Positions 1 through 64,000 of a stretch of DNA of 64,000 nt are shown here, piece after piece. The notes under the pieces were generated by a model. That model did not search any database, had not been told where the DNA came from, and saw nothing but the letters and a program-made list of their open reading frames with translations. Source of the stretch: Ignavibacteria bacterium (GTDB lineage: Bacteria > Bacteroidota > Ignavibacteria > UBA10030 > SZUA-254); assembly GCA_016178595.1 (NCBI GenBank), contig JACOSY010000013.1:124001-188000 (forward strand). Reading direction: 5' to 3'. Each line of letters begins with the position of its first letter. Position 1 is the first letter of the stretch. Position numbers and translations under genes: made by a program.

Positions 1-1124
1 TCACCGCTTCGGCCTACCTGTCCACCTTCACCGACAGGCTCTCCTTCGCTCACCGTAATATCGGAGAGATGGGCATACACGCTGCGGTAGCCATTCTTAT
101 GATTGACGATCACAAGATTGCCAAACGACGGGAGCCACCAGATTGCAGAAACTTCGCCATCGGCAATGCTCATGACTGATGTCCCGACCGGAACCGAAAT
201 GTCTATACCGGGATTTTGTGTGACCGTGTGGAGAACCGGGTGCTCTTGGGCACCAAAGCGAGCGACAATTCTTCCTCCGGCAACCGGCCAGCGAAGCCGC
301 CCGCGCCTGCTTTCAAAGCCAGTGCCGGTAGCTGCCATCTTTTCATGATCGGCAGATTTCCCGGTCTTTTCCTTTGCTTCACGCTCTCGCCGGGCGCGAT
401 CTTGATCGACGAGCCTGGCAATGAGCTGCTCCATTTCTTTTGCGGCCGAAAGCTTGCGCGTCATCTCACGCTGATAATTCTTCTTGTCCTTCCGGATATC
501 CGTCAGCATCCGTTTGCGCTTTTTTGCCTGTGCGGCAAGCCTCGATTCTTCCTTCGCTTTTTCATCAATCAATTTGCGTTGTTGCATCAGTTGTGACTGA
601 AGTTTTTCGCTCTCTTGTTCCATCTGGCTTTTCCGCGTGTCAAGCTTGTCGAGATCCCGCTTTCGTTGCTCGGAGAATCGCTTGAGGTACTCTGCGCGGA
701 CGAGCATCTGGTTGAACGACTTTGATGCGAGCAGAAGTTCAAGGTCGTACGTGCGACCAAACTTGTACGCAGCAGTGACGTATTGAGCATAATGACGCTT
801 GAGAAAGGAGGCCTGGCTATTCAGCTCATCGATGGTATTTCTCGTCTCATTAATGTCTTTCTCAATAGATTGCTCTTCGTCATGGAGTTTGCCGATGAGT
901 TTCCGCAGAAGCGTTGCCTGACGGTCATACGTATCGAGAAGATCGAGGGTCGCATGTTCTTTCTTCTCTCTCTCCTTAATGCGCTCCTCATACTTGTTGA
1001 TCTCAGTACGAAGTTTTTCAAGCTGCGAGCGTTTTCTCTTCAGCTCGTCTTGCTGTGGTCGGACGATAGTTGCTCCGAACGCAAGGAGAATAAGCGTAAG
1101 AACAAGAGCGGGGGGGCGTCTCAT
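1..1124 (-). CDS. Murein hydrolase activator EnvC-like protein, M23 family (3' end outside window)
   Basis: The gene reads leftward and leaves the window before its stop, so the protein is truncated at its C-terminus. It starts with a signal peptide (MRRPPALVLTLILLAFG). A long charged coiled coil follows, covering roughly residues 25-260 and rich in K/E/R/Q. A peptidase M23 (LytM-like) domain then begins around GRLRWPVAGGRIVARFGAQ and includes VVNHKNGYRSVYAHLS, where YAHLS is the family's conserved metal/active-site region. Signal peptide, coiled coil and LytM together are typical of EnvC/NlpD-like activators of cell-wall amidases, acting in the periplasm during septum splitting. Whether it is catalytic or only an activator cannot be judged without the end. 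Its ATG overlaps the stop of the DUF4292 gene by one base, so the two are translationally coupled. Confidence 0.85.
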   Translation of the reverse strand, partial: MRRPPALVLTLILLAFGATIVRPQQDELKRKRSQLEKLRTEINKYEERIKEREKKEHATLDLLDTYDRQATLLRKLIGKLHDEEQSIEKDINETRNTIDELNSQASFLKRHYAQYVTAAYKFGRTYDLELLLASKSFNQMLVRAEYLKRFSEQRKRDLDKLDTRKSQMEQESEKLQSQLMQQRKLIDEKAKEESRLAAQAKKRKRMLTDIRKDKKNYQREMTRKLSAAKEMEQLIARLVDQDRARREREAKEKTGKSADHEKMAATGTGFESRRGRLRWPVAGGRIVARFGAQEHPVLHTVTQNPGIDISVPVGTSVMSIADGEVSAIWWLPSFGNLVIVNHKNGYRSVYAHLSDITVSEGEPVGEGGQVGRSG

Positions 1125-1906
1125 CACTGTTGGATGATCTCCGCCTGTTTCGGAATGCTAAAACTGCACTCGACGGCCTCATTCACGGCGACATCGTCGT
1201 AGGCGATCGTTACGCTTCGGTGCTCACGCGGAAAAATGATGCGCAAGAATCGCGGCACGGGAATCGCGTCACCTTCGTCGACATTCCCCGCCGATGCGTT
1301 GACGACGGCCTTTCCCTCCCGATCGAACACGCGGTAACTTGTCACGATAAATGCATCTCCATCGATTCGGTACTCCTTCTTTCCGTCGGCCGTGTGATAT
1401 ATCAAAACGTAGAACCCTTCATCGTTGACCGAAAAGCGTTCAAGTGAATCGCTCTTGGAAACGGTTGGAAATTCTCCCGTGAAGGCATCGATCACCTCAT
1501 CGAACTGCATTTTCAGTTTGAACATCGAGCGTAGCGTCTTGCCGTCCGGTTTTCCAACCACCGCCGTATTCTCAAACCGGTTGTAGAAGATGAACTGTTC
1601 GCGCGACAAAAAGAGCGAGCCAACGTGAATCCCAAATGGTCCATTCAGCTCCACGCACAGCGAATCAGGTTTTTTCAGCATCGCATCGAATGAGCCGTTG
1701 TTCGATCCTTCCGGGCTTTCAATCGTTATCGATCCATCGCCCTTCAGCGTTGTTACTTTCTCGTTCCGTTCCCGTACCAGCATCAACACCTTGTCCGCGG
1801 AGAGCGTTCGTTCGTGTCGCACAAGTTTCTTCGCAGGCGCACAGCCTTCAACAGCAATAAGCATGACGATGAGCGCCGACAGCGCACTCCACCACCATCG
1901 ACTCAC
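1124..1906 (-). CDS. DUF4292 family outer-membrane lipoprotein
   Basis: A 260-aa lipoprotein. An N-terminal signal peptide ends in a lipobox-like stretch (IAVEGCAP), which would lipidate the Cys near residue 22. The rest looks like the DUF4292 family, LolB/LppX-like beta-rich lipoproteins of Bacteroidota, with a recognisable core (GSLFLSREQFIFYNRF). The family is inferred to handle lipids or lipoproteins at the outer membrane, but its function is not established. The gene overlaps the upstream TPR gene by 4 bp and the downstream M23 gene by 1 bp. Three tightly coupled genes (TPR, DUF4292, M23) suggest one operon for envelope assembly or cell-wall turnover. Confidence 0.75.
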   Translation of the reverse strand: MSRWWWSALSALIVMLIAVEGCAPAKKLVRHERTLSADKVLMLVRERNEKVTTLKGDGSITIESPEGSNNGSFDAMLKKPDSLCVELNGPFGIHVGSLFLSREQFIFYNRFENTAVVGKPDGKTLRSMFKLKMQFDEVIDAFTGEFPTVSKSDSLERFSVNDEGFYVLIYHTADGKKEYRIDGDAFIVTSYRVFDREGKAVVNASAGNVDEGDAIPVPRFLRIIFPREHRSVTIAYDDVAVNEAVECSFSIPKQAEIIQQ

Positions 1907-3603
1907 AAGCTTCCCCGTTGGATCTTTTCCTTCAGCGCTGCGTTCGACGAATCGAGATCAAGCGCCTTTTGCCAGTACTCTATCGCCTTGTCTTTGTGCA
2001 AGAGTTTATAATGAATATCGCCAAGGTGCTCGAAGATCACCGCGCTTGCGCTGCCGAGATCGACTGCCTTGTGAATGTACTTCTCCCCCTCTTCAAACTT
2101 GCCCAGCTGGAAATTCACCCACCCGTAGGTATCGAGATACGATTGGTTATTCGGCTGCTGCTCAATTGCTTCCTTCGCCATACGGAGTGCGCGCTCAAGC
2201 TGGAGCCCCCGCTCAGCAAGGCTATAGCTGTAATTATTCAAAACCAAATGGTTGTGAGGATCCTGTAGTAAGGCACGCTCATAAAGAGTGTCGGAATCGT
2301 CTTTCCGTTTCAACTCGTCATACACAAGCGCAAGAACAGTCATCGCTTCAAGACTCTTCACGTTAAGCTGCAGTGCTTTCTCGAGCGATGATGCGGCATT
2401 GACGAGGTCTCGCTTCCTCTGATATGCAACGCCAAGGAGGAAGTGTACGCGAAATTCATCCGGCACGAACTTCTTCGCTTCCATAAGAACGTTGATCGTG
2501 CTATCGAACTGGTTCTTGTCGTAGTACATGCCGGCGATGCCCATCCACCCGTCGGGATTCCAGCTGGCAAGCTCTTTGACCTTGAGGAAGTTCGGGAAGG
2601 CGGATGAATCGTCGTGCAGGATGTTGTGGATGGCACCCAGAAACCAGTACGGTCGCCAATCGGATGGATAGTTGCCCTGCACTTTCTCGAACAGCTTCAA
2701 TGCGTAGGGTGCAACGGCAGAATCTTTCTGGATAAAAGAGACGAACACCTGGCCGAACCGAAGCTGGTCTTCGACCGAGAGGGTATCCCTGCGGAGAACA
2801 ATGTCAAATTGCTCCGCAGCGTGATCATAATCTTGTTTGACCAGGTACGCGTGCGCAATTGCGGCGCGCAGCTCAAAGTGCTCGGGGTGAAGCTCGACAA
2901 GGTCGTTGTAGATTTTCAATGCGGCATCAATGCTATCGGCGTGAAGATATGTATCGCCGAGCGCTTTCTTGATTTCGAAATTCCCGGGATCGAGCGCAAG
3001 CATTCTTGTGAGCGACTCGGCTGCTTTGTCGAGTTTGCCCATCGAGCCGTAGATTTGTGCTATTTGCAAGAATGCGTCCGCATCCGGACCGAAGTGATCG
3101 ATATATTTCTGGTAAAGAACTAATGCCTGTTGGGGATTTTTGATCTGCTCGAGCCGTGCAAGCGTAAGCCATGCTTGCTGGTACGACGAGTCCATTCTTA
3201 CAATCGCCTCGTACTCGCCGATTGCTTCCTCCAGATTCATCGCATTCACATAAATTTCAGCCAGAGTCTCCCGGTAGATGCGATTGGCGGGCTCCAGCTT
3301 TACCGCCTCACGACCCGCCTCAATGGCACGTTCGTTCTTCCCGAGAATGGCATAGTCTTTCGCAATGGCATGAAAGATGGCTGGGTCTTTTTTGTACCGG
3401 AGTGCCTCCTGATAGTCGAGAATGGCCTGGGCGTACTCGTTCTTCTGATCGTGTAAGGAACCTTCGAGGAAGTGTTTCAAGGAAAGTTCACGGTTCTCCT
3501 GCGATGTCTCGTCCGTCGTGGACTTCTGTGAGCTTGAGCAGCCGAACAGCATCAGCGCTACGATGGTACTGTACATCGCCGTCGAAATCGTTTGTCTCAT
3601 CAT
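1903..3603 (-). CDS. Tetratricopeptide-repeat lipoprotein
   Basis: 566 aa. The signal peptide ends in a lipobox (LMLFGCSSS), so this is a lipoprotein facing the periplasm. The remainder is almost entirely TPR-type helical repeats from about residue 40 to the end (for example AIFHAIAKDYAILGKNERAI), roughly 12-14 repeats. TPR solenoids bind partner proteins; no catalytic domain is visible. It is the first gene of the TPR-DUF4292-M23 operon and probably acts as a scaffold for the other two, which is inference from linkage. The spacing of 179 bp to the divergent lipoprotein gene at 3782 leaves room for two promoters. Start could be either of two adjacent ATG codons. Confidence 0.85.
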   Translation of the reverse strand: MMRQTISTAMYSTIVALMLFGCSSSQKSTTDETSQENRELSLKHFLEGSLHDQKNEYAQAILDYQEALRYKKDPAIFHAIAKDYAILGKNERAIEAGREAVKLEPANRIYRETLAEIYVNAMNLEEAIGEYEAIVRMDSSYQQAWLTLARLEQIKNPQQALVLYQKYIDHFGPDADAFLQIAQIYGSMGKLDKAAESLTRMLALDPGNFEIKKALGDTYLHADSIDAALKIYNDLVELHPEHFELRAAIAHAYLVKQDYDHAAEQFDIVLRRDTLSVEDQLRFGQVFVSFIQKDSAVAPYALKLFEKVQGNYPSDWRPYWFLGAIHNILHDDSSAFPNFLKVKELASWNPDGWMGIAGMYYDKNQFDSTINVLMEAKKFVPDEFRVHFLLGVAYQRKRDLVNAASSLEKALQLNVKSLEAMTVLALVYDELKRKDDSDTLYERALLQDPHNHLVLNNYSYSLAERGLQLERALRMAKEAIEQQPNNQSYLDTYGWVNFQLGKFEEGEKYIHKAVDLGSASAVIFEHLGDIHYKLLHKDKAIEYWQKALDLDSSNAALKEKIQRGSL

Positions 3604-3781
3604 GTTGAATTCCTTTTCTGCATGAAAAAAATATACTCATTTCGGTACAGAATAACAAGATATACACACATCGCCCTGACGCTTGAGACGGGCCGCACCC
3701 TTGATTTTCGGTAACGATTTGTCTAAATTAGGCACGCGATTTTTGTCTATCGAACATACGTCATACGTATTGAGAAGAACT

Positions 3782-4486
3782 ATGATACTACGGAACACAA
3801 TCCTTGCGCTTGCTGCTGTTTCAGGAATGCTACTCATGGGATGTTCAAGCTCTGAGGAGCTACACAAGATTCCTCCTGCCCCTGCGCAACCGAGTGCCAC
3901 CGAAGCAATGCAAAAAGATTTGACGACGCTTCGGAGCGAGAACGATTCGCTCCGTGGTGTGGCAACAAGAACAGAGCAAGACAAGCGTGCACTCGCCGCG
4001 CGTGTCGCCGATCTTGAAATGCAGCTGAACGATCTCAAGACAAAACAGCCCGTCGCTCCACCACTTGAAAAGAAACCTGAGGCAGTTGCCGAGAAGCGTC
4101 GGGAAATCCAGCCGATTACCAATCCTCGCGAATCGTACGGCCGCGCAATAGAAGCATTCCGCGCGAAGCAATACGCCGATGCGGCAAGCGTACTTCAAGG
4201 TATCATCGATGCCGGAGCGCCGGACGGCATGGAAGACAATTGCTACTACTGGCTTGGCGAATGTGCGTTCGCTCAGAAGAACTACAAAGATGCGATCGAA
4301 CACTTCGCGCACGTTTTCTCATACGAAAGGTCGGAAAAGAAAGACGATGCACAGATCATGACTGCCAATGCCTACTACGCGATGGGAGATAAGAAGAAGG
4401 CGAAGGAAGAGTATGAGACGTTGGTGAAGAAATTCCCGGCAAGTCCGTTCGTGAAGAAGGCGAAACAGAGGATTGCCATTCTATAA
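3782..4486 (+). CDS. CpoB/YbgF-like TPR lipoprotein
   Basis: About 234 aa from the ATG at 3782. An upstream in-frame ATG at 3683 exists, but only the 3782 start places a signal peptide and lipobox (GMLLMGCSSSE) at the N-terminus. A short coiled coil (residues about 40-85, LTTLRSENDSLRG) is followed by three TPR units (YGRAIEAFRAKQYADAASVL; NCYYWLGECAFAQKNYKDAI; IMTANAYYAMGDKKKAKEEY). This arrangement is that of CpoB/YbgF, the Tol-Pal-associated periplasmic protein that links cell-wall synthesis with outer-membrane constriction. No tol genes are adjacent, so the role is inferred from architecture only. The gene ends 29 bp before a strong intrinsic terminator. Confidence 0.75.
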   Translation: MILRNTILALAAVSGMLLMGCSSSEELHKIPPAPAQPSATEAMQKDLTTLRSENDSLRGVATRTEQDKRALAARVADLEMQLNDLKTKQPVAPPLEKKPEAVAEKRREIQPITNPRESYGRAIEAFRAKQYADAASVLQGIIDAGAPDGMEDNCYYWLGECAFAQKNYKDAIEHFAHVFSYERSEKKDDAQIMTANAYYAMGDKKKAKEEYETLVKKFPASPFVKKAKQRIAIL

Positions 4487-4514
4487 AGCGTTAAAAAAGT
4501 CTATCGAAATTTTC

Positions 4515-4543
4515 AATCCCGCACTTTATGGCGGGATTTTTTA
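4515..4543. terminator. Intrinsic terminator between convergent genes
   Basis: A hairpin formed by aatcccgc and gcgggatt around a short loop, followed on the plus strand by a T run. It lies between the CpoB-like gene (plus strand, ends 4486) and the lipoprotein gene (minus strand, ends 4555), and the A-rich left flank lets it work for both. Confidence 0.8.
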
Positions 4544-4554
4544 TTTCTACTTTC

Positions 4555-5130
4555 TTACCGCTGCTGTATCATCGGATTCTCCGGCACAAATGTTACCGAC
4601 TGCGATTTCACTTCACTTTCTCCGAGTCTCAGCCCGCGAATCGTGATCGTGAGCTGTTCCCCGGCAATTTTGTGCCAGTCGTTTGTATCAGTGCGTTCTT
4701 TGCCGGTCAACTTTACGGTGTCAGACTTTTTTGGCAGGATGGTGAGATCCGGTAATGGAACGAACCGATCATTGTATTGGTAGGCGACGTTGCGCGATGA
4801 GACTTTCGCCGTTCCATGATCAAGGTGGAGCGTGTCATCATTATTATTGTGCACTTCAATTTCTATGCTCGTGATAATGCCGGTATCCATCTTGTACGTG
4901 GCGCGGAACCGGTACTCAATGTTATTCTTCGCATCGGCAACCGAATACTCAGTGCAATTGCAGTTGTCGGTGATGGCGCGGTAGGCGTACGTTTTCGTCG
5001 GCGAAGGCTCCGGTTCGGGGGATGGTGGCGGCACGGCTCGCCCAGTCCCCTCCGGCTTCGATGGTGAACACCCGCTCACTCCCATTACGAGCATGGCGAC
5101 AAGAACTGCGAGCGTAACGTGGAAGTGCAT
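4555..5130 (-). CDS. Hypothetical lipoprotein
   Basis: About 191 aa from the ATG at 5130, chosen because it begins the signal peptide directly (MHFHVTLAVLVAMLVMG) and leads to a lipobox (GVSGCSP). Longer in-frame starts at 5157 and 5226 would add an unlikely hydrophilic extension and overlap the adenosine deaminase gene. A proline/glutamate-rich linker (residues about 25-45, PPPSPEPEPSPTK) precedes a beta-rich domain with no family I recognise (ITSIEIEVHNNNDDTLHLDH). It probably faces the periplasm or the cell surface. It lies just downstream of the adenosine deaminase gene on the same strand and may be co-transcribed with it. Confidence 0.6.
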   Translation of the reverse strand: MHFHVTLAVLVAMLVMGVSGCSPSKPEGTGRAVPPPSPEPEPSPTKTYAYRAITDNCNCTEYSVADAKNNIEYRFRATYKMDTGIITSIEIEVHNNNDDTLHLDHGTAKVSSRNVAYQYNDRFVPLPDLTILPKKSDTVKLTGKERTDTNDWHKIAGEQLTITIRGLRLGESEVKSQSVTFVPENPMIQQR

Positions 5131-5179
5131 GCTCGTAAGAATATCGTTGTTCACCATGCCGACCGGAAGCCATTCCGGA

Positions 5180-6298
5180 CTATGTGTTTCTTCCTTTTTT
5201 CCTGCTTGTCGTCGGCCGTTTTTCATGCCTTGCCACCTGGTATCCAGGTTTGATAACGTTGTAGATCAACTCGATCCGTTTTTTATACGGGATGAATGCA
5301 CTCTTCATGGCATTGATCGTTAACTTCTCTATCTCATCGACCGTGAGACCAAAAGCGTCATGGGCAAGTTTTAACTCCTTCGTCATGGTCGTGTTGCTCA
5401 TCAAGCGGTCGTCGGTGTTGAGTGTGACGCGGAACTTATAACGATAGTAAATGCGAAATGGATGTTCTTCGATACTCTTCACAGCACCGGTGTCCACGTT
5501 GCTGGTTAAACACATCTCTAGTGGAATACGTTTGTCAAGAACGTACTGCGCGAGGTAGCCCATGCTGACGACTTCCGTTGGGTCGTCGTCAGCGACTTTC
5601 ATATCCTCGATGAGCCGCGTTGCATGCCCGATCCTGTGGGCGCCGCACCACTGGATCGCCTGCCAGATGGATTCTTTGCCGAAGGCTTCGCCTGCATGTA
5701 TCGTAATATTGAAGTTCTCTCGTTGGATGTAGTGAAAGGCATCCACGTGTTTCTTTGGCGGATAACCACCCTCTTCTCCCGCAAGGTCGAAGCCGACGAC
5801 GCCTCGCTCGCGGAAGTCAATGGCAAGTTCCGCCATTTCCTGTGAGAGAGTCATGTTCCGCATCGCGCAGATGATCAGACCATACTCGACGTCGAAGTCG
5901 TTTTTTCCATGCTCCAATCCTCTCAGGACAGCGCTGACAATTTCTTCCCAATGAAGTCCCTTCTCCGTGTGGAAGATCGGTGAAAAGCGCGTCTCGACAT
6001 AGACGACGTTATCGTTGTGCATATCTTCCATCATCTCGTAGGCAACGCGTTCCAAGGCTTCTTCTGTCTGCATGACTGCCGTGGTGTGTGCAAATCCTTC
6101 AAGGTAGAGCGGAAGGCTTCCGCGCTTCGCGCCGCGCTGGAACCATTCGTGAAGCTCGACCGAGTCTGTCGTCGGCAGTTTCTTGTAGCCGATATCTTTG
6201 GCAAGCTCAATCACCGTTTGTGGGCGAACTCCGCCGTCGAGATGGTCGTGGAGGAGTGCTTTGGGAAGCGTGCGGATGAATTTTTCTGTCAGTTTCAT
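5180..6298 (-). CDS. add: Adenosine deaminase
   Basis: About 372 aa, normal for bacterial adenosine deaminase, which converts adenosine to inosine in purine salvage. The zinc-binding motif is present near the start (LLHDHLDGG). The FDLAGEE segment, the THAGE motif (ITIHAGEA, catalytic Glu) and RIGHA (HRIGHATRL) follow in order, and SNVDTGA and LNTDD near residues 270-300 supply the remaining metal/catalytic Asp. All key residues are therefore in place. The ATG at 6298 (MKLTEKFIRTLP) matches the usual family start; one at 6310 is possible. It follows hutH on the same strand by about 55 bp, so the two may share a transcript for nucleoside and amino-acid salvage. Confidence 0.92.
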   Translation of the reverse strand: MKLTEKFIRTLPKALLHDHLDGGVRPQTVIELAKDIGYKKLPTTDSVELHEWFQRGAKRGSLPLYLEGFAHTTAVMQTEEALERVAYEMMEDMHNDNVVYVETRFSPIFHTEKGLHWEEIVSAVLRGLEHGKNDFDVEYGLIICAMRNMTLSQEMAELAIDFRERGVVGFDLAGEEGGYPPKKHVDAFHYIQRENFNITIHAGEAFGKESIWQAIQWCGAHRIGHATRLIEDMKVADDDPTEVVSMGYLAQYVLDKRIPLEMCLTSNVDTGAVKSIEEHPFRIYYRYKFRVTLNTDDRLMSNTTMTKELKLAHDAFGLTVDEIEKLTINAMKSAFIPYKKRIELIYNVIKPGYQVARHEKRPTTSRKKGRNT

Positions 6299-6352
6299 GC
6301 TGCTCGTCATTCGTAGTTTGTCATGAGTTATTCGAATCTTTTCCGGTCGACG

Positions 6353-7906
6353 TCATTTGAGCTTGCCAACAGCCTTCTCGACTGCCGTAATCGCCGCGCC
6401 GCTTTTAAGGAGTTGCAGCACTGTGGCAATATCCTCTGCAAGCACGCGATCTTCCTTCAGATGCGAGATATGTTTGCGGACTGCACCGTAAGCAGCCTGG
6501 ACACCCTTTCCCGCTCTCATGCGAGAGCGTGTTTCAGGATGAATCCGAGAGAAATCAATCCCTTGTGCAGCAACCATCATCTCAATGGCAATCACCGTCT
6601 GCACGTTTCGCAGCACTTGCCATAACTTCTGCGCACTGATGGATCCCATGCTGTTATGGTCTTCCTGATTTGCGGATGTTGGAATCGAATCGACGCTGGC
6701 AGGATGTGCGAGTACTTTATTTTCGGAGACGAGTGATGCTGCGGTGTACTGTGCGAGCATCATGCCGGAATTCAATCCGCCATTCACGGTGAGAAATCTC
6801 GGCAGGCCGCTCAAGCTTCCGTTCACCGTTCGTTCGATCCGGCGTTCGGAAATGTTGGCAAGCTCAGCAAGCGCGATCGCAAGGAAGTCGAGCGCAAGTG
6901 CAATCGGTTGGCCATGGAAGTTTCCTCCCTCAAGGTGCACAGCATCCTCGGGGAAGATGAGTGGATTATCCGTTGCCGAATTGATCTCCGTTGTAACGAC
7001 ATCATAGACGTATCGGACAGTATCGCGCGATGCGCCGTGCACCTGCGGAATACACCTGATCGAGTACGCATCCTGCACGCGATGATCACCGAACCGATGC
7101 GATTCACGGATTTCACTTCCGTACATGAGCTTCCGCAGGTTTGCCGCACACTCGCGTTGTCCTTTGTGTGGCCGCACGGTGTGAATCCTCGCATCGAAAG
7201 CTGTATCGCTTCCTTTCAATGCTTCGACGCTCATTGCGGCAGCAATGTCGGCGCTTTTGCAGAGCTGCATTGCCTCATAGACGGAAAGCACTGCGTAGGC
7301 AGTCATCATCTGCGTGCCATTGACAAGCGCGAGTCCTTCCTTCGCTGTCAACGTCCATGGCTTGAGGCCGGTTTTCTTCAGTGCAAGCGCCGAGTCCATG
7401 ACTGCTTCTTCGTACCACACCTTTCCTTTGCCAAGAAGTGGGAGGACAAGATGCGCCAGTGGCGCGAGGTCGCCGCTCGATCCAACACTGCCTTTGGATG
7501 GAATGACAGGCATAATGCCGCGGTTGAATACCTCCCGAAAAAATTCCATTGTTTCGAGTCTTATCCCGGAATAACCTTTGGCGAGGGCGTTGAGTCGTAG
7601 GATCGTCATTGCACGAACGATCTCAGGCGGCAGCGGCTCGCCGGTACCCGCAGAGTGACTTACGATCAGGTTCTCCTGGAGCTGTGCGAGATGCTCCTTG
7701 CCGATCTTGACGTTGCTGAATTCCCCGAAGCCTGTTGTCACACCATAGATCGTTTCGTCACGCCGGATCCACTCTTCAACGACGCGGCGTGAAGCGTTGA
7801 TGCGCTTCTTCGCTTCCCGGCTATACGCCACTTCTGATGGCGATAGCGCCGCTTGGTAGACGGCTTCAATCGTTAGAGAATTTCCATCAAGAATGAGAGT
7901 TTTCAT
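6353..7906 (-). CDS. hutH: Histidine ammonia-lyase
   Basis: About 517 aa from the ATG at 7906 (MKTLILDGNSLTIEAVYQAA), the typical family start; an earlier in-frame start at 7963 adds an unrelated tail. HutH deaminates histidine non-oxidatively to urocanate. The active-site loop is GSVGSSGDLAPLAHL, so the tripeptide that cyclises into the MIO electrophile is Ser-Ser-Gly rather than the common Ala-Ser-Gly. The lyase family signature tolerates Ser at that position. Other conserved blocks are present (VYGVTTGFG-like, QDAYSIRCIPQVHG, NFHGQPIALALD). No hutU, hutI or hutG is in the window, so it is an orphan here and could serve another role within the aromatic-amino-acid lyase family. It is likely co-transcribed with add. 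Confidence 0.88.
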   Translation of the reverse strand: MKTLILDGNSLTIEAVYQAALSPSEVAYSREAKKRINASRRVVEEWIRRDETIYGVTTGFGEFSNVKIGKEHLAQLQENLIVSHSAGTGEPLPPEIVRAMTILRLNALAKGYSGIRLETMEFFREVFNRGIMPVIPSKGSVGSSGDLAPLAHLVLPLLGKGKVWYEEAVMDSALALKKTGLKPWTLTAKEGLALVNGTQMMTAYAVLSVYEAMQLCKSADIAAAMSVEALKGSDTAFDARIHTVRPHKGQRECAANLRKLMYGSEIRESHRFGDHRVQDAYSIRCIPQVHGASRDTVRYVYDVVTTEINSATDNPLIFPEDAVHLEGGNFHGQPIALALDFLAIALAELANISERRIERTVNGSLSGLPRFLTVNGGLNSGMMLAQYTAASLVSENKVLAHPASVDSIPTSANQEDHNSMGSISAQKLWQVLRNVQTVIAIEMMVAAQGIDFSRIHPETRSRMRAGKGVQAAYGAVRKHISHLKEDRVLAEDIATVLQLLKSGAAITAVEKAVGKLK

Positions 7907-7973
7907 CGGGACGCAGGTTGGGAAAAGTAGTTCGAATGTACGAAGAACGCGCCTGAGATGCAATGAACGGATA

Positions 7974-8084
7974 TTTCAGGTAGTGCCTTATTTTCGGTGA
8001 TGTGGTTCGACTCCGCTCACCACGACGCGTCGTCCTGAGCGAAGTCGAAGGACATTCTGAATCAAATTCAGGCAGTACCTGAAA
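7974..8084. repeat. Nested imperfect palindrome (REP/MITE-like)
   Basis: An outer inverted repeat (tttcaggtagtgcc at 7974-7987, ggcagtacctgaaa at 8071-8084; 13 of 14 match) encloses an inner hairpin. The inner arms are 8004-8021 and 8034-8051, with one internal mismatch and mismatched ends, around the 12-base self-complementary centre acgacgcgtcgt. The right inner arm contains cctgagcgaag, which recurs in the element at 37117-37219. No gene lies in the interval between hutH and the next gene. Confidence 0.7.
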
Positions 8085-8124
8085 TTTTGTTGGTTGGCTA
8101 AAAATTATTAGTTTAAGAAAACAG

Positions 8125-8203
8125 AAGCCCTCAAAGGATATTCTATCCTTCGATATCGTCTCTTGCTGGAGATTTATTGAGGGGAGAAGCCTTGGGGGCT
8201 TTC
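8125..8203 (-). terminator. Probable terminator structure after the T9SS-sorted gene
   Basis: On the minus strand a G/C-rich arm around 8190-8203 (aaagcccccaagg) can pair with cctttgagggctt around 8125-8137, and the sequence then runs into ctgttttctt. A second small hairpin (aaggata/tatcctt, 8134-8150) lies inside. The geometry is loose, so this is only a probable terminator for the gene ending at 8255. The rest of 8085-8254 shows nothing else. Confidence 0.4.
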
Positions 8204-8254
8204 CTTCGTTCGTACCTATCGCTTAGGCGGAGATCGTTCTCGATACATTTTATT

Positions 8255-17334: not shown

Positions 17335-17370
17335 CATATCTAGATTCCGTACGTACTTCGCGTTCTTCTC
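17335..17370 (-). repeat. Displaced copy of the gyrB 3' end (copy 1)
   Basis: Encodes [12 protein letters not shown] on the minus strand, with GCG, GTA, CGG and CTA codons where gyrB uses GCA, GTG, AGA and TTG. The final Val codon is ATG here, and no stop follows immediately. The next gene's ATG is 5 bp on. Upstream is the 18-bp repeat at 17384-17401. Confidence 0.85.
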
Positions 17371-17406
17371 TTCCCGAGAGAATGGCCGGGGATGAGTTCC
17401 ATTGTT

Positions 17407-18318
17407 TCATTTATACAAATCTCCATTGAGGTACTTCAATCCGGAATCGACGATAACCGTAACGATCTTCTTTCCGGGCCCAAGAATTCTCGCCCGCTGC
17501 ATTGCCGCCCACACGTTTGCTCCGGATGTGGTTCCTCCCCAAATTCCTTCCACCCGCGTCAGTCTTCTTGCCGTTGCATAGGCGTCTTCATCTTTGACCG
17601 CAATGATTTCATCCGCCAGATCCAGTCTGCAGATCGATGGCACGAATCCTGCGCCGATCCCTTCCAATTTGTGCTTCCCCGAAGTGTCGCCGCCCGAAAG
17701 AGAACGCACATGGAACGGCTCGATGGCAATGCACCGGATCTTTGGTATTCCCTTTTTCAACACTTCAGCATTTCCGGAAAAACATCCGCCGGTTCCCACG
17801 CCCATGATAAATTCATCGATGGTGTCTCCAAGGGCATCGATGATCTCCCGTGCCATGAGATGATAGGCATTCCGGTTGTCGACATTGTTGAACTGGTCAG
17901 TCCAAAAAATATTCGGCTGCGTGCTCAAGACTCTCGCTCTCGCCACCAGCGAGTCGATCAGCTTCGCCGTGATGAAACCGTTTTCACTCGGAGTTATTTC
18001 AAGCTCAGCTCCGAATGCCCGCATGGTCTGAAGTTTTTCCGCTGCAAACGCATCCGAGGATACGAAGAAAGCACGGTAGCCTTTGGTCGCACAGACCATC
18101 GCCAGAGAACTTCCCGTGCTTCCGCCTGTGTAATCCATCACTGTTCCGCCGGGTTTGAGCTGGCCCCTCCGTTCCGCGCCTTCGATCATGGAGAGCGCCA
18201 TCCGGTCTTTCATGCTGCCGGTGGGATTCGCGCCTTCATATTTTACATAGATATCGGCACAACCGGGTTCGGTCAGTCGTTCTAATTTTAGTAACGGTGT
18301 GTTTCCTATCGCGGGCAT
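17407..18318 (-). CDS. PLP-dependent cysteine synthase family protein
   Basis: 303 aa, the usual size of O-acetylserine sulfhydrylase/cystathionine beta-synthase-type fold II enzymes. Conserved elements in order: IGNTPLLKLERL at the start, the PLP-lysine motif (NPTGSMKDRMA), the substrate loop (YTGGSTGSSLAM) and the phosphate-binding loop (GVGTGGCFSG). Asn-to-Tyr/Gly changes around the substrate loop (usual TSGNTG-like) mean the substrate cannot be assumed to be O-acetylserine; related enzymes act in cysteine, lanthionine or siderophore-precursor synthesis. The ATG lies 6 bp after the gyrB stop, so it probably rides on the gyrB transcript. It is the first gene in the gyrB array. No sulfur-metabolism genes are adjacent. 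Confidence 0.82.
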   Translation of the reverse strand: MPAIGNTPLLKLERLTEPGCADIYVKYEGANPTGSMKDRMALSMIEGAERRGQLKPGGTVMDYTGGSTGSSLAMVCATKGYRAFFVSSDAFAAEKLQTMRAFGAELEITPSENGFITAKLIDSLVARARVLSTQPNIFWTDQFNNVDNRNAYHLMAREIIDALGDTIDEFIMGVGTGGCFSGNAEVLKKGIPKIRCIAIEPFHVRSLSGGDTSGKHKLEGIGAGFVPSICRLDLADEIIAVKDEDAYATARRLTRVEGIWGGTTSGANVWAAMQRARILGPGKKIVTVIVDSGLKYLNGDLYK

Positions 18319-18324
18319 TTTTTA

Positions 18325-20427
<2,103 letters not shown>

Positions 20428-20739
20428 TTAACGGAAAATAATATCCTTCACGATATCGTTCTGCATCGTTTTATTAATGCGGGCAATAAGCTCGCGTTTC
20501 AGATAGATAAGTTCGTTACGCCATGTCGAGCGACTGACGCTCACGAAGAGCTTGCCATCGCTCATGCGTTCTGCTTGCGTCACCTTCGCGATCTGCTCGC
20601 CAACGATGTCCGCCCATGCATCCAGAACCTGGTACTGCCTGACTTTCGATTGCAAGCCCAGGTCTTTGAGGACATCGATGATTACAGCATCGATCCGTTT
20701 CGGTTCCGATTCTTTATGCTGCGAAAGTGTTCTGTGCAA
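20428..20739 (-). CDS. dciA: DUF721/DciA-like protein
   Basis: 103 aa with the DUF721 core (QYQVLDAWADIVGEQIAKVT; LFVSVSRSTWRNELIYLK). DciA is the widespread factor needed for loading or operation of the replicative helicase DnaB in bacteria lacking DnaC/DnaI-type loaders. Its place between recF and gyrB beside the origin is classic. The start overlaps the end of recF by 26 bp and it ends 16 bp before gyrB, so it is part of the same operon. Confidence 0.8.
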   Translation of the reverse strand: MHRTLSQHKESEPKRIDAVIIDVLKDLGLQSKVRQYQVLDAWADIVGEQIAKVTQAERMSDGKLFVSVSRSTWRNELIYLKRELIARINKTMQNDIVKDIIFR

Positions 20740-21859
20740 CGCTGTTGCCTTCCTGGATATGAAAAATTTTGTTCCGGTCCTCGAATGCCATTGTGTCGTC
20801 GAAGTAGTGAGGGTTTGTCGACGTAATAAACGTTTGGCTCAGCTCCCCGACAAGGCTCAGAAGGCGCTTCGCCCTGTGCTCATCAAGCTCGCTGAAGATA
20901 TCGTCGAGCAGCATGATCGGTGTCTCCTGGCAACGGTCTTTCAGGTAGAAGAACTCTCCAATTTTCAATGCTACGAGGAACGTTTTGTGTTGGCCTTGCG
21001 AGGCAAACTTGCGCAGTTCCCGGCCATTGATCTTCAACAAGAATTCATCCCGATGTGGACCTACAAGCGTGCTGCCGGTCCGCTTCTCTTCAACGCCTTT
21101 TGCCCGAAGCTGCGTTTGTAGAAGCGTTTGAAATCCCTCTTCGCTCCGAGTTTCATCAATTCGACTGACGGGCAGATATTCGATCGTAGGCTCTTCTTCG
21201 CGTCCGACCAGTTGGTGATAGGCAGAGGAAATAAACTGTTGAAACTCTTCGATGAATTTCCCTCTCCTCATCATGAGGTAGCTGCCATACCTCACAAGTT
21301 GCTCATCCCACGGGAGGAGAAGAGGGCCTGGGTCCCGCTTTGAAAGTTTTGCATCGAGCAGGATTTTGTTTCGCTGCTTCAAGACTCGCCGGTACTCAAG
21401 CAGTGTTTCGAAATAGATCGGGCTCGATTGTGAGATGACAAAGTCGACGAATCGGCGTCGCTCCACAGGTCCTTCGCTCGTAATTGGCGCATGTTCCGGT
21501 GAAGAAATGACAATCGGAAATTTTCCTATCACGCATGAGAGTGGCTCGGTGTGCTGCTGGTTAATCGAGAAGAGTTTCTCGCCCGTGGATTGTTGGTAGG
21601 CAATTCGAATACGATAAACATGTCCTTGGTCCGCAATCAGGACCCCGTCGATTTCGAAGACATCCTGGCCGAACATCACTGCAAGCGAATCGGCTCTCGT
21701 ATAAAAACTTTTCGTCAGGCAGAGATACGAAATGGCTTCGATAACGTTTGTCTTCCCGTGACCGTTATCTCCAAGGAGAACATTTGTTCCTTCACCGAAC
21801 TCGAAGTGTGAGTCTGTATGATTTCGAAAATTCCGCAGTCTGAGCGACGTTACCCGCAT
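20714..21859 (-). CDS. recF: DNA replication and repair protein RecF
   Basis: 381 aa. RecF loads RecOR at ssDNA-dsDNA junctions during gap repair. The SMC-like ATPase has Walker A GDNGHGKTNV near residue 31, a signature region (KFASQGQHKTFLVALKI) and Walker B LLDDIFSELD near residue 315. It begins 15 bp after the dnaN stop and overlaps the DUF721 gene. Nothing unusual was seen. Confidence 0.95.
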   Translation of the reverse strand: MRVTSLRLRNFRNHTDSHFEFGEGTNVLLGDNGHGKTNVIEAISYLCLTKSFYTRADSLAVMFGQDVFEIDGVLIADQGHVYRIRIAYQQSTGEKLFSINQQHTEPLSCVIGKFPIVISSPEHAPITSEGPVERRRFVDFVISQSSPIYFETLLEYRRVLKQRNKILLDAKLSKRDPGPLLLPWDEQLVRYGSYLMMRRGKFIEEFQQFISSAYHQLVGREEEPTIEYLPVSRIDETRSEEGFQTLLQTQLRAKGVEEKRTGSTLVGPHRDEFLLKINGRELRKFASQGQHKTFLVALKIGEFFYLKDRCQETPIMLLDDIFSELDEHRAKRLLSLVGELSQTFITSTNPHYFDDTMAFEDRNKIFHIQEGNSVAQNTFAA

Positions 21860-21873
21860 TTACTCCCGAGCCG

Positions 21874-22986
21874 TTAGCTGTTGAGCCGCACAGGCATAAC
21901 GAGCATCAAAAGACTCTCTCCGTTGCGTTGCTCAGATGGTTGAACGGTACATGCGCGCGTGGGCAAACTAAGGGCAAATGTGACTTCATCCGTATCAAGA
22001 TGCGAAAGGATGTCGACAATGTATGTCGAATTGAATCCGATCTCCATTGGTTCAGACGAGTACTCGCACGTGAGCGTCTCTCGTGCTTCGCTTCCAAAGT
22101 CTATATCTTCTGCAGACACTGTGAGAGAGCCTTTCTTGAGCGAAAAACGTACCTGATGATTTGTCGAGCTGGCATATAGTGACGTCCGGCGTACCGATGC
22201 GAGCAATTGGTTTTTATCTACCGTCAGCTTCTTCTCGTTATCAAGTGGAATAACGCTTTCATAGTTCGGGTACTTTTCTTCTATCATGCGAGATATTAAC
22301 GCGGTATTATTAAATGAGAGCATCGCGTTATTTTCGTTGAATGAAAAAATACTTTCCCCCTCCATGACCGACTTCGCTACAATATTCAGTGCCTTGGCTG
22401 GTACTATGACGTCTTGTTCTATACCGCTGGCGAAGTCTGACTTGGTAATCCGTACAAGCCTATGACCGTCTGTTGCAACTGCGCGTATCTCTTTTTTTTT
22501 GATTTGGAAAAGAATCCCCGTCATCGCGGGTCGAAGTTCGTCCGTGCTTACTGCAAAGGATGTTTTTGTAATCAGGCGGCGCAGAGCCTCGTTATCCATT
22601 CTCAACTCGTTAGTGCCCTTGAATGTTGGAATTGAAGGATAAGTATCGCTTGTTTCTCCGGTGAGCTTATACTCACCGTTTGTCGTCTTCATGAGAATTT
22701 TGTTACTCTCGACGTCGGCTAAAAACTCTATCTCTGTGTTCGGAAGAGACCTAACTGTTTCAGACAATCTCTTTGCCGGTACTGCTATTTTTCCATCTTG
22801 TGTGTTTTTTACCGGCATTGTCACTGACATCGATGTATCGAGGTCTGTCGCTGTAATGGTTAACTTGTCTCTTGAAATCTCGAACAGGAAATTCTCGAGT
22901 ATAGGAAGTGTCGATTTTGCTGGAATAACCGATCCTACATTAGCTAAAACTTTTTGTAATTCACTACTGTGGGTTAAAAATTTCAT
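21874..22986 (-). CDS. dnaN: DNA polymerase III beta sliding clamp
   Basis: About 370 aa from the ATG at 22986 (MKFLTHSSELQKVLANVGSV), the usual clamp start; an in-frame start at 23031 adds 15 unusual residues. The three-domain clamp sequence is complete, with ATDGHRLVR in the second domain and PVRL at the C-terminus (LVMPVRLNS). It tethers polymerase III to DNA. It lies downstream of dnaA in the same direction, with a 417-bp gap that may hold a separate promoter. Confidence 0.95.
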   Translation of the reverse strand: MKFLTHSSELQKVLANVGSVIPAKSTLPILENFLFEISRDKLTITATDLDTSMSVTMPVKNTQDGKIAVPAKRLSETVRSLPNTEIEFLADVESNKILMKTTNGEYKLTGETSDTYPSIPTFKGTNELRMDNEALRRLITKTSFAVSTDELRPAMTGILFQIKKKEIRAVATDGHRLVRITKSDFASGIEQDVIVPAKALNIVAKSVMEGESIFSFNENNAMLSFNNTALISRMIEEKYPNYESVIPLDNEKKLTVDKNQLLASVRRTSLYASSTNHQVRFSLKKGSLTVSAEDIDFGSEARETLTCEYSSEPMEIGFNSTYIVDILSHLDTDEVTFALSLPTRACTVQPSEQRNGESLLMLVMPVRLNS

Positions 22987-23403
22987 TAGAATTTCCTTTA
23001 GAATAGTGGACTCTTGCAGATTTTCAGCCATCTAATGTACTGAAATCTTATGAGACTTCCAATATGTTTATTTGTATAACCTATATAATTATCAATAAGT
23101 TATATGTAAAAAACAATGATGTATTATTATAATTACTGTTGATATGTTTATAACACCTGCGAAGAGAATATTTTAAGCTGAAAACCGGAAAAAACCGACT
23201 CTTGTCATGTGACTACGAAAGGGTATTACTCCTCTATTTATAAACTGCTACTAACAACTGGTAGTGTTTATATAACAGTTGTTCAACCCTACACACACTC
23301 TCTTAACAAGTAATCACAGGATATAAACAGATTTTTGAACGTAACTATATTTAAGAAAGAACAGTCGGACAGTAATAGGATATTTACATACACACAGATA
23401 GTA
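22987..23403. other. AT-rich dnaA-dnaN intergenic region
   Basis: 417 bp without a gene. It contains runs of A/T around 23060-23150 and an imperfect inverted repeat (tataaactgctac near 23240, gtagtgtttata near 23261-23272). No near-consensus DnaA box was found. It may carry the dnaN promoter and a secondary unwinding region, but I see no specific evidence that it is the origin. Confidence 0.4.
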
Positions 23404-24888
23404 CTAGCGTAAAGAAAGCTCGATCTTAGATCGAAGTTGTAGTACAAGAGCGCGTTGTTTCGAATCTACATTCATACTATCCTCAACAGTTTGATAGGCG
23501 TGGATAACAGTGCTGTGGTCTCGGCCGCCGAAGTGAAGTCCGATTGTTTTGAGGGAAGAATTAGTCAGTTCCTTTGCGAGATACATTGAAATCTGACGTG
23601 CATTGACGATCTCTTGTTTGCGTGTTTTGGCACGCAGGAGATCCTCCGGTATCTTAAGCTGCTCGCACACGACACGCTGAATCTCTTCGATCGTGACATG
23701 TGCGCGTACTTCTCCCATGATAGACCGAACAACTTCTTTGGCGAGATCTAAGTTGATAGGTCTGGTTTCCAAAGAAGCGCGCGCCAACAGACTAATGAGA
23801 CATCCCTCAAGTTCGCGGATGTTCGATGTTACATTCGTTGCGATAAACTCAACAACGTCATGAGAGAGATCTATTCCATCATCCCCGCTCTTCTTCCGGA
23901 GGATAGCAATGCGTGTCTCAAGGTCAGGAGGTTGTATATCTGCTGTTAAGCCCCACTGAAAGCGCGAAACCAGACGCTCGTTTACACCTTTCAGCTCTTT
24001 AGGCGGCCGATCGGATGAAAGAACAATCTGTCTGCCGAAGTGATGCAAGGTGTTAAAGGTGTGAAAGAAAATATCTTGAGTTTTCTCCTTGCCGGCAAAG
24101 AACTGAATATCGTCTACAATGAGAAGGTCCACACTGCGATAGAAGTTAGAGAAATCTGATATACGGTCCTTTTGGATTGCTTCAACGAAATCAACAGTGA
24201 ACTTTTCGCTGGACGTATACAGTACACGCTTTGTTTTATCGGTTTGGATCAGGTGGTTGCCGATTGCATGAACGAGATGAGTTTTTCCAAGACCGACGCC
24301 CCCATAAATGACAAGAGGATTAAACGACGTACCTCCTGGATTATTTGCAACGGCCAAAGCTGCTGCCCGCGCGAACTGGTTACTCTCGCCCTTGATGTAG
24401 TTCTCGAATGTGTATCGCGGATTCAAGGTTGGAGTAATGGAAGCCGATCCTTGCGGTTTAATCGCCGGACGATCAAGGGAGATAGGCATGGCCATGCTTG
24501 GTTCTAAAGGATTGATAGGCAAGCGAACCACAGGGCTTGTCAGTGCAACCTCGGTTGCAATCGGGAAATTCTCTTTCTCTTCCGAGAGTATCTGACACGA
24601 GAGTGCGCATTCCTTTCTAAGAATTTGCGTTAGGATTTCGACAATGAGTGAGTAATAATGTTCCTCCAGCCACTCATGAAAGAACTGACTCGGCACTTGT
24701 ATACAAAATTCATTACCCTGCAAGTGAAGCGGAACAATAGGCTCGAACCATGTCTTGAAACTCTGGCTGTTGACTCGTGTACGAATCGCCGCCATGCATT
24801 CTCGCCAGATTATATGAATGTCTGTAATTTGAGGACTTAAAGAGCTAAGGATTCCAAGGCCCTCTGAATGTGGAGGTGTGCTGTCCAT
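23404..24888 (-). CDS. dnaA: Chromosomal replication initiator DnaA
   Basis: 494 aa. Domain I is at residues 25-100 (IWRECMAAIRTRVNSQSFKT). A variable linker extends to about 155. The AAA+ domain has Walker A GGVGLGKTH near residue 195 and Walker B LLIVDDIQFF. Sensor and arginine-finger regions follow, and the domain IV DNA-binding signature is HFGGRDHSTVIHAYQ near residue 460. All functional elements are present. It heads the dnaA-dnaN-recF-DUF721-gyrB operon and is divergent from rpmH. Confidence 0.97.
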   Translation of the reverse strand: MDSTPPHSEGLGILSSLSPQITDIHIIWRECMAAIRTRVNSQSFKTWFEPIVPLHLQGNEFCIQVPSQFFHEWLEEHYYSLIVEILTQILRKECALSCQILSEEKENFPIATEVALTSPVVRLPINPLEPSMAMPISLDRPAIKPQGSASITPTLNPRYTFENYIKGESNQFARAAALAVANNPGGTSFNPLVIYGGVGLGKTHLVHAIGNHLIQTDKTKRVLYTSSEKFTVDFVEAIQKDRISDFSNFYRSVDLLIVDDIQFFAGKEKTQDIFFHTFNTLHHFGRQIVLSSDRPPKELKGVNERLVSRFQWGLTADIQPPDLETRIAILRKKSGDDGIDLSHDVVEFIATNVTSNIRELEGCLISLLARASLETRPINLDLAKEVVRSIMGEVRAHVTIEEIQRVVCEQLKIPEDLLRAKTRKQEIVNARQISMYLAKELTNSSLKTIGLHFGGRDHSTVIHAYQTVEDSMNVDSKQRALVLQLRSKIELSLR

Positions 24889-25385
24889 ATTTTTCTAAGT
24901 ATTAAAAAGAGAAGGGGTTACAAGCATTACGAACCACTATTAACAACTTGCCAACAAACATGTTAACAATAGCAACTACCCGATATAATTAGTAATTGAA
25001 CAAACACCACGATAGAGACTATACCATGATAAAGTCGCGACATAGATACAAGAACTATCTAGAGAGTTATTCACATTTTACTTAAAGAGGTAACAGGCCA
25101 AAACAAGCCAAACATCTATGGAATACAGACCGGGGAAAACTATCCACATCTTATCTACCTCCCTTCATGAATACCCACTCTTTGTTATTATACGAACTTC
25201 TATATACTATGACAAGTGAAAAGTTACTCATGTGCGCAAGGTTTGTATTTCGGTAGTGAATTGTGTATATTAATTTCACTTTCACCGTAAGTCTTGTGAT
25301 AACAAGAAGAGGATTGTGCGTGACAATCCTCTTTTCATTATAGCTGTTTCAACGTTAATGGTAACATAGGCATGAGGTCTCATAA
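24889..25385. other. Candidate chromosomal replication origin (oriC)
   Basis: A 497-bp AT-rich gap between divergent dnaA (minus) and rpmH (plus). It holds two one-mismatch DnaA boxes on the plus strand, TTATTCACA at 25067-25075 and CTATCCACA at 25140-25148, plus several A/T stretches (24990-25030, 25180-25210) that could unwind. All core genes on either side read away from it: gyrA to dnaA leftward, rpmH to murQ rightward. This is the arrangement expected at an origin with leading-strand gene bias. Calling it oriC is inference; a cumulative GC-skew minimum over the genome would decide. Confidence 0.6.
25307..25333 (+). promoter_or_regulatory. Hairpin in the rpmH leader
   Basis: A perfect 11-bp stem (aagaggattgt/acaatcctctt) with a 5-base loop, followed by ttcatta, 52 bp upstream of the rpmH ATG. 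It has the shape of a weak intrinsic terminator on the plus strand and could attenuate rpmH-rnpA transcription. Alternatively it terminates a short origin-region RNA. Confidence 0.45.
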
Positions 25386-25532
25386 ATGAAGCGTACATTT
25401 CAGCCGAGTAACAGGAAGCGAAAGAATAAGCACGGGTTCCGTGAGCGCATGAAGTCCAAGAATGGTCGTAAAGTACTTTCCAGCCGCCGTGCAAAGGGCC
25501 GACGGAAACTAACGGTGAGTGACGAACGTTAA
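25386..25532 (+). CDS. rpmH: 50S ribosomal protein L34
   Basis: 48 aa, highly basic: [20 protein letters not shown] at the start, then [16 protein letters not shown]. This is the complete L34 signature. A five-residue C-terminal extension (TVSDER) is slightly longer than usual and exists because the reading frame runs on into the start of rnpA. It begins the plus-strand arm away from the origin; rpmH-rnpA-yidD-yidC-mnmE-mnmG-rsmG is the classical conserved order. Confidence 0.96.
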
Positions 25533-25968
25533 TCAGAGAGACGTTGTCCACCGATGCCGTGTGCGACACACTCTGACCAAGTCGGAGATTCTACGAGGGA
25601 AGAAGAACTTTGATCTCGTCTTTCAGCGTGGAAAGAAAATTGAAGGTAGGTACCTTCGCTGCTTGTTTGTGCCGAACGCGCCTCTTTCCGGATCTGAAGG
25701 TGTATCGTGTACGGTCGGTTTTGCCGTGTCGCGTACAGTGAAGCGCGCCGTTGATCGTAATACATTAAAGCGATTACTGCGAGAATCCTACCGTCTTAAC
25801 AAGAGCATCCTCTCTCCGGCGATTGAGCATTTTCCAGCACGACTCGCGCTCGTTTTCTTGTACACAATGCGGGCCAGCCACTCCTCAGAACTACCGACAT
25901 TTCGAGAGATTGAACGTGATATGAAGAAAGTTCTCGGAGACATTGTCACCATGATGCCTGATTTATGA
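25519..25968 (+). CDS. rnpA: Ribonuclease P protein component
   Basis: Up to 149 aa, starting at a GTG (25519) that lies inside rpmH, a 14-bp overlap. The conserved part begins at [20 protein letters not shown]. The RNP-like motif is [20 protein letters not shown]. RnpA is the protein cofactor of RNase P that matures tRNA 5' ends. The first about 17 residues are not typical, so the true start may be a downstream GTG. Its end overlaps yidD by 4 bp. Confidence 0.93.
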
Positions 25969-26177
25969 AAAACGTTCTCATATTCATCATTCGGTGTTAT
26001 CAAGGCATCGTGTCTCCGATCCTTCCTGGCAATACATGTCGATTCATTCCATCGTGCTCATCATACGGTCTTGACGCAGTTCGTCGTCATGGTGCGCTTA
26101 GAGGCACGGTTCTCTTGCTGAAAAGAATTCTCCATTGTCATCCGCTACACCCGGGAGGTTATGATCCTGTTCCTTAA
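25965..26177 (+). CDS. yidD: Membrane protein insertion efficiency factor YidD
   Basis: 70 aa with the family hallmarks [19 protein letters not shown] and [11 protein letters not shown] near residues 10-40, then HPGGYDPVP at the end. YidD aids YidC-dependent membrane protein insertion and has a membrane-associated amphipathic N-terminus. It overlaps rnpA by 4 bp and lies 44 bp before yidC. Confidence 0.95.
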
Positions 26178-26221
26178 CTCCTCAGGTATGATTACCCACT
26201 CAACAACATTTTGAGATTTTC

Positions 26222-28012
26222 ATGGATCGCTCTACTGTTATTGGTTTTGTTCTCATTGGTTTGGTCTTGATGCTATGGATGTGGATGAATGCTCCAACAC
26301 CACCCAAGCCGTCCACCGTAGCCGATACAACTGCTGCAAAACAACATCGGACAGATACCTCGAATTATGATGTATCATCGCGGCCGACAGATAAAATATC
26401 TGTCGCGTCAGACACACTCGGTAAATACTTTTCTCAACTCTCTGTTTCTCAACCCAAGATGTTCACGATCGAGACCCCTCTCTATCAGGCAGAACTTTCT
26501 ACAAAGGGAGGCTCACTCCATTCATGGGTCCTGAAGAAATACAAGACGTGGAATCAGTATCCAGTGAACCTGATTAATGGTGATACCGCCAAGGAATTCA
26601 ATCTCGTTTTTCTGACGAGTGACGGTAAACTCATCAACACAAAACAATTTACGTTTGAAGTTGATCGTAGCAATGATGAGGTGATTGCGCTTGGAGATGC
26701 GGATTCATTCAAGGTGAATTTTATATTACGAATCGACGAGAAGCGGCGCATCGTCAAGAGCCTTACCTTTCATGGTAGCGGCTACTCGTTCGATGCCGAA
26801 TATCGATTTGAAGGAATGCAGGACGTGATCTCAAATTACGAGTATCAGGTTACGTGGGAGAATGGTCTTCGTTACTTGGAACACAATTCAATCAACGAAT
26901 CGAATTCTGCAAAAGCGTACACCTTTGCAGGCGGTGAATTGACGGAACTCGACGCTGCGAATTTCAACGATGTTCCCAAGCAGAGTCTCTCTGGTCGTGT
27001 CTCATGGGTTGCAACGAGGAACAAATACTTTGCTGTTGCGATCATTCCACGTGAGAAAGAAAGCCAAGGCGCATATATCGAAGGACGCAGGCTAAACATG
27101 CCGGACAACGGTGCGAAAGAAAACTATAGCCTTGCACTCAAAATGCCATTCACGGGACAATCCATCGAAACCGGTCGTTATACAGTATATATTGGTCCGC
27201 TAGATTTTGATATCGTAAAACAATATAACGTTGAGCTTGAGCGGATTATGAGCCTCGGTGCTGCGTGGATCATTCGTCCAATTTCAGAGTATGTGATTAT
27301 TCCACTCTTCAAGTTCCTCCACCTCTTTATCGCCAACTATGGCATTGTATTGATCATTTTTGCACTCATCATTAAAATTGTACTTTATCCACTTACAAAA
27401 AGCAGTATGGTGTCGATGCGAAAGATGCAAGCGCTCCAGCCTGTGATGGAAGAAATCCGAGAGAAGTTCAAGAATGATCCCCAGAAGATGAATCAGCAAG
27501 TGATGCGGCTTTACAAGGAGTACGGGGTAAATCCGGCAGGCGGATGTCTACCGTTAGTCTTACAAATGCCCATACTCTATGCGCTCTGGGCAGTCTTCAG
27601 TTCAACGATTGAGCTGCGGCAAGCATCGTTCGTGGGTTGGATACACGATCTCTCGTCACCAGATGTCGCGTTCACACTGCCATTTCGGCTTCCGATTTTT
27701 GGTGTAGATCAGATCAGCGGGCTTGCGCTCTTAATGGGCATTACCATGTTTATACAGCAGAAGATGTCTGTGAAAGATCCACGCCAAAAAGCAATGGTCT
27801 GGATGATGCCAATCTTGATGACATTGTTATTCAACAGTTTTCCTTCAGGGCTCAACCTATATTACTTCATCTTTAATATTCTCACGATCGGTCAACAATC
27901 GTGGATGAATAAGTCACACAAGAATGAACCACTGAAGAAAGTAGAAGAGAAGAAACGAGCCGGAGGAATATTTAACAGATTAACTAAAAATCTTCCCAAC
28001 ATGAAGCGATAG
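26222..28012 (+). CDS. yidC: Membrane protein insertase YidC
   Basis: 596 aa, Gram-negative type. It has an N-terminal transmembrane anchor (residues 6-23, VIGFVLIGLVLMLWMWMN) and a large periplasmic beta-domain to about residue 350. The conserved 5-TM core follows, with NYGIVLIIFALIIKIVLYPL, the motif PAGGCLPLVLQMPIL, FSSTIELRQASFVGW and a last TM helix at LNLYYFIFNILTIGQQ. The C-terminal tail is basic. The lipoprotein-type Cys of Gram-positive YidC is absent, as expected. It is followed by a strong terminator. Confidence 0.97.
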   Translation: MDRSTVIGFVLIGLVLMLWMWMNAPTPPKPSTVADTTAAKQHRTDTSNYDVSSRPTDKISVASDTLGKYFSQLSVSQPKMFTIETPLYQAELSTKGGSLHSWVLKKYKTWNQYPVNLINGDTAKEFNLVFLTSDGKLINTKQFTFEVDRSNDEVIALGDADSFKVNFILRIDEKRRIVKSLTFHGSGYSFDAEYRFEGMQDVISNYEYQVTWENGLRYLEHNSINESNSAKAYTFAGGELTELDAANFNDVPKQSLSGRVSWVATRNKYFAVAIIPREKESQGAYIEGRRLNMPDNGAKENYSLALKMPFTGQSIETGRYTVYIGPLDFDIVKQYNVELERIMSLGAAWIIRPISEYVIIPLFKFLHLFIANYGIVLIIFALIIKIVLYPLTKSSMVSMRKMQALQPVMEEIREKFKNDPQKMNQQVMRLYKEYGVNPAGGCLPLVLQMPILYALWAVFSSTIELRQASFVGWIHDLSSPDVAFTLPFRLPIFGVDQISGLALLMGITMFIQQKMSVKDPRQKAMVWMMPILMTLLFNSFPSGLNLYYFIFNILTIGQQSWMNKSHKNEPLKKVEEKKRAGGIFNRLTKNLPNMKR

Positions 28013-28040
28013 CGCTCCATTCCATCGGTCAATCTAAAGA

Positions 28041-28069
28041 AGCCCCACCAGAAAATGGTGGGGTTTTTT
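28041..28069 (+). terminator. Intrinsic terminator after yidC
   Basis: ccccacca and tggtgggg pair around a 5-base loop and are followed by six T residues. It ends the rpmH-rnpA-yidD-yidC transcript; mnmE starts 57 bp later. Confidence 0.92.
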
Positions 28070-28125
28070 GTTGCATTGTTTTTCAGTGCGAAGTTTAATA
28101 CATTTATTTAATCTATTTTCAATCC

Positions 28126-29526
28126 ATGCTCACTCCCCACGACGACGTTATTGCTGCAATCGCCACACCAATCGGTGAAGGTGGCATCTCAGTAGTTCGC
28201 GTAAGCGGAACGGGTGCAATGTCGCTGGTCGATAAGAATTTTAGGGGTAGACGGGTACTTGCATCGGCTGCAACTCACACGGCGCACTTCGGATCGTTCG
28301 TCGATTCCAAAGAGAATGTAGTTGACGAAGTTGTTGTGACGGTTTTCCGCGAACCGCATTCTTATACGGGTAAAGATACTGTCGAAGTAAGCTGTCACGG
28401 GGGCATATTCGTAACGAGTAAAATTCTTGAATCACTCCTCTGCTCAGGAGCGCGGAATGCAAGACCTGGCGAATTTACACAAAGAGCATTCCTTAATGGA
28501 CGAATAGATCTAGCTCAGGCCGAAGCCGTTGCAGATATTATCCGTTCGAAGTCAGAAGCTGCACATCGCGTTTCTGTCGCTCAATTGCAGGGTACCATAT
28601 CGGCTAAGGTGAAAGAAATGCGATTACGCTTATTGGATCTATGTGGTCTTCTTGAATTAGAACTAGATTTTTCAGAAGAAGGTATTGAGTTACTTGACAG
28701 ACAGAGGCTTGTTTGTGAAATGAAGGTGGCCATTTCCAGCATGGAAATGCTGATTGAAAGCTACACTAGTGGGAAAATTGCACGCGAGGGGATAAAAGCT
28801 ACATTGGCAGGAAAACCAAACGTAGGTAAGTCTAGTATTCTTAATTGTTTATTAAACAAAGAAAGAGCGATAGTTACTTCAATTCCAGGAACGACAAGAG
28901 ATACAATCGAAGAGAGTGTGAGCCTTAACGGTATATTGTTACGAATTACAGATACTGCAGGTCTGCGCGAATCTTCAGATTTCGTAGAAATTGAAGGTAT
29001 CAGTAGGAGCGAATCTGAGATTCGCGAATCTGACCTATTGCTTTTCGTGGTTGATTGCAGTTCCGGAGTCAATTATGAAGACTTGTTCGCATATCAGAGA
29101 GTGAAAAATCTCGTCGGCGATAAAAATAGAATTCTTCTGATATTCAATAAAATAGATGCCGCCTCTCACAACACTTGTGAAGTACCCGATATGTTTGCTG
29201 ATATAGAAACTTGTAGTATCTCTGCGAAGGCTTGCATCGGCCTGGATCAACTTAGATCACGGATGTTATCCAAAGTAATGAAGAACAAAACTTCTCTCAC
29301 AGATGATGGTAGCATTGTAATCACAAATGCTCGCCAAAGAGAAGCAATAGTAAAGGCAAGGGAACATCTTGAAATAGCTTTGCATGATCTGGAGAATAAA
29401 CTAAGTGCCGAATATATTGCCATGAGCATTCGCTTGGCAATGGATTGTCTTGGAGATGTAATTGGATTGGTTACATCAGAAGATGTGCTGGATAACATCT
29501 TTTCTAGATTCTGCGTTGGCAAATAG
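28126..29526 (+). CDS. mnmE: tRNA modification GTPase MnmE
   Basis: 466 aa. With MnmG it forms the cmnm5/nm5 modification at U34 of certain tRNAs. The N-terminal formyl-THF-binding domain (GEGGISVVRVSG) is followed by a helical domain split around an inserted G domain. The G domain has G1 AGKPNVGKSSILN, G2 TTRD, G3 DTAGLRES and G4 NKID. The obligatory C-terminal motif is FCVGK (usual C-[IV/L]-G-K), supplying the catalytic Cys. Its stop codon overlaps the first bases of a parS palindrome. Confidence 0.96.
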   Translation: MLTPHDDVIAAIATPIGEGGISVVRVSGTGAMSLVDKNFRGRRVLASAATHTAHFGSFVDSKENVVDEVVVTVFREPHSYTGKDTVEVSCHGGIFVTSKILESLLCSGARNARPGEFTQRAFLNGRIDLAQAEAVADIIRSKSEAAHRVSVAQLQGTISAKVKEMRLRLLDLCGLLELELDFSEEGIELLDRQRLVCEMKVAISSMEMLIESYTSGKIAREGIKATLAGKPNVGKSSILNCLLNKERAIVTSIPGTTRDTIEESVSLNGILLRITDTAGLRESSDFVEIEGISRSESEIRESDLLLFVVDCSSGVNYEDLFAYQRVKNLVGDKNRILLIFNKIDAASHNTCEVPDMFADIETCSISAKACIGLDQLRSRMLSKVMKNKTSLTDDGSIVITNARQREAIVKAREHLEIALHDLENKLSAEYIAMSIRLAMDCLGDVIGLVTSEDVLDNIFSRFCVGK

Positions 29527-29540
29527 TTTCACGTGAAACA
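29525..29540. promoter_or_regulatory. parS centromere site
   Basis: AGTTTCACGTGAAACA matches the universal bacterial parS palindrome TGTTTCACGTGAAACA at 15 of 16 positions, with a perfect 14-bp core. ParB binds such sites near the origin and spreads to organise segregation. It lies between mnmE and mnmG, about 4.2 kb from the candidate oriC. Confidence 0.88.
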
Positions 29541-29544
29541 AACA

Positions 29545-31461
29545 ATGAGTAATTATCCCAAGTACTATGATGTTGTGGTGGTTGGTGGCGGGCATGCGGG
29601 AGTAGAAGCATCGCTTGGCGCGGCACGGATGGGTTGTAAGACTGCACTAATCACGACCTCGCAGGAGTCCATTGGCAGGATGTCCTGCAACCCGGCGATA
29701 GGAGGTATAGCAAAAGGGCACTTGGTAAGAGAAATTGATGCTTTGGGAGGAGAAATGGGCAAGATAGCTGATGCGACTGGAATACATTTCCGCCTGTTAA
29801 ATAAATCAAAAGGCCCTGCGGTATGGTCGCCACGTTCCCAAAATGATCGAAATTGGTATGCTAAAGAAGCACAACAAAGAATCGGCAGCATACCAGATAT
29901 TGAGGTGTGTCAAGATTCTGTGATAGATATTTTGACAGTTCAAAATCGGAACATGAAAGTCCACTCGCTTTATGGAATAATAACCGCTTCTGGCCTACAA
30001 ATTCGCTGCAAGACTCTCGTTTTATGTGCTGGAACCTTTATGCGAGGTGTTCTACATACTGGCCTTGAAAATCATCCGGGTGGAAGACAGGATGAACATT
30101 CCGTAAGCGGTCTTACAGAGAGCTTGGGGAGAATTGGATTCGTGAGCGGACGTTTGAAGACAGGTACCCCTCCCAGAATAGACCTGCGTAGCATTGATCT
30201 AACAAAATTGGAAGAGCAAATAAGCGATTACCCACCACTGCCATTCTCATTCCAGAGTAAAGGTATAACCAACAAGCTTGTTCCAATGTACTTAACGTAT
30301 ACAACAGAGGAGACACATACAACCCTAGCGAAAGGCTTTGATCGCTCACCTATGTTTTCTGGGAGAATCAAAGGCACTGGGCCCCGGTATTGCCCATCAA
30401 TAGAAGATAAGATAGTGAGGTTTTCTGACAAGGCAAGACACCAGATATTCCTTGAACCTGAGGGATATAATACACATATTGTGTATGTAAATGGCTTCTC
30501 AACTAGCCTTCCTGCTGAAATTCAGCTTAATGGACTTAGAAGTGTACCAGGTCTTGAAAGCGTTACGATGCTACGCCCAGGATATGCAGTCGAATACGAC
30601 TTCTTCCCGCCGCATCAGTTGAAGCCAACTTTTGAAACAAAGCTCGTCGACGGGCTTTTCTTTGCAGGCCAAATATGCGGAACCTCCGGATATGAAGAAG
30701 CCGCAACACAAGGCATAATGGCTGGAATTAATGCCGCATTAAAGGTGAAGGGCGGTGATCCTTTTATCCTGAAACGTTCAGAGGCATACGTCGCGGTGCT
30801 CATGGACGACCTTATAAGCAAAAGCACAGATGAGCCGTATCGGATGTTCACATCTCGTGCAGAGTATCGCCTTTTACTGAGGCAAGATAATGCAGACAGA
30901 AGACTCATGCCTCATGGATACCGCATGGGACTAATTTCACCTACCATCTATGATCGTTTAAAACTTAAAGAGCGCCTTATCAAACAAGGGTTGGAATTCA
31001 TCAAAGACCAGTTGTTGACACCATCGGGAATAAATTCCTACCTAGAATCAAAAAGCACATCTACAATTATGCAACCGGAGAAATTCACACAAATTCTTCG
31101 CCGACCGGGTGTGAAGCTCCACGAGCTTATAGAACTCGAGGTATTACGAGCAGCAAATTTCATTCACCATTTTCTAAGTTGTTCCGATAAGAGACTGAGA
31201 GCCGAAGTGATCGAGCAGATAGAAATAGAAGTAAAGTATGGCGGGTATATCGAGAGACAAGAAGAGCAAATTGAAAAGTTTGAAAGATTTGAGAGTCTTG
31301 CCATTCCGGTAGATTACAACTTTGATCGAATCAAGGCACTATCAACTGAAGGCAAAGAAAAGCTAAATAAGTTTAGACCAGCGTCTATCGGACAAGCATC
31401 ACGGATTAATGGCGTTACTCCTGCCGATATATCAGTGTTGATGGTCCACCTGAAACGGTAA
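29545..31461 (+). CDS. mnmG: tRNA uridine 5-carboxymethylaminomethyl modification enzyme MnmG
   Basis: About 638 aa from the ATG at 29545 ([19 protein letters not shown]). An earlier GTG at 29533 lies inside the parS site and is less likely. The FAD-binding [10 protein letters not shown], the [15 protein letters not shown] motif with the conserved Cys, and [12 protein letters not shown] are present, along with the C-terminal helical domain that contacts MnmE. It works with MnmE in tRNA wobble-uridine modification. The mnmE-mnmG-rsmG order is conserved near the origin. Confidence 0.96.
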
Positions 31462-31462
31462 G

Positions 31463-31478
31463 CGTTCCACGTGGAATT
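31463..31478. promoter_or_regulatory. Second parS-like site
   Basis: CGTTCCACGTGGAATT carries the CACGTG-centred palindrome of the parS variant TGTTCCACGTGGAACA known from pseudomonads, with three differences at the ends. It lies just after mnmG, about 1.9 kb from the first site. Confidence 0.6.
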
Positions 31479-31510
31479 AGCGCAATTAAAAGCTTTATAA
31501 TCATATATTT

Positions 31511-32254
31511 ATGAGATCAGCATCACCCAACTATATAGATGAGACTTTATGGTTTAGGAATATCTGTCGGATGAACAACTTCTCGGTTTCTGACGCACAG
31601 CTTGACCTCATCAAAGAGTATGTCAGCCACCTGATAGACTGGAATGCAAAACTTAATCTCATCTCACGCAAAGACGAACATAACATTTGGAGTCGCCATA
31701 TCCTTGGCTCGGTGGGCTTTCTTTTCAAATACCGGTTTGCGCAGAACGCATTAGTGGCAGATGTAGGAACGGGCGGAGGCCTTCCCGGCATTCCCATAGC
31801 AATTCTCTGTGCAGATCTTAACCTCGTGCTGATTGATTCCATCCATAAAAAGGTCCGCGCAGTATCAGATATTCTCCAGAAGCTTCAACTTAGAAATGCC
31901 CGAGCCGTAACGGGGCGCGCAGAGCAACTTGCAATACAGAAGGATTTTACACACACATTCGACTACGTGATAGCCCGCGCGGTAGCACCAGTAAAAGATA
32001 TCCTCGGATGGACGAAGCACTTCCTTAATTGCCATGACCAAAAGACAATAGCACACACAGGGATTGATGAACAGCCGAGCATTATTCCTTGTGCATCCGT
32101 GGTCATGTTGAAAGGCGGAGATCTCGTTCAGGAGATTGAAGAGGTGAAGGTGAAAAGCAAGCCTCGAGCTGTAACAATCCATTCGATTATTGTTAACGGG
32201 CTTGAATCAACAGCGGATCTATCCGATAAAAAGCTTATCATTGTTCAGCCGTGA
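31511..32254 (+). CDS. rsmG: 16S rRNA (guanine-527-N7)-methyltransferase
   Basis: 247 aa. RsmG adds the m7G527 modification in 16S rRNA using S-adenosylmethionine. Motif I is ADVGTGGGLPGIPIAI near residue 84; VLIDSIHKKVRAV and ARAVTGRAEQL follow, and YVIARAVAPVKDIL is the family's substrate-side motif. An N-terminal helical region (NWNAKLNLIS-like, DWNAKLNLISRKDE) is typical. Usually parA and parB come next, but here murQ follows 10 bp later. Confidence 0.94.
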   Translation: MRSASPNYIDETLWFRNICRMNNFSVSDAQLDLIKEYVSHLIDWNAKLNLISRKDEHNIWSRHILGSVGFLFKYRFAQNALVADVGTGGGLPGIPIAILCADLNLVLIDSIHKKVRAVSDILQKLQLRNARAVTGRAEQLAIQKDFTHTFDYVIARAVAPVKDILGWTKHFLNCHDQKTIAHTGIDEQPSIIPCASVVMLKGGDLVQEIEEVKVKSKPRAVTIHSIIVNGLESTADLSDKKLIIVQP

Positions 32255-32263
32255 TTATATTTT

Positions 32264-33220
32264 ATGCATGACAACCAAGCTCTTTTCGATCAATTGAAGA
32301 ATCTTACCACTGAGCAGCGAAATATTCGCAGCTCGAGCATAGATTCTTTGAGTGTGACTGCAATCTTGAAGATCATAAGTCGTGAAGATCGCATTGTTCC
32401 GATTGCGGTTGGATGGGAAATTTCCTCCATCGCGAAAGCAGTAGAACTCATTGTTGCCTCATTCAGAAATGGTGGAAGGTTACTTTACGTCGGTGCAGGA
32501 ACAAGTGGTCGGCTTGGTATACTTGACGCAGCTGAATGCCCTCCCACGTATGGAACCGACCCTAAAATGATTCAAGGAATCATTGCCGGCGGAAAGAAGG
32601 CTGTATTTCGCACACAGGAAGGAGCGGAGGACAAAGCAGGCGATGGCGCCCGACAGATACGAGCGAAGCACGTGTCAAGCAGGGATGTCGTTTGTGGGAT
32701 TGCAGCGAGCTTGCGCACACCCTTTGTCGCCGCGGCAATTCGGGAAGCAAAGAGACGGGGCGCGAAGACACTCTACGTCACGACGAATCCACGCGATGTT
32801 CTCCGAAGAACTTCATTCGCTGATTTGCGCAAAAGCATTGATGTTGCAATTTGCATCGATGTCCGACCAGAAGTCATTATGGGATCAACACGCATGAAAG
32901 CTGGCACTGCTCAAAAACTCGTGTTAAACATGCTCACGACCGCATCTATGATCCGGCTGGGCAAAGTCTATGAAAATATGATGATCGATCTCAAAATGAC
33001 AAGCCGAAAACTCGAAGAACGTGCTAAACGAATCCTGATGATTGCAACAGGAGCTGACTACGATACCGCAGCTAGCACGCTTCGTGCCGCTCGCGGTCAC
33101 GTGAAAACGGCAATTGTGATGATCAAAACAAATGTTTCAGCAGAAAAAGCACAGGCACGACTTGAGCGTGCGCAAGGATTTGTCAGGCTTGCAATCGCCA
33201 ATAAGAAGAGATCTCGATGA
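32264..33220 (+). CDS. murQ: N-acetylmuramic acid 6-phosphate etherase
   Basis: 318 aa. MurQ cleaves the D-lactyl ether of MurNAc-6-phosphate in cell-wall recycling. The SIS domain shows GGRLLYVGAGTSGRLGILDA, the hallmark of the family, followed by DAAECPPTYGT and EVIMGSTRMKAGTAQK. N-terminal TEQRN is also typical. The first of the two catalytic Glu residues (in DAAECPPT) is present. It overlaps the DUF2461 gene by 4 bp. Other recycling genes (anmK, nagA) are absent from the window. Confidence 0.93.
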   Translation: MHDNQALFDQLKNLTTEQRNIRSSSIDSLSVTAILKIISREDRIVPIAVGWEISSIAKAVELIVASFRNGGRLLYVGAGTSGRLGILDAAECPPTYGTDPKMIQGIIAGGKKAVFRTQEGAEDKAGDGARQIRAKHVSSRDVVCGIAASLRTPFVAAAIREAKRRGAKTLYVTTNPRDVLRRTSFADLRKSIDVAICIDVRPEVIMGSTRMKAGTAQKLVLNMLTTASMIRLGKVYENMMIDLKMTSRKLEERAKRILMIATGADYDTAASTLRAARGHVKTAIVMIKTNVSAEKAQARLERAQGFVRLAIANKKRSR

Positions 33221-33924
33221 GACCGGAATTGGTGCTTGATGCAGACATCTACCCACCCTTCAATGGTTTTTCAAAGGAGGGACTACAATTTCTTCGCCGA
33301 CTGAAACGCAACAATAACAGAGACTGGTTTGCGAAACACAAGTCTGAATACGAGAATTTCGTCAAGTTGCCGATGCAGTGCTTCAGCGCTACACTCAAAG
33401 CACCGATGGCGAAACTTGCTCCTGAGATCGACGTCAATCCTAAGCGTGGGATATTCCGCATTTATCGCGACACACGATTCAGCAAGGACAAGACTCCCTA
33501 CAAGACACATGTTGCGGCTGTTTTTCATCTGAGAGGTCACTGGGAAGCGAGTGCCGGTTACTACGTTCACATTGAACCGGGCAACGTCTACGTTGGTGGG
33601 GGCATCTACATGCCCGATGGACACCAACTGAAAAAGCTCCGGAGCGCAATAGCAGAACGCTCAGACGAATTCCTCTCGATTGTGGAGAGGAAATCATTCG
33701 AGAAACTTTTCCGCGGTCTTGAAGGAGAAAAACTCCAGCGCGCACCGCTCGGATACCCAGCCGATCATCCAATGGTCGAGTGGCTGAAGCACAAGTCGTT
33801 CTACACGGGAGTTACATGGGAAGAAAAGACCTGCCATTCCCCGAAGTTTGTCGATCGAGTCGTCCGCATTTACTCGGACCTCCTTCCACTCATACGCTTC
33901 TTGAACAGTGCGCTTGGGAAGTAG
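33217..33924 (+). CDS. DUF2461 family protein
   Basis: 235 aa with the family core: FSKEGLQFLRRLKRNNNRDW at the start, IYRDTRFSKDKTPYKTH in the middle and GYYVHIEPGNVYVGGGIYMP after it. These motifs define DUF2461 (TIGR02453), a widespread cytoplasmic family of unknown function. The start overlaps the murQ stop (ATGA), so the two are co-translated. Confidence 0.9.
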   Translation: MRPELVLDADIYPPFNGFSKEGLQFLRRLKRNNNRDWFAKHKSEYENFVKLPMQCFSATLKAPMAKLAPEIDVNPKRGIFRIYRDTRFSKDKTPYKTHVAAVFHLRGHWEASAGYYVHIEPGNVYVGGGIYMPDGHQLKKLRSAIAERSDEFLSIVERKSFEKLFRGLEGEKLQRAPLGYPADHPMVEWLKHKSFYTGVTWEEKTCHSPKFVDRVVRIYSDLLPLIRFLNSALGK

Positions 33925-33994
33925 CGGCAAGGAGTGCAGTATCACACATCCAATTTTGGGAGTGGAATTCAGTTCATCGTCAAAGCTGGATTAA

Positions 33995-35170
33995 TCAGAG
34001 AACACGCGACACATGCTCTACGAGCCGACTCACGCCACGCCGAAAGATTTCCTCCTCAACAAGTAAGCTCACGACCAGCATTCCCTCCTCCAGATCGAAG
34101 AAGTAACCGGGGTAAACGTACACACCCGCCTCCTCAAGAAATTGTAACGCCCACTCTTCATCCGTATTCACTCTTGGAAGACGAACGATTCCGTACCACC
34201 CACCTTCACAATCGAGCAACGAACAGGAAGGAACATTGCGAACCGCCAGTTGCAGGACGCGCCAATTTTTCCTTATCCGCGCAAGAATATTTTCACTAAT
34301 ACCTTTACCTGTGCGAAGAAATTTGGGCAGCGCAAATTGAACGGGAGTATTCACCGATAGGAATGTATCACAAAGAATATCGAGTCTCTCGTTAGCTTCT
34401 CTTAGCAACCGCTGCTCACCACTGACGATCATCCACCCAAGTTTCATTTGTGGAAGCCCGGCCATTTTCGAAATACCGCTGAGCGTAAAAGTAAGCACAT
34501 CGGGTGAAGCCGCAGTCGTTACGATCCGGCCGGCATCTTCGCTAAAGCCATACTCTGAAAACACTTCATCCACAATGAGCGCGAGATTGTGGTCTCGTGC
34601 GATTGCTTTCGCCTCAGCGTATTCGCTCTTCTTGAGAAACATTCCTGTAGGATTATGAGGATGGATGAGCATGATCGCTCTTGTCGATTCAGTAATACCC
34701 TCTCGAATGGAATTCTTGTCGATGTGCCAGCCGTGATCGTAGGAGAGCCGGTAATGCTGGAGCGCGACGTCATTTATTTGTGCCAGGTACTCAAAGAGAG
34801 GATAGGATGGACGAGGGACAAGAACATGCTCACCCGAATTGCAGAGAAGTTTGAAGATGTAGGAGTACGCTTCGCTTGTGCTTGCTGTCAGGAAGATATT
34901 GGATGAATCGAGTTCGACATTCTTCGTTTGGTAATATTTCACAACCGCTTCGCGAGCGGAGAGAAGTCCGCGCGGGTCAGGACTGTAGCGAAGTACCGCC
35001 GGATCCGATAGTGCTGAGAGGATTTCTTTTTGTGGATATGCCAGGCTGCATTCTGTGGGATTGGAGATCGTAAGATCGAAGATCGGCTTTCCCTGCCGCT
35101 GCCGTTCCTCGAGCAGTTTTGCGAGGCGGTTGCGTTGGCGCGGCCAGGATGTGCGAGAGGAGAAGCTCAA
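33995..35170 (-). CDS. Class I/II PLP-dependent aminotransferase
   Basis: 391 aa, fold type I. The PLP lysine is in SGISKMAGLPQMKLGW. Other anchors are HPHNPTGMF (Asn of the PLP ring), IVDEVFSEYGF (Asp-Glu pairing with the pyridine) and YSPDPRGLLSAREAV near residue 70. The usual role is transamination of an amino acid, but the substrate (aspartate, alanine or aromatic) cannot be read from sequence. It converges on the DUF2461 gene with a 70-bp gap and no obvious partner genes. Confidence 0.82.
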   Translation of the reverse strand: MSFSSRTSWPRQRNRLAKLLEERQRQGKPIFDLTISNPTECSLAYPQKEILSALSDPAVLRYSPDPRGLLSAREAVVKYYQTKNVELDSSNIFLTASTSEAYSYIFKLLCNSGEHVLVPRPSYPLFEYLAQINDVALQHYRLSYDHGWHIDKNSIREGITESTRAIMLIHPHNPTGMFLKKSEYAEAKAIARDHNLALIVDEVFSEYGFSEDAGRIVTTAASPDVLTFTLSGISKMAGLPQMKLGWMIVSGEQRLLREANERLDILCDTFLSVNTPVQFALPKFLRTGKGISENILARIRKNWRVLQLAVRNVPSCSLLDCEGGWYGIVRLPRVNTDEEWALQFLEEAGVYVYPGYFFDLEEGMLVVSLLVEEEIFRRGVSRLVEHVSRVL

Positions 35171-35242
35171 GGCAAAAGGAAAAATTCAAAAAATATAAAA
35201 TAATGCCTCCGTTACAACAAGCATTTTTTTAATTTTGCATTT

Positions 35243-37096
35243 TTAATTGATCTCCACGGCGTCTGCCTTCTTCTTCGACATCCTCGTGCGCTCATTGTGG
35301 TCCAGGTACCGCTTGCGAAGGCGCAATGATTTCGGCGTGACTTCGATATACTCGTCGTCGCTGATCCACTCAATTGCCTGCTCGAGAGTGTGAAGCTTCG
35401 GCGGCTCAAGGCGGATCGCTTCATCGGCGCCGCTGGCGCGCATGTTGGTCAGCTGTTTTGTTTTGCAGACGTTGACGATGATGTCTTCCTCACGCGAATT
35501 CTCACCAACCACCATTCCCTTATACACTCTCGTTGTCGGCTCGATAAAAAATGTCATCCGCTCCTGCAGTTTCCACATCGCGTATGCCGTTGCCTGGCCG
35601 TCTTCGAGCTGAATGACCGCGCCTTTGTTCCGCGTCGACAGATCTCCCTTGTATGGCTCGTAACCGTGGAAATTATGGTGGAGTATGCCGGTTCCTTTTG
35701 TTTCCGTCATGAATTCCGAACGGAAGCCAAGGAGTCCGCGTGCAGGTACGATGAACTCCAGCCGCGTATTGCCCTGCGACTGGATCATGTTTTTCATAAT
35801 GCCTTTCCGCGCACCGAGGTTCTGGATGACCGTCCCGGAAAATTCATCCGGCACGTCGACGATAACGTGTTCCATCGGCTCGGAGAGCACATCGGCAATC
35901 CGCTTGTAGATGACTTCCGGCGCGGAGACCTGGAACTCGTATCCTTCACGGCGCATTGTCTCGATGAGAATGCCAAGGTGTAATTCACCACGCCCGCTTA
36001 CTTTGAAAACGTCGGGACTATCCGTCAGTTCAACGCGGAGACTCACATTCGAACGAAGCTCACGGGCAAGCCGCTCGCCCAGGTTGCGCGTCGTGACATA
36101 TTTTCCTTCTTGCCCGGCGAACGGGGAATTGTTCACGACAAAGTTCATCGAGAGCGTTGGCTCTTCAATAGTAACGAAGTGAAGCGGTCTTGGATCTGCC
36201 GCATCGGCGATCGTTTCGCCGATATCGACATCTTCCATTCCCGCAATTGCAATTATATCACCGGCCGAGGCTTCCTGAACTTCACGACGCTTCAAGCCTT
36301 CGAACGTATAAATTTTTGTCACGCGGGCATCTTCGACAACGCCATCCCGATGGATGATTTTCATCTGCGAACCCATGTGGATATTGCCGCGCTCAATCCG
36401 ACCGATTCCTAATCGACCGAGATAATCGTTGTAATCGATCGTCGTGACGAGCATCTGAAATGGCAGGATGGTATCTCCGGGCGGCCCCGGAACCTTGCCG
36501 ATGATCGCGCGGAAGAGCGGCTCGAGGTTCTTTCCTTCTTGTTCCAGCTCGTCCTTCGCAATTCCCTGTTTTGCGATGCAGTAAATTGTGGGGAAGTCGA
36601 GCTGCTGGTTGTTTGCGCCAAGGGAGAGGAAAAGCTCGAAGACTTCATCGAGCACCTCGTGCGGTCGCGCATCCTTTCGATCGATTTTATTGATGACAAC
36701 AATTGGCTGGAGATTCAATTCGAGAGACTTTTTCAAAACGAATTTCGTTCCGGGAAGCGGCCCTTCCGCTGCATCCACCAGAAGCAATACGCCATCGACC
36801 ATCTTGAGCGTCCGTTCAACTTCACCGGCGAAGTCGGAGTGACCAGGTGTATCGACGATGTTAATCTTGTATGTCTCATGGCTTGCCGCATCGGTATAGA
36901 ACACGGCAGTGTTCTTGGCGAGGATAGTAATACCGCGCTCGCGTTCAAGCTCGTTCGAGTCCATTACACGTTTGACCATCTCCTGATTCTCGCGGAAGGT
37001 GCCTGTCTGGCGAAGCATATAGTCGACCAGCGTCGTCTTGCCGTGATCAACGTGTGCGATGATGGCGATATTGCGTATGTCGTTTCGTCGTTGCAT
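35243..37096 (-). CDS. typA: Ribosome-associated GTPase TypA/BipA
   Basis: About 617 aa from the ATG at 37096 (MQRRNDIRNIAIIAHVDHGK); an extended start at 37150 reads through a repeat element and is unlikely. The translational GTPase domain has HVDHGKTTLVDYM, RGITILAKN, DTPGHSDF and NKIDR. The EF-G-like domains and the C-terminal BipA domain follow (GLLGFRSEFMTETKGTG), and the tail ends in a basic SKKKADAVEIN. TypA assists 50S assembly, mainly at low temperature and under stress. Confidence 0.95.
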   Translation of the reverse strand: MQRRNDIRNIAIIAHVDHGKTTLVDYMLRQTGTFRENQEMVKRVMDSNELERERGITILAKNTAVFYTDAASHETYKINIVDTPGHSDFAGEVERTLKMVDGVLLLVDAAEGPLPGTKFVLKKSLELNLQPIVVINKIDRKDARPHEVLDEVFELFLSLGANNQQLDFPTIYCIAKQGIAKDELEQEGKNLEPLFRAIIGKVPGPPGDTILPFQMLVTTIDYNDYLGRLGIGRIERGNIHMGSQMKIIHRDGVVEDARVTKIYTFEGLKRREVQEASAGDIIAIAGMEDVDIGETIADAADPRPLHFVTIEEPTLSMNFVVNNSPFAGQEGKYVTTRNLGERLARELRSNVSLRVELTDSPDVFKVSGRGELHLGILIETMRREGYEFQVSAPEVIYKRIADVLSEPMEHVIVDVPDEFSGTVIQNLGARKGIMKNMIQSQGNTRLEFIVPARGLLGFRSEFMTETKGTGILHHNFHGYEPYKGDLSTRNKGAVIQLEDGQATAYAMWKLQERMTFFIEPTTRVYKGMVVGENSREEDIIVNVCKTKQLTNMRASGADEAIRLEPPKLHTLEQAIEWISDDEYIEVTPKSLRLRKRYLDHNERTRMSKKKADAVEIN

Positions 37097-37116
37097 TGGT
37101 TCCACATCCTTCCGGT

Positions 37117-37219
37117 TGTCACCCTGAGCGAAGCGAGGGGTCTCTCTCAATCAACAAAGTGCCACTCGATGAAAAAGGAGATTCTTCTCCCGTCAAAGAG
37201 CGGCGGGATCAGAATGACA
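37117..37219. repeat. Inverted-repeat element with GTCAYYCTGA ends
   Basis: The ends tgtcaccctga (37117-37127) and tcagaatgaca (37209-37219) are inverted copies with two differences, enclosing 81 bp with no gene. The left end continues gcgaagcgagg, sharing ctgagcgaag with the palindrome at 7974-8084. It lies just upstream of typA and may affect its promoter. Confidence 0.6.
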
Positions 37220-37232
37220 ACGCTTCATGAGA

Positions 37233-37270
37233 ACAAAAACGCCTCAAGCTTCGAAATTCGCAAGAGGCGT
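37233..37270 (-). terminator. Intrinsic terminator after the bacilliredoxin gene
   Basis: On the minus strand gacgcctc...gaggcgt form a stem around an 18-base loop that can pair further, followed by gtttttg. It lies about 80 bp past the stop at 37352. Confidence 0.75.
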
Positions 37271-37351
37271 CTAACAATTATTACTCTAAGATACGAAACC
37301 TATCTCAGAGTTCCAAACCGATGACAATGGCAGCAACAAGACGTGGGCTAA

Positions 37352-37777
37352 TTAGTCTTGCGGCACGTTGTTGCAGTACTTGTCGAATGCGTCGGTGAGC
37401 ATTGCGGCAACTTCCTCGGGTCCGCGGATCTCGATATCGGATCGATGAATCATGTGAACGAGCTTGCCATCGCGCAAGAGCGCGAATGACGGCGATGACG
37501 GCGGCATGTTGGTAAAGTACGATCGTGCCTGCATCGTCGCTTCACGGTCGCCGCTGGCAAATACCGTTGCAATGACATTAGGTTTCACCGCATGTCTCAT
37601 TGCCAGTCCGAGTGCCGGGCGGGCAACGCCGCCGGCGCACCCGCAAACAGAGTTCACAAAGACGAGGGTGGTACCTTTATGTGTAAGCGTTGCGTCGACT
37701 TCTTCGGAGGTGTGCAACTCTTGCACACCGAGCTTTGTCACCTCATTCTTGATCTGCTGCATCAAAATGTCGTACAT
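37352..37777 (-). CDS. BrxA/BrxB (YphP/YqiW) family bacilliredoxin-like protein
   Basis: 141 aa. The active-site motif CGC is present (FVNSVCGCAGGVARPALG, near residue 46), as in BrxA/BrxB, which remove bacillithiol from oxidised proteins. Family positions PSSPSFALLRDGKLVHMIHR also match. The protein therefore suggests that this organism makes bacillithiol, which is known from Bacillota and some Bacteroidota/Deinococcota. No bsh genes are in the window. An alternative is a general low-potential disulfide reductase. Confidence 0.85.
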   Translation of the reverse strand: MYDILMQQIKNEVTKLGVQELHTSEEVDATLTHKGTTLVFVNSVCGCAGGVARPALGLAMRHAVKPNVIATVFASGDREATMQARSYFTNMPPSSPSFALLRDGKLVHMIHRSDIEIRGPEEVAAMLTDAFDKYCNNVPQD

Positions 37778-37946
37778 AGCTTTCGCTCCATATCGTGGAA
37801 GGACAAATTCAGTATGATCTAAGTAAATATACGAAAATTTTTGGGAAGAGAAAAGACGCTTCAGAATATACGGCGATGAACTACCGCAAGAGTTTTGTAT
37901 ATTTATGCCGATCAGGTCTTAATAATTCACAAGGAATAAGGAGAGA

Positions 37947-38618
37947 ATGCAGCCGACTCAAAAACCTCGCATCAAGATTTGCTGCATCGGCAGTATCGAA
38001 GAAGCCAACATGGCAATTCGCTATGGCGCATCCGCACTCGGACTTGTCTCTGCGATGCCGAGCGGGCCGGGACCAATTCCCGAAGAGCGTATCGTGGAAA
38101 TCGCGGAAAAGATTCCCCCGGGCGTCGCATCCTTCCTTCTCACGTGTAAACAAGAAGCGGAATCCATCATCAATCAGCAGCGCAGTTGCCGGACAAGCAC
38201 GCTGCAACTTGTCGATGCCGTTTCCATCGACACGTACAAGCGACTTCGCGATGCTCTTCCCGGCATTTCCATCGTGCAAGTCATTCACGTTCTTGGAGAG
38301 GAAGCAATGGACGAAGCAACGAGCGTTGCATCGTATGTCAATGCCATCCTTCTCGATTCCGGTAACCCGCGCATGGCGGTGAAAGAACTTGGCGGTACGG
38401 GTCGCAAGCACGACTGGTCGATCAGCCGAAGAATCCGCGAGGCGGTGAATGTGCCGATCTTCCTCGCCGGTGGTCTGAAGCCTGAGAATGTGCGAGAGGC
38501 GATCGAACGTGTCAGCCCGTTCGGTCTGGATGTGTGCAGCGGCGTTCGAACGGATGGCAAACTGGATGAAACAAAACTCGCGGAGTTCTTTCGGCAAGTT
38601 GAGATGTCTGGCCTTTGA
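37947..38618 (+). CDS. Phosphoribosylanthranilate isomerase-like protein
   Basis: 223 aa, TIM-barrel. The TrpF pattern is recognisable: KICCIGSIEEANMAIRYGAS (usual KICG; the catalytic Cys is kept), GLVSAMPSGPGP, ILLDSGN (the catalytic Asp) and FLAGGLKPENVREAI for the phosphate site, then GLDVCSGVRTDGKLD. It has no trp neighbours, and KICC-I-G and the missing Arg-Pro after the SxR-like site are unusual. It may be a TrpF paralogue with a changed substrate. The role in tryptophan synthesis is therefore plausible, not proven. A long hairpin-rich repeat cluster follows it. Confidence 0.7.
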   Translation: MQPTQKPRIKICCIGSIEEANMAIRYGASALGLVSAMPSGPGPIPEERIVEIAEKIPPGVASFLLTCKQEAESIINQQRSCRTSTLQLVDAVSIDTYKRLRDALPGISIVQVIHVLGEEAMDEATSVASYVNAILLDSGNPRMAVKELGGTGRKHDWSISRRIREAVNVPIFLAGGLKPENVREAIERVSPFGLDVCSGVRTDGKLDETKLAEFFRQVEMSGL

Positions 38619-38667
38619 CCCACAGCAGACAATGTCGCGAGAGATCGCTTCTTTAGAATCACAAACT

Positions 38668-38756
38668 CGCTCCCAAGCTCTGTGCCGCCACGTCCGAAGG
38701 ACCCCTTCGGGGAAATGGTCCCTTCGGGAAAGGCATCCCTTTGGGACTTGGGAGCG
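38668..38756. repeat. Long inverted repeat with three internal 17-bp near-repeats
   Basis: Outer arms cgctcccaag (38668-38677) and cttgggagcg (38747-38756) are perfect. Between them lie ccgaagg/ccttcgg hairpins and three tandem 17-base units beginning ccccttcgggg (38702), tcccttcggga (38719) and tccctttggga (38736). There is no coding potential. Confidence 0.75.
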
Positions 38757-38785
38757 GATCGCATGTAACCCCTAGTTCACCAGCC

Positions 38786-38806
38786 TTCCCAACCAGAGGT
38801 TGGGAA
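38786..38806. repeat. Perfect hairpin repeat
   Basis: ttcccaacc-aga-ggttgggaa, a 9-bp stem with a 3-base loop, followed by cgag. It is the second member of the hairpin cluster between the trpF-like gene and prfC. Confidence 0.75.
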
Positions 38807-38851
38807 CGAGCCTGCAATTTCAACTAACGGTAGTGCATCAGTTTGATCTCA

Positions 38852-38879
38852 GTAGGTCAGACAGGAATGTCTGACCTAC
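38852..38879. repeat. Perfect 12-bp hairpin repeat
   Basis: gtaggtcagaca-ggaa-tgtctgacctac forms a perfect stem-loop. Outer flanks ggtagtg (38829) and cactacc (38905-38911) are also inverted, so the hairpin may be the core of a larger element. Similar ggtagtg ends occur in the 7974-8084 palindrome. Confidence 0.7.
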
Positions 38880-38958
38880 CGAAAGATTTTTACTAAATTG
38901 AGCCACTACCCAACTAACATATCTTTACGAAATTTCTTATATTATATTCACACATGCA

Positions 38959-38980
38959 GGCGACGATACGTATTGTCGCC
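38959..38980 (+). promoter_or_regulatory. Hairpin in the prfC leader
   Basis: ggcgacgata-cg-tattgtcgcc, a 10-bp stem with one G-T pair, followed by ttcttcttat. It ends 18 bp upstream of the prfC ATG. It could attenuate prfC or end an upstream short RNA. No Shine-Dalgarno stronger than aggaag is seen between it and the start. Confidence 0.4.
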
Positions 38981-38998
38981 TTCTTCTTATAGGAAGCC

Positions 38999-40624
38999 AT
39001 GGGTATCAAAGAAGAAATACTACGCCGGCGAACATTCGCGATCATCTCGCACCCGGACGCCGGTAAGACGACACTGACAGAGAAGTTTTTGCTCTATGGT
39101 GGAGCCGTGCAGCTTGCCGGCTCGGTCACGGCGCGCAAGAACCAGCGCCAGTCCACATCCGATTGGATGGAGCTTGAACGCAAGCGCGGCATTTCGATCA
39201 GCTCGACCGTACTCCAATTTGATTACAACGGTTACCGCGTCAACTTGCTCGACACGCCGGGTCACCAGGATTTTTCTGAAGACACGTACCGCGTCTTGAC
39301 GGCAGTCGACGCCGTGGTGATGGTGATCGACGCTGCAAAAGGCATCGAGAAGCAGACGCGCAAGCTCTTCGAAGTCTGCCGGCGGCGCGGCATTCCCATT
39401 TTTACATTCATGAACAAGCTCGATCGTCCGACAAAAGATCCGCTCGAACTTCTCGACGAGCTTGAACACGTCCTGGGCATTCAAGCACACGTCATGAATT
39501 TCCCGCTCGGCACCGGCTTCGAGTTCCGTGGCGTCTTTGATCGGCAGGAGAAGCGGGTTCACTTCTTTGAGCTGACGTCCGGCGGTGCATACAAAGCGCC
39601 GGTCACCATCTCCGATCTTTCCGATCCCGTCGTGAAGGATCGTCTGGACGACAAAACGTACGCGAAGCTTGTTGAAGAGTTGGAAATACTTGACCACGCA
39701 GGCTCTCTGTTCGATGTGAAAGCCGTGCGGGAAGGAAAACTTACGCCTGTCTTCTTCGGGAGCGCAAGAAATAATTTCGGCGTGCAGCTTCTCCTCGATC
39801 GATTCCTCAAATATGCCGGACCGCCGCAACCGCGGATGAGCAACCGCACCGCTGTTCCGCTCGAGCACGAGAAATTCTCCGGCTTCATTTTCAAAATACA
39901 GGCAAACATGGATCCGCGGCACCGCGATCGCATCGCGTTCGTGCGCGTCTGCTCGGGAAAATTCGAGCGTGATATGACCGTAACGCACCAGCGAACCGGA
40001 AAAAAGGTTCGGCTGTCGAATGCAAGCAAGCTCTTCGGCCAATCGCGCGAGACTATCAATGAAGCGTACCCCGGCGATATCGTCGGATTTGTCGGCCAGC
40101 AGAACTTTGGCATCGGCGATACGGTAACGGAAGACGATGAGATCATCTACAATGAAATTCCTCACTTCCCCCCCGAAGTATTTGCGATGTTGCAAAATCC
40201 GAATCCGGCAAACTTCAAGAAGTTCCGCGAAGGACTGGATCAGCTCTTGCAGGAAGGGGTCGTGCAGGGACTCCAGCGAACGAACGCCGCGCAGCGAGTC
40301 CCGATCCTCGCTGCCGTTGGTCCATTGCAATTCGAAGTCGTGCAATACCGGCTCGAAAGTGAGTACGGAGCTGAATCGCGACTTGAACAAACTGAATGGA
40401 AGCTGCTTCAGTGGATCGATCCTGCGATACATCGTGAACTCATCACGGAGAACATCCTCCCAACCGGTGCCGCGCTCGTACAGAATGGAGACGATCAGTT
40501 GGGGATTCTTTTCACCGGCGACTGGGGGCTGAACTATTTCCAGGAAAAAAATCCATCAATCGGTCTTTCAGAGCTTCCGTTTACGAACGGACAATCGAAT
40601 GGCGAATGGCCCGAAGTAACATAA
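38999..40624 (+). CDS. prfC: Peptide chain release factor 3
   Basis: 541 aa. RF3 is the GTPase that recycles RF1/RF2 after termination. The G domain has SHPDAGKTTLTEKFLLYGGA, RGISISSTV, DTPGHQDFSEDTYR and NKLDR; DTYR distinguishes RF3 from EF-G. The RF3-specific C-terminal domain (EVVQYRLESEYGAE; LFTGDWGLNYF) is complete. The gene is monocistronic, between a hairpin-rich repeat cluster and copA. Confidence 0.95.
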   Translation: MGIKEEILRRRTFAIISHPDAGKTTLTEKFLLYGGAVQLAGSVTARKNQRQSTSDWMELERKRGISISSTVLQFDYNGYRVNLLDTPGHQDFSEDTYRVLTAVDAVVMVIDAAKGIEKQTRKLFEVCRRRGIPIFTFMNKLDRPTKDPLELLDELEHVLGIQAHVMNFPLGTGFEFRGVFDRQEKRVHFFELTSGGAYKAPVTISDLSDPVVKDRLDDKTYAKLVEELEILDHAGSLFDVKAVREGKLTPVFFGSARNNFGVQLLLDRFLKYAGPPQPRMSNRTAVPLEHEKFSGFIFKIQANMDPRHRDRIAFVRVCSGKFERDMTVTHQRTGKKVRLSNASKLFGQSRETINEAYPGDIVGFVGQQNFGIGDTVTEDDEIIYNEIPHFPPEVFAMLQNPNPANFKKFREGLDQLLQEGVVQGLQRTNAAQRVPILAAVGPLQFEVVQYRLESEYGAESRLEQTEWKLLQWIDPAIHRELITENILPTGAALVQNGDDQLGILFTGDWGLNYFQEKNPSIGLSELPFTNGQSNGEWPEVT

Positions 40625-40730
40625 ACAGTGTAAGAGTTTTTTGGAAAGAGCGCCGCTCACACCCGGGCGCCTTGACGTTTCAGGATGTACGCGCAATGAC
40701 GAAGCAATTGGCAAGGTCAACGATACTGCT

Positions 40731-42950
40731 ATGAAGACGCTGACACTTCCCGTTGAGGGAATGACCTGCGCAAGCTGCGTCGCACGGGTTGAGAGAGCGC
40801 TTACGAAAGTAGAAGGTGTGAAGGAAGCGAACGTGAACCTCGCGATGGAGAACGTTGCGCTCACGTTCGATGAATCGAAGACGAATGTGAATGCCCTTGC
40901 TTCCGCCGTGGAGGGTGCAGGATACAAACTCACGCTTCCAACATTGGAAAGAGAAATTGCTCAACATGAAATTTCGCCTCAACAACGATCCTACCGAAAG
41001 CTGAAAAAGGAATTCCTCTTCAGTCTCATCCTTGCAATTCCCATCATCGCGATCAGCATGATGAGCATGATGGGCTGGTTTATGCGGTGGTCGCCGCTCG
41101 AAATGGATGAAGTGAACACAGTATTGCTGATTCTCGCTACACCCGTAGTGTTTGTTGCCGGAAAACGATTCTACATCGCGGCGTGGACAAACGCAAAACA
41201 CTTTGCGGCCAACATGAACACGCTTGTTGCCATTGGGACCGGTGTCGCCTATCTTTACAGTGCGCTTATCGTATTGTTCCCTGCATGGTTCTCCGGGCGT
41301 GCAACCGTGTATTTCGATACGGCGTCCACGATCATCGTGCTGATTTTAATGGGACGATTGCTGGAAGCGCGTGCCAAGAGCAAGACGACCGATGCAATCA
41401 AGAAACTCATGCAACTTCAGCCGAAAACGGCGATAATCGTTCGGGATGGGACTGAAGTGGAAATCGAAATCGACAACGCAGCCGTGAACGATATCATGCG
41501 GATTCGCCCGGGCGAACAGATCCCGGTCGATGGCATTATCACGAATGGGTACACGACCATTGATGAGTCGATGATAACGGGTGAGAGTATGCCTGTCGAG
41601 AAAAGCACCGGAGACAACGTCACCGGAGGCACAATCAATAAGAACGGCAGCATCGATTTCCGGGCGATTGCAGTCGGCAAAAATACTGTTCTCGCCCAGA
41701 TCATTACGTTGGTGGAAAATGCCCAAGGCTCGAAAGCTCCTATCCAAAGATTGGCGGATCGAATTGCCGCGGTCTTTGTTCCTATCGTCATCGGGATTGC
41801 CATTGTTGCGTTCGTCGTATGGTACTACGTTGTCGGAGCTGCTTTCACGGATGCGATGATAAACTTCATTGCCGTCCTCATCATAGCGTGTCCGTGTGCG
41901 CTGGGGCTTGCGACTCCGACGGCGATCATGGTGGGAACCGGGCGCGGCGCCTCGATGGGTGTGCTCATCAAGAATGCGGAAAGCCTCGAGCGTGCCCACC
42001 GGATCGATACTATGGTTTTCGATAAGACGGGCACGATCACCGCGGGGAAACCATCTGTCACTGATATCGTCATCTACGATGGATATGATGAAGAGACCGT
42101 TCTTTCTCGCGCCGCCGCCGTTGAGAAGAGATCTGAACATCCGCTTGCGAAGGCGATCGTTGAGTATGCAGGGCAGAAAAATCTTTCTCTCGTTTCGGTT
42201 GAGTCGTTTAATTCGCGGACGGGATTCGGCGTCACCGGCGTAGTTGATGGTGATGCAGTTGCCGTTGGCAACTCTGCTATGATGAAAGAGTACGCGATCC
42301 GCGATGAAAAAATTGAAACTGTCGCCAGTCAATTCACAGAACAAGGCAAAACAGCGGTCGTTGTGGCAATCAACGGCGGAGTTGCAGCAGTAATTGCTCT
42401 ATCGGATACGATGAGCCCGTCGGTTAAAGAAACGATGCTGAAACTCCAGGAGATGGGGATTCATATCATCATGATGACAGGCGATAATGCACAAACAGCC
42501 AGGGTCATAGCAAAACAGGCAGGCATCGAAGATGTGCTCTCGGAAGTCCTGCCGCATGAGAAAGCGCGGAAGGTGAAAGAGACACAGTCGTTGGGAAAAA
42601 TTGTGGGAATGGTTGGCGATGGTATCAACGATGCACCCGCACTTGCGCAGGCTGATGTCGGTATCGCCATGGGAAGAGGGACCGCCATTTCGCTCGAGAC
42701 TGCCGATATCGCTCTTATGAAATCGGATCTTGGCGGCGTCATCAACGTAATCAATCTCTCGCGACAGACGATTCGGACGATCAAGCAGAATCTGTTTTGG
42801 GCATTCATTTACAATGTGATCGGCATTCCGCTGGCCGCATTCGGTTTTTTGAATCCGGTTATTGCCGCCGGAGCAATGGCGCTGAGCTCTGTGAGTGTTG
42901 TGTCGAATTCCCTCCGCCTAAAGAACATGCGGCTGCCGTTTGCAAAGTAA
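40731..42950 (+). CDS. copA: Copper-translocating P-type ATPase
   Basis: About 739 aa from the ATG at 40731, which begins the metal-binding domain directly; an earlier in-frame ATG at 40641 adds a non-homologous tail. There is one N-terminal HMA domain (GMTCASCVARVE), eight predicted TM helices, the TGES actuator motif (ITGESMPVEK), the CPC ion-binding motif (IIACPCALGLATP), the phosphorylation site DKTGTITAGKP, the HP motif (RSEHPLAKAI) and the hinge GDGINDAPAL. Late-TM YN and MxxSS residues (MALSSVSVVSNS) fit Cu(I) export. It pumps Cu(I) out of the cytoplasm. No copper-responsive regulator is adjacent. Confidence 0.93.
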   Translation: MKTLTLPVEGMTCASCVARVERALTKVEGVKEANVNLAMENVALTFDESKTNVNALASAVEGAGYKLTLPTLEREIAQHEISPQQRSYRKLKKEFLFSLILAIPIIAISMMSMMGWFMRWSPLEMDEVNTVLLILATPVVFVAGKRFYIAAWTNAKHFAANMNTLVAIGTGVAYLYSALIVLFPAWFSGRATVYFDTASTIIVLILMGRLLEARAKSKTTDAIKKLMQLQPKTAIIVRDGTEVEIEIDNAAVNDIMRIRPGEQIPVDGIITNGYTTIDESMITGESMPVEKSTGDNVTGGTINKNGSIDFRAIAVGKNTVLAQIITLVENAQGSKAPIQRLADRIAAVFVPIVIGIAIVAFVVWYYVVGAAFTDAMINFIAVLIIACPCALGLATPTAIMVGTGRGASMGVLIKNAESLERAHRIDTMVFDKTGTITAGKPSVTDIVIYDGYDEETVLSRAAAVEKRSEHPLAKAIVEYAGQKNLSLVSVESFNSRTGFGVTGVVDGDAVAVGNSAMMKEYAIRDEKIETVASQFTEQGKTAVVVAINGGVAAVIALSDTMSPSVKETMLKLQEMGIHIIMMTGDNAQTARVIAKQAGIEDVLSEVLPHEKARKVKETQSLGKIVGMVGDGINDAPALAQADVGIAMGRGTAISLETADIALMKSDLGGVINVINLSRQTIRTIKQNLFWAFIYNVIGIPLAAFGFLNPVIAAGAMALSSVSVVSNSLRLKNMRLPFAK

Positions 42951-42966
42951 CGAATGCAAGAAGATG

Positions 42967-43572
42967 CTATTTCAAAGCGAACTCCAACCCAACGCCAAAG
43001 TTTATCCAGCTCAGGGTGGATCCTTCTGTAAAGATCGCCGTGTAGTTGGTGTGCGCGTTGAGATCAAGCTTCTCGCCCAGTCTGAACAATGCGCCGAGGG
43101 TTGGGGAGACGCCGAACTTTGATTCGGTACTGCTGCCACTTCCGGAAATCGTTGACCCACCGTCACTAAAGCTGACATCGACATTTACCGTTGAGATGTA
43201 AAGCCCGGCCTCGGCCGCGAGGTAAACGTGAGACTCACCTTGGTTGAGGAATATCCTTGCGGCGCCCGTAATTGGCATGATGTTGAACGAGGACTTGACA
43301 TTCAAGGCTTGACCGTTGAACTGAATCAAATACTCCTTGCCGCTAAAGTGCATGTAGCTGAATTTTCCCATGAGCGTAACCGTGGGACTGACCATGCAGC
43401 CAACCCAGCCGCCACCACCAAAGCCAAAATCGCTTCCGGTCTTAAAGTCTCCCGTAGGAATACCGCCGCTTCCGGTGAATCCAACGACCCACTGACCGGT
43501 TCCCACATCCTGTGCAAGAATCGGAAGCGCGCAGAAAAGTGACAGCGTACATACGGTAAGAAGTGTCTTCAT
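42967..43572 (-). CDS. Outer-membrane beta-barrel protein
   Basis: 201 aa with an N-terminal signal peptide (LLTVCTLSLFCALPILA). Alternating hydrophobic strands and glycine-rich turns follow (GFTGSGGIPTGDFKTGSDFG), and the last strand ends in a terminal aromatic-type pattern (INFGVGLEFALK). This is the pattern of OmpX/OmpA-like 8-strand barrels. It lies in the outer membrane; partner and ligand are unknown. It converges on copA with a 16-bp gap. Confidence 0.7.
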   Translation of the reverse strand: MKTLLTVCTLSLFCALPILAQDVGTGQWVVGFTGSGGIPTGDFKTGSDFGFGGGGWVGCMVSPTVTLMGKFSYMHFSGKEYLIQFNGQALNVKSSFNIMPITGAARIFLNQGESHVYLAAEAGLYISTVNVDVSFSDGGSTISGSGSSTESKFGVSPTLGALFRLGEKLDLNAHTNYTAIFTEGSTLSWINFGVGLEFALK

Positions 43573-43852
43573 GACAACCTCGTTAGGATGTTTGTGAATG
43601 GATCATTTGTCCCCCGGTTTTGAACAGTGCATGGTAGTGAACTTTTGCACGATTGTCAAACGACTGGAGAGATCGCTTGTTCAGCCATTCTATCGGATGC
43701 GCTGCTGAACAGAGAGAACCCCGGGTGCATTGACGACAATCGATGCACAGAGAAGGAATCAATCATCTGGATATTTTTTTGCTATTCGGATTGCTTTTTT
43801 GTTAAGAAAAAACGGTTCGGGACGACGAACAAAAAGCGGCGAAAGATTTTCC

Positions 43853-43881
43853 TTGACAAAAAGGGCGGCGATGATTATCTT
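43853..43881 (+). promoter_or_regulatory. Sigma-70-type promoter of the marR gene
   Basis: A perfect -35 box TTGACA (43853-43858), a 17-bp spacer and a -10 box TATCTT (43876-43881). The MarR operator begins 3 bp downstream, so repressor binding would cover the start site. Spacing and sequence are near ideal. The 280 bp upstream of it (43573-43852) hold no gene or other signal. Confidence 0.75.
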
Positions 43882-43883
43882 AA

Positions 43884-43906
43884 ATTTAAACTATTTAAGT
43901 TTAAAT
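43884..43906. promoter_or_regulatory. MarR-type operator palindrome
   Basis: ATTTAAACT-attta-AGTTTAAAT: perfect 9-bp arms with a 5-bp spacer, lying between the -10 box and the marR ATG (43915). Palindromes of this length and AT content are standard MarR operators, so autoregulation is likely. Confidence 0.75.
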
Positions 43907-43914
43907 GGTAAGCG

Positions 43915-44376
43915 ATGAAAACGACCAAAAAATACGGTAAAAAGGTCGATGCGGCACTGAGCCTCTGGGTAAAGCTTGCCAGGGCAAGTGCAACGTGCTG
44001 GAAACTGGCGGACGAGAATATCCGATCCTTCGGTCTTACGGAACCACAGTTCGGTGTTCTGGAGTGTCTCGGCCATTTGGGTCCGCTGACGCTGGGAGAA
44101 CTTTCCAAGAAGCAGCTTGTCAGCGGCGGCAACATTACGTGCGTCATCGATAATCTTGAACGCGATGGATTGGTCGAACGTGTTGCGAGCAAGGAAGATC
44201 GCCGGGCCGTTGTCGCGCAATTGACGCCGAAAGGAAAAAAGCGTTTCGACGACATTTTTGTTGAGCATGCGCAATTCATTACAAAGATCGCTTCGGTACT
44301 GACCGAGCATGAGCAGGAAGAGCTGTCTAAACTCTTAAGGAAATTAGGTCTTTCATTAGGCGAACAGCTTTCATAA
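43915..44376 (+). CDS. MarR family transcriptional regulator
   Basis: 153 aa. The winged-helix domain runs from about residue 37 to 110 (PQFGVLECLGHLGPLTLGEL; GNITCVIDNLERDGLVERV; EDRRAVVAQLTPKGKK). The DRR wing residues are present. N- and C-terminal helices for dimerisation flank it. A promoter and operator sit directly upstream, suggesting repression of itself and of yceI, which begins 43 bp downstream. The ligand is unknown; MarR/YceI pairs are often linked to oxidative or organic-acid stress (family knowledge). Confidence 0.9.
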   Translation: MKTTKKYGKKVDAALSLWVKLARASATCWKLADENIRSFGLTEPQFGVLECLGHLGPLTLGELSKKQLVSGGNITCVIDNLERDGLVERVASKEDRRAVVAQLTPKGKKRFDDIFVEHAQFITKIASVLTEHEQEELSKLLRKLGLSLGEQLS

Positions 44377-44419
44377 ATTCCACCATTCACAACCATCGCT
44401 ATAGAAAGGACACACACAG

Positions 44420-45022
44420 ATGAAAACACTCACCGTACTCTTATTCGCTCTCCTTGTCGCCGTTGGATCGTTGACGGCGCAGACGACATGGAAGGGAGAC
44501 AAGGCACACAGCCGCGTCGAATTCACCGTGACGCACTTACTCATCTCCGAAGTCACCGGTCGTTTTACCGATTTTGATGCAACGCTTGAGCAGGGCGCTG
44601 ACGATTTCAGCGGCAGCAAAGTGCAGGCAACGATCCGCACTGCGAGCGTGAACACGGATAACGAATTTCGCGACAAAGATCTTCGCTCCGACAACTTCTT
44701 CAACGCCGATTCATTTCCAACGATCACGTTCAAGAGCACGAAATTCGAGAAGACAGGGAAAGACACATATCTCATCACCGGCGACCTCACCATCCGCAAC
44801 ATCACGAAGTCCGTTGTGCTGAACGCGGTTCTCAAAGGTCAGTACTCTGACTCCAAGGGACATGCAAAGGCTGGATTTAAGGCAACGACCACGATCGATC
44901 GGTTTGAGTTCGGGATAAAGTGGAATAGAACGATCGAAACGGGGGGACTCGTTGCGAGCAAGGAAGTCGGCATTACACTTCTCTTTGAGCTTAACAAGCA
45001 GATGCCGGGGGCGTCGAAGTAA
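44420..45022 (+). CDS. yceI: YceI family periplasmic protein
   Basis: 200 aa. A signal peptide (LLFALLVAVGSLTAQ) is followed by the YceI lipocalin-like beta-barrel: WKGDKAHSRVEFTVTHL, RFTDFDATLEQG, DNFFNADSFPTITFKSTKFE and YLITGDLTIRNITKSV. YceI proteins bind a polyisoprenoid such as ubiquinone/menaquinone precursors in the periplasm. It is downstream of marR on the same strand and is likely the regulated gene. Confidence 0.92.
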   Translation: MKTLTVLLFALLVAVGSLTAQTTWKGDKAHSRVEFTVTHLLISEVTGRFTDFDATLEQGADDFSGSKVQATIRTASVNTDNEFRDKDLRSDNFFNADSFPTITFKSTKFEKTGKDTYLITGDLTIRNITKSVVLNAVLKGQYSDSKGHAKAGFKATTTIDRFEFGIKWNRTIETGGLVASKEVGITLLFELNKQMPGASK

Positions 45023-45163
45023 GCATGGAGCAACCTGTTGGTGCCGTCTATGTAGTGTGTGATGGTGGTGGATTCGATGGCGGCGGCACCGACGGGCATA
45101 TTTCACACAAGGCAGTCACGACGCGATGACGAATAGATCGACTGAAGAACTGAGAGGACAAAC

Positions 45164-45460
45164 ATGAACCAGTACATGGTGATCATAACACTGCCGGAAG
45201 AGATGAGCGATGAGTTCCTCTCTTTCATTCCACAACAGCGCGCACACATTAACAGGTTACTCGAAGAAGGTGTTGTGTGGAGTTATTCTCTTGCGCTCGA
45301 TCGCTCGAAGCTGTGGGCTGTCATCCAGGGACAGTCTAAGCAAGAAGTGAGTCGGATCCTCGATGAGTTTCCGCTGAGAAAGTTCATGACTGCCGAAGTC
45401 GTTGAGCTTGCGTTCCACAAGACAAGAATCAGTCCGCTGTTAGCAGTCTCGATGAACTGA
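45164..45460 (+). CDS. YciI-like/muconolactone isomerase-like small protein
   Basis: 98 aa, ferredoxin-like fold of the YciI or muconolactone delta-isomerase type (NQYMVIITLPEEMSDEFLSF; then VVWSYSLALDRSKLWAVIQG). These proteins are small dimeric enzymes or unknowns. The catalytic His-Asp pair of YciI is not obvious. It follows yceI on the same strand with a 141-bp gap that contains an imperfect inverted repeat (ggtgccg/cggcacc), so it may be separately transcribed. Confidence 0.65.
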   Translation: MNQYMVIITLPEEMSDEFLSFIPQQRAHINRLLEEGVVWSYSLALDRSKLWAVIQGQSKQEVSRILDEFPLRKFMTAEVVELAFHKTRISPLLAVSMN

Positions 45461-45544
45461 CGTCTGTCGGTAAAAGTGTGTACAGTCTTGCCATGAGCGA
45501 TCGGGTAATCGAAAGTTCTATCCTGTGCCACTCGAGCACCTGCC

Positions 45545-46213
45545 TTAGTGCGCTTCCTTCAGTTTGGTCTTGAATACCGCTTTGAATTTTTCCACTTTCG
45601 GCTGGATAACGAACTTGCAATAGGGCTGGTTGCCGTTTTCATTGAAGTAGTTCTGGTGGTAATCTTCTGCTTTGAAGAAGTTTGTGAAAGGGACAATCTC
45701 CGTTACGATCGGTGCGTTGAATGCACCTGAAGCATCGAGTTCTTTCTTGTAGTGCTCGGCAAGCGTACGCTGCTCATCGTTGTGGTAGAAGATGGCCGAG
45801 CGGTACTGCGTTCCTTCATCGTTTCCCTGCCGGTTGAGTGTCGTTGGGTCGTGCACCTTCCAGAAGACCTCGAGAAGTTCCGCGTACGATATCTCTTTTG
45901 GATCAAAGGCAATCTGGCAAGCCTCGGCGTGCCCTGTGGTGTCGGTACAGACTTGTTTGTAGTTGGGATTCGGAACGTGTCCGCCGGAGTAGCCCGAGAC
46001 GATCGAGCGTACACCTTTGAGATTTTGGAAGATGGCTTCCACACACCAGAAACATCCTGCAGCGAATGTTGCCGTATCAACCGTTGTCGAGTTCATAGCT
46101 CCCCTCCGTTTGTGTTGTGCCTTTGTATTGTCTCCAAACAATGTGCCGTGCGATTCCGTCGTTCCAACAAGAACAAGCAGCATCGCGACGATTCCACCGA
46201 TATGTCTCATCAT
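45545..46213 (-). CDS. msrA: Peptide methionine-S-sulfoxide reductase, exported
   Basis: About 222 aa from the ATG at 46213, chosen because it begins a signal peptide (MMRHIGGIVAMLLVLVGTTE). The MsrA domain starts at about residue 45 with the catalytic GCFWCVEAIF and continues with GYSGGHVPNPNY, GHAEACQIAFDP and TQYRSAIF. A resolving Cys near the C-terminus is present (QPYCKFV). It reduces methionine sulfoxide in proteins. With a signal peptide it should act in the periplasm on oxidised envelope proteins, fitting the neighbouring yceI and copA stress genes. No methionine-R reductase is fused. Confidence 0.92.
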   Translation of the reverse strand: MMRHIGGIVAMLLVLVGTTESHGTLFGDNTKAQHKRRGAMNSTTVDTATFAAGCFWCVEAIFQNLKGVRSIVSGYSGGHVPNPNYKQVCTDTTGHAEACQIAFDPKEISYAELLEVFWKVHDPTTLNRQGNDEGTQYRSAIFYHNDEQRTLAEHYKKELDASGAFNAPIVTEIVPFTNFFKAEDYHQNYFNENGNQPYCKFVIQPKVEKFKAVFKTKLKEAH

Positions 46214-46410
46214 TTTTCCTTTCGTATAACTGCGATCATGATCGGATCGGCGAGCCCGCATGCCATTCCGTTTGACAAACACCTTTTCATGATCGGCAAT
46301 ATTAATGTAGAGAAAGCCCGGCTAATTATCAAACATGAACATGACGGTGTGCGAACATTCGAGCGACCCCAGCCTTTCTTTCGTACGGAACATTTTCTAC
46401 ATTAGATCAG

Positions 46411-47181
46411 ATGAAGGCTAAAGGCTTCAAAGATTATTTCTCCCAACGGGCGGCAGACTATGCGCGATACAGGCCGCAGTATCCCGAAGAACTTTTTCGC
46501 TATCTCGCGTCTCTTGTGGCGCGCCATGATCTCGCCTGGGATTGCGCGACAGGCAACGGACAGGCTGCGCAGGGCCTCGTGCCGTTCTTCAAGCGTGTCG
46601 TTGCAACAGATGCGAGCATCCGGCAGATCGAGCACGCCTACCCACATGACCGCATCGACTATATCGTCGCGTCGGCAGAACGGTCGCCGCTCGAATCGTC
46701 CTCGGTCGATCTCATCGCGGTAGCGACTGCAGTTCACTGGTTCGATTTCGACAGGTTCTATGCCGAGGTCGATCGCGTCCTTCGTCCCGATGGCGTCATT
46801 GCCGTCTGGTGTTACGGATGGACAAGCATTTCACCCGGGATCGATGCGGTCACTGCAACGTATGGCCGGGATGTGGTTGGGCCATACTGGCCGCCGGAAA
46901 GACGATTCGTCGATGAAGGTTACCGGACAATTCCATTTCCCTTCATGGAGATTCCTTCACCGCCATTCACTCTTGAGCGGGAATGGACGATGGAGGAGCT
47001 GATCGGCTATTGGGAGACATGGTCGGCGACGAGGATGTACAGCGAACAACACCATGCCCATCCTGCTGATGAAGTCCGGGAGAAATTGGAAATGGCCTGG
47101 GGCGATCCGGCAGCGAAAAGACTCGTTCGGTGGCCGCTGCATTTGAGAGCAGGGCGGAAGAAAGATTTGAGTTTCGTTTGA
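46411..47181 (+). CDS. Class I SAM-dependent methyltransferase
   Basis: 256 aa. Motif I is WDCATGNGQAAQGL near residue 46, followed by DASIRQIEHAYPHD and SADLIAVATAVHWFDFDRF-like DLIAVATAVHWFDF (motif IV region). The early FKDYFSQRAADYARYRPQYP is typical of the COG2226/UbiE-like group of small-molecule methyltransferases (TAM/YafE-like). The substrate cannot be read. It is divergent from msrA with a 197-bp gap. Confidence 0.82.
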   Translation: MKAKGFKDYFSQRAADYARYRPQYPEELFRYLASLVARHDLAWDCATGNGQAAQGLVPFFKRVVATDASIRQIEHAYPHDRIDYIVASAERSPLESSSVDLIAVATAVHWFDFDRFYAEVDRVLRPDGVIAVWCYGWTSISPGIDAVTATYGRDVVGPYWPPERRFVDEGYRTIPFPFMEIPSPPFTLEREWTMEELIGYWETWSATRMYSEQHHAHPADEVREKLEMAWGDPAAKRLVRWPLHLRAGRKKDLSFV

Positions 47182-47318
47182 ATTCTAAGGACATTACAGA
47201 CTCCGCACGGTTAGGATTGATACTGAGCCGCTGTGAGAGTCGGTTGACTGACATACAACTGATTTCACACGCATAGAATATGATAAATGAATTTCATCAC
47301 TGAAGCGTTACAACAACC

Positions 47319-48674
47319 ATGAAACTACATCGTCTCTTCTGTTTGCCGGTGATCGTCGCAGCGACAATCTCGGTGGGCGCGATTGCCCGGCAAAAAATGT
47401 CTCTGACGGTGGAACAGGCCATCGCAACGGGGCTGGAGAAAAGCAAGTCGCTTCATGCATCGTTGATGAGGGTGGAAGCGGCGGATGCGAAAGCGAGCGA
47501 GGTGAACGCTGCACGCCTTCCGAGCCTTCGATTGGGCGGTTCGTACGCACGATTGAGCGATGTGCCGGGGTTTGAGATCGGGCCGTTCCCACCGCTTCTT
47601 AACGATCGCGTGACCATATCGCCTGCGGTTTTCAATAACTATAACGTGAAGTTGTCATTGCAACAGCCCCTCTTCACAGGCATGCGACTCAACTCAAGCG
47701 CGGATATTGCCGACTACACATCGCAAGCAACGTCGCAGGACTACCACCGCGACCGCTCAGAGCTCGTCTATACCATCAAGGCATCATACTGGAATTTGTA
47801 CAAGGCCATCGAATTCAAGAAAGTCATCGATGAAAACGTCGAGCAGATGAAGGCGCACCTCAGGGATGTTCAAAATATGGCGGCACAGGGACTCGTTACG
47901 AAAAATGAAGTCCTCAAGGTTGAAGTGCAGCTCTCGAACGTGCAGCTGCAGCAGATCGATGCACGCAACAATGTCCAGCTTGCGGCCATAGGTCTCAACA
48001 ATGTCATCGATATCCCGCTCAATACGGAAATCGATCTCGCCTCGACTGTACAGCCGGAGTCGCAGAAGACGTATGGCAATGTGAATGAACTCGTGCAGCA
48101 AGCTATTGACCGCCGGTACGAGGTAAAGTCGACGGAGCTGCATGTGAAGGCAAGCGAATCGGCAGTGACGCTTGCGCGATCGGGCTGGTTCCCGCAAGTA
48201 TTTCTCACCGGCAACTATTACTATGCGCGCCCGAACCAACGACTCTTCCCGACACAGGACAAGTTCAGCGATACATGGGATGTCACACTGTCGGTCTCGC
48301 TCGATATTTGGAATTGGGGATCAACAATCCACCAAACCAATCAGGCACAGGCACAACTTGCGCAAGTGCAGGATGCGCTCGGGCAATTGAAGGACGGCAT
48401 TGCGCTCGAAGTGACACAAAGTTATCTCAATTTCAACCAATCGAGGGAACGAATCGGTGTTGCAGAAAAAGGCGTGAGCCAGGCGGAAGAAAATCGCCGC
48501 ATCACGAACGAGAAATTCAAGGCGGGCATTGCATTAAACTCCGATCTACTCGATGCAGAAGCGGCGCTCTTACAGGCGAAGTGGAATTACATCCAGTCGC
48601 TTGTCGATCATGAGCTTGCGGACGCGAAGCTGCAACAGGCCGCTGCACTCGACGAAGCTCCGGATAAACGTTAA
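47319..48674 (+). CDS. TolC family outer-membrane channel protein
   Basis: 451 aa with a signal peptide (FCLPVIVAATISVGAIA). The sequence is two structural repeats of long coiled-coil helices and strands, typical of TolC/OprM: LSVEQAIATGLEKSKSLHAS-like start, IKASYWNLYKAIEFKKVID, VQNMAAQGLVTKNEVLKVEV, then NFNQSRERIGVAEKGVSQAE and ALLQAKWNYIQSLVDHELAD. It forms a trimeric channel for efflux or type I secretion. No inner-membrane pump or adaptor gene is adjacent, so the partner pump is unknown. Confidence 0.88.
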   Translation: MKLHRLFCLPVIVAATISVGAIARQKMSLTVEQAIATGLEKSKSLHASLMRVEAADAKASEVNAARLPSLRLGGSYARLSDVPGFEIGPFPPLLNDRVTISPAVFNNYNVKLSLQQPLFTGMRLNSSADIADYTSQATSQDYHRDRSELVYTIKASYWNLYKAIEFKKVIDENVEQMKAHLRDVQNMAAQGLVTKNEVLKVEVQLSNVQLQQIDARNNVQLAAIGLNNVIDIPLNTEIDLASTVQPESQKTYGNVNELVQQAIDRRYEVKSTELHVKASESAVTLARSGWFPQVFLTGNYYYARPNQRLFPTQDKFSDTWDVTLSVSLDIWNWGSTIHQTNQAQAQLAQVQDALGQLKDGIALEVTQSYLNFNQSRERIGVAEKGVSQAEENRRITNEKFKAGIALNSDLLDAEAALLQAKWNYIQSLVDHELADAKLQQAAALDEAPDKR

Positions 48675-48722
48675 CGCGTCATCGGATTTAAAAGTGAATA
48701 GAAATTTGCTGGAGAATAAGCG

Positions 48723-49688
48723 GTGACGACACGACGAAGGTTTCTCGCGAAGGTGGGAGTCGGAATTCTTGCTCCGAAGGTTCTGCTTGCTCAACAAGGT
48801 GAGCGAAGGCGGCGATCGGTTCTCGATATGCTCTTCGCAAACGATGTCACGGAACCGGCGCCCGTTCGTCCCGATCCGAAACAGTGGGATAATTCTACGA
48901 TTACGGCAGCGTGGATCGGACACGCGACCGTCCTCATCAATTTCTTCGGCACGAAGATCATTACCGATCCCGTCTTCTCGCAGAAGATCGGCATCAATCT
49001 GCTCGGGCTGGCGACGCTCGGTCCACAACGACTCGTTGAACCGGCGCTCCGTATAGACGAGCTGCCGCCGGTTGATCTGATTCTCCTATCTCATGCACAC
49101 ATGGATCATCTTGATTTTCCCTCGCTCCGCAAATTCAACAAGAACATTTCCGTCGTTATGGCGAAGAACACTTCCGATCTTCTCTTCGGGCGCGGGTGGA
49201 AGGACGTGCGCGAGCTTGATTGGGGGGAAACAGTAACATTGAAGGGCGTAACAATCGAAGCGCTGAAAGTCCGTCACTTCGGTTGGAGATTTCCGTGGGA
49301 GAAGGATCGCTCGCGCGGCGAGTGGAATGGGAGAAGTTTCAACGCGTATCTTCTCTCGAAGAATGGAAAGCATATCGTCTTCGGCGGAGACACGGCGTAC
49401 CAGGAATTCTTCACAAGTCTCGCAGACCGAAACATTCCCATCGATCTCGCCATCCTGCCCATCGGGGCGTACGATCCGTGGATTCACGTGCACGCAAATC
49501 CCGAGCAAGCCGTGGCAATGGCGAACCACATGAAGGCGAAGGCCATCCTCCCGATTCACTGGAACACATTCACGCTCAGCTTCGAGCCGCAGCGGGAGCC
49601 GATTGAGCGGTTAAAGCGGGCGCTCGCACAGCATTCACCCACTCTTGCCCTTGACGACGTCGGGCAAACGTGGAGGCTTACTTCGTAA
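48723..49688 (+). CDS. Metallo-beta-lactamase-fold hydrolase with Tat signal
   Basis: 321 aa from a GTG at 48723. The N-terminus has a twin-arginine signal (TRRRFLAKVGVGILAPKV), so the folded enzyme is exported. Metal ligands: LLSHAHMDHLDF (HxHxDH), the later WRFPWEKD and FGGDTAYQEFF region, and PIHWNTF near the end. This is the UlaG/NAPE-PLD-like group. The substrate is unknown; phosphodiester lipids or other phosphoesters are typical. It begins 48 bp after the TolC gene stop and converges with the next gene, overlapping its stop by 11 bp. Confidence 0.82.
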   Translation: MTTRRRFLAKVGVGILAPKVLLAQQGERRRRSVLDMLFANDVTEPAPVRPDPKQWDNSTITAAWIGHATVLINFFGTKIITDPVFSQKIGINLLGLATLGPQRLVEPALRIDELPPVDLILLSHAHMDHLDFPSLRKFNKNISVVMAKNTSDLLFGRGWKDVRELDWGETVTLKGVTIEALKVRHFGWRFPWEKDRSRGEWNGRSFNAYLLSKNGKHIVFGGDTAYQEFFTSLADRNIPIDLAILPIGAYDPWIHVHANPEQAVAMANHMKAKAILPIHWNTFTLSFEPQREPIERLKRALAQHSPTLALDDVGQTWRLTS

Positions 49689-50073
49689 CGAACAGTCGTG
49701 CGACGTACGATCGAGGATCGATCCTTCCCCCGATCTTCGGGTACGGAGTGAGTCGCTTGAGATCAATCCGGTAACCCGCAAAGGAGATTGATCGCGGGTC
49801 AAGCGTTGTGTTAAGCACCGCGTCCATTGCGATAGCGTTTGGTCTCTCGAGTCGCAGCCGTATTCGTGCGTTTCCCTCCCACAAGCATTCGACGCCTTCC
49901 GGACAGCGCGAATCTTCGTCGACACGCGTGAAAATGATGTTAAGCGATTCGCCCTGAATGGCGGCGCGCTCTTCTACCGTAAGGTCGAACTCTTGACTCA
50001 ATGGAACCGTCTCAACAGGGCCGGGTGCGCAAGTGATTGCTGCGAAGCAAAAAAGGAACAGGAAAGATTTCAT
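49678..50073 (-). CDS. Hypothetical lipoprotein
   Basis: About 131 aa from the ATG at 50073, which gives a signal peptide and lipobox (FLFCFAAITCAPG). Upstream in-frame ATGs (to 50217) add a non-signal extension. A beta-rich domain follows, with the motif SRCPEGVECLWEGNARIRLR (Cys pair near residues 75-83) and SYVARLFVTK at the end. The CPxGxxCxWxGNA motif recurs in small secreted proteins of unknown function that I cannot name. Its stop overlaps the convergent metallo-beta-lactamase gene. Confidence 0.55.
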   Translation of the reverse strand: MKSFLFLFCFAAITCAPGPVETVPLSQEFDLTVEERAAIQGESLNIIFTRVDEDSRCPEGVECLWEGNARIRLRLERPNAIAMDAVLNTTLDPRSISFAGYRIDLKRLTPYPKIGGRIDPRSYVARLFVTK

Positions 50074-50185
50074 AGAGTACTCCTGAATGATCATATTCAG
50101 GCGGGCGTTGATGATCCGTAAATGTATACCACGAACTGATGTCAATTGTTCCAACATGATGGAACATCCAAGCAAACGCCTCGAA

Positions 50186-50503
50186 TTAGAATGGAATTTC
50201 AGATTCCCAGCCGTCAAACTCTGCGTAGTACGAAGCCGAGAGATCTACTAACCAGTCGCAAAGTGTCTCAAACGTATCGTCGATCGGGATTAACTCTTTG
50301 CGTGCAAGACAGAGCCAATGATCGGTGCCCGACTCTTCCACGGTCACCTCGAACTCTTTTCGCTGAAGTTCTGCGGCGAGCAGGTATGCTTGGCGCTCAT
50401 CATCCAGATAAAAATAAAAGTCGATCGGATGCTTGTGGCTGACGTCCGAGCCAAATCGTTCGAGTTGCGCTCGAATATGCTTGCCCTGATGCTGAGAATC
50501 CAT
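50186..50503 (-). CDS. RraB-like ribonuclease E inhibitor family protein
   Basis: About 105 aa from the ATG at 50503, chosen for the nearby GGAGG; an ATG at 50527 is also in frame. It has a two-layer alpha/beta domain typical of RraB (PIDFYFYLDDERQAYLLAAE; HWLCLARKELIPI; the end YYAEFDGWESEI). In E. coli RraB binds and inhibits RNase E; the family occurs beyond organisms with RNase E, so the target here is unknown. It is followed by a convergent region and not obviously part of an operon. Confidence 0.8.
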   Translation of the reverse strand: MDSQHQGKHIRAQLERFGSDVSHKHPIDFYFYLDDERQAYLLAAELQRKEFEVTVEESGTDHWLCLARKELIPIDDTFETLCDWLVDLSASYYAEFDGWESEIPF

Positions 50504-50587
50504 ATGACCTCCACGTTTGCGATTCATGATTGGACAGAAGAAAAGTAGGAAGGTCTCAGATCAATAGCAAGGGCAAGACGGGTGTTG

Positions 50588-51712
50588 TTAGTTCGATGAA
50601 GCTTCGGCGGCACCGGCAACTTTCTGCGCCGAGCCGAGACTTTCCGAAGCGAAATCAAAACTTTTCTCCCCTCGTTCCAGGCTGAGCAATGCCTCCTTTC
50701 TGCGAAGCCCGCCGCCGTAACCGCCAAGCTCGCCATTCTTGTTGACGACGCGGTGACAGGGGATGACGATTGCAATGCGGTTCATCCCGTTTGCCGTACC
50801 TACTGCCCTGACTGCATTCGGCGAGCCGATCCTCTTCGCGATGTCTTCGTACGATGTCGTCATGCCGTAGGGAATCTTCAGCAGCTCATTCCAGACTTGC
50901 TGCTGGAACGGACTTCCCGGATAGATGAGTTGTATCGAAAATTTCCTTCGATTACCTTCGAAGTACTCGTGCAATTCATCGTTCAATTGCTGGATGTGTT
51001 TGTTGCTTCCCGGAACGATCGCACACTTGAAATGCCGGCGTAGTGTCGTCACTTGTGCCTCCAGCATACGCCGGTCGGTAAATTCGAGAAAACAAATTCC
51101 ACGGGAATTTGCGCCTGCAATCAACGGTCCGAGCGGACTCTCGATCCACGCGGCGACGATGCATTCCGTATCGCGGCTCTTTCCCGGCGGCGTGCCGAAG
51201 GTTTTCACGAACGCATCGCGGAAGCCGCTGTGAGAATTGTATCCGAAACCAAGCGCAACGTCGTCGAGATCTTCACCGAGCCGGATCTGTTCCAGCGATT
51301 TGCCGAGTCGTCTGCCGCGGCAGTACGCCTGAAACGTCATGCCGTAATTCTTGAGGAAATATCGCCGTGCCCGTGCGGGATCGATCTCCATCGCACGAAC
51401 ATCGGCATCGGTGAGTCTCACCGTGGGATCGTTGTCAATTGTTGCAAGAAGTTTCGCGACCCACTCCGGTGGCGTGCCGTTTGGCTGAAGAGGCCGGCAG
51501 CGCTTGCACGGGCGGTAGCCGGCGAAGATCGCTTCACGCGGCGAGGCGTAGTACTCGACGTTCTTCGGCTCCGGTTTCCGCGCCTGACACGATGGCTTGC
51601 AAAAGATCCCGGTCGTGCGGACGGCGAGAATGAAGATGCCATCGTACGACGAATCGCTCTGTCTGTATGCGCGCTGCATTTCGGAAATGGGCGGAAGAGT
51701 TTGTGTTTGCAT
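50588..51712 (-). CDS. ada: Ada-type bifunctional DNA repair protein/AraC regulator
   Basis: About 374 aa from the ATG at 51712 (an ATG at 51727 precedes it). The domain order is that of Ada. The N-terminal zinc/methyl-acceptor domain has GIFCKPSCQARKPEPKNVEY and CKRCRP (four Cys). The AraC-type helix-turn-helix is near residues 100-175 (LGKSLEQIRLGEDLDDVALG). The C-terminal O6-methylguanine-DNA methyltransferase has the active site IVIPCHRVV. Ada repairs methylphosphotriesters and O6-methylguanine and, once methylated, activates the adaptive response. The N-terminal Cys (CKPSC) and active-site Cys are intact. The tag glycosylase gene lies about 3.3 kb away and could be one target. Confidence 0.93.
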   Translation of the reverse strand: MQTQTLPPISEMQRAYRQSDSSYDGIFILAVRTTGIFCKPSCQARKPEPKNVEYYASPREAIFAGYRPCKRCRPLQPNGTPPEWVAKLLATIDNDPTVRLTDADVRAMEIDPARARRYFLKNYGMTFQAYCRGRRLGKSLEQIRLGEDLDDVALGFGYNSHSGFRDAFVKTFGTPPGKSRDTECIVAAWIESPLGPLIAGANSRGICFLEFTDRRMLEAQVTTLRRHFKCAIVPGSNKHIQQLNDELHEYFEGNRRKFSIQLIYPGSPFQQQVWNELLKIPYGMTTSYEDIAKRIGSPNAVRAVGTANGMNRIAIVIPCHRVVNKNGELGGYGGGLRRKEALLSLERGEKSFDFASESLGSAQKVAGAAEASSN

Positions 51713-51895
51713 TGATCGGTCTTTCATTGTATGATACCATCAATATAATGGATTGACGAGAAAGACTCCACCGAAAAATGGACGGGGAAGTTGGTGGTCG
51801 GGACTGGAGAATGTAAGTAGTCTAATGCTAAACCAGCCTCTTCACAGAAGGGCGTTACGAAAAAGAGTCAAACATACCTGCGCTTGTTAACGAAG

Positions 51896-51994
51896 TCATC
51901 CGCCTGAAGAGCTTGGAGGATTCTGTGTGGATGTTGGCTTAGGACGAGGCGGAGGTTTCGGCGGAGGATTTGGAGCACCAGTCTTTACACCCAT
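51896..51994 (-). CDS. Proline-rich micro-ORF
   Basis: 32 aa: MGVKTGAPNPPPKPPPRPKP then TSTQNPPSSSGG. It has a good Shine-Dalgarno (ATAGGAGAACACG, AGGAG 10 bases before the ATG) and starts 23 bp after the stop of the 2-TM gene, so the pair would be co-translated. Such PPPKPPPRP peptides could bind SH3-like or WW-like domains or simply be disordered. I cannot show that it is expressed. The remainder of 51728-51895 contains no gene. Confidence 0.45.
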   Translation of the reverse strand: MGVKTGAPNPPPKPPPRPKPTSTQNPPSSSGG

Positions 51995-52016
51995 TTTCGT
52001 GTTCTCCTATATTAGT

Positions 52017-52439
52017 CTAAGTGTTCTGCAATCGCTTGTTCAATGTCTCTTGAACTAGACGATAGACCCGCTTCGTAAGAAATGGGTCTACCTTTGTGAC
52101 CTGATAAGCATCTGCGAATCGTTTGCGTAGAATACCCAGCGACTTACTGTATTCGTCTATGGAAAAGTCAGGAAAAAATCTCATTTGATTAAGAAAACTT
52201 TCTATCTCGATTCGAAGAGAACTAAACTGACTCCGGGCTGATCCCTCATCGGTTAGCTTCCGGGAGACGTCGAGAGCCTTGTGAACGATCGCCAAAAGCG
52301 CTCCAACGCTTGCCAGAAGGACCCATACAAGTTTGTAATCAGGGTTATTCCAAAGTGTCCATCCAGAGATCGCAGACCCCGAGGTTGTAAGAGCTAGCAT
52401 TACCTTTGAGATCTCGTCGAACCGTTGCCACCGCAACAC
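52017..52439 (-). CDS. 2-TM protein, SLATT-like
   Basis: 140 aa. Two adjacent membrane helices lie at residues about 13-32 (VMLALTTSGSAISGWTLW) and about 37-56 (LVWVLLASVGALLAIVHKAL), followed by a soluble coiled-coil tail (residues 60-140, SLRIEIESFLNQMRF). This shape, including the N-terminal RWQRFDEISK segment, resembles SLATT-type 2-TM effectors associated with antiviral and nucleotide-signalling systems, but no signature motif secures it. It starts 13 bp after the core site of the attC-like element and precedes the proline-rich micro-ORF, so both form a candidate cassette. Confidence 0.45.
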   Translation of the reverse strand: MLRWQRFDEISKVMLALTTSGSAISGWTLWNNPDYKLVWVLLASVGALLAIVHKALDVSRKLTDEGSARSQFSSLRIEIESFLNQMRFFPDFSIDEYSKSLGILRKRFADAYQVTKVDPFLTKRVYRLVQETLNKRLQNT

Positions 52440-52451
52440 TATCCTTTCCGC

Positions 52452-52581
52452 CAGTAACGTTTAGCAAAACACCGCAGCACTTTTGCGAGCTATAAACGAT
52501 CCATTTTCCGCGAGCAAAAGTGTTGAGCGCCAACAATAATTCATATCAAAAGATGGAGCGTCGGTGTTTTGCTTGTTATGC
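52452..52581 (-). repeat. Integron attC-type recombination site
   Basis: On the minus strand: inverse core GCATAAC (52575-52581), then aagcaaaacaccg, an internal inverted pair (gcaaaagtgt/gcacttttgc), cggtgttttgct and core GTTACTG (52452-52458). The outer arms agcaaaacaccg (52463-52474) and cggtgttttgct (52562-52573) pair perfectly over 12 bp, and the inner arms over 9 of 10. The stop codon of the HNH gene lies inside the inverse core, as in many integron cassettes. Length 130 bp fits long attC sites. The terminal GTTRRRY consensus is imperfect here (GTTACTG). Confidence 0.75.
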
Positions 52582-53046
52582 GCCGCTGCCGCCGTGTGAT
52601 TTGTAGCTTGCCAGAAACCTTTCAATCTCAGTTCGTAGTGCCCGAACTTTACCGAGAAGAATCTCGTACTGTTGATTCTCTTCCTTGGAGAGGCGAGATG
52701 TGAGAGGTCTTGGTTGATATCCAAAGGACTTCACGTAACTTTTGAGTTTGTTTATCCGCTCATCCAAGTCTTGGACGCCACGAGACCGTGGAGACTTCGG
52801 AGCGTTTCCTAACATCCACTTTTCAAAATGCGTGTGCTGTTTGGAGTCGTCGCACGGCTGGCAAGCTGGAACAATATTGCCGATGACGGTTTCTCCACCT
52901 TCTTTGAGTGGAGTAAGGTGATCCCATCTCTCTGGTTCGGCACTACCACAGAAGACACATTCCTCTTTACCGTCATTGAAAAAGAATCGCTTGACCTTCT
53001 CGGCTTCTTCTTTAGCCAAATCGGCTCGTGGAGAGTCCGTCGGCAA
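52576..53046 (-). CDS. HNH endonuclease-like protein
   Basis: 156 aa from a TTG. Zinc-finger-like Cys pairs bracket the HNH motif: ECVFCGSAEPERWDHLTPLK (residues 28-47), GNIVPACQPCDDSK (residues 57-70). The tail is coiled and basic. HNH domains cut DNA in restriction and homing systems. Translation start is uncertain: a well-placed ATG with a Shine-Dalgarno (GAGGAGACTGT) at 53113 opens a different frame of 33 codons (53012-53113) that overlaps this gene. Either this gene uses the TTG or a frameshift joins the two. It ends within the attC-type site. Confidence 0.7.
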   Translation of the reverse strand: MPTDSPRADLAKEEAEKVKRFFFNDGKEECVFCGSAEPERWDHLTPLKEGGETVIGNIVPACQPCDDSKQHTHFEKWMLGNAPKSPRSRGVQDLDERINKLKSYVKSFGYQPRPLTSRLSKEENQQYEILLGKVRALRTEIERFLASYKSHGGSGA

Positions 53047-53113
53047 GGGAACGCTCGATCATTGAGAAGGCAATGCTAAGCCCACCGTCTGGTGGAAAGT
53101 TCGGGTCACGCAT
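53012..53113 (-). CDS. Overlapping leader ORF or frameshifted 5' end of the HNH gene
   Basis: 33 aa from the ATG at 53113 with a strong ribosome-binding site. It reads MRDPNFPPDGGLSIAFSMIE and ends at a TAA inside the HNH gene. If one base were skipped near 53020 the product would continue as the HNH frame (ADLAKEEAEKVKRFF). It may be a coupled leader, a frameshift, or the true 5' end with a sequence error. Confidence 0.35.
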   Translation of the reverse strand: MRDPNFPPDGGLSIAFSMIERSLADGLSTSRFG

Positions 53114-53352
53114 ACAGTCTCCTCAATCATTTAGAAATGAAGGCGGCAGTGGCGTATAACTCCTGGAAGTACGTGTCGTAATAGGTCTTCCATGTTGCTT
53201 CCCATAATTCGTCACGCGGATCAAAATCCAAGGTTCCTCGTCCTCCGGAGTTAAAATCGCTTTGATTGACTTACCTAAGTAATGTACAACTAGTTTCAAT
53301 TACAGTCAAGATAAGATCAAAATCTCGACTACCGCGGAATCAATTCTTCTCG

Positions 53353-53513
53353 TCAACATTCATTCTTCACCCACACCGTCTTTACATTCACGAACTCACG
53401 GATGCCGGCGACGCTCAGCTCGCGCCCGTAATCGGAATTCTTCACGCTGCCGAATGGAAGCCGTGGATCGGAGGCAACCATTCCGTTGATGAACGCCTGT
53501 CCCGCTTCTCACC
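53353..53513 (-). pseudogene. Remnant of an NAD(P)-dependent aldehyde dehydrogenase (C-terminus)
   Basis: On the minus strand the frame reads [20 protein letters not shown] and then [20 protein letters not shown] before a TGA at 53353. This is the C-terminal segment of succinate-semialdehyde-type dehydrogenases (usual [20 protein letters not shown] and GYGRELSxxGIREFVNIKTVW). An in-frame TGA near 53514 cuts it off, and the rest of the about 450-aa enzyme is absent. It was probably deleted when neighbouring DNA was inserted. The interval 53114-53352 contains nothing else recognisable. Confidence 0.75.
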
Positions 53514-53525
53514 CTCATCGCTTAT

Positions 53526-54266
53526 TCATTCGTTCCTGCAAATTGCCAGCAGGTCGATTGCGTCGCGTGCTATATCGGTCGTCATCACGCGAAAGTTAGT
53601 CATGTCTAAAGCCGCGCCTGCAATTTTCTTGATGGAGCTTGTTCTCTTGAATAATCTCCCGACGTGCCGGTAGAATGGGAGACTCTGCATGACGACGCGC
53701 AGTCGATTGGGAGCAGCGTAGCCGACGCCGTGCAAATTGAATGATCGAAACTTCGTTGAGAGAAGATGTTCGAACTGTTGATAGTTCATCTCACTGTAGT
53801 GAAATGGATTCGCGTTGGATGCCTTGGTGGGCGTGCGGACGTTGGGCGTTGAGATGATAATTGTTCCACCCGGCTCCACGATATTTTTGATTTGATCGAT
53901 GAATGTGCCCGGAGCGGAGAGATGTTCGATGACCTGAAACGATACTGCAACATCAAACCGACGATCGAGTGAAAGGCTCGCCGCATCCATTTGTGCATAG
54001 CGGATATTTGACGCGGGGTAATTCTTCCGGCAAAAGTCAATTGCCCGTGCGTCGTGATCGATGCCCTGAACGAATGCCGCGCTTTCGGCAAGCATCTTAC
54101 AGCCGTAGCCGGTACCGCAGCCGAGGTCGATAACGGATTTCCCTTCGACGAATTGCCGGGCATACTGGTAGGCAAACCGGTGACGTGCAAAGACAAAGCT
54201 GACTTCTCCGTCGCCTGTCGGAATCATCCGCTCGCCGGTATCGTTCAGCAAGTGTTCGTTGTTCAT
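53526..54266 (-). CDS. Class I SAM-dependent methyltransferase
   Basis: 246 aa. Motif I VIDLGCGTGYGCKMLA near residue 46, then VQGIDHDARAIDFCR (acidic end of strand 2), MDAASLSLDRRFDV and VIEHLSAPGTFIDQI. The C-terminal basic half (RHVGRLFKRTSS) is less typical. It is of the small-molecule or glycan methyltransferase type (UbiG-like fold); the substrate is unknown. It lies beside the aldehyde-dehydrogenase remnant and diverges from the next gene by 66 bp. Confidence 0.8.
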   Translation of the reverse strand: MNNEHLLNDTGERMIPTGDGEVSFVFARHRFAYQYARQFVEGKSVIDLGCGTGYGCKMLAESAAFVQGIDHDARAIDFCRKNYPASNIRYAQMDAASLSLDRRFDVAVSFQVIEHLSAPGTFIDQIKNIVEPGGTIIISTPNVRTPTKASNANPFHYSEMNYQQFEHLLSTKFRSFNLHGVGYAAPNRLRVVMQSLPFYRHVGRLFKRTSSIKKIAGAALDMTNFRVMTTDIARDAIDLLAICRNE

Positions 54267-54332
54267 ACGAAAGAAATGTAGGAAGATGATAAGTCATTTC
54301 CAACGGAGCAATAAATTTCCTATCTTTCTTCC

Positions 54333-54890
54333 ATGCAGACGCTATCCTATCCTCCAGCGATCGCGAAACTGATCGAGCAACGACCAAGGATGCCGCTTGT
54401 CGCCGGTACGCCGGATCCATCGGTCAGCGAACAACTTGATAGCGCAATGATTGAGAGGCTTTTCGGGAAGGAAGTGATTCACGACCGAACCGCAGCGCGG
54501 CTGTGCCTTGCCGGCCTCTGGCTATTGTACGATCATCTCGACGAATGCCATTCGATCGCGCAATCCATCGAGACTTCGGATGGAAGCTACTGGCACGCCA
54601 TCATGCATAGACGGGAGGGAGATTTTTCGAACAGCAAATACTGGTATCACCGTGTGGGCGATCACCCTATCTTCCCGGCGCTCCTCGAGGAAACAACAAG
54701 GCTTGTGGGAGGAGTTGGTGTCCTACCGTTGTTCCTCGAGACACACTGGGATCCGTTCGCATTCGTCGATCTTGTTGGAAGAACCTTTCGGGGACAATCA
54801 AACTCTGAGAAGCTCTGCCGGGATATCCAACAAACAGAGTGGCAGTTACTGTTCGATCATTGTTATCGAAAAGCAATCGAGAGCAGATAG
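54333..54890 (+). CDS. Conserved hypothetical protein
   Basis: 185 aa, soluble, no signal peptide. Notable motifs: AARLCLAGLWLLYDHLDECH and GSYWHAIMHRREGDFSNSKY followed by WYHRVGDHPIFP. The His/Trp-rich WHAIMHRREGD...YWYHRVGDHP stretch could bind a metal, but this is not an established family for me. It starts 66 bp from the divergent methyltransferase and precedes the tag gene. Confidence 0.5.
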   Translation: MQTLSYPPAIAKLIEQRPRMPLVAGTPDPSVSEQLDSAMIERLFGKEVIHDRTAARLCLAGLWLLYDHLDECHSIAQSIETSDGSYWHAIMHRREGDFSNSKYWYHRVGDHPIFPALLEETTRLVGGVGVLPLFLETHWDPFAFVDLVGRTFRGQSNSEKLCRDIQQTEWQLLFDHCYRKAIESR

Positions 54891-54992
54891 AAAAACTAAT
54901 CCAAAAGAAGTCATTGCAATTCATTGTTGAAATCGCGACGATCGCGACGATTGCGATTGATAAAAAATCCATCATGACAAAAGGACGACGAG

Positions 54993-55586
54993 GTGGATAA
55001 ACCTGCGACCAGGATTCAAGTACAGGGCCGGTGTTCCTGGGGGAACAGCGATCCGCTCTACACACTCTATCACGATCGCGAATGGGGCGTGCCCGTACAC
55101 GATGATCGAAAGTTATTCGAGATGCTCTGTCTCGAAGGAGCGCAGGCAGGCTTGAGCTGGATTACCATTCTCCGGAAGCGCGAGAATTACCGGAAAGCGT
55201 TCGACAATTTTGATACGAAGAAGATCGTGAAGTACGACCGTAAGAAGATCACTCAACTGTTGAAGAATGACGGCATCGTGCGAAACAAGTTGAAGATCGA
55301 ATCGGTCGTGCTCAACGCGAAAGCGTTTCAAGTCGCGCAAAAGGAGTTCGGCAGCTTCGATGCGTACATCTGGCAGTTTGTGGGAGGAACAACAAAACAG
55401 AATTCACGGAAGACAATGAAAGACGTTCTACCGACGACGGACGAATCGGATACGATGAGCAAGGATTTAAAAAAGCGCGGGTTCAAGTTCGTCGGCTCGA
55501 CGATCTGTTACGCGTTTATGCAGGCAACTGGGATGGTGAACGATCACGTAACCGACTGCTTTCGTTATAAGGGATTGAAAAAGTAG
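54993..55586 (+). CDS. tag: DNA-3-methyladenine glycosylase I
   Basis: 197 aa. Family elements are complete: RCSWGNSDPLYTLYHDREWG (zinc Cys and the conserved DREWG), LCLEGAQAGLSWITILRKRE (HhH-like region), FKFVGSTICYAFMQATGMVN and the C-terminal zinc ligands HVTDC. Tag removes 3-methyladenine from alkylated DNA. Ada is encoded about 3.3 kb away on the other strand, so an alkylation-repair response is likely. Confidence 0.95.
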   Translation: MDKPATRIQVQGRCSWGNSDPLYTLYHDREWGVPVHDDRKLFEMLCLEGAQAGLSWITILRKRENYRKAFDNFDTKKIVKYDRKKITQLLKNDGIVRNKLKIESVVLNAKAFQVAQKEFGSFDAYIWQFVGGTTKQNSRKTMKDVLPTTDESDTMSKDLKKRGFKFVGSTICYAFMQATGMVNDHVTDCFRYKGLKK

Positions 55587-55638
55587 TTGGACGTTTTAAG
55601 CATTCTCGCCATCACGAAAGAATTCGAAATCCGAATAT

Positions 55639-55716
55639 CTAAATGCTAAACAATAGCTAAATTCAAATTATCAATGTAAAAACAACACAATGCTTTTTTT
55701 TGCTTTTAGCATTTAG
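55639..55716. repeat. Inverted repeat upstream of mqnD
   Basis: Perfect 12-bp arms ctaaatgctaaa (55639-55650) and tttagcatttag (55705-55716) enclose 54 AT-rich bases with a T-run. It is a probable mobile or structural repeat, or a terminator of tag. No gene lies in 55587-55763. Confidence 0.55.
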
Positions 55717-55763
55717 TGCTTCATTATCTCAACGACAATTTCCAACCCAATTGCATTAAACTC

Positions 55764-56600
55764 ATGACAGAAAAAATCATCCGCGTCGGCCACAGCCCCG
55801 ATCCCGACGACGCGTTCATGTTCTACGGACTTGCAAGCGGCAAAGTAAAACTCGATGGCATCACGATCGAGCATCGGTTGGAAGATATTCAATCGCTTAA
55901 CGAGCGCGCGATGAGGACGGAGTTGGAGGTTACTGCAATCTCCGCCCACACATTTCCGTACGTTGCCGATAACTATTGGATCATGCGGACCGGCGCAAGC
56001 ATGGGCGAGGGATACGGGCCCGTCATCATCTCACGCAAATACAAATCGCTTGATGAGTTGAAAGGAAAAGTCGTTGGAACACCGGGACCGCTGACGACGG
56101 CGACGCTGCTGTTCAAGATTTTCACTGATGGCATCATGAATGTCGATCTGCCGTTCGACAAAATCATGCAGGCCGTCGATGATGGAAAAGTAGATGCCGG
56201 ATTGCTGATCCACGAAGGGCAGATTACGTATCAATCGCTCGGCTATAATAAGGTTTTGGATTTCGGAGAATTATGGGAGGAACGAACGAACGGTCTTCCT
56301 CTTCCCCTCGGTCTTGACGTTGTGCGGAAAGATTTGGGCGAAGAGCTTGCGCGAAAACTTTCTCGCGGACTCAAAGAGAGTATCGCCTATGGTTACGCAC
56401 ATCAGGATGAATCCATTCCCTATGCCATGCAGTGGGGACGCGGGATCGATTACACGCTGGGCGAAAAATTCGTGAAGATGTATGTGACCGAGTTAACGAT
56501 TGACATGGGGGAGCGAGGAAAGCGGGCACTGGAGTTGTTGTTTAAGACTGGGAGTGACAGAAAGCTGATTCCTAGGGTTCCAGAGATTCAGTTGTTGTAA
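55764..56600 (+). CDS. mqnD: 1,4-dihydroxy-6-naphthoate synthase
   Basis: About 278 aa from the ATG at 55764; an earlier in-frame ATG (55716) begins in the repeat. MqnD cleaves cyclic dehypoxanthine futalosine to 1,4-dihydroxy-6-naphthoate in the futalosine route to menaquinone. Signatures: RVGHSPDPDDAFMFYGLASG at the start, EVTAISAHTFPYVADNYWIM and GKVVGTPGPLTTATLLFKI. It has a periplasmic-binding-protein-like fold but is cytoplasmic. The other route genes are mqnC at 60727 and mqnA at 63549, about 4-7 kb away. Confidence 0.9.
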   Translation: MTEKIIRVGHSPDPDDAFMFYGLASGKVKLDGITIEHRLEDIQSLNERAMRTELEVTAISAHTFPYVADNYWIMRTGASMGEGYGPVIISRKYKSLDELKGKVVGTPGPLTTATLLFKIFTDGIMNVDLPFDKIMQAVDDGKVDAGLLIHEGQITYQSLGYNKVLDFGELWEERTNGLPLPLGLDVVRKDLGEELARKLSRGLKESIAYGYAHQDESIPYAMQWGRGIDYTLGEKFVKMYVTELTIDMGERGKRALELLFKTGSDRKLIPRVPEIQLL

Positions 56601-56818
56601 AGGCACCCTTTTGAAACTCTAAACATCTGGAATCTGCTAAATCTACTTAATCTTAGATATTGTTACCAGAGAGGATTTGCTTGTGTATTTCACAATGCGT
56701 AAGATATAAGAGATCAAACTGTCAGTATCATTGTCACTTGGACGTGAAAGATTACTCTCATCGATGGTAATACGCTGTTGCCCGTGGTTATCCCAATCTA
56801 AAGTAGTGCTATTAGAAC

Positions 56819-56825
56819 GTTGAGT
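56819..56825 (+). promoter_or_regulatory. Possible integron core site
   Basis: AACGTTGAGT contains GTTGAGT, a match to the integron core consensus GTTRRRY, and lies 4 bp before the ATG of the following gene. A paired inverse core is not visible upstream, so by itself it is weak. It gains weight from the site at 57963-58033. Confidence 0.4.
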
Positions 56826-56829
56826 AACA

Positions 56830-57948
56830 ATGGAACAAAAGGAAGATTCTGAAAACCTCAAGTTTTGGGAGTGGGTTAGAAAACGAGTTTACCCCAGGCC
56901 CTTGCTCGCGGGAATTGCGCTGATTCTTTCCCTGCTTTTTGCAGCATGGCAGCTTCGTCCGCATGACATATCATTAAATCTTCACCTCATTCACCAGTGG
57001 GAACTCCAACTTCAACTCAGCGATACATTGATATACACTAAACACACCGTTCATGCTCAAGATACTGTATATACTCCGAAGGACACGATATGCATGATGT
57101 GGTGGCAGAAGTACAAAAAGGCGTATAATCAGCAAGAGAGACAAGATATTCAAGACAGCTATTACCAGAAGATCGCAGGAGTCCATCTGATCCAAATTGC
57201 AGTATGTTTTCTTCTCATTGCACTCACACCTCGGCCAACCGAAAGTAAATCCGCTACATCATTCCGGAACAAACCGATCACCCTTAAAGCCTGCCTTCGA
57301 GTGCGTTGGAGTGTTCGAGTAGTATTCAGCATCTGGATCTTGTACTACCTTGGTGCGTGTATTGCGGACTTACAGTACGAAAGTTCTGACAATCTGCGAT
57401 ACGCGCTTTCAACAATGTTTGATATTTGGTCAGGAACGGCATTAATATGGCTTTACTTAGAGCTATCGTGCATCACTGTAAATCCTTATACGACATCAAT
57501 TGAATACCAATCTCACTTTGACGGCGAATGGCATCGCATGTTGTCCATTATTATCGCCATTTGTGTGACTGCAGCAGCTTGGATTATTGCGTATGCCTCC
57601 TCGGATACTCTTCCGCTCTGGAATAACGAATCAGCAAGACAAATCCTTACTTTTCTTACTTCAAGCCTTGCGGGGATTGCATTCGCCTTGGTTGTGAGTT
57701 GCCTAAGTCGCCTGATGCTAGACCCTGGTCCAGCCTTCCTCGGTATCATGTACTTCTACGCGATGATTCAACTGACGGCGGTTATGTTTGGCACTCAAAA
57801 ATGGGTTTACGTAGCTGCCACAACGGTAGCGTTGCCCCTAAAAGTAATATTCTGGCTTATTTTCGTCTGGCAGTTTGAGACTGGACGAATGTGGAACTAC
57901 TTGCGTGATTACCGTAGTTTTTTGCTGAAGAATTCGATCACCTCATAG
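56830..57948 (+). CDS. Multi-TM membrane protein, unknown
   Basis: 372 aa with seven to eight predicted membrane helices. The first is near residues 22-38 (LLAGIALILSLLFAAW), another is AVCFLLIALTP, then FSIWILYYLGACIADL, TALIWLYLELSC, MLSIIIAICVTAAAWIIAYA and FLTSSLAGIAFALVVSCLSR. A 100-residue soluble loop separates the first and second. No family is recognised. Base use is more AT-rich than flanking core genes. It begins just after a GTTRRRY core and is followed 15 bp after its stop by an attC-type site, so it looks like a gene cassette. Confidence 0.55.
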   Translation: MEQKEDSENLKFWEWVRKRVYPRPLLAGIALILSLLFAAWQLRPHDISLNLHLIHQWELQLQLSDTLIYTKHTVHAQDTVYTPKDTICMMWWQKYKKAYNQQERQDIQDSYYQKIAGVHLIQIAVCFLLIALTPRPTESKSATSFRNKPITLKACLRVRWSVRVVFSIWILYYLGACIADLQYESSDNLRYALSTMFDIWSGTALIWLYLELSCITVNPYTTSIEYQSHFDGEWHRMLSIIIAICVTAAAWIIAYASSDTLPLWNNESARQILTFLTSSLAGIAFALVVSCLSRLMLDPGPAFLGIMYFYAMIQLTAVMFGTQKWVYVAATTVALPLKVIFWLIFVWQFETGRMWNYLRDYRSFLLKNSITS

Positions 57949-57962
57949 ACAGATGGGATTTT

Positions 57963-58033
57963 GCTTAACAACTGCGTGAAGACGCAAAGCACGATGCGCC
58001 TTGCGCCGCCTCCACCTACTTGTAACGTTAGGA
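57963..58033 (+). repeat. Probable integron attC-type site
   Basis: Begins with inverse core GCTTAAC (57963-57969, matches RYYYAAC) and ends with AACGTTAGGA, core GTTAGGA (58027-58033, near GTTRRRY). The 57-bp interior can fold, with partial pairing of aactgcgtgaag and the complement of ctccacctactt. Length 71 bp fits attC sites. Pairing is imperfect, as is normal for these sites. Confidence 0.5.
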
Positions 58034-58103
58034 GTTTCGTTAAGCGCAATCGGCCGCCGCGGCCCGCAGTTGATGCGCGGCATTCGCCTTAAAAGGAAAA
58101 CAG

Positions 58104-58910
58104 ATGAACAACGATAAACCGATTTGCTTCGTCATCCAAGAGTATGACGATGGCGGCACATTCGACAGGCGCTATCACGAAACTATCGCGCCAGCCCTGT
58201 CAAAGGCGGGAGTTGAGCCAAAGCGTGCCGACCAAATTCTCGGGCTCCAACCGGTCGTTGAAAAAATCGAGGTTGCGATACAATCTGCCGGTATTTGCGT
58301 TGCCGAAGTCAGCACAGACAATCCAAATGTATGGCTGGAACTGGGCTACGCACTTGCATTGGATAGACCCACTGTCATTCTCTGTGACAAGAGTAAGCGA
58401 TCTCGACTCCCGTTTGATATCCAGCATCGTCCCGTCATTTTCTATCGTACTGATTCGCGAAGCGGATTTGACGAGCTGGAATCCAAACTGATTGTCAATG
58501 TTCAGTCTGAGATAGATCGAGCGAATCGAATCACTCGCGCGCCGGTGCTTAAAGGCGGCGCTACTCAGTTGGAAGATCTGAAGGATTTTGAAGTCGCGCT
58601 CTTGAGCACGCTGTTGGCTCTCTGGCCCACGCCGCGTAGTGGTGCATCGCATGACGAGCTTCGGCAAAAACTGTCTTCGCTAGAGTACAATGATGTGGCG
58701 CTAGGCCTCGGAATTTCGCGACTTCTCGAAAAGGGATATGTCACACAAAAAATACTACACGAGACAGACAGCTGGAATAATGATTATTCAATTCATGTAT
58801 ACCAAATTACCCTTGATGGCATCTCGTGGATTCAGGCACATGAAGACAAGATTCAAATTCGAGAAGTAGTAAAGGATTCGGCGACAACAAAGGATGATTT
58901 ACCATTCTAG
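58104..58910 (+). CDS. TIR/NDT-like (nucleotide-binding Rossmann) protein with winged-helix C-terminus
   Basis: 268 aa. The N-terminal 130 residues have a Rossmann-like fold of the TIR/nucleoside 2-deoxyribosyltransferase type: GICVAEVSTDNPNVWLELGY with the catalytic-type Glu, and ALDRPTVILCDKSKRSRLPF. Such domains hydrolyse NAD or nucleosides in several bacterial defence effectors, or sense nucleotides. Residues about 160-255 (LLSTLLALWPTPRSGASHDE; YQITLDGISWIQAHEDK) form a winged-helix-like domain. The combination suggests a regulated effector, but its activity is unproven. It follows a probable attC site. An 8-bp hairpin (cttcttgc/gcaagaag, 58951-58970) lies after its stop. The Shine-Dalgarno aaaggaaaac is 6 bp before the ATG. 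Confidence 0.6.
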   Translation: MNNDKPICFVIQEYDDGGTFDRRYHETIAPALSKAGVEPKRADQILGLQPVVEKIEVAIQSAGICVAEVSTDNPNVWLELGYALALDRPTVILCDKSKRSRLPFDIQHRPVIFYRTDSRSGFDELESKLIVNVQSEIDRANRITRAPVLKGGATQLEDLKDFEVALLSTLLALWPTPRSGASHDELRQKLSSLEYNDVALGLGISRLLEKGYVTQKILHETDSWNNDYSIHVYQITLDGISWIQAHEDKIQIREVVKDSATTKDDLPF

Positions 58911-59084
58911 GCCAACAATTGTATCCAGTTTACGACAAGAATATGTCACGCTTCTTGCTGGTGCAAGAAGGCGCGCCACGTTGTGCCGAAGCTGACGCTG
59001 GCCGTTACGCAGCTTCCGCTGTCTCGTACACTCGGGGCTTTGGTTCCAGCAATTCCATCCATCGAACTATACTGATGAAGAGTT

Positions 59085-59948
59085 ATGAAGCAAATCGTTT
59101 GCAGGTTGAAGCTCGTCCGGCATTGTTTTCTTGAAGTGTTGGGCGGTCTCGCGCTAGCCACAATTTCTCAGTTCGCGTTTGGGCAAAGCGCAAACTCAGC
59201 AGCGCTTATCCCGCTCTTCCACGATCGTGTCCACCAACATATAGGCGATGAAAGGCTGCAGTTGATGTCGCAGAGAGTCGTTGTGTTCGTGTACCACAAC
59301 GCGGCTGCAGTCTATCTGGATGCACACTTTGTCAACACCGAGTCCGACTCGCTCACGCACGAGCTTGCACTTCCGTCGAAGGGACATACCAGCGCCCAGT
59401 CGGGCACGATCTCCAATGGCATACTCGGCGTCAAGTTGTGGATCGCGGGCGAAAGGGTGGAACCGTCGGTCGATGAAGGAAAGGAGACGTGGTATACGAT
59501 TGCTCCGGCATTCGGCTCACACGAGGAGAAACATATCCGCGCGCTCTTCTGGGTGCAGACGTCTTTGGCAGATGTCGATTCGGTTCCCAGCGTGGATTCG
59601 GCGACGATCCATGCGGGAAAGCGGGTGCTTGTCGTCGATCTGCAGCATGCCGCAGCGTGGAAGGATGTCGTCCAATCACTGGATGTCTCGATGGTGTTGA
59701 GGGAGGGCCTGACGAAAAGAAACTCCCGGATGGATCTTGAACCGAAAAACTATCTTGATGATCACTCCACGTTCTTCTGGTCGTTGCAGAACGTGGAGCC
59801 ATCGTTCAGTGACGACATTTCTATTGTCTATACGCCGCCTACCGCGATGGCATCGCACTGGAATACGATGGCAAAACTCTCCGACTACATTACCGGCACA
59901 GTGTATGATGAACTGCTGGGGTACGTTCAGCAGTTGGATGAGGAATGA
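59085..59948 (+). CDS. Hypothetical secreted protein
   Basis: 287 aa with an N-terminal signal peptide (LGGLALATISQFAFGQ). The mature protein looks beta-rich; segments include VVVFVYHNAAAVYLDAHFVN and LPSKGHTSAQSG. Several Ser/Asp/Glu-rich loops are present. No family is recognised. It has no operon partner: a short gap precedes it and a perfect hairpin follows it. Confidence 0.55.
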   Translation: MKQIVCRLKLVRHCFLEVLGGLALATISQFAFGQSANSAALIPLFHDRVHQHIGDERLQLMSQRVVVFVYHNAAAVYLDAHFVNTESDSLTHELALPSKGHTSAQSGTISNGILGVKLWIAGERVEPSVDEGKETWYTIAPAFGSHEEKHIRALFWVQTSLADVDSVPSVDSATIHAGKRVLVVDLQHAAAWKDVVQSLDVSMVLREGLTKRNSRMDLEPKNYLDDHSTFFWSLQNVEPSFSDDISIVYTPPTAMASHWNTMAKLSDYITGTVYDELLGYVQQLDEE

Positions 59949-59956
59949 GTCTGGAC

Positions 59957-59985
59957 CCTTGCGAAGGTTATGAACCTTCGCAAGG
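59957..59985. terminator. Perfect hairpin terminator
   Basis: ccttgcgaaggtt-atg-aaccttcgcaagg: 13-bp perfect stem. It lies between the plus-strand secreted protein gene (ends 59948) and the minus-strand regulator gene (ends 59990). The plus-strand side runs into attattat, so termination for the plus gene is likely. Confidence 0.75.
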
Positions 59986-59989
59986 ATTA

Positions 59990-60241
59990 TTATGTATTCT
60001 TCGTTTTCAGCCCGATCAAGTATTTCGTTGTCGCCTCTGAGACACGGTTCCTGCCGACAGTGAACTCAACGGCAATCGTTGTCACTTCGCAGATCCTTTG
60101 AAGGACGATTTGCGAAGGATACGCTTTGCCTCGTTCGATCTGCGCGTAGTGCTTCAAGGATATTCCGATCTTTGCGGCAAGTTCTTTCTGGACGAGTTTG
60201 TGTTTCTTCCGATACTTTTTGAGCGCCTGCCCCAGCGTCAT
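59990..60241 (-). CDS. XRE-type transcriptional regulator
   Basis: 83 aa. The helix-turn-helix is LGQALKKYRKKHKLVQKELA followed by AAKIGISLKHYAQIERGKAY, a standard Cro/CI-type domain. The rest is a short tail, so it lacks a ligand domain. Its promoter region has a perfect palindrome (TACCT-ATA-AGGTA, 60266-60278), a candidate operator. No partner toxin or phage gene is next to it. Confidence 0.85.
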   Translation of the reverse strand: MTLGQALKKYRKKHKLVQKELAAKIGISLKHYAQIERGKAYPSQIVLQRICEVTTIAVEFTVGRNRVSEATTKYLIGLKTKNT

Positions 60242-60265
60242 TGTGCACCTCCCTTTCTGTGATAG

Positions 60266-60278
60266 TACCTATAAGGTA
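60266..60278. promoter_or_regulatory. Candidate XRE operator
   Basis: TACCT-ATA-AGGTA, a perfect palindrome 25 bp upstream of the regulator gene start and overlapping AT-rich promoter-like sequence. This suggests autorepression. Confidence 0.5.
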
Positions 60279-60302
60279 ATAATATTTCTCTTGCTTTTGC
60301 AA

Positions 60303-60726
60303 GCCGAGGTATCTATATTTGCTCCACCTCCCGGTCGGCAGATTTCATTGTACTATTTCTTGTCAGCAATCCTTGTACAATATACGACGAAAGAAGTCTG
60401 ATGTCAACAAGTTTTTCTGTTCGAAACCTCAACAACATTTGGCAGCCGAGATCTCTTGAGAACAAACTCTTGCAGTTACTGCACAGTGCGTCACTCAAGA
60501 TCAGAGATCGAGTCCCGCGGCATAAGGAATCTTATATGTTCAATAATCCAGGCGTTGGGATTTGTGGTTTAGTTCTTCCGACGGAGAGATTTCTATAGGA
60601 CGAAAGAATCGTGATGAAATAATCGGATCAAAAAAATATGTATTTCGCCTGTGGAGAATAATATTGGGAGGATATGATTATGATCCGCAGGTGGATGGGG
60701 GGCACAAGGGAGGCTGCAGATGAGGT
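60303..60726. other. Gap without a supported gene
   Basis: About 424 bp between the XRE gene and mqnC. A 65-codon plus-strand reading frame (60401-60598) has no family likeness and no clear ribosome-binding site. The right end (60700-60735) is purine-rich. I see no RNA gene or terminator with confidence. Confidence 0.4.
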
Positions 60727-61821
60727 TTATGCAGCCTCTTTTTTTTCGTAGACTTTCAGAACATCGTACAACGTCGTCCGCTGCGCAGGAATGAATCCTG
60801 AATCCTGAATCAGTTGAATCACCTCTTCCGTGTTCGTCTTGTTCACGAAGTTTGCGGCGGCATGAACGTTTTCTTCGAACAGCGTTCCGCCGAAATCATC
60901 GGCACCGAAGTGCAGCGCGATCTGTCCTGTCTTTTTTCCTTCCGAGAACCACGATGCCTGGATGTGATCGAAGTTGTCGAGATAGATGCGGGAGATGGCA
61001 AGCATCTGCAAATAGCGCATCGGTGTGGCGTAGTGCGGGATAATTTTTTCCAACGGTGTGTTGCCCGGCTTGAAGCTCCATGGGATGAACGCGGTGAAGC
61101 CATGGTACTCATCCTGCAACTGCCGGATCGATTCCAGGTGCTCGACGACGTCTTCGTTGGTCTCAAGATGACCGTACATCATCGTTGCCGTAGTCTTGTA
61201 GCCGATCTTGTGCGCCTCTCGCATGACGTTGAGCCAGTCGGCACTCGTACCTTTGAGGCTTGAGATTTTTTTCTTAACGCGGTCGGATAAAATCTCCGCG
61301 CCGCCGCCGGGGATCGTTCGTTGCCCTGCATCCCACAATCTTTTCAAGACTTCTCGAACCTCCAACCCCGAAACGCTTGCCATCCCGATGATCTCCGATG
61401 TCGACCAGAAGTGTGGCATCACTTCCGGCACCTCCTTCACTGTCCTCTCGACCATCTCGACGTAATATTCGAACGGAATTTTCGGATTCACACCGCCCTG
61501 CAGGAGTACCGTCGTGACGCCATTGGCTACCGAGCGCTTGAAGTTCTCGATCATTGCATCGACCGAGTACGTGTACTCGCCCGCTTCGCCTTCGTGCCGG
61601 TAGAATGCGCAAAAGATACAATCGACGTTGCAGATGTTCGTATAGTTCGGGTTCGTATCGACGACGAACGTTACGCGAGACTCGGGATTCTTCCGGTAGC
61701 GAATTTGGTTCGCGAGGTCGCCGAGGTCCAAAAGTTCGGCGTTCTTCAGGAGGAAGAGACATTCTTCAGGAGTGAGGCGTTCCTGGTTCTGGATTTTGGT
61801 GGAGATGGTTGAGAGGTGCAT
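60727..61821 (-). CDS. mqnC: Cyclic dehypoxanthine futalosine synthase
   Basis: About 364 aa from the ATG at 61821; a TTG at 61833 is in frame. It is a radical SAM enzyme with TNICNVDCIFCAFYR (CxxxCxxC cluster) near residue 62. The glycine-rich LLQGGVNPKIPFEYYV and HFWSTSEI segments and the FIPWSFKPGNTPLEK near residue 255 identify MqnC rather than MqnE. It cyclises dehypoxanthine futalosine in the futalosine route. mqnA lies 1.7 kb upstream and mqnD 4 kb downstream on the other strand. The three-gene operon at 61841-63512 separates mqnA from mqnC. Confidence 0.9.
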   Translation of the reverse strand: MHLSTISTKIQNQERLTPEECLFLLKNAELLDLGDLANQIRYRKNPESRVTFVVDTNPNYTNICNVDCIFCAFYRHEGEAGEYTYSVDAMIENFKRSVANGVTTVLLQGGVNPKIPFEYYVEMVERTVKEVPEVMPHFWSTSEIIGMASVSGLEVREVLKRLWDAGQRTIPGGGAEILSDRVKKKISSLKGTSADWLNVMREAHKIGYKTTATMMYGHLETNEDVVEHLESIRQLQDEYHGFTAFIPWSFKPGNTPLEKIIPHYATPMRYLQMLAISRIYLDNFDHIQASWFSEGKKTGQIALHFGADDFGGTLFEENVHAAANFVNKTNTEEVIQLIQDSGFIPAQRTTLYDVLKVYEKKEAA

Positions 61822-61840
61822 GGGGGCGATCAAGGGATAT

Positions 61841-62269
61841 TTACCCGGGTACTCTTTGATTAACCGGCTCGGGGTTTGGATGATAAGAAGCCTCTCTTGC
61901 TAATTCGAGCGCGATGCTTTTTCGCCTATCTTTATCTGGGGGCCAGCCTGTGATGTTTGCATGGTTTTCATTTCCCGGTATTGGTTCAGAATCTACTAGT
62001 AAAGATTGTTTGCGTACTAATAGAGCTAAGATGTCTGCTCGTCCATAAAGGGTCAGGCTGCGTGCTGTTGCAACATTCTTTCCATGACGCCATAGTTCAA
62101 TTTCGGACAAACCAACATGACGAGTAACTGAAAGCTTTAAATCACTAGGAGGAAGGAATGCATTCTGTGATGGGGTATTATCCTTCTTATGGATCCAATT
62201 GCTGCGGAGGATAAATCGTGCTATTAATTCATTATCAACTACTACCGTAACAGGGAAGTCGGCGTTCAT
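61841..62269 (-). CDS. Hypothetical protein, third gene of the TIGR04255-type operon
   Basis: 142 aa, soluble. Features: ELIARFILRSNWIHKKDNTP, LSEIELWRHGK, YGRADILALLVRKQSL and the C-terminal HANITGWPPDKDRRKSIALE. I have no named family. The conserved-looking HANITGWP near residue 105 suggests a defined function. It overlaps the upstream gene by 4 bp and ends only about 20 bp before the mqnC start, so transcription may run through. Confidence 0.6.
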   Translation of the reverse strand: MNADFPVTVVVDNELIARFILRSNWIHKKDNTPSQNAFLPPSDLKLSVTRHVGLSEIELWRHGKNVATARSLTLYGRADILALLVRKQSLLVDSEPIPGNENHANITGWPPDKDRRKSIALELAREASYHPNPEPVNQRVPG

Positions 62270-62730
62270 GTGGCATTTATACGTCGAATCAAATCAAGAA
62301 TTATTCTTGGCGTTTCTCCCAAGAAAATCTCAGTGCCGTATGCTTTATTGGGTCCGATGAGTGCAGCATAGTGTAAATCTCCTTCTGGGCTTATACTGAC
62401 CGATAGGACACGGTTGGGAGATTGATACCACTCGAATGTAATATGCCCATCCGGTTCAGCGCCAACAGTTGGAGCCGGGATGATAGTAGGAAGAACTTCG
62501 AGAAAAGCATACGCTCTTGCAAAAGTTTCAGCTTGAATCGCGTCGGCCCCGTACCCATCCCACCCTTTTTCTATCGCCATATCTCGTACCTCAATGAGTT
62601 CAGGAAGTACTTTCTTCAGAACTGAAAAATAATAACTATTTTTCAGCTGCTCTTGTATAATAAATGCGGCGCTCGAACTATATCCGGTTGTGCTTGTCCC
62701 ATCAAGGCTAAGAGCAATAGAAGCAATCAT
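62266..62730 (-). CDS. Hypothetical protein, second gene of the TIGR04255-type operon
   Basis: 154 aa. Notable core: EKGWDGYGADAIQAETFARA, then GAEPDGHITFEWYQSPNRVL and SISPEGDLHYAALIG. I do not know a named family. It overlaps both neighbours by 4 bp, so the three products are translationally coupled and likely work together. Confidence 0.6.
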   Translation of the reverse strand: MIASIALSLDGTSTTGYSSSAAFIIQEQLKNSYYFSVLKKVLPELIEVRDMAIEKGWDGYGADAIQAETFARAYAFLEVLPTIIPAPTVGAEPDGHITFEWYQSPNRVLSVSISPEGDLHYAALIGPNKAYGTEIFLGETPRIILDLIRRINAT

Positions 62731-63512
62731 ATGAATGTTTTAAGAAGGTCTTCTGTAATAATACCAAAAAAAGCTTTATTTTTCAACACGTCGATTTCAA
62801 CCAACCGCTGTTTTAATAATTCGCTTTTTGGGCCAAAAGGTTGCTGTGTATAGACATCAATATCAAGAATCAGGGCAAATTCATTTCCTTGACCCTCAGG
62901 AGGTTGCACAGTTTTTATCAAATTCATTGCATATATACTGCCAGGTACGGCAAATATATCGTGGTGTAAGAAGCCAACACGCGTGAGATTCATTTCACGT
63001 AAATCATCAGGAAATCCCCTAAAGTAATCTTCAAGTTGTACACGTTTCTCTCCTATTATTGGAAAGCGATTAATAAACCTGACACCTAATCGTTGAATCT
63101 CAGATGGCTGTGCCAACTCAAAATGGATCTCCCATAATCGGAGTGCTTCGGCACTGAACAGTTGCCAGTTTTCATAGGGTTTGAGTCGACTGAAGGAAAA
63201 GAGATCAAGTTGAAATTTAGTAATGTGGCTTTTGTCTGCTGAAGTGAATTGCCATCCTTGCCAACCTAGATTTTGGCTATCAACTTTAGGTTCTTGACCA
63301 GGAGTCCATTGGAGTTGGCTGGAGAATCCTTGCACAGAGCGATGTTCAGGATATCCAGTTAATAGTTGCTTTAGCTTTGTGAGAATATCGGTTTCGTTCC
63401 ACGGTAGACTTGCTCGCCCTCGTATCTCAATCACCGCTTCGGTGATTGGCGCACGCGAAAGGTGTGGAAATTTTTCTGATGTATCAATGTATGATTGAGG
63501 TGCTTGGTCCAT
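62727..63512 (-). CDS. TIGR04255 family protein
   Basis: 261 aa. N-terminal FPHLSRAPITEAVIEIRGRA and the middle RLGVRFINRFPI are the hallmarks of the TIGR04255 family, sporadic in many bacteria and of unknown function. It is predicted soluble. It is the first gene of a coupled three-gene operon inserted between mqnA and mqnC. The low GC of this operon compared with its neighbours supports transfer. Confidence 0.75.
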   Translation of the reverse strand: MDQAPQSYIDTSEKFPHLSRAPITEAVIEIRGRASLPWNETDILTKLKQLLTGYPEHRSVQGFSSQLQWTPGQEPKVDSQNLGWQGWQFTSADKSHITKFQLDLFSFSRLKPYENWQLFSAEALRLWEIHFELAQPSEIQRLGVRFINRFPIIGEKRVQLEDYFRGFPDDLREMNLTRVGFLHHDIFAVPGSIYAMNLIKTVQPPEGQGNEFALILDIDVYTQQPFGPKSELLKQRLVEIDVLKNKAFFGIITEDLLKTFI

Positions 63513-63548
63513 AAATGTGTTGCCAATATACAGAATAGCTACACTATC

Positions 63549-64000
63549 TCAAAGACAGTGCACGTTGATCATATTAATCTCTTCCACCAACCTCCGAAAC
63601 TCCCGCATCGCCTCTCGTTCTCTTTCGCCAAGCCGGTAGCTGAAGCCTTCGAGATATTCTTCCACATCTTTTCGCTCAAGGCCTATGCGCTTGCCGTGAA
63701 GTTCGCCGATCTCGCCGAAGTGTTCTTCACTCATATCCAGCGAGCGTTCGATGAGCGACGAGAGTTCTTGTTTGGTTTTTTCCGGCAAGGGTTTTTTCAT
63801 TGCCCAGACGGCAAAGACGAACGGCAGCTTCTTCCAGTCGTACCACTCTTTGGCGAGATCGAAGACCAGCTCGAAGCCGGCAAGTCCGTGTTTGTTACGA
63901 TGCAGAGCTTCGTCACCGATGAGGAGCACCGCATCGAACTTCGAGCAATCGTTTACGCCGGCGTGCATCCGTTCGAGCGTTGCTTTTACGCCATATTTCT
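63549..64000 (-). CDS. mqnA: Chorismate dehydratase (5' end outside window)
   Basis: The C-terminal about 150 residues of MqnA, read leftward from beyond the window. Recognisable: KFDAVLLIGDEALHRNKHGL, DLAKEWYDWKKLPFVFAVWA and the helical C-terminus. MqnA removes water from chorismate to start the futalosine route. The start lies outside the window. The open frame continues to base 64000. Confidence 0.85.
   Translation of the reverse strand, partial: KYGVKATLERMHAGVNDCSKFDAVLLIGDEALHRNKHGLAGFELVFDLAKEWYDWKKLPFVFAVWAMKKPLPEKTKQELSSLIERSLDMSEEHFGEIGELHGKRIGLERKDVEEYLEGFSYRLGEREREAMREFRRLVEEINMINVHCL

Follow-up and report, generated by a model that had tools for sequence, protein, structure and literature searches.

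What are three small coupled genes doing between two genes of menaquinone synthesis? In the window (the whole 64-kb stretch of DNA that was analysed), the trio A, B and C splits mqnA from mqnC on the minus strand (Table 1). Both 4-bp ATGA overlaps that join the three genes, and the insertion between mqnA and mqnC (PF02621 and TIGR03699 flanks), were confirmed as the earlier note had described them, as was the membership of one gene in the TIGR04255 family. The lower GC content it had claimed was also found. GC was 0.408 in A, 0.441 in B and 0.438 in C (0.426 for the whole block), against 0.529 in mqnC and 0.52 in mqnA, and just 5% of the same-length stretches in the window were this low. The stop codon of C is 7 bp short of the TTG start of mqnC, and the two genes do not overlap.

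Table 1. Features of the A-B-C locus. Positions are those of the window.
Feature	Description	Position	Strand	Evidence
A	TIGR04255 family, 261 aa, head gene	62727-63512	-	NCBIfam 115.8 bits, AF2 model
B	GWDGYGAD protein, 154 aa, proposed neutraliser (antitoxin)	62266-62730	-	homologues at C loci, PDC-M32A profile match
C	HANITGWP protein, 142 aa, proposed toxic effector	61841-62269	-	AF2, Foldseek, hhalign
A/B overlap	ATGA stop-start, 4 bp	62727-62730	-	sequence
B/C overlap	ATGA stop-start, 4 bp	62266-62269	-	sequence
mqnA, 3' part	encodes C-terminal part; flank outside the cassette	63549-64000	-	PF02621 1.1e-28
mqnC	flank outside the cassette	60727-61833	-	TIGR03699 461 bits
Possible promoter	TTGAGA-16-TATATT, between mqnA and A	63525-63562	-	consensus scan, not above shuffled background

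An inverted repeat at 63540-63562 (minus strand) overlaps the promoter-like hexamers just upstream of A and is possibly an operator. Two further genes of the window were noted. Positions 58104-58910 (plus strand), 3 kb from the cassette, encode a 268-aa protein with a TIR/nucleoside-deoxyribosyltransferase-like N-terminus, which matched a PADLOC TIR effector model at 6e-7 and Pfam TIR_2 at 0.004. Positions 59990-60241 (minus strand) encode an 83-aa stand-alone Xre/Cro-type HTH protein (HTH_3, 4e-13) without an obvious partner gene.

Searching 84,980 species genomes with the C alignment yielded 30 C loci, which belonged to Nitrospirota, Desulfobacterota, Pseudomonadota, Planctomycetota, Bacteroidota and other phyla. 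B was located directly 5' of C in all of them except L046, at a contig end, and L036, near one. A directly preceded B in 19 of the 30 (one A was partial), with A-B-C in identical order in each of the five phyla named, and a further complete A-B-C was present on an IMG/VR contig (L055). The spacing between A and B was exactly -4 in 18 of the 19 other A-B-C loci, and that between B and C was -4 in 9 of the 19. Since the order and the A/B overlap recur in about 20 other genomes, whose proteins are 30-50% identical, the arrangement is not due to chance. The matrices of pairwise similarity for A, for B and for C correlated at r 0.90-0.91, a value reached by 0 of 2000 permutations, although shared ancestry alone also yields such a correlation. 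Within the same phylum, A, B and C were found together in the same order, away from mqn genes, in G030 (another class) and G055 (the same order as the window genome). The window trio was closest to copies of other phyla (48-51% identity) and shared only 28-31% with G055 of its own order, which argues for transfer, with the cassette moving as a unit. Phage records queried with A, and plasmid records queried with B and C, gave no match, a result of little weight; TIGR04255 was present on three plasmids among the plasmid records. At L022 (1489-2016, minus strand) a TIGR04255 gene is broken by stop codons beside an intact downstream pair.

Gene A scored far above the TIGR04255 cut-off of 30 bits and aligned over residues 18-260 of 261. 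Its AF2 model (pLDDT 89.6) consisted of two tandem beta-alpha-beta(3-4)-alpha repeats. Against PDB folds this model gave only weak TBP and McsB matches (E ~0.007, TM ~0.3) and no significant identification, and a PDB sequence search with the A alignment returned nothing meaningful. A relation of A to SecB was rejected: hhalign against a SecB alignment gave E 0.92, without sequence support, and SecB was absent among the 50 best PDB fold matches. As A has no SecB sequence relation and no significant PDB match, the chaperone or sensor role proposed for it comes from analogy.

The family does not stand mostly alone, the outcome that the earlier note had named as contrary to its proposal. Two phyla supplied 43 TIGR04255 genes that could be evaluated. 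For 42 of these the same-strand next gene started -92 to +24 bp from the stop codon, compared with 27 of 51 control genes from SecB, MqnC and KptA loci. Its expectation that the same two partners follow TIGR04255 stood in part: A-B-C is a conserved set, but the partners vary and B-C is one type. Partner classes without an HMM match are described here from reading of the sequences. In one class, a WDGYGA-type B is followed by C or a C-like third gene. In three others, an HTH-bearing second gene precedes a third gene with the motif VVISHDCDLAN, a short second gene precedes one with LSNTCDMS, and a second gene precedes one with LSVNWLEYF...NNPAHS. Two classes carry recognisable third genes. A short antitoxin-like second gene is followed by PemK/MazF (PF02452 at 4e-13, with PDB MazF/EndoA matches), and a 192-aa second gene by a HEPN-type protein (PADLOC HEPN_IX 5e-6, Pfam 0.004, PDB 0.04), which is probably a HEPN toxin. 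Two third-gene groups were homologous to C by profile (c5 at E 1e-6, c4 at E 1e-3). Third genes with YRR..SVNR..NYPHA had suggestive motifs, and their profile relation to C was not significant. A zeta-toxin annotated behind a TIGR04255 gene of a Vibrio plasmid was not counted, because a PDB search did not confirm it and the gap is 107 bp. Third genes with an S(H/N)(D/T)CD motif, after an HTH-bearing or short second gene (L061, L072, L075, L080, L082, L097 and L012, L073, L076, L084, L088), form a large family for which no name was found and are probably another effector class.

The head of B-C was also variable. It was a different 219-aa protein in five Desulfobacterota-type loci and a DUF3467-like protein (PF11950, 2.7e-5, just under the cut-off) in two Hydrogenedentota loci; in the searched literature DUF3467 had an unrelated mention only. 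At L107 (881-3393, minus strand) an AAA-type ATPase gene is followed by B-like and C-like genes. Homology of the 219-aa and DUF3467-like heads to A or SecB was unsupported. Judged from these gene orders and profiles, the partner of TIGR04255 is a variable pair of which B-C is one type, and the heads of B-C are exchangeable as well.

B and C had no NCBIfam or PHROG family match and nothing meaningful in Pfam. PDB sequence searches with their alignments were equally uninformative, the matches of B being designed helical bundles and the like. In family-level profile comparison, C matched PADLOC M32B (hhalign E 3e-7, prob 93, 94 columns), and B matched the C-terminal domain of M32A (hhalign E 1.2e-5; hmmscan E 6e-4), the hmmscan match covering only residues 267-332 of 375. 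The cross-control of C against the M32A C-terminus gave E 0.15, and the B/C cross-comparisons with PDC-M32 were negative. The N-terminal part of M32A is missing here, and TIGR04255 stands in its place. PADLOC's own models did not detect C even at E 1. On these profiles, B-C are remote homologues of PDC-M32 (M32A C-terminus and M32B), an untested candidate for phage defence that appears in the searched literature in a prophage annotation table only. The earlier note's view of an undescribed system thus needs dividing. B-C is not wholly undescribed, since one of PADLOC's uncharacterised candidates is distantly related to it. In a literature search without subscription journals or preprints, neither the TIGR04255 head nor the operon rule turned up, and no paper mentioned the TIGR04255 accession; within that scope the operon rule is undescribed.

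The AF2 model of C reached a pLDDT of 92.3. In Foldseek, 7 of its 8 best PDB folds were KptA/Tpt1 RNA 2'-phosphotransferases, and the remaining one was NarE, an ADP-ribosyltransferase. The best of these matches had E 0.13, prob 0.85 and TM ~0.4, and none was below 1e-3. Direct homology to KptA by profile was not significant (hhalign E 0.07-0.24); at E 0.07 the comparison weakly pairs the KptA motif YHGT..SI..GL with YGRADI..V...L of C. A BFVD search with C gave an unnamed best match (E 0.018, TM 0.40) that was not usable. In the family alignment, F38, P40, S47, L90, H103, A104, N105, G108 and W109 of C were invariant, and R18, R50 and R77 were kept at 96%. From this conservation, R18, R50, R77, H103 and N105 are plausible as a candidate active-site set. 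An ADP-ribosyltransferase-like nature of C is a lead that falls just short of an even call.

The surroundings of the trio point to restriction-modification at some loci. HsdS and HsdR were named by Pfam counts, by cross-matches between loci and by recognising the sequences. On this basis the trio separates hsdS from hsdR in a type I RM operon at L026, L029 and L033; hsdR follows it at L031, and an HsdS-like sequence lies upstream at L034. The flanks held 4 Methylase_S, 2 HSDR_N and 2 DprA proteins. Matches to 189 PADLOC families were found among 106 flanking proteins, dominated by 4 proteins that match type I specificity subunits, while 46 proteins of the window matched 7 families, a small control from one genome. 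The remaining flanks were mostly ordinary metabolism, so the enrichment near defence genes, which the earlier note had proposed as a check, is real at some loci and not universal. In three Pseudomonadota loci PDC-M32 itself had RM neighbours: at L099 and L100 it lay between hsdM- and hsdS-like genes, and at L098 it followed an hsdM-like gene. One could suppose from the several A-B-C and PDC-M32 loci embedded in hsdM-hsdS-hsdR operons, and from the homology of B-C to PDC-M32, that B-C and its head act on type I restriction enzymes, modulating or policing them, instead of forming a free-standing toxin-antitoxin system. We regard this as unlikely: the window copy and most others lie away from RM genes, and MazF, a toxin that can replace C behind TIGR04255, would be ill-suited to an RM regulator.

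The roles within the trio were assigned from position. As TIGR04255-MazF operons have an antitoxin-sized gene second and the toxin third, position three is taken as the toxin and position two as the antitoxin, and by this analogy C is fairly probably a toxin. In CmdTAC the third component (CmdC) can hold the antitoxin, and the toxin is freed when a phage protein competes (PMC11618068). By analogy A is proposed as a holder or sensor, a role for which we consider the odds even. C would then be a toxic effector whose fold is perhaps ADP-ribosyltransferase-like, and B, translationally coupled just before C, would neutralise it. A would hold or stabilise the B-C complex and set the moment of C release, for instance when A binds a product of the phage; the coupling would ensure that A and B are synthesised before C. 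As the present assignment is by position and analogy only, the roles could differ, with B acting as effector and C (or A) neutralising it, which would fit the variable, carrier-like N-terminus of B. This other assignment is nevertheless quite improbable given the gene order in the TIGR04255-MazF operons, the enzyme-like conserved R/H/N set of C and its ART-like fold lead.

The insertion site itself was compared among relatives, in 20 evaluable mqnA-mqnC junctions from mqnC-bearing loci. In 13 of them the two genes are adjacent with nothing between, and 7 carry other insertions; A-B-C occurred at none of the 20. ParE-type toxin genes filled the site at L112, L113 and L115, in L112 together with a DUF559 protein. 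L119 had a PIN toxin and its RHH/DUF6290-like partner, and CAP12/Pycsar-type TIR proteins were inserted at L120, L123 and L128. With toxin or TIR inserts in 7 of 20 relatives, the junction thus behaves like a recurrent TA/TIR hotspot, a place where small conflict cassettes insert, and A-B-C occupies it in this genome. A-B-C could instead serve menaquinone synthesis in a metabolic or regulatory capacity, or be a housekeeping complex that is mobile by chance. Such a function would suit the place inside the mqn operon and the metabolic genes at many flanks in other genomes, but it is highly improbable given the sporadic occurrence (B in 4/297 and C in 4/297 genomes of the phylum, the weakest of the four C matches, G078, being at 7e-4), the lack of a conserved mqn position elsewhere and the TA/TIR genes at the same site in relatives.

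The RM operons, the TA/TIR hotspot, the homology to PDC-M32 and the presence of MazF or probable HEPN genes in the position of C together point to a role in defence or toxin-antitoxin function. That A-B-C is a conflict (TA/defence) cassette is likely. For its nature we lean slightly towards a horizontally mobile tripartite cassette of toxin-antitoxin type, probably anti-phage, with C as effector, B as neutraliser and A as head. More tentatively, and with somewhat more doubt than confidence, TIGR04255 may be the head that a large, unrecognised class of modular tripartite conflict systems has in common, in which C would found a new ART-like toxin branch. Its tandem-repeat sensor or holder, not SecB by sequence, would be plugged onto MazF, HEPN-type, B-C and other antitoxin-effector pairs, and the B-C pair could itself be plugged onto other heads. 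If the rule of TIGR04255 first, a variable neutraliser second and a variable effector third holds, a family that roughly 5-8% of the genomes sampled in two phyla carry (16/297; 30/399) gains a testable function. Several orphan third-position families would gain likely toxin roles, linked to the PADLOC candidate PDC-M32, and for tripartite toxin-antitoxin systems a second type of third component, unlike SecB, would be added. A-B-C would probably serve in phage defence or growth control.

Among known systems, type II toxin-antitoxin modules combine a small coupled gene pair, a layout seen in B-C, with neutralisation of the toxin by a protein antitoxin, which would be the part of B. KptA/Tpt1 enzymes are the best PDB fold neighbours of C, but C is without the N-terminal RNA lobe and without recognisable Tpt1 motifs. 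PDC-M32 has the same kind of adjacent coupled pair, in both systems often within type I RM operons, and the C-terminal ~120 aa of M32A is the homologue of B; its head, however, is fused as the ~260-aa N-terminal domain of M32A, whereas here it is a separate TIGR04255 protein. From the TAC systems the trio differs in that A is not SecB-like by sequence, is a predicted 261-aa tandem repeat and is encoded by the first gene, and no chaperone-addiction tail has been demonstrated in B. It resembles CmdTAC and other TAC systems in its three coupled genes, one of them for a component other than the toxin and the antitoxin, and in the pairing of one third-component type with differing toxin families; CmdT, moreover, is an ADP-ribosyltransferase, and C may be one too (PMC11618068, PMC5105189).
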